Positions 1-17,685 of a DNA stretch of 17,685 bases are shown in pieces (position 1 is the stretch's first letter; each line of letters opens with the position of its first letter). The position numbers were made by a program, and so were the translations under genes. This stretch comes from Candidatus Zhuqueibacterota bacterium (GTDB lineage: Bacteria; BS750m-G25): the NCBI GenBank assembly GCA_016783505.1, contig JADHWK010000046.1, forward strand, positions 1-17,685. The letters are read 5' to 3'. Below the pieces are notes generated by a model. It saw only the letters and a program-made list of their open reading frames with translations. It searched no databases and was not told the origin of the DNA.

Positions 1-234
1 CACTACATTGATAGAAGGATCACCCTTCAGAAAAAGGTCAATGATCTAACGGTAAGTAACAAGAAATTGAAAGACATGCCCCATTCCATAATGGGATCCC
101 TGTCAAAGCTCAGCGAACAAATCGAGAAAATATCGGATCTAAAGCACGGTATCGAACACGGTTTCATTCAGAGCATGAAACAGTCCATTGCCGATATTTC
201 CGTTATGTTAGCCGAACAAGCTTCAGTGAAATAA
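1..234 (+). CDS. 3' end of an unknown coiled-coil-like protein (partial)
   Basis: An open frame runs from the first base to a TAA at 232-234, giving the last 77 residues of a protein whose start lies outside the window. The visible part is rich in Lys, Glu, Gln, Ser and Ile with hydrophobic residues at heptad-like spacing (for example KLSEQIEKISDLKHGIEHG), which suggests a coiled coil. No catalytic motif or membrane segment is visible. I do not recognise a family. It ends 18 bases before a tRNA gene on the same strand, so the two may share a transcript. That this is real coding sequence is inferred from the open frame and amphipathic pattern only. Confidence 0.55.
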   Translation, partial: HYIDRRITLQKKVNDLTVSNKKLKDMPHSIMGSLSKLSEQIEKISDLKHGIEHGFIQSMKQSIADISVMLAEQASVK

Positions 235-252
235 TTGTAAGATTTAGCTTTT

Positions 253-325
253 GCGCCAGTAGCTCAGGGGATAGAGCACAGGCCTCCGGAGCCTGGTGTC
301 GTGGGTTCGAATCCCTCCTGGCGTA
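253..325 (+). tRNA. tRNA-Arg (anticodon CCG)
   Basis: A complete 73-nt cloverleaf can be folded by eye. The acceptor stem is 253-259 with 318-324 (one terminal G-T pair). The D stem is GCTC/GAGC. The anticodon stem CAGGC/GCCTG encloses loop CTCCGGA with anticodon CCG at 286-288, reading CGG (Arg). The T arm contains GGTTCGAATCC, with one T-T mismatch in its stem. The discriminator is A325 and the 3' CCA is not encoded. It is intact, unlike the broken tRNA-Arg(CCT) fragment near 12.7 kb. Confidence 0.95.
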
Positions 326-378
326 CAAAGATCAAATTAACGGACAAGAAATTTAGAGTTAATTTTTACAATGGTGCT

Positions 379-582
379 ATGAAAGTTATAATGGCTCGGC
401 GAGTTCCTCTGTCGAAGATGGACCGGTCGTTTGATTTGAAATTTTGGGAAAAGGTAGGTGTGGAGGGAAAATGGGAAGCAGCTTGGGACATGACAATCGA
501 GGTGCAGAGAATCCGGGGTGAAAATGGGGATCAACCAAGACTTCAAAGATCTGTTCAGAATATTAAACGAGTTCGGTATTAG
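379..582 (+). CDS. Small conserved-type protein paired with the downstream nucleotidyltransferase
   Basis: This 67-residue ORF would normally be dismissed, but it carries a pattern I associate with small proteins encoded directly upstream of stand-alone nucleotidyltransferase-fold genes: an N-terminal LSxMDRSFDLxFW block, a central WEAAWDM block and a C-terminal RLQRSVQNIKR block. It is charged and has no membrane segment. The frame stays open upstream into the tRNA, so the start must be internal: ATG 379, or ATG 391, which has a weak GAAAG upstream. It overlaps the next gene by 59 bases in another frame, implying translational coupling. The arrangement resembles a toxin-antitoxin-like pair, with this as the small partner. 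The function is inferred and family recognition is from memory. Confidence 0.65.
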   Translation: MKVIMARRVPLSKMDRSFDLKFWEKVGVEGKWEAAWDMTIEVQRIRGENGDQPRLQRSVQNIKRVRY

Positions 583-982
583 GTATCTGGTAGTGGGTGC
601 TTATGCGCTCATTTACTACACTGAACCAAGATTTACGAAGGATTTGGATATTTGGATTGAACCTTCTCCTGATAATGCGAAAAAAGTATGGCAGGCATTG
701 GTAAAGTACGGTGCTCCGATGATTGATATATCCCCGGAGGATTTTTGTAATCCAGAGATCGTTTATCAGATCGGGGTTGAACCAAATCGTATTGATGTAA
801 TGATGGATATTGCAGGCGTTGTGTTTGTAGATGCCTGGGTAAACCGGGTTGAAAGTACTTACGGAGATGAGCAGATTCATTTGATAAGCCTGGACGATCT
901 GATTCGAGCGAAAAGAAAGGCCGGGCGTCTTCAGGACAGATTGGATCTGGAACTATTGGAAAAAACAAGAAAGAAGGATTAA
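524..982 (+). CDS. Nucleotidyltransferase-fold protein (MNT/AbiEii-like, DUF6036-like)
   Basis: A 152-residue protein with a compact polymerase-beta-type nucleotidyltransferase fold. The glycine-containing helix start VVGAYAL (about 23-29) is followed by the acidic metal-binding strand DLDIWIE, with Asp40 and Asp42. A further acidic strand (RIDVMMD) and a C-terminal ISLDDLIRAKRKAGRLQD segment are typical of stand-alone nucleotidyltransferases next to small partner genes. Such proteins include HEPN/MNT-type and AbiEii-type antitoxins or toxins that add nucleotides to protein or tRNA targets; which applies here is unknown. ATG 524 is preferred because family members begin close to this point; GTG 518 in the same frame is an alternative. 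It overlaps the upstream small gene by 59 bases and ends 10 bases before proS. Confidence 0.75.
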   Translation: MGINQDFKDLFRILNEFGIRYLVVGAYALIYYTEPRFTKDLDIWIEPSPDNAKKVWQALVKYGAPMIDISPEDFCNPEIVYQIGVEPNRIDVMMDIAGVVFVDAWVNRVESTYGDEQIHLISLDDLIRAKRKAGRLQDRLDLELLEKTRKKD

Positions 983-992
983 AAATTAACTT

Positions 993-2702
993 ATGCGTCT
1001 TTCTGAAGGATTTATTCCAACATTAAAAGAAATTCCCAGGGAGGCTGAGCTTCCCTCCCACCGCCTTATGCTCCGTGCCGGACTAATTAGGATGCTGGCC
1101 GCTGGCATCTACAGTTATCTACCCCTTGGTTGGCGGGTGGCCAAGCGCGTGATTACTATTATCAGGGAAGAGATGGACCGGATCGGTGGTCAGGAAACAT
1201 TCCTGCCCGCCATTAATCCCCTTGAAGTCTGGCAGGAGACGGGTAGGGCGGCCGATTTCGGGGATATGATGTTTCAATTCAAGGACAGGCGTGGCCGGGG
1301 GATGTGTCTGGCCCCCACCCATGAGGAGGTCATCTGCGACCTGGCCCGCATTCACATCCGTTCCTACCGGGACCTGCCCCAGATCTGGTATCAGATTCAG
1401 ACCAAATTCCGGGACGAACCCCGGCCCCGGTCGGGTGTCTTGCGAGCCAGGCAGTTTATTATGAAAGATTCATACTCATTGGACGCCGTCGAGGAGGGGT
1501 TGGATAGGAGTTACCAGCTTCATCGGGAAGCCTACCAGCGAATCTTCACCCGGTGCGGTCTGGACTTTATTATCGTTGGGGCATCCAGTGGACTCATGGG
1601 GGGGTCGGGTTCCCAGGAATTTATGCTGATTTCGGACAGCGGAGAGGACACGGTGGTTACCTGCCCCTCGTGCCATTACGCCGCTAACCTGGAGGTGGCT
1701 ACGTCGGTCAAAGAACAGATGGCCGAGGATGCCTTCTCCGGGGATACTCAACTGCGGGAAGTCCATACCCCCGGGAAAAGAACCGTCGAAGAAGTCTCTG
1801 GATTTTTACATATTCCCAAATCTAAGCTGATCAAATCCCTGCTGTTTATAGCCGAACAGGGTCCGGTAATGGCCCTCATTTCGGGGGATGATGACTTAAA
1901 TGAGGCTAAATTGATGACGGCTGTGGGGGCCTTCCGACCCGCCCATCAGGAAGAGGTGCGACAGATCTGCAAGGCGGAAGCCGGGTTTATCGGTCCCATA
2001 GAGCTGGAAGGAGTAACCATCCTGGGGGATCTTACCCTGACCAGGACCAAAGGAATGGCCACCGGTGCCAATCGGGACGACTATCACATCGTCGGCATTG
2101 ACGTGGCCCGGGACGTGCAGGTGGAAAAATTTGTAGACTTAAGAATCGTTGGCGATGGGGAGGGATGTCCACAATGCGCCCGGCCGCTTAAGGTTATCAA
2201 CGCCATTGAAATCGGCCACATCTTTAGATTGGGAACCAAATATTCCCAGAGTATGGGAGCTACTTTTCTCGATGAGAAAGGAAGAGAAAACCCCATTATT
2301 ATGGGGAGCTATGGGATCGGCATTGGCCGCATCATCGCCGCCGCTATCGAACAAAACCACGATAAAAACGGCATCATCTGGCCCCTGAATATAGCCCCTT
2401 ACCAAATACATATTCTCTCCCTAAACGCTGATCACCATAAATGTCAAACGGTGAGCGAAGATCTCTATCAAATCCTTACCCGGGAGGGTTGGGAATGTCT
2501 CTTCGATGACCGAAGACTAAGAGCCGGGGTAAAATTTAAGGATGCTGATCTTTTGGGAATGCCCATCCAGATTGTCGTGGGCGAAAAAAACCTGGCGGAA
2601 GATAAGGTGGAAATAATATTACGAAAGGACGGTTCTCGGAAAATTATCGCCATTGACGGAGTGGGGAAAGAGGTTAAAAAAATATTGACTCAAAAGAAAT
2701 AA
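993..2702 (+). CDS. proS: Proline--tRNA ligase (bacterial type, with editing domain)
   Basis: Charges tRNA-Pro with proline in the cytoplasm. The 569-residue length fits the bacterial ProS type. The N-terminal class II catalytic core shows the expected start (ASHRLMLRAGLIR-like block), the THEEV segment, and motif 2 with FRDEPRPRSGVLRARQF. A YbaK-like insertion (roughly residues 250-395, containing KSKLIKSLLFIA and ALISGDDDLNEAKL) is the editing domain that clears mischarged Ala-tRNA-Pro. Motif 3 appears as GSYGIGIGRIIAAAIEQ near 440, and the C-terminal anticodon-binding domain begins at WPLNIAPYQIHIL. The gene follows the nucleotidyltransferase by 10 bases and may be co-transcribed with it. 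No strong ribosome binding site is seen at ATG 993. The 3' end contains a promoter for the next gene. Confidence 0.97.
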   Translation: MRLSEGFIPTLKEIPREAELPSHRLMLRAGLIRMLAAGIYSYLPLGWRVAKRVITIIREEMDRIGGQETFLPAINPLEVWQETGRAADFGDMMFQFKDRRGRGMCLAPTHEEVICDLARIHIRSYRDLPQIWYQIQTKFRDEPRPRSGVLRARQFIMKDSYSLDAVEEGLDRSYQLHREAYQRIFTRCGLDFIIVGASSGLMGGSGSQEFMLISDSGEDTVVTCPSCHYAANLEVATSVKEQMAEDAFSGDTQLREVHTPGKRTVEEVSGFLHIPKSKLIKSLLFIAEQGPVMALISGDDDLNEAKLMTAVGAFRPAHQEEVRQICKAEAGFIGPIELEGVTILGDLTLTRTKGMATGANRDDYHIVGIDVARDVQVEKFVDLRIVGDGEGCPQCARPLKVINAIEIGHIFRLGTKYSQSMGATFLDEKGRENPIIMGSYGIGIGRIIAAAIEQNHDKNGIIWPLNIAPYQIHILSLNADHHKCQTVSEDLYQILTREGWECLFDDRRLRAGVKFKDADLLGMPIQIVVGEKNLAEDKVEIILRKDGSRKIIAIDGVGKEVKKILTQKK

Positions 2703-2713
2703 ATTAGTATATT
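2685..2713 (+). promoter_or_regulatory. Sigma70-like promoter TTGACT-17-TATATT
   Basis: TTGACT at 2685-2690 and TATATT at 2708-2713 are separated by exactly 17 bases. The -35 box lies inside the last codons of proS. It points to the ORF starting at 2776, which has an AAGGA Shine-Dalgarno-like stretch about 9 bases upstream. The boxes match those of several other candidate promoters in the window. Confidence 0.6.
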
Positions 2714-2775
2714 AAATCATATCATTCGATGTACCTCCAAATTGGAAGAATATCCGAACTATAAGGACTGACTTG

Positions 2776-3288
2776 ATGGGTAAAAGATATAAAAATCCCC
2801 CGATTGCTGAGGCTATATGCGAGTTTCAGTTTGAGCTGAATTCTCCCTGGGATCTTGTTATGCCTGGTCTTGTATATGAGCAAGTGAAGCGAACTTTCCC
2901 TAAAAGGCACCAAGTTAAGGTGCTTGATGTAGGAGTTTCGGCTGACCCGGAGGAAGTGGAAAAACAAGTTCGAACTACTCTTGAGCGATTATATACCTTC
3001 AGAGAGCGAGAAGAGGTCCTATGGTTTCTTGAGAGATATCCGTTTCTTGTCTCGTTATTACTGGATGCATATAAAGAGATTGGAAATTACTTCCCTTATT
3101 CACAGGTCTTTCTTGAGGTAATCACCGATCCGGAAGCAACTGAGGACTCTCAATTGGTAATATTCATTGCTACAAATCTTGCCCCGGATAAGGCTGATGA
3201 CAGGCTTGAGCGGTTCGATGAGGACTGGTGGCTGGACGCCTTAGACCGGGCGCAAGGAAAGCTTTGTATAGACATGGAGTTCCGATGA
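2776..3288 (+). CDS. Probable chimeric ORF: TIGR04255-like N-terminus joined to a second small family
   Basis: A 170-residue protein with no signal peptide or membrane segment. The first roughly 60 residues (KRYKNPPIAEAICEFQFEL, then WDLVMPGLVYEQVK) resemble the start of TIGR04255-family proteins, which are normally much longer. From about residue 65 (VRTTLERLYTFREREEV) the sequence changes character and resembles a different small acidic family, with FLERYPFLVSLLL, LFLEVITDPEA-like and FDEDWWLDALDRAQGKLCI blocks. I read this as an in-frame fusion after deletion or recombination, with the junction near 2965-2972. Both assignments are from memory of the families. Function is unknown; both parts tend to occur sporadically, in defence- or toxin-antitoxin-like settings. 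ATG 2776 is chosen over the overlapping TTG 2773. Confidence 0.7.
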   Translation: MGKRYKNPPIAEAICEFQFELNSPWDLVMPGLVYEQVKRTFPKRHQVKVLDVGVSADPEEVEKQVRTTLERLYTFREREEVLWFLERYPFLVSLLLDAYKEIGNYFPYSQVFLEVITDPEATEDSQLVIFIATNLAPDKADDRLERFDEDWWLDALDRAQGKLCIDMEFR

Positions 3289-3324
3289 GTTTTAATGCAA
3301 TTTTATAAAATATGGAGAATCATC

Positions 3325-3708
3325 ATGCCGGAAAAGAAGAAGGAAACTGGAAAAAAGACCGGGGAAAAAGTGGAAAAGGCGGCAGTGAAAGAGGAATACA
3401 CTAAAGAGGAGATCGAGGAAGGAAAAATACCCGCTCTGTTGGGATACATCTTTTTCCTCTGCGTCGTGCCCCTGTTTGGTTTTAAAGACAACCGATTTGC
3501 CCAGAAACACGGCAAGCAAGGGTTGGCCCTGTTCATTGTCGAGGTCATCGCCCTTCTATTCCTGGTGCCCACCGTCAGTAAAATCTTCTGGTGGATCATA
3601 CTGTTGGCAGCCATCGTGGTAGCCGTTATCGGGATGGTTCATTCCCTTCAGGGAAAATGGTGGCGGATTCCCCTATTGGGAGACTTTCTGGACAAATACG
3701 GACTTTAA
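3325..3708 (+). CDS. DUF4870/Tic20-like small membrane protein
   Basis: A 127-residue protein that begins with a highly charged Lys/Glu segment (residues 1-35, about half Lys or Glu) followed by three hydrophobic stretches: around IPALLGYIFFLCVVPLFGF, ALFIVEVIALLFLVP and IFWWIILLAAIVVAVIGMV. The pattern YIFFLCVVPL, then NRFAQKHGKQGLALF, and a C-terminal WWRIPLLGDF is typical of DUF4870-type inner-membrane proteins of unknown role. ATG 3325 is preferred over ATG 3295 because GGAG at 3314-3317 sits 7 bases upstream and the longer form adds an unrelated leader. The gene is followed by a strong terminator, so it ends a transcription unit. Confidence 0.8.
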   Translation: MPEKKKETGKKTGEKVEKAAVKEEYTKEEIEEGKIPALLGYIFFLCVVPLFGFKDNRFAQKHGKQGLALFIVEVIALLFLVPTVSKIFWWIILLAAIVVAVIGMVHSLQGKWWRIPLLGDFLDKYGL

Positions 3709-3744
3709 CGGGTTTATCCTGAAGGCCCTTTCTGTCTGTTGTGC

Positions 3745-3775
3745 AAAAACCACCTATCCTGCGGGTGGTTTTTTT
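3745..3775 (+). terminator. Rho-independent terminator after the DUF4870-like gene
   Basis: AAAAACCACC (3745-3754) pairs with GGTGGTTTTT (3764-3773) around a 9-base loop, and T residues continue to 3775. The A-rich 5' arm also makes it potentially bidirectional. It separates the membrane-protein gene from the radical SAM gene. Confidence 0.85.
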
Positions 3776-3802
3776 GTGAACACGGTTAGTAATGCTATAT
3801 TT

Positions 3803-4741
3803 ATGTCTACCGATTCTGTAACCTTCCCTTCATATCTTGACCTCCATCAATCAGGGCAACTAAACACCCGGATTGACCGGCTTTTTGAGATATTAGAAAG
3901 TTGCACCCTTTGTCCCCATCAGTGCCGGGTAAACAGGTTGGCCGGGGAAAGGGGGACCTACTGCCGAGCGGGGGTCAAGGCTAAAATTTCCAGCTTCTTC
4001 CCCCATTTCGGTGAAGAGGAGCCCCTAGTAGGAGTGCACGGCTCCGGCACCATCTTTTTTGCTCACTGCAACCTGCATTGTGTCTTCTGCCAGAACTACG
4101 ACATCAGCCATCTAGAGGAAGGAAGGGAAGTTGAGGAGGCCGATCTTGCCAGAATGATGATATATCTCCAGAATCAGGGCTGCCATAATATCAATTTTGT
4201 CACCCCAACCCATTTCGTCCCCCAATGGGTGGCGGCTCTCCCCAAAGCTGTCGAGTTGGGGCTGACCTTACCCATTGTTTATAACTGCGGTGGTTATGAA
4301 TCACTTGAAGTCATAAAATTGTTAGACGGTATAATTGATATTTACATGCCGGACACTAAATTTTCTTCCAATAATGTGGCTAAAAAATACACCCAGGCCA
4401 AAAACTATGCGGATATCCTCTGGGGGGTTCTTAAGGAGATGCACCGTCAGGTTGGAAACTTAAGGCTTGATGGTCAAGGGATTACCACCCGGGGGCTCTT
4501 GATCCGTCATCTGGTAATGCCCAATGACCTGTCCGGGACTGACAAAACCGTGCATTTTATTGCTGAACAGCTTTCACGGGATAGCTACGTGAATATCATG
4601 ACTCAGTACCGTCCCTGTCACCAGGCCCAGGTTTATCATGAGATCGCCCGGCGAATTACACCCGAGGAATATCGAAAGGCGGTGCGGATAGCCAGGGATG
4701 CCGGTCTTTGGCAGGGATTCGGAGTTAATTTAGTCATTTAG
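3803..4741 (+). CDS. Radical SAM protein, PflX-type (COG1313-like, PFL-activase homologue)
   Basis: A 312-residue protein with the radical SAM signature CX3CX2C as CNLHCVFCQN (Cys 89, 93, 96 from this start), which ligates the 4Fe-4S cluster that cleaves S-adenosylmethionine. An upstream Cys-rich block, CTLCPHQCRVNR with a later GTYC (Cys 34, 37, 41, 54), is typical of this family and may bind a second cluster. Further family blocks are NINFVTPTHF, YNCGGYES, DIYMPDTKF and GLLIRHLVMPN. Members are annotated as homologues of pyruvate formate-lyase activating enzyme; the glycyl-radical or other substrate is generally unknown and no partner is visible here. ATG 3803 is chosen because the in-frame GTG at 3776 abuts the T-tract of the terminator and could not be preceded by a leader from a promoter beyond it. 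Confidence 0.9.
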   Translation: MSTDSVTFPSYLDLHQSGQLNTRIDRLFEILESCTLCPHQCRVNRLAGERGTYCRAGVKAKISSFFPHFGEEEPLVGVHGSGTIFFAHCNLHCVFCQNYDISHLEEGREVEEADLARMMIYLQNQGCHNINFVTPTHFVPQWVAALPKAVELGLTLPIVYNCGGYESLEVIKLLDGIIDIYMPDTKFSSNNVAKKYTQAKNYADILWGVLKEMHRQVGNLRLDGQGITTRGLLIRHLVMPNDLSGTDKTVHFIAEQLSRDSYVNIMTQYRPCHQAQVYHEIARRITPEEYRKAVRIARDAGLWQGFGVNLVI

Positions 4742-4942
4742 TTATTAGGTTATTAAGTCATTAAAAAATAATAAATTTGTGCCTTTTTGATGAAGATATT
4801 GTCATTGAAAGGATAGGAATATCACAATTAGATAGAGCAGGAGTTTAACAATCGGTCAAGTCAGGCTCCCGACTGATGTAAATTTGCAATTCTAGCCCAC
4901 GGTTCTACGATCCAATAACCCAATAACTTAATTACATAATAA
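4742..4942. repeat. Imperfect 21-bp inverted repeat flanking an intergenic segment
   Basis: The arm at 4742-4762 (starting TTATTAGGTTATTAAG) is the reverse complement of 4922-4942 (starting AATAACTTAATTAC) at 18 of 21 positions. The arms bracket most of the gap between the radical SAM gene and plsY, with no ORF inside. The arms are AT-rich, so chance similarity is possible. The segment also contains one copy of an 18-bp motif shared with the gap after gpsA. Confidence 0.4.
4860..4877 (+). repeat. 18-bp dispersed motif, copy 1
   Basis: GTCAGGCTCCCGACTGAT here and GTCAGGCGCCCGACTGAT at 6731-6748 differ at one base. Both copies are intergenic, in the same orientation, and bracket the plsY-gpsA pair. 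The ends (GTCAG/CTGAT) can form a short stem with one G-T pair. Function unknown. Confidence 0.5.
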
Positions 4943-4964
4943 CTTAATTTTCTAGAAAAAGGGG

Positions 4965-4993
4965 TTGCTTTTTTATAAAAAAATTACGATATT
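4965..4993 (+). promoter_or_regulatory. Candidate promoter for plsY-gpsA (TTGCTT-17-GATATT)
   Basis: TTGCTT (4965-4970) and GATATT (4988-4993) are 17 bases apart. A start of transcription 6-7 bases downstream would fall at or next to the plsY ATG at 5000, giving an mRNA with almost no leader. This fits the absence of any Shine-Dalgarno sequence before plsY. Confidence 0.4.
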
Positions 4994-4999
4994 TAACAT

Positions 5000-5629
5000 A
5001 TGAATATTCTATTCATCATCATTATTAGCTATCTTTTGGGATCGTTTCCCACCAGCATTATTGTGGGGAGAATTCTCAAGGGCATAGACATTCGAAACTA
5101 CGGCAGCGAAAACGCCGGGGCCACCAACACCTTTCGGGTGCTGGGGTGGAAGGCGGGTATGCTGGTACTGTTAGTTGACATGGCAAAGGGGCTTCTGGCC
5201 GTCACCCTCATTACAAAATATTTCGGTGATCCTAAAGAAATGGGTCGCTTTGCCGATCTTTCCCCCATTATTGCTGGATCGGCGGTCATCCTGGGGCATA
5301 TCTATACAGCCTTCGCCCGTTTTAAGGGGGGAAAGGGAGTGGGCACTGCCACCGGGGTCATCATAGGCATCGCCCCACTGACCTCGCTGGTATGCATTTT
5401 GATATGGTTAATGATTGTCCTTACCACCAGATTTGTTTCCGTTGCTTCTCTGGCAGCAGCCTGCTGCTTTCCCCTGATTACCCTTCTGCGAAAAGATTTC
5501 GACCTACCACTTTTGATCTTTAGCGTCCTTTTACCCTTGGTTATCGTTTATACCCATCGAGAGAACATCCGTCGCCTCTTTAAAGGTGAGGAAAATAGAT
5601 TAAGGAAGGGGTGGCTCTCATTTAAGTGA
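5000..5629 (+). CDS. plsY: Glycerol-3-phosphate acyltransferase PlsY
   Basis: An integral membrane enzyme that transfers an acyl group from acyl-phosphate to glycerol 3-phosphate, giving lysophosphatidic acid, the first step of bacterial phospholipid synthesis. The 209 residues are within the usual PlsY range. The three family motifs are present: GSFPTS with GSENAGATNTFRVLG near the N-terminus, the glycine-rich FKGGKGVGTATGV block in the middle, and the C-terminal YTHRENIRRLFKGEENR. Hydrophobic segments alternate with these loops, as expected for a polytopic protein. The start at ATG 5000 matches the family N-terminus although no ribosome binding site is seen. It lies directly upstream of gpsA, whose product makes the glycerol 3-phosphate it consumes. 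Confidence 0.96.
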   Translation: MNILFIIIISYLLGSFPTSIIVGRILKGIDIRNYGSENAGATNTFRVLGWKAGMLVLLVDMAKGLLAVTLITKYFGDPKEMGRFADLSPIIAGSAVILGHIYTAFARFKGGKGVGTATGVIIGIAPLTSLVCILIWLMIVLTTRFVSVASLAAACCFPLITLLRKDFDLPLLIFSVLLPLVIVYTHRENIRRLFKGEENRLRKGWLSFK

Positions 5630-5634
5630 TCCCT

Positions 5635-6639
5635 ATGAAAAAGGATGTTGGTGTTTTAGGGGCCGGGAGTTGGGGAACCACCCTGGCCATTTTATTACAC
5701 GGTAACGGGCATCGGGTTTCATTGTGGGAATTTCGTGCCCGGGCCGCCAGGGAGTTAGCCCTCTTTCGGGAGAACCGTGAATTCCTGCCAGGGGTCGCCA
5801 TTCCCCCTGACATTATCATTTCATCGGATTTTTATCAGGTGGCGTCTGAAAAAGCCATCCTGGTCACTGCCGTTCCCTCCCATGTGCTGAGATCAGTGGG
5901 CGAAAAACTGCACTCTATTGATCTGAACCGTACATTGGTGGTTAACGTATCCAAGGGTATTGAGAATCAAAGCTTGAAGCGTATGTCTGAGGTCCTATCA
6001 GATACGGTTAAGGGGTTTGATCTAAAGAGGTTCGTTGCATTGTCGGGCCCAAGCCACGCCGAAGAGGTCAGTCAACGCATGCCGACCACGGTGGTGGTCG
6101 CCTCAACTTCCATAAAAGCGGCGGAGGAGGTACAACAGGTGTTCATGACCCCCTATTTCCGGGTCTATGCTTCTGATGATCTGGTTGGGGTGGAACTGGG
6201 GGGATCCCTCAAAAACGTCATCGCCATCGCCGCCGGCATCTGCGATGGGTTGGGTTTCGGTGACAACACCAAAGGGGCGTTGTTAACCCGGGGCATGGTG
6301 GAGATCGCCCGCCTGGGAACCGCCATGGGAGCGCGGCCGTCCACCTTTTCGGGCCTGTCCGGCATGGGTGATCTCATTACCACCTGCACCTCCCGCCACT
6401 CCCGCAACCGCTATGTGGGGGAGCAGATCGGAAAGGGAAGAAAATTAAGCGACATCCTGGCGGGGATGGTCATGGTGGCCGAAGGGGTGAGGACAACCCA
6501 ATCGGCCTATGACCTGGCCCAAAAACACGGGGTTGACATACCCATTACTACCGAAGTTTACAACATATTGTTCAAGGATAAAGACCCGGCAACTGCCCTT
6601 CAGGATTTGATGACCCGCCGGGCCAAAGTGGAGGATTAA
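5635..6639 (+). CDS. gpsA: Glycerol-3-phosphate dehydrogenase [NAD(P)+]
   Basis: Reduces dihydroxyacetone phosphate to sn-glycerol 3-phosphate in the cytoplasm, supplying the substrate of PlsY. The protein (334 residues, normal length) opens with the Rossmann dinucleotide loop VGVLGAGSWGTTLA. It shows the family blocks VNVSKGIE, ALSGPSHAEEV, the catalytic-lysine region LGGSLKNVIAIAAGI, GDNTKGALLTRGMVEI and FSGLSGMGDLITTCTS followed by SRHSRNR. ATG 5635, 5 bases after the plsY stop, fits the family start; a GTG at 5626 overlapping the plsY stop is an alternative nine bases upstream. The tight spacing indicates an operon with plsY. A 373-base gene-free segment follows. Confidence 0.97.
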   Translation: MKKDVGVLGAGSWGTTLAILLHGNGHRVSLWEFRARAARELALFRENREFLPGVAIPPDIIISSDFYQVASEKAILVTAVPSHVLRSVGEKLHSIDLNRTLVVNVSKGIENQSLKRMSEVLSDTVKGFDLKRFVALSGPSHAEEVSQRMPTTVVVASTSIKAAEEVQQVFMTPYFRVYASDDLVGVELGGSLKNVIAIAAGICDGLGFGDNTKGALLTRGMVEIARLGTAMGARPSTFSGLSGMGDLITTCTSRHSRNRYVGEQIGKGRKLSDILAGMVMVAEGVRTTQSAYDLAQKHGVDIPITTEVYNILFKDKDPATALQDLMTRRAKVED

Positions 6640-6670
6640 AATTCAGAAGTGTTCTATGAGAAAAATTTAG

Positions 6671-6700
6671 CCTCTTCGGGGTAACTTATCAACCCCGAGG
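6671..6700 (+). other. Hairpin downstream of gpsA
   Basis: CGGGGT (6677-6682) pairs with ACCCCG (6692-6697), and CCT/AGG extends the stem outside a small bulge. There is no following T-run, so it is not a standard intrinsic terminator, but it could stabilise or end the plsY-gpsA message. Confidence 0.4.
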
Positions 6701-6730
6701 TTCGGTGAAATTTCTGAGATGTTCGGTTCG

Positions 6731-6748
6731 GTCAGGCGCCCGACTGAT
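6731..6748 (+). repeat. 18-bp dispersed motif, copy 2
   Basis: Second copy of the motif at 4860-4877, identical at 17 of 18 positions. It lies in the gene-free segment after gpsA, just left of a larger inverted repeat. Confidence 0.5.
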
Positions 6749-6762
6749 ACGTCATAGGGTTG

Positions 6763-6936
6763 CGGTTGGGCAGCTCGTCTCGTCATTCGTTGAGCGGTTA
6801 TGGGAAATAAAACAAAGCACATAAAGAGTTTTTACGATTTAGATGTCTATAAACTTATCGCTTGCATAGATAAGGTTCGGTGAACGTAAGGATGAACGCA
6901 ACCGACAGACGGACGACGATACGAGCAGCGCAACCG
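6763..6936. repeat. Long imperfect inverted repeat in the gpsA-asnS gap
   Basis: The 24-base arm 6763-6786 is the reverse complement of 6913-6936 at 20 of 24 positions, and weaker complementarity continues inward for about 13 bases. The roughly 100-base interior holds a smaller hairpin (CTTATC/GATAAG around 6854-6874). A 12-base direct repeat, AGGTTCGGTGAA, occurs at 6698-6709 and 6873-6884. No ORF is present in 6640-7012. It may be a degenerate miniature mobile element or a structured RNA; nothing here decides between them. Confidence 0.45.
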
Positions 6937-7012
6937 ATAAACGTTCTACGGAACTTATTTAGATTAAGGTCTATTCTTATAAATTCCGAGAAGTGCTGTA
7001 CAGTTAGGTCAA

Positions 7013-8305
7013 ATGGAAAAATCCTACATTAACACCATCTCCCGTTTTGAAGGCCAGGTTGTTCGGGTTATGGGCTGGCTTTCTAACAAACGATCCAGCG
7101 GAAGTATTCGCTTTCTATTGGTGCGGGACGGAACGGGAATTATTCAAGCAGTGGTATCCAGAGCTGATGTATCCACGGCGGTATTCGAGCTTTCTGATCA
7201 ACTTGGCCAGGAAAGCTCTCTCGAAGTGCAGGGTCTGGTGCGGGCCGACCGAAGGGCCCCGGGGGGATATGAACTGGTGGTCTCCGACATCACCGTTTTT
7301 CAGCTTGTTCAGGACTATCCTATCACCCCTAAGGAGCACGGCACCACCTTTTTGATGGACCGCCGACACCTGTGGCTGCGGTCTTCCCGCCAGCATGCCA
7401 TTCTTAAGATAAGACACGGTCTGATTACCGCGGCCCGCAAATTCTTCGACGACCGTGACTTTGTGTTGCTTGACGCCCCTATCTTTACCCCAGCGGCCTG
7501 CGAAGGAACTACCACCCTATTCGAAACGGATTATTTCGGGGAGAGGGCCTACCTCACCCAATCGGGACAGCTTTATATGGAAGCCGGAGCCATGGCTTTC
7601 GGAAAAGTCTACTGTTTCGGCCCTACCTTCCGGGCAGAAAAGTCCAAAACCAGGCGCCACCTGATTGAATTCTGGATGATCGAACCTGAGGTGGCTTACT
7701 GCGACCTGGAAGGGGATATGGAACTAGCCGAGGATTTTGTGGCCTTTATAGTTGAATGGATCTTACATCATTATCAAACAGAATTAAAGGTTCTGGAAAG
7801 AGATATCGAGCCCCTGGAGAAAGTGATCAAACCCTTTCCCCGCATTAGCTATGATGAAGCTGTGGATATTCTAAAGCAAAAGGGGGGTTCCTTTGAATGG
7901 GGGAACGATTTTGGTGGTGGGGACGAGACAGTCCTCTCCCAGACCTTTGACCGACCGGTGATAATACATCGCTACCCGGCCTCTGTGAAAGCCTTCTATA
8001 TGAAGAACGACCATCAGAACCCCGATTTGGCCTTATGTATGGACATGCTGGCCCCTGAAGGCTATGGGGAGATCATCGGCGGCGGCCAGCGCGAGGATGA
8101 TCTGGGGGCTCTTGTGGAAAAGATTAAAAAGCACAACCTTCCCATGGAGGCCTTCGATTGGTATCTGGACCTGCGAAAATACGGCACCGTGCCCCACGCA
8201 GGCTTTGGCCTCGGCATCGAAAGAACATTATCCTGGATCTGCGGCTTAAGCCATCTCCGGGAGACCATACCCTTTCCCCGGTTGATCTATCGGCTGAAAC
8301 CTTAA
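7013..8305 (+). CDS. asnS: Asparagine--tRNA ligase
   Basis: A 430-residue class IIb synthetase that charges tRNA-Asn. Residues about 10-110 form the OB-fold anticodon-binding domain ([19 protein letters not shown], then [12 protein letters not shown]). The catalytic domain follows. Motif 2 runs from [15 protein letters not shown] at 206 into [20 protein letters not shown] and [10 protein letters not shown] are the AsnRS-type versions; an AspRS of the related archaeal type would usually have other residues at these blocks. Motif 3 is GFGLGIERT at 397-405, with the ATP-binding Arg404. Length matches short bacterial AsnRS enzymes. It has a long upstream gap (6640-7012) and no clear ribosome binding site. 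Confidence 0.93.
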
Positions 8306-8371
8306 GTTAAAACCCCTTGCCTCAAAAATAAAATTTTCATGCTTCGTGGTCCCGAGTATTCGGTACGAAAC

Positions 8372-8388
8372 ATCCGCCGCAGGCGGAT
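8372..8388. repeat. Perfect short palindrome upstream of the acylphosphatase gene
   Basis: ATCCGCC and GGCGGAT are separated by GCA, giving a 7-bp stem with a 3-base loop. GC-rich against an AT-rich gap; it may be a dispersed repeat unit or a 5' leader hairpin. No T-run follows. Confidence 0.45.
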
Positions 8389-8437
8389 TCAAAACGTCAT
8401 TTACTTTTACGTAATATACCGAAATTTCTTTAATTAT

Positions 8438-8713
8438 ATGGAAACCGGTGTGAAGATAATCGTAAAAGGAATGGTGCAGGGGATCGGCTATCGGTTTTTC
8501 GTCCTGAGGGCAGCCCGCAACCTGAATCTAAATGGATACGTAAAAAACCTGTGGAATGGCAACGTTGAAGTGGTGGCGGAAGGGGATCGGGGGGCGGTGG
8601 AAGAGCTAATACAGATATTGAAAGTGGGGCCTCGGATGGCCTCTGTGAGGAACCTTACAGTCCAATGGGTCGAACCCCAGGGTAAGTTTACCTCCTTTCG
8701 GATTGAATTCTGA
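8438..8713 (+). CDS. Acylphosphatase
   Basis: A 91-residue enzyme that hydrolyses acyl-phosphate bonds in the cytoplasm. The signature [11 protein letters not shown] holds the phosphate-binding Arg19, and [17 protein letters not shown] holds the catalytic Asn37; the ending FTSFRIEF is also family-like. The frame is open back to 8339, but the extra N-terminal 33 residues are basic and unrelated to the family, so ATG 8438 is chosen. It sits 7 bases upstream of apt and probably shares its transcript. With plsY nearby, one could speculate about acyl-phosphate turnover, but acylphosphatases occur in many contexts. Confidence 0.93.
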
Positions 8714-8720
8714 GTCGGCT

Positions 8721-9242
8721 ATGAAGAAATTGATAGATTATATTCGCTGTATTCCCGATTTTCCTAAAAAGGGTATCAATTTTAAGGACATCACCACCCT
8801 GTTAAAAGACGGGAAGGCTTTTTCGGAATCGGTCAACCAGTTAGCGGAGCCTTACCTGAATGACTCCATAAACGCTGTGGTTGGGATTGAAGCCCGGGGG
8901 TTTATCTTTGCCGCCGCCGTCGCCTATAGACTGGGGGTAGGGATGATACCCGTTCGTAAGCCCGGCAAACTTCCAACTGAGACCATTTGTGAGGAGTATG
9001 AGCTGGAGTACGGGACAGACGGCGTCGAGGTCCACAAAGACGCCATTCAGCCGGGGCAGAGGATTCTTATTGTAGATGATCTTTTGGCAACCGGGGGAAC
9101 CGCCCTGGCCACCTGCAAGCTGGTGGAAAAATTAGGGGGGAAAATAAGGGGGGTCAGGTTTCTGATCGAATTGGATTTTCTAAACGGCAGGGAAAAATTG
9201 GGGAACTATCCGGTATCCGCTTTAATTCATTATCTCTTCTAG
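8721..9242 (+). CDS. apt: Adenine phosphoribosyltransferase
   Basis: Salvages adenine by joining it to PRPP to form AMP. The 173 residues fit the family. Blocks include the N-terminal [20 protein letters not shown], the [18 protein letters not shown] hood region, VRKPGKLP, and the PRPP-binding motif [19 protein letters not shown] 8721 matches the usual start; the frame extends to a TTG at 8703 that overlaps the acylphosphatase end and is less likely. The last 21 bases overlap the 3' end of a minus-strand gene, so the two convergent transcripts would share their ends. Confidence 0.96.
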
Positions 9243-9683
9243 ACCTTTTAGGACTCTTGCAAGGCAGTATTCGCCGAATTGAGTTACGATTTCCCCTTGG
9301 TGACGTTTATTTAATGATAAAAAATGATATATTGAGGCGGACGTAATATGTGCTCTTTTATATTTATTCTCCTTGCAAAAATTTTCTAATTCCTCTACCA
9401 AAAATCTGGGAATGGAAAATTGTACGGATATCCTTTTTTCTAATTTGTCCCTGAGTGGTTCATAATAATATTTCTTCGTTCTCAACGCCTTGGTCAAGGT
9501 CAAATCACCGTATTCCTTTAATATTTTCTTTAGTCGTTCCTGATCCATGCCCAAAAAGTAATGAAGGGCCGGAGGGATAAAGTGTGTTAAATTACCCCCT
9601 TTCTTTTTGCAATATAACAACAACTTTGCCCGGAGACCCTTGGGAACCGTAATGTGGTAAACGATACTTCTTCCTAGTTTCAT
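9222..9683 (-). CDS. Hypothetical protein made of two related domains (possible ribbon-helix-helix-like duplication)
   Basis: A 153-residue basic protein with no signal peptide or membrane segment. It is built from an internal duplication. Residues about 10-62 ([19 protein letters not shown], then [12 protein letters not shown] and KEYGD) align with about 86-140 ([18 protein letters not shown], then [13 protein letters not shown] and QFGEY). Each unit has a short strand, a Pro, and two helices, recalling ribbon-helix-helix or small DNA-binding folds, but I do not recognise a family. A GGAG lies about 9 bases before the ATG on the minus strand, and a good minus-strand promoter lies at 9735-9763. 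It is convergent with apt and overlaps its last 21 bases. A regulatory, DNA-binding role is only an inference. Confidence 0.72.
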
Positions 9684-9734
9684 AACGAAAAAACTCCAAA
9701 TATTTTAAAAACTGAATTTCCGTTCGTCTGGCAT

Positions 9735-9763
9735 AATTTAAGGCTTTCTGGGGATAAAGTCAA
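9735..9763 (-). promoter_or_regulatory. Promoter for the minus-strand hypothetical gene (TTGACT-17-TAAATT)
   Basis: On the minus strand TTGACT (9763-9758) and TAAATT (9740-9735) are 17 bases apart. Transcription would begin about 45 bases before the ATG at 9683. The same two boxes occur on the plus strand at 12550-12578. Confidence 0.6.
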
Positions 9764-9820
9764 GATAAAAATTACCTTTCTAATTACCAAGTTAGTTAAA
9801 AACCAGTCCTTGCCATATAT

Positions 9821-10261
9821 ATGCGGGATTTTTTGTTTAAAGGGTCATTAGCGATAATGAGCACAAGACTAAGGCTGGCGGTTGTCCTTGCTGTTATCAC
9901 ACCCCTTGGGTTTGGGACCAAGCTTTATCATGGCCCCCTTGCTGGCTGGGTAGAGCTTTACCTTGGTGGGGTATTGTATGTTATCTTCTTCATCTTATTG
10001 GCAGCATTTATCTTTACCCGGGCTAAAATATGGGTCTTGGGGGGTGTAGTCTTTGGCTCTACTTGTGTTTTAGAATTTCTTCAACTCAGTCATAATCCTT
10101 TGCTTGAGAGGATCAGATCCACATTCCTGGGGAGGGCTTTGATTGGTTCGGGCTTCGACCTCTGGGATTTTCCCCATTACATTCTCGGAGCCATTCTGGG
10201 CATGACGTTGCTGAATAAGGTATGCCGCCAGAAACCAATCCTGAAACATTGGGGCTGTTAA
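9821..10261 (+). CDS. DUF2809-family membrane protein
   Basis: A 146-residue polytopic protein with hydrophobic segments around LAVVLAVITPLGFGTKLY, YLGGVLYVIFFILLAAFIF, IWVLGGVVFGSTCVLEFLQ and the C-terminal HYILGAILGMTLL. The blocks VLEFLQL, RIRSTFLGRALIG and FDLWDFPHYILG are characteristic of DUF2809, a family of small inner-membrane proteins of unknown function. The start is uncertain. ATG 9821 lacks a ribosome binding site and overlaps a TATATA that could be a -10 box, while ATG 9857 (twelve codons later) begins just before the first hydrophobic segment. The gene stands alone in orientation and spacing. Confidence 0.82.
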   Translation: MRDFLFKGSLAIMSTRLRLAVVLAVITPLGFGTKLYHGPLAGWVELYLGGVLYVIFFILLAAFIFTRAKIWVLGGVVFGSTCVLEFLQLSHNPLLERIRSTFLGRALIGSGFDLWDFPHYILGAILGMTLLNKVCRQKPILKHWGC

Positions 10262-10344
10262 CTTAACTGTTGCTAAATTGGTTGCTTTATTCTCATTTAT
10301 AAGAGAAAGATTAACCGCCTTCTCTTTTGGGAAGTGTAATTTAT

Positions 10345-10416
10345 GAATTTTTGGGAACCCATCAAGGGCGAGATGAATTTGCCTTCGGCGAACCCTTGAC
10401 TGAACCCCAAAAATTC
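10345..10416 (+). other. Long nested hairpin in the 10262-10595 gap
   Basis: GAATTTTTGGG (10345-10355) is exactly complementary to CCCAAAAATTC (10406-10416). Inside it TCAAGGG (10362-10368) is exactly complementary to CCCTTGA (10393-10399), and a small GCC/GGC hairpin closes the centre. The whole forms a 72-base imperfect stem-loop with internal loops. No T-run follows. The remaining parts of the 334-base gap hold no ORF. A palindromic TTTTATGT (10500-10507) with ACATAAAA (10521-10528) lies nearer the next gene and could be an operator. Confidence 0.55.
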
Positions 10417-10595
10417 ACTACCAGTAGTTAACCAAGAGGGAAAGTAGGAACGATATGTTATCATCATAAATTGAATTTATTAAAATTACAACTCGTTATT
10501 TTTATGTGAATCTATGAAAAACATAAAACAAAAGCAACTAAGAGCAACAATTAACTAAACAGTCCTTAAAAAAGAATTATTTTGACAGTGAGGAA

Positions 10596-11345
10596 ATGGA
10601 CAATATTATGACGAGATCATTACGTCCATACCTTTGCCTGATAATACTAATAATCCCCGGGGTGGGGTTAAGTCAGGAAATCCCTGATTTTAATGCCGGT
10701 CGCCCCGGTGCAGCCGAAACAAGCACCATTGTACCTAAAGGGTATTATCAGGTAGAAACAGGCTGGACACTAACGAACTCAGGAAGTGGTTATCTGATGG
10801 TACGAACCGGACTTTCCAACCGAATGGAATGCAGATTCTCCTTTAATGATCTATCGTTTGAACAATCCCCACTATTGGGGGGACTTATGGGAGGTATTTT
10901 ATACCAATTGACGGAAGAAAGCGGAAGACGACCTAAAACTTCACTATTGTTTACTTTGTCCATCCCTAATAGTGATGATGGAATGGTTGTGGATGAGACA
11001 CAATACAACCTAATCGTCCCATTCTCCTCTACAATAAGTGACCATGTATCCCTAGGATGGCATCTTAGCGCATCCTACTTTCAAATTGGTGGAGAAGCCC
11101 AAATGGACCTGGCTTATGCTGCCGCATTGGGTTGTGACCTTGCTGAAAAAATAGGCGTATTTATTGAAGTTTATGGTGGTGGCCCCACTGATAAACTAAG
11201 CGAAGTGTCACATTCTCTTGATGGTGGAATTACATACCAAATTCTTGATAATATTCAGATTGATATTAATGGGGGCTTTTCTCTCAGCAACAATAGCAAT
11301 GATACCTTTTTAGATTTTGGGGTAGCATTTCGGCTACCTCGTTAA
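10596..11345 (+). CDS. Probable outer-membrane beta-barrel protein (PF13557, phenol MetA degradation-like)
   Basis: A 249-residue protein with an N-terminal signal peptide: basic MTRSLRP, then hydrophobic YLCLIILIIPGVGLS and a likely cleavage near SQE. The mature part begins DFNAGRPGAAETSTIVPKGYYQVETG, typical of the PF13557 barrel family, and continues with alternating beta-strand patterns (MVRTGLSNRMECRFSF, SLLFTLSIPN, VSLGWHLSASYF) and glycine-rich turns. It ends in an outer-membrane-style strand, FLDFGVAFRLPR. Members are outer-membrane proteins of uncertain transport role. GTGAGG lies just upstream of ATG 10596; ATG 10608, which starts the signal peptide cleanly, is the alternative. Confidence 0.8.
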   Translation: MDNIMTRSLRPYLCLIILIIPGVGLSQEIPDFNAGRPGAAETSTIVPKGYYQVETGWTLTNSGSGYLMVRTGLSNRMECRFSFNDLSFEQSPLLGGLMGGILYQLTEESGRRPKTSLLFTLSIPNSDDGMVVDETQYNLIVPFSSTISDHVSLGWHLSASYFQIGGEAQMDLAYAAALGCDLAEKIGVFIEVYGGGPTDKLSEVSHSLDGGITYQILDNIQIDINGGFSLSNNSNDTFLDFGVAFRLPR

Positions 11346-11480
11346 AAATGCTATTTGAAAGTAGTGGCACTAGAGACGTTAGACATCATTACCTATCGCA
11401 TTGATATGAAAAAAACCGACATCTAAATTATAAGATAATGGGATTTAGCTATTTGTAAAACAATTCTACCGTTTTTTTTG

Positions 11481-11521
11481 AAAAGGTCTATTCATTTATC
11501 TTGAGTAGGCCTTTTGTTTTT
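11481..11521 (+). terminator. Terminator hairpin of repeated intergenic module, copy 1
   Basis: A 14-bp stem, 11481-11494 with 11502-11515 (two G-T pairs), encloses the loop TTTATCT and is followed by GTTTTTT. It is nearly identical to hairpins at 12800-12834 and 16205-16243. It could terminate the barrel gene, although that gene ends 136 bases upstream. The 11346-11480 stretch before it holds nothing recognisable. Confidence 0.75.
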
Positions 11522-11533
11522 TGAAGTTTTCCC

Positions 11534-11562
11534 TTGACTCTTTCCAAATAATTCCATAATAT
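11534..11562 (+). promoter_or_regulatory. Promoter of repeated module, copy 1 (TTGACT-17-TAATAT)
   Basis: TTGACT (11534-11539) and TAATAT (11557-11562) are 17 bases apart, directly after the module's terminator hairpin. It should drive the DUF3108 gene at 11666 with a leader of about 95 bases. Confidence 0.65.
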
Positions 11563-11665
11563 TTATAGTAAATCATTATTAACGGATCTGATTCTGAACT
11601 TGTTGACCTATGAATATGTCAAGCATAAAATTTATGTCTTAATTGAATAGAACGAGGGGAAGGTA

Positions 11666-12502
11666 ATGACAGAGGGAAGAAAAGACAAGGGAACAGGGAG
11701 AAGCTGCCGAAGTTCAATTTCCGGTATGAATAGACATCCCAGACTTTATTTTTGGGCATTTATTTTCCTTTTAATATTGAATTTCCGGTTTCAAAGCATC
11801 GCATTTGCCCAATCAGATGTCTGGCGGAAGGGCGAGGAGCTCGTATATAAAGTCAATTGGTCCTTCATCCGCCTGGGCACCTTACGCCTTAAGGTTGCGG
11901 ATAAACTTAAAATCGAGGGTCGGGATGCTTACCGGGTAATATTGAGTATTGACTCCAATCCATTACTGTTTTTTTTAAACGTCCATTTTAATACTGAAAG
12001 CATCATTGACGAAGATTATTTTTCCCATTATTTTATGATCAACGAAATCATTGGAGGGGAGAAGGTTAGGACTGAATACTGGTTTGACTATGATCAGAAG
12101 AAAATTATTATAAAGGGCGCAAAGGTGGGGAGCTGCACAGAGTCAGCCAACAGCGAGATGTCCCTATTAGCGAAGATACAGGATGGCACGTCTATTGTCT
12201 ACTTTGCCAGGGGGAATATTTATCAAAATAAAAAAATTAGAATTCCCGTCATGATAGAGACGGAAATAGAGTATATTGATTTTGTCTTTAATAATAAAAG
12301 ACGGCTGCTGGAAATTGATGCTATTGGCCGCTCGGTTGAGGTAGTTGGCCTTGAAGGAAAGGCAGGGTTTAAGGGTATAGCTGGTTTTACCGGTGAGTTT
12401 CAGGGATGGTTCAGCACCGACGGTCGGGCAGTGCCCCTACGGGCTAAAATGAAGGTTTTTATCGGAAAGGTCACCGTTGAGCTTGAAAGATGGAATAAAT
12501 AG
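11666..12502 (+). CDS. DUF3108-domain envelope protein
   Basis: A 278-residue exported protein. Residues about 21-49 form a signal peptide (MNRHPRLYFWAFIFLLILNF, ending near AFAQ), preceded by a polar 20-residue leader. The mature protein starts WRKGEELVYKVNWSFIRLGTL, the hallmark opening of DUF3108, and continues with the beta-rich pattern of that family (YRVILSIDSNPLLFFLN, DEDYFSHYF, RTEYWFDYDQKK), ending in FSTDGRAVPLRAKMKVFIG. The family is periplasmic and of unknown function. ATG 11666 has a strong GAGGGGAAGG just upstream and is chosen, but ATG 11726 would give a more usual signal peptide. It has its own promoter and is the first of three genes preceded by the repeated intergenic module. 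Confidence 0.85.
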   Translation: MTEGRKDKGTGRSCRSSISGMNRHPRLYFWAFIFLLILNFRFQSIAFAQSDVWRKGEELVYKVNWSFIRLGTLRLKVADKLKIEGRDAYRVILSIDSNPLLFFLNVHFNTESIIDEDYFSHYFMINEIIGGEKVRTEYWFDYDQKKIIIKGAKVGSCTESANSEMSLLAKIQDGTSIVYFARGNIYQNKKIRIPVMIETEIEYIDFVFNNKRRLLEIDAIGRSVEVVGLEGKAGFKGIAGFTGEFQGWFSTDGRAVPLRAKMKVFIGKVTVELERWNK

Positions 12503-12549
12503 GAAAATTAAGGGTTTAAGTAAAAAAAAATTATTACCGTATTAAATAC

Positions 12550-12578
12550 TTGACTTTTTCTGATTAATGACTTAAATT
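12550..12578 (+). promoter_or_regulatory. Candidate promoter TTGACT-17-TAAATT
   Basis: TTGACT (12550-12555) and TAAATT (12573-12578) are 17 bases apart. TTGACTTTTT is repeated at 12597-12606 without a matching -10 box. The only features downstream before the kinase are a palindromic terminator and the tRNA fragment, so the promoter may be a leftover of a lost unit. Confidence 0.4.
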
Positions 12579-12611
12579 ATTATAGAAAAAAAGGATTTGA
12601 CTTTTTGTAAA

Positions 12612-12638
12612 AAAAATGGCCAAAATTTGGCCATTTTT
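12612..12638. terminator. Perfect palindromic terminator-like hairpin
   Basis: AAAAATGGCCAAA (12612-12624) and TTTGGCCATTTTT (12626-12638) are perfect complements around a single central A. A-rich and T-rich flanks make it a candidate bidirectional terminator for the DUF3108 transcript. Confidence 0.7.
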
Positions 12639-12698
12639 AGATAATTCAGATAGACAAATTTCCACAAATTAGACACTTTTTAATGGTATTTTAGCTAT

Positions 12699-12746
12699 GC
12701 CCCTGTAGCTCAGTTAGGATAGAGCAGCGGTTTCCTAAACAGCAAG
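12699..12746 (+). pseudogene. Broken tRNA-Arg (CCT) 5' fragment
   Basis: Bases 12699-12743 match the 5' two-thirds of a tRNA: acceptor strand GCCCCTG, D arm GCTC/GAGC, and an anticodon arm GCGGT-TTCCTAA-ACAGC with anticodon CCT at 12734-12736 and one G-A mismatch. The match then stops. No 3' acceptor strand (CAGGGGC) follows. Instead there is an AT-rich stretch and a weak T-arm-like AGGGTCAATTCTCCC at 12762-12776. TTTTAGCTAT occurs immediately before the fragment (12689-12698) and again just after it (12747-12756). It is most likely a tRNA pseudogene or an integration scar, lying in the 504-base gap before the kinase gene. Confidence 0.75.
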
Positions 12747-12799
12747 TTTTAGCTATAAAAACAGGGTCAATTCTCCCAAAATTCTCCCATTTTTATGAA

Positions 12800-12840
12800 A
12801 AAGGGCCTCCTCATTCATCTTGAGTAGGCCTTTTGTTTTT
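12800..12840 (+). terminator. Terminator hairpin of repeated module, copy 2
   Basis: The 5' arm 12800-12813 pairs with 12821-12834 with one mismatch and one G-T pair, around the loop TTCATCT; GTTTTT follows. The 3' arm and tail (TTGAGTAGGCCTTTTGTTTT) are identical to copy 1. It stands shortly after the tRNA fragment, where a tRNA terminator would be expected. Confidence 0.78.
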
Positions 12841-12851
12841 TGATATTTTGC

Positions 12852-12879
12852 TTGCTTTTTTAGAATAAATGCTTATATT
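12852..12879 (+). promoter_or_regulatory. Promoter of repeated module, copy 2 (TTGCTT-16-TATATT)
   Basis: TTGCTT (12852-12857) and TATATT (12874-12879) are 16 bases apart. The preceding TATTTTGC and the spacing match copy 3. It would drive the kinase gene at 13007 with a leader of about 120 bases. Confidence 0.55.
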
Positions 12880-13006
12880 AAAATTAGTTATTTAAGATAT
12901 GATCTAAAAGTGATATTAAGCATAAAACTCCTGATGATTTCTATTTTCAAAGATTGTAAAACCCTCTCAAGTTAAGAAAGTCTGTAAAAAAGATAGGTTT
13001 TGAAAA

Positions 13007-15907
13007 ATGATTGGCAAAACTATATCTCATTACAAAATCCTCGAAAAAATCGGTGAAGGCGGCATGGGTGTGGTGTATAAAGCTGAGGATACGAAACTAA
13101 AGCGTACTGTTGCCCTGAAGTTCCTGCCGCAAGAGTTTACCAGAGATGAAGAGGCAAAAGAACGCTTCGTCCATGAGGCACAGGCAGCATCAGCCCTCGA
13201 CCATCCTAACATCTGCACCATCTATGAAATCAATGAAACTGAAGATGGACAGACATTTATCGCTATGGCATATTACGAGGGTGAAACACTTAAGGAAAAA
13301 ATTTCAAAAGAATCATTACCAATTGATGAGGCACTGGATATTGCATCTCAAGTTGCTCAAGGTCTATCAAAAGCACATGAGAAGGGTATTGTACATAGAG
13401 ATATAAAGCCTGGTAATATAATTGTGACAAATGATGGTGTGGCAAAGATTGTCGATTTTGGGTTAGCAAAGATGGCTGGTGCTTCAAGAATCACAAGAGC
13501 AGGTTCAACATTAGGTACAGCTGCTTACATGTCTCCGGAACAGGCACGAGGTGAAGAAGTAGATTACAGAACTGATATTTGGGCTTTGGGTGTAGTTCTG
13601 TATGAAATGCTTACAGGACAACTTCCCTTTCCGGGCGAATATGAATCTGCAGTCATCTATTCAATCCTGAATGTAGATCCGAAATCTCCAAGGGATTTTC
13701 GTGAAGACATCCCGGCGGAATTGGAGCAGGTCGTGATTAAAATGATGAAAAAAGAAATATCTCAACGCTATGTTTCGGTTACTGAATTCAAGACCGATTT
13801 AGGAAAGATTAAATCCACATTGATGGGAGCAGGTATAGGAGTGCTGGGTAAGACCAGGCGATACTTCAAGCCAGCCATCCTTATACCAGTGACCCTCATC
13901 GCCCTCATTGCATTAGTGTTTCTCATAAGACAGATTCATCGCACTACCCGAATCCGTTGGGCTAAAGATGTGGCCCTCCCAAAGATCGAAGAATTAATAG
14001 ATAAGGCGAATTCTGAAAATAACATTGAAGCTTTTAACCTGGCACAGAAAGCAGAAAAATACATTCCCGACGATCCGAAACTGAAACAACTCATGCAGTT
14101 GATCCCTGCAACCATTTCTATCAAAACACAGCCTGCAGGTGCTAAGATTTATCGGAAACCTTTCGATAAACCGGAGAGCGATTGGGAATTCATCGGACAT
14201 ACACCTATCGTCAGCAGGCGCATGCCTTACTACCTATTCCTTTGGAAAGTCGAGAAACCGGGATATGAAACCCTGTACCGGCTCTCCTTTTCAGGAGGAC
14301 CAATTGATTGGAATACCGTAACATATTTACCTTATACAATAGATTGTATTTTGGATAAAAGTGGAACCCTGCCTCCGAATATGGTTCGAATACCAGGGAC
14401 AGGCGAAATTGCCGATTTCTTTATCGACAAATACGAGGTGACCAACGAGCAGTTTAAATGGTTCGTCGAAAACGGCGGTTATCAAAAAAAAGCATATTGG
14501 AAACATCCATTCATAAAAAATGGAAGAGAAGCGACCTGGGAAGAGGCAGTGGCAAAATTACGTGATACCACCGGCAGGTTGGGTCCTGCCACCTGGGAAG
14601 GGGGAAGTTACCCGGAAGGTGAGGATAACTACCCGGTATCCGGGGTGAGCTGGTATGAAGCGGCTGCTTATGCAGAGTTTGCCGAGAAAAGCCTTCCCAC
14701 TATCGGACACTGGGGGTCAGCGAGTAGGGTAAATATTACATACGCCTATCATTTGTTTTATCCCATGTGCAATTTTGATGGGGAGGGTCCGGTTCCCGTG
14801 GGAACCACAGAGGCCATAACCCAGTTTGGCGTGTATGACATGGCAGGAAACGTGAGGGAGTGGTGTTGGAATGAATCGGAGAAAGGACGATGCATCCGTG
14901 GCGGTGCCTGGAATGATGTTACTTACATGTTTGGCAACGTCACCCAGGCAGACCCTTTTGATCGTTCTCCTAAAAATGGTTTTCGCTGCGTTATCTATCC
15001 TGATAGGGAAAAATTACCCGAGAGTCTATTCGAAACTCGATTATACGAAAAGCCGAGGGACTTCTACAAAGAAACTCCGGTCTCCGATGCCATTTTTAAC
15101 GTTTATAAGGACATGTTTTCATACGATAAAACTGATCTCAAGGCGGTTGTGGAGGAAAGCGACGACCGTTCGGCCCACTGGATTCATCAAAAAATTTCCT
15201 TTTCAGCGGCCTATGACAATGAACGAATGATCATACATCTCTTCCTGCCCAGAAATAGTAGTCCTCCTTTTCAAACAATCATCTGTTTCCCGGGTGCAGG
15301 GTCTATAATTGTACCTTCCAGTGATGATATAGAAAATTATTGGGAGTTTACCAACAAACTCTCCTTTTTTGTAAAAAATGGGCGGGCTGTGGTATACCCC
15401 GTTTACAAGGGGACATTCGAACGCGATGGTTCATTAATACCCCGGTTTGATGCATTACACGAGTATAAGGACTATATGATAAAAGTAGTAAAAGACTTTA
15501 AAAGGGTCATCGATTATCTGGAAACCCGGCCGGATATCAATACAGAGAAAATTGCCTATTTCGGTATGAACTGGGGCGGTAGATTGGGTGGTTTAATTCC
15601 TGCCCTTGAAGAACGAATTAAAGTTGCTATCCTTGATGTTGGAGGATTTTCGTTTAGGAAACCAAAACCAGAAGTGGACCCTTTTAATTATGTTTCGAGA
15701 ATAACCATTCCCACTTTAATGCTTAATGGTAGGTTTGACATGACCTTCCACTATGAGACATCGGCAAAACCGATGTTTGAACTGCTGGGGACTCCGATTA
15801 AGGATAAAAATCAGATCGTTTACGATAACGATCACTACATCCCCCGAAAAGAGCTTATCAAGGAAAGCCTGAATTGGCTGGATCTTTATTTTGGCATGGT
15901 AAAATGA
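13007..15907 (+). CDS. Ser/Thr protein kinase - TM - PEGA - SUMF1-like - alpha/beta hydrolase-like fusion
   Basis: A 966-residue multidomain membrane protein. Residues 1-265 are a Hanks-type kinase with all key residues: glycine loop GEGGMG (16-21), Lys38 in VALKFL, Glu57, HRDIKPGN (Asp132, Asn137), DFG 150-152 and MSPEQ. One membrane segment lies at about 290-309. Next comes a PEGA domain (about 369-450, SIKTQPAGAKIYRK), then a SUMF1/FGE-like domain (about 458-665, FFIDKYEVTNEQF and YDMAGNVREWCW). That domain lacks the Cys pair of true formylglycine-generating enzymes and has a degenerate LPTIGHWGSASR block. Residues about 690-966 resemble dienelactone/acetyl-xylan-type hydrolases, but the nucleophile elbow reads FGMNWGG with Asn855 in place of Ser; Asp (NGRFD) and His (NDHYIPR) positions persist. 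The kinase would be cytoplasmic and the rest extracytoplasmic. Signal sensing is the inferred role. The module copy upstream supplies its promoter. Confidence 0.9.
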   Translation: MIGKTISHYKILEKIGEGGMGVVYKAEDTKLKRTVALKFLPQEFTRDEEAKERFVHEAQAASALDHPNICTIYEINETEDGQTFIAMAYYEGETLKEKISKESLPIDEALDIASQVAQGLSKAHEKGIVHRDIKPGNIIVTNDGVAKIVDFGLAKMAGASRITRAGSTLGTAAYMSPEQARGEEVDYRTDIWALGVVLYEMLTGQLPFPGEYESAVIYSILNVDPKSPRDFREDIPAELEQVVIKMMKKEISQRYVSVTEFKTDLGKIKSTLMGAGIGVLGKTRRYFKPAILIPVTLIALIALVFLIRQIHRTTRIRWAKDVALPKIEELIDKANSENNIEAFNLAQKAEKYIPDDPKLKQLMQLIPATISIKTQPAGAKIYRKPFDKPESDWEFIGHTPIVSRRMPYYLFLWKVEKPGYETLYRLSFSGGPIDWNTVTYLPYTIDCILDKSGTLPPNMVRIPGTGEIADFFIDKYEVTNEQFKWFVENGGYQKKAYWKHPFIKNGREATWEEAVAKLRDTTGRLGPATWEGGSYPEGEDNYPVSGVSWYEAAAYAEFAEKSLPTIGHWGSASRVNITYAYHLFYPMCNFDGEGPVPVGTTEAITQFGVYDMAGNVREWCWNESEKGRCIRGGAWNDVTYMFGNVTQADPFDRSPKNGFRCVIYPDREKLPESLFETRLYEKPRDFYKETPVSDAIFNVYKDMFSYDKTDLKAVVEESDDRSAHWIHQKISFSAAYDNERMIIHLFLPRNSSPPFQTIICFPGAGSIIVPSSDDIENYWEFTNKLSFFVKNGRAVVYPVYKGTFERDGSLIPRFDALHEYKDYMIKVVKDFKRVIDYLETRPDINTEKIAYFGMNWGGRLGGLIPALEERIKVAILDVGGFSFRKPKPEVDPFNYVSRITIPTLMLNGRFDMTFHYETSAKPMFELLGTPIKDKNQIVYDNDHYIPRKELIKESLNWLDLYFGMVK

Positions 15908-15972
15908 AATTAAGAACAACTCATCCTATTTTATACGGATCTAAAAGGGTAGTAAATTACCCATTGACACTA

Positions 15973-16149
15973 TAACGAATAAGCGTTGCATCCGACCGGA
16001 GCTCTTTTTAAGCGGAGGTCGGAGTGCAACACGGCATGCATACGGACCGAAACGCGTTTCATGACCTCCACGTTTGAGATGCTTGTGGAATCACTTCAAT
16101 CGGGGAAATAACTCTTGGCGTTTCGGCCGGTGATGCCGAAGGCCGTTAG
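15973..16149. other. Structured GC-richer intergenic segment with bulged stems (recombination-site-like or structured RNA)
   Basis: Stem 1: GTTGCATCCGACC (15985-15997) pairs fully with 16017-16030 except for one extra G at 16024. Stem 2: 16044-16055 (GGACCGAAACGC) pairs with 16118-16128 except for one extra A at 16046. Inside stem 2 are GAAACGCGTTTC (16049-16060, self-complementary) and TCCAC/GTGGA (16067-16071 with 16085-16089). A third hairpin TTCGGC/GCCGAA lies at 16122-16140. TAACG at 15973-15977 and CGTTA at 16144-16148 are complementary and close the whole segment. Bulged single bases and TAAC/GTTAG ends recall integron attC sites, but the size and layout are not typical and no integrase is present. 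Confidence 0.4.
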
Positions 16150-16204
16150 AAATCTGAGTTTTATTAAAAAAATGGCAACTGATGGTTTTGCTTTCATTAT
16201 AATT

Positions 16205-16245
16205 AAACAAGGCCTATTCATTCATCTTGAGTAGGCCTTGTTTTG
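16205..16245 (+). terminator. Terminator hairpin of repeated module, copy 3
   Basis: AAACAAGGCCTATTCA (16205-16220) pairs with TGAGTAGGCCTTGTTT (16228-16243) around the loop TTCATCT, with one G-T pair. Compared with copies 1 and 2 the stem carries a paired C-G change in both arms, so the fold has been kept. A nine-G run follows at 16247-16255. Confidence 0.78.
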
Positions 16246-16263
16246 AGGGGGGGGGAATTTTGC

Positions 16264-16291
16264 TTGCATTATTGAAAAAAATAGTTATATT
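16264..16291 (+). promoter_or_regulatory. Promoter of repeated module, copy 3 (TTGCAT-16-TATATT)
   Basis: TTGCAT (16264-16269) and TATATT (16286-16291) are 16 bases apart, the same spacing as copy 2. It drives the aldo/keto reductase at 16338 with a leader of about 40 bases. The G9 run lies 8 bases before the -35 box. Confidence 0.6.
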
Positions 16292-16337
16292 AAATAAGTA
16301 AAATACTTTTCAATACGATATTAAAGATCGAAACAAA

Positions 16338-17300
16338 ATGAAATATAGACAACTTGGCGATCGGGGACCAAAAGTTTCTACCATTGGTTTTGGAACCTGG
16401 GCAATTGGTGGAAGAGATTGGGGGAGAACTAATGATAAAGTTTCAAAGAGGGCTTTACACGAAGCATTAGACAAAGGGGTAACATTAATTGATACAGCTG
16501 ATGTGTATGGTTTTGGCCATTCTGAAAAACTTATTGCTGATGTTCTTAAGGAAAGAGGAAAAGGAGAAGTTATTGTTGCTACTAAAGCGGGTAATGATTT
16601 TTATGATGCTACGGAAGAAGATGACAAGGGATATGGGCCTATCAGACAAAATTATGACAAGGATTATTTGATTTGGGCTGCTGAACAGAGTATAAAACGA
16701 CTTAATGTCGATGTTTTAGATATACTTCAGTTACATAGTCCAGATTTAGAAAAACTTGAAAGAGATGAACCTTGGGAAGCAATGGAAATATTGAAAAAAC
16801 AGGGTAAGATTAGATATGCGGGGTTTAGTATTCAATCTTTCAAAGAAACAGAACAGGCGTTTTTACTTGATGAACATCATGGTTTATTAGATTGTATTCA
16901 AGTACGATATAATATACTTGAGCGAGAAGCAGAAAAAGAACTATTCCCTAAAGCACAAAAATATGGATTAGGGGTTATTGTAAGAATTCCCCTTTTGTTT
17001 GGTTTATTAACTGGAAAATTTACAAAAGAGACTAGATTTGGAGACGACGATCATCGCAGAATGAACCTTTCCCCTGAAAGATTAGAGAAATATGTTGATG
17101 AAATGGAGAAACTAGATACTCTTTTTAAAGAATATTCCACATATACAAAAGCCCAAATTAGTTTAGCTTTCTGTATTTCACACTCAGCTTGTTATACAGC
17201 GATTCCTGGGGCAAAAACCCCTCAACAGGTTTTTGAGAATTGTGTATCATCTGATTTAGCACCGATCCCTATTGACAAAATTCCTTCACTTTCTTATTAG
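16338..17300 (+). CDS. Aldo/keto reductase
   Basis: A 320-residue NAD(P)H-dependent oxidoreductase with a TIM-barrel fold. The start KYRQLGDRGPKVSTIGFGTW is typical. The catalytic tetrad is visible as Asp52 (IDTAD), Tyr57 (VYGFG), Lys83 (ATKAG) and His133 (LQLHSPD), and the barrel blocks GKIRYAGFS, QVRYNILE and TAIPGAKTPQQV follow. The C-terminal IPGAKTPQQVFEN region would bind the cofactor phosphate or adenine side. The substrate cannot be told. The gene is distinctly AT-rich in third positions compared with the housekeeping genes here, possibly a sign of transfer. It has its own promoter in the repeated module and is followed by a second, partial reductase gene with different composition. 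Confidence 0.92.
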   Translation: MKYRQLGDRGPKVSTIGFGTWAIGGRDWGRTNDKVSKRALHEALDKGVTLIDTADVYGFGHSEKLIADVLKERGKGEVIVATKAGNDFYDATEEDDKGYGPIRQNYDKDYLIWAAEQSIKRLNVDVLDILQLHSPDLEKLERDEPWEAMEILKKQGKIRYAGFSIQSFKETEQAFLLDEHHGLLDCIQVRYNILEREAEKELFPKAQKYGLGVIVRIPLLFGLLTGKFTKETRFGDDDHRRMNLSPERLEKYVDEMEKLDTLFKEYSTYTKAQISLAFCISHSACYTAIPGAKTPQQVFENCVSSDLAPIPIDKIPSLSY

Positions 17301-17515
17301 ATAAATTTTCTAATCATATTAATGTATTTTTAACAAAGGCTTGGATAAAAGTCAAACAAAAAAGTATACTCATCCACCATATTTAGTTTATCTTTTAGGC
17401 TTCTTCTAGTAGTAGGAGGCCATAAATAAAGTTATGCAGATTGGATATTGGGATTGATTAAATTTGTCAAAAATAAAGTGGATATTAGAAAATGGTTCAT
17501 AAGGATGGGTAGACT

Positions 17516-17685
17516 GTGGAATATCGCAATTTAGGCCGCACTGGGCTACAAGTCTCTGAGCTGTGTCTGGGCACCATGCAGTTCGGCTGGACCACCGATG
17601 AGGTAAATGCTTATCGGGTTATGGATGCCTTTGTAGGAGCAGGGGGGAATTTCATTGATACCGCTGATGTTTACACCAACTGGGT
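17516..17685 (+). CDS. Aldo/keto reductase, N-terminal part (cut by window end)
   Basis: The frame from GTG 17516 reads [20 protein letters not shown] and continues [13 protein letters not shown] to [11 protein letters not shown] at the window edge, the usual N-terminus of an aldo/keto reductase with the catalytic Asp (IDTAD) and Tyr (VYTNW). AAGGATGGG at 17501-17509 is a good Shine-Dalgarno sequence for this GTG. About 56 residues are visible; the Lys and His of the tetrad lie beyond the window. It is only distantly similar to the preceding reductase and more GC-rich, so it is not a recent tandem copy. The 215-base gap before it holds a GGCTTCTT/AGGAGGCC hairpin (about 17398-17421) without a T-run. 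Confidence 0.88.

Follow-up and report, generated by a model that had tools for sequence, protein, structure and literature searches.

The window (the whole stretch of 17,685 nucleotides analysed here) carries on its forward strand a gene at 13007–15907 whose 966-codon frame is open and clean throughout. The 966-aa product is a fusion composed of a Ser/Thr kinase, a transmembrane helix, a PEGA-like domain, a SUMF1-like domain and an alpha/beta-hydrolase, in that order. The sequence-only reading had proposed a kinase-PEGA-SUMF1-hydrolase fusion at this position, and both the domain order and the presence of one helix after the kinase were confirmed. The first domain (~aa 8–266; 13028–13804) is of the Hanks type and is identified by a Pfam Pkinase match at aa 9–255 (185.9 bits). 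All of the catalytic motifs are found, as had been claimed: the G-loop (GEGGMGVV), Lys38 in VALK, which corresponds to the VAIK lysine, HEAQ, the HRDxKxxN motif (HRDIKPGN), DFG and the (A/S)PE motif (SPE). Judged by these residues, the kinase looks active. The single transmembrane helix follows at aa 286–311 (13862–13939; Kyte-Doolittle maximum of 2.85), and the kinase is N-terminal to the helix in all 74 homologues in which both a kinase motif and a predicted helix precede the outer module. Since a kinase needs ATP, this domain is presumed to be cytoplasmic, and the PEGA-like, SUMF1-like and esterase domains would be located outside the cell.

The PEGA-like beta domain (~aa 361–455; 14087–14371) is tentatively assigned through matches to Pfam PF08308 in homologues and appears as a confident beta domain in the AlphaFold model. 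The segment of the window copy stays below the PF08308 threshold on its own sequence; 32 of 43 family members match the profile at E-values up to 0.1 (best 4.8e-7). The next domain is SUMF1/FGE-like, of the C-type-lectin type (~aa 460–664; 14384–14998), with an FGE-sulfatase (PF03781) match at aa 465–662 that scores 90.8 bits against a gathering threshold of 23.3. It does not reach the NCBIfam cut-off of either EgtB or SenA, and structure comparison of the predicted model matches it to EgtB, OvsA and CalU17 (Z of ~21.5–22). The only Cys residues in this domain of the window protein are at positions 588, 620, 629 and 661, with none between RGGAW (631) and GFRC (658), a span that we take to be the location of the FGE active-site Cys pair. 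Mutation of this pair, Cys336/Cys341, strongly affects FGE (PMC4505483). None of the 79 family members has two Cys in the span and only two members have one, so a loss particular to the window protein was rejected. Because the pair is absent across the family, the domain is not a broken FGE; it is a different branch of the EgtB/FGE fold. The sequence-only reading was correct that the pair is missing, and its description of the domain as altered does not hold.

The C-terminal domain (aa 681–966; 15047–15904) has an alpha/beta-hydrolase fold resembling those of the CE7 and PETase-like esterases. Structure prediction had been recommended for this region, and an AlphaFold run on aa 355–966 with 43 sequences gave a model with a mean pLDDT of 92 and a pTM of 0.88, with pLDDT mostly above 90 in the hydrolase, which together with structure comparison confirmed the fold. 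The hydrolase model superposes on CE7 acetyl xylan esterases with a Z of 26 and 2.7–3.6 Å over ~265 residues, and matches PET46 with a Z of 22.1; identity to these CE7/PET46-like structures is only 17–22%. In sequence, the closest matches of the family profile are MHETase/PETase-like esterases, and the nucleophile elbow of the window copy, FGMNWGG, aligns with the GxSxG of these enzymes. The CE7 family is defined by RGQ, GxSxG and HE motifs (PMC9606172). The window copy has GMNWG at the elbow, a Tyr after His943 and no RGQ anywhere, and due to the absence of the RGQ and HE motifs the domain is not filed as CE7.

Several features were noted around the gene. Directly after it, at 15972–16151, lies a long imperfect hairpin with TAACG...CGTTA ends, whose DNA fold has a z-score of -5.1 with no shuffled sequence equally stable. 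In outline it is like an integron attC site, and parts of it recur at 73–80% identity on two other contigs of the same genome (G000:C72:39686-39822 and G000:C69:7656-7714). Integrase-like matches in the window genome are below the integron-integrase cut-off, and similar matches occur in all control genomes. Further downstream, a 16-nt inverted repeat (16205–16243; 94% complementary, arms 7 nt apart) is located between the kinase gene and an aldo/keto-reductase-like ORF at 16338–17300. Upstream, the segment at 12700–12790 begins like a tRNA (CCCCTGTAGCTCAGTTAGGATAGAGCAGCGG) and is possibly a broken tRNA; neither ARAGORN nor Rfam calls it, and both find only a tRNA-Arg at 253–326.

The hydrolase domain was traced through named genomes to establish a family. 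A first contig scan with a single-sequence query returned no matches, and a scan with a four-sequence alignment gave 79 loci labelled Acidobacteria, Aminicenantes, Gemmatimonadetes, Bacteroidetes, Calditrichaeota, KSB1, Latescibacterota and others, with labels that come mostly from metagenome bins and may individually be wrong. Within the phylum of one further genome (G060) the domain was found in 63 of 298 genomes, with most of the strong matches in frames of 750–1200 codons. The phylum of G119 yielded no family member, that of G068 yielded G068 itself as its sole match, and a wider draw of 386 genomes gave no further fusion. The window's own phylum is represented in the comparison by the window genome alone. 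The nearest homologues are L112 (68% identity, labelled Calditrichaeota) and L113 (66%, labelled Verrucomicrobia, on a short contig).

The AAC codon at 15569–15571 encodes Asn855 at the position of the nucleophilic Ser, which leaves the Ser-Asp-His triad of the window copy incomplete while the acid Asp911 (15737–15739) and the base His943 (15833–15835) are kept; both of the latter have a family conservation that rounds to 1.00. These assignments had been made from the letters alone, including the expectation of Ser at the elbow, and are borne out by the family alignment. The suggested check, whether Ser is usual at this site, found Ser in every one of the 138 homologues that are readable there, which come from many phyla, and Asn in the window copy only; this number counts sequences and not independent lineages, as protein-identical records were merged and near-identical ones kept. 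The first piece of L181 and the second hit of L146 could not be read at column 855, where both are gapped, and were left out of the count. Ser is likewise present in five loci that were added later, some of which may duplicate earlier records. The Ser codons of the 138 homologues are AGC (96) and AGT (42), never TCN, and the AAC of the window copy differs from the more frequent of the two, AGC, by a single G-to-A transition. The idea that Asn855 is common to other family members was rejected for this sample.

The outer module of the family, with its PEGA-like, SUMF1-like and esterase domains, is found behind a range of inner domains. It follows a TIR domain, as a SUMF1-hydrolase module, in two loci from bins labelled Bacteroidales (L141:3288-5861 and L150:254-2827), a nucleotide cyclase (Guanylate_cyc) in L160, a cyclase and a kinase in L134, a winged-helix domain (Trans_reg_C) and a kinase in L139, a BTAD domain in L066, and TPRs with a kinase in L075. 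Two loci (L082, L135) have the module with an anchor only and no recognized signalling domain, and tandem neighbours of the same kind are present at L127, L136, L147 and L154. As the outer module is kept while the inner outputs vary, the layout suggests a sensor. The window genome also has a second signalling cluster (L008, G000:C75; frames 1–654, 1325–3364, 3386–4324 and 4382–5644) with a frame that by eye is SpoIIE/PP2C-type phosphatase-like, a kinase-SUMF1 protein, a hydrolase and a kinase cut by the contig end. This hydrolase is a separate ORF next to the kinase-SUMF1 gene, with an N-terminal hydrophobic segment that makes it look secreted and an intact GISRG elbow. The cluster is apparently a split version of the window fusion, and fused and split forms therefore coexist in one genome. 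No description of an architecture combining a kinase and a SUMF1/FGE domain with PEGA or a hydrolase was found in open-access papers, and the kinase-PEGA-SUMF1-hydrolase family is apparently both widespread and undescribed. The larger result is the family. Its outer module is conserved, has an esterase triad that is invariant, and is positioned behind kinases, TIR domains, nucleotide cyclases and transcription-factor-type domains in many phyla; this layout points to sensing via an esterase in bacterial signalling proteins.

On balance, we regard the window protein as a single-pass membrane receptor-like Ser/Thr kinase with an outer esterase site that is without its nucleophile. From the architecture, the outer module of the family would most likely be a sensor based on an esterase site of the working type, which would recognize and probably cleave an ester-bearing ligand. 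Binding, or formation of the acyl-enzyme, may then alter the state of the inner domain, usually a kinase and sometimes a TIR domain, nucleotide cyclase or BTAD regulator. The sequence-only reading had proposed a receptor with outer pseudo-enzyme domains. The receptor-like layout and the departure at the nucleophile of the window copy stand; as a family trait the pseudo-enzyme is wrong, since Ser-Asp-His is kept in all other readable members. In the window copy, Ser would have been replaced by Asn through one transition with everything else kept, so the usual acyl-enzyme hydrolysis should be gone and the protein should bind at most. Binding without conversion is possible for this copy alone, a proposal that depends on one base. 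The fuller scheme, in which the family senses via a working extracytoplasmic esterase and the Ser-to-Asn change has made this member a non-hydrolysing, possibly permanently ligand-holding receptor, is offered tentatively. Counting against the preferred explanation as a whole, the change is of a single base only, and both of the nearest homologues, at 66–68% identity, have Ser.

There are three rival explanations. The true codon may be AGC, with AAC introduced by an error in consensus calling or assembly, or taken from a minor strain; the genome is fragmentary and probably metagenome-assembled. The single transition that separates the two codons would fit such an error, as would the agreement of every other conserved position with the Ser-bearing members and the state of the genome, which is in 89 contigs and 60% complete. 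Consensus errors are rare per base, however, and one that hits the second base of exactly codon 855 is unlikely a priori, in a frame that is otherwise clean over 966 codons; we judge this explanation unlikely, though it deserves serious weight. Early decay, in which selection on the outer hydrolase has ceased in the window lineage and the Ser-to-Asn change is the first loss to become visible, finds some support in the rates. From the shared ancestor, the hydrolase branch is 0.33 in the window copy, 0.23 in L112 and 0.46 in L113, and the SUMF1 branch is 0.17, 0.39 and 0.39 respectively. By branch lengths alone, then, the hydrolase is mildly faster relative to SUMF1 in the window copy than in either homologue, a pattern that beginning decay would explain as well. 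General decay is not seen in two other comparisons: the hydrolase branch of the window copy falls between those of L112 and L113, and identity between the window copy and L112 is higher in the outer domains (68% in the hydrolase, 67% in SUMF1) than in the kinase (57%). Conservation counted over 128 good homologues argues against decay. In the hydrolase, conservation reaches 95% or more in 28 columns and 90% or more in 42, and S855N is the sole violation by the window copy in both sets, so there is no widespread decay of the domain. At the 80% level the window copy breaks 5 of 70 hydrolase columns, which is the family median. With the ORF intact and the confidence of the modelled domain high, as given above, decay is improbable.

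The site could also still be catalytic, if Asn855 deamidated to Asp and acted as a dehalogenase-type nucleophile or if another residue attacked. Asp911 and His943 are available for this, an Asp nucleophile is known from other alpha/beta-hydrolases, and a haloalkane dehalogenase mutant with Asn at the nucleophile site reportedly deamidates. No family member has Asp at this position, however, and Asn followed by Trp, as at Asn855, is a context of slow deamidation, so we consider a surviving activity very improbable. A non-hydrolysing receptor, if that is what the window copy is, would be the bacterial counterpart of ABHD5 or GID1, and its Ser-bearing relatives would serve as natural controls. 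As a natural nucleophile mutant, the window copy could then be compared with these relatives to separate a signal driven by hydrolysis from one driven by binding.

Among known systems, the CE7 enzymes (TM0077, 5fdf; Bacillus pumilus AXE, 3fvr) and the PET46-like enzymes (8b4u) are like the window hydrolase in fold, and their Ser-Asp-His placement is the same as in the family. The window protein differs from them in its Asn at the nucleophile position and in its fusion to SUMF1-like, PEGA and kinase domains. CE7 enzymes are acetyl xylan esterases or cephalosporin C deacetylases; the window copy is without the CE7 motifs. EgtB, OvsA, CalU17 and FGE have their fold and PF03781 in common with the window protein, but the FGE-type Cys pair is absent in the family. 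Cyanobacterial kinase-CLec fusions comprise DGR variable proteins and their paralogues, have been read as signal transduction proteins, and occur with other N-terminal domains besides the kinase (PMC7517822). They share with the window protein a Ser/Thr kinase and a C-type-lectin-type domain; this domain is C-terminal in the kinase-CLec fusions, whereas in the window protein it is internal and followed by the esterase domain. ABHD5 (CGI-58) is an alpha/beta-hydrolase that acts as a regulator and has Asn153 at the nucleophilic Ser site with the Asp and His kept (PMC9694394). Unlike the window protein, ABHD5 is a eukaryotic lipid-droplet co-activator with no kinase fusion, and its Asn is established in the human and mouse proteins whereas that of the window copy is a single exception. 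The plant receptors GID1 and DAD2/D14 use the hydrolase fold for ligand perception, with DAD2 being catalytically competent and GID1 not (PMC3531792). In contrast to the window protein, both are soluble, and GID1 has lost the His of the triad rather than the Ser.
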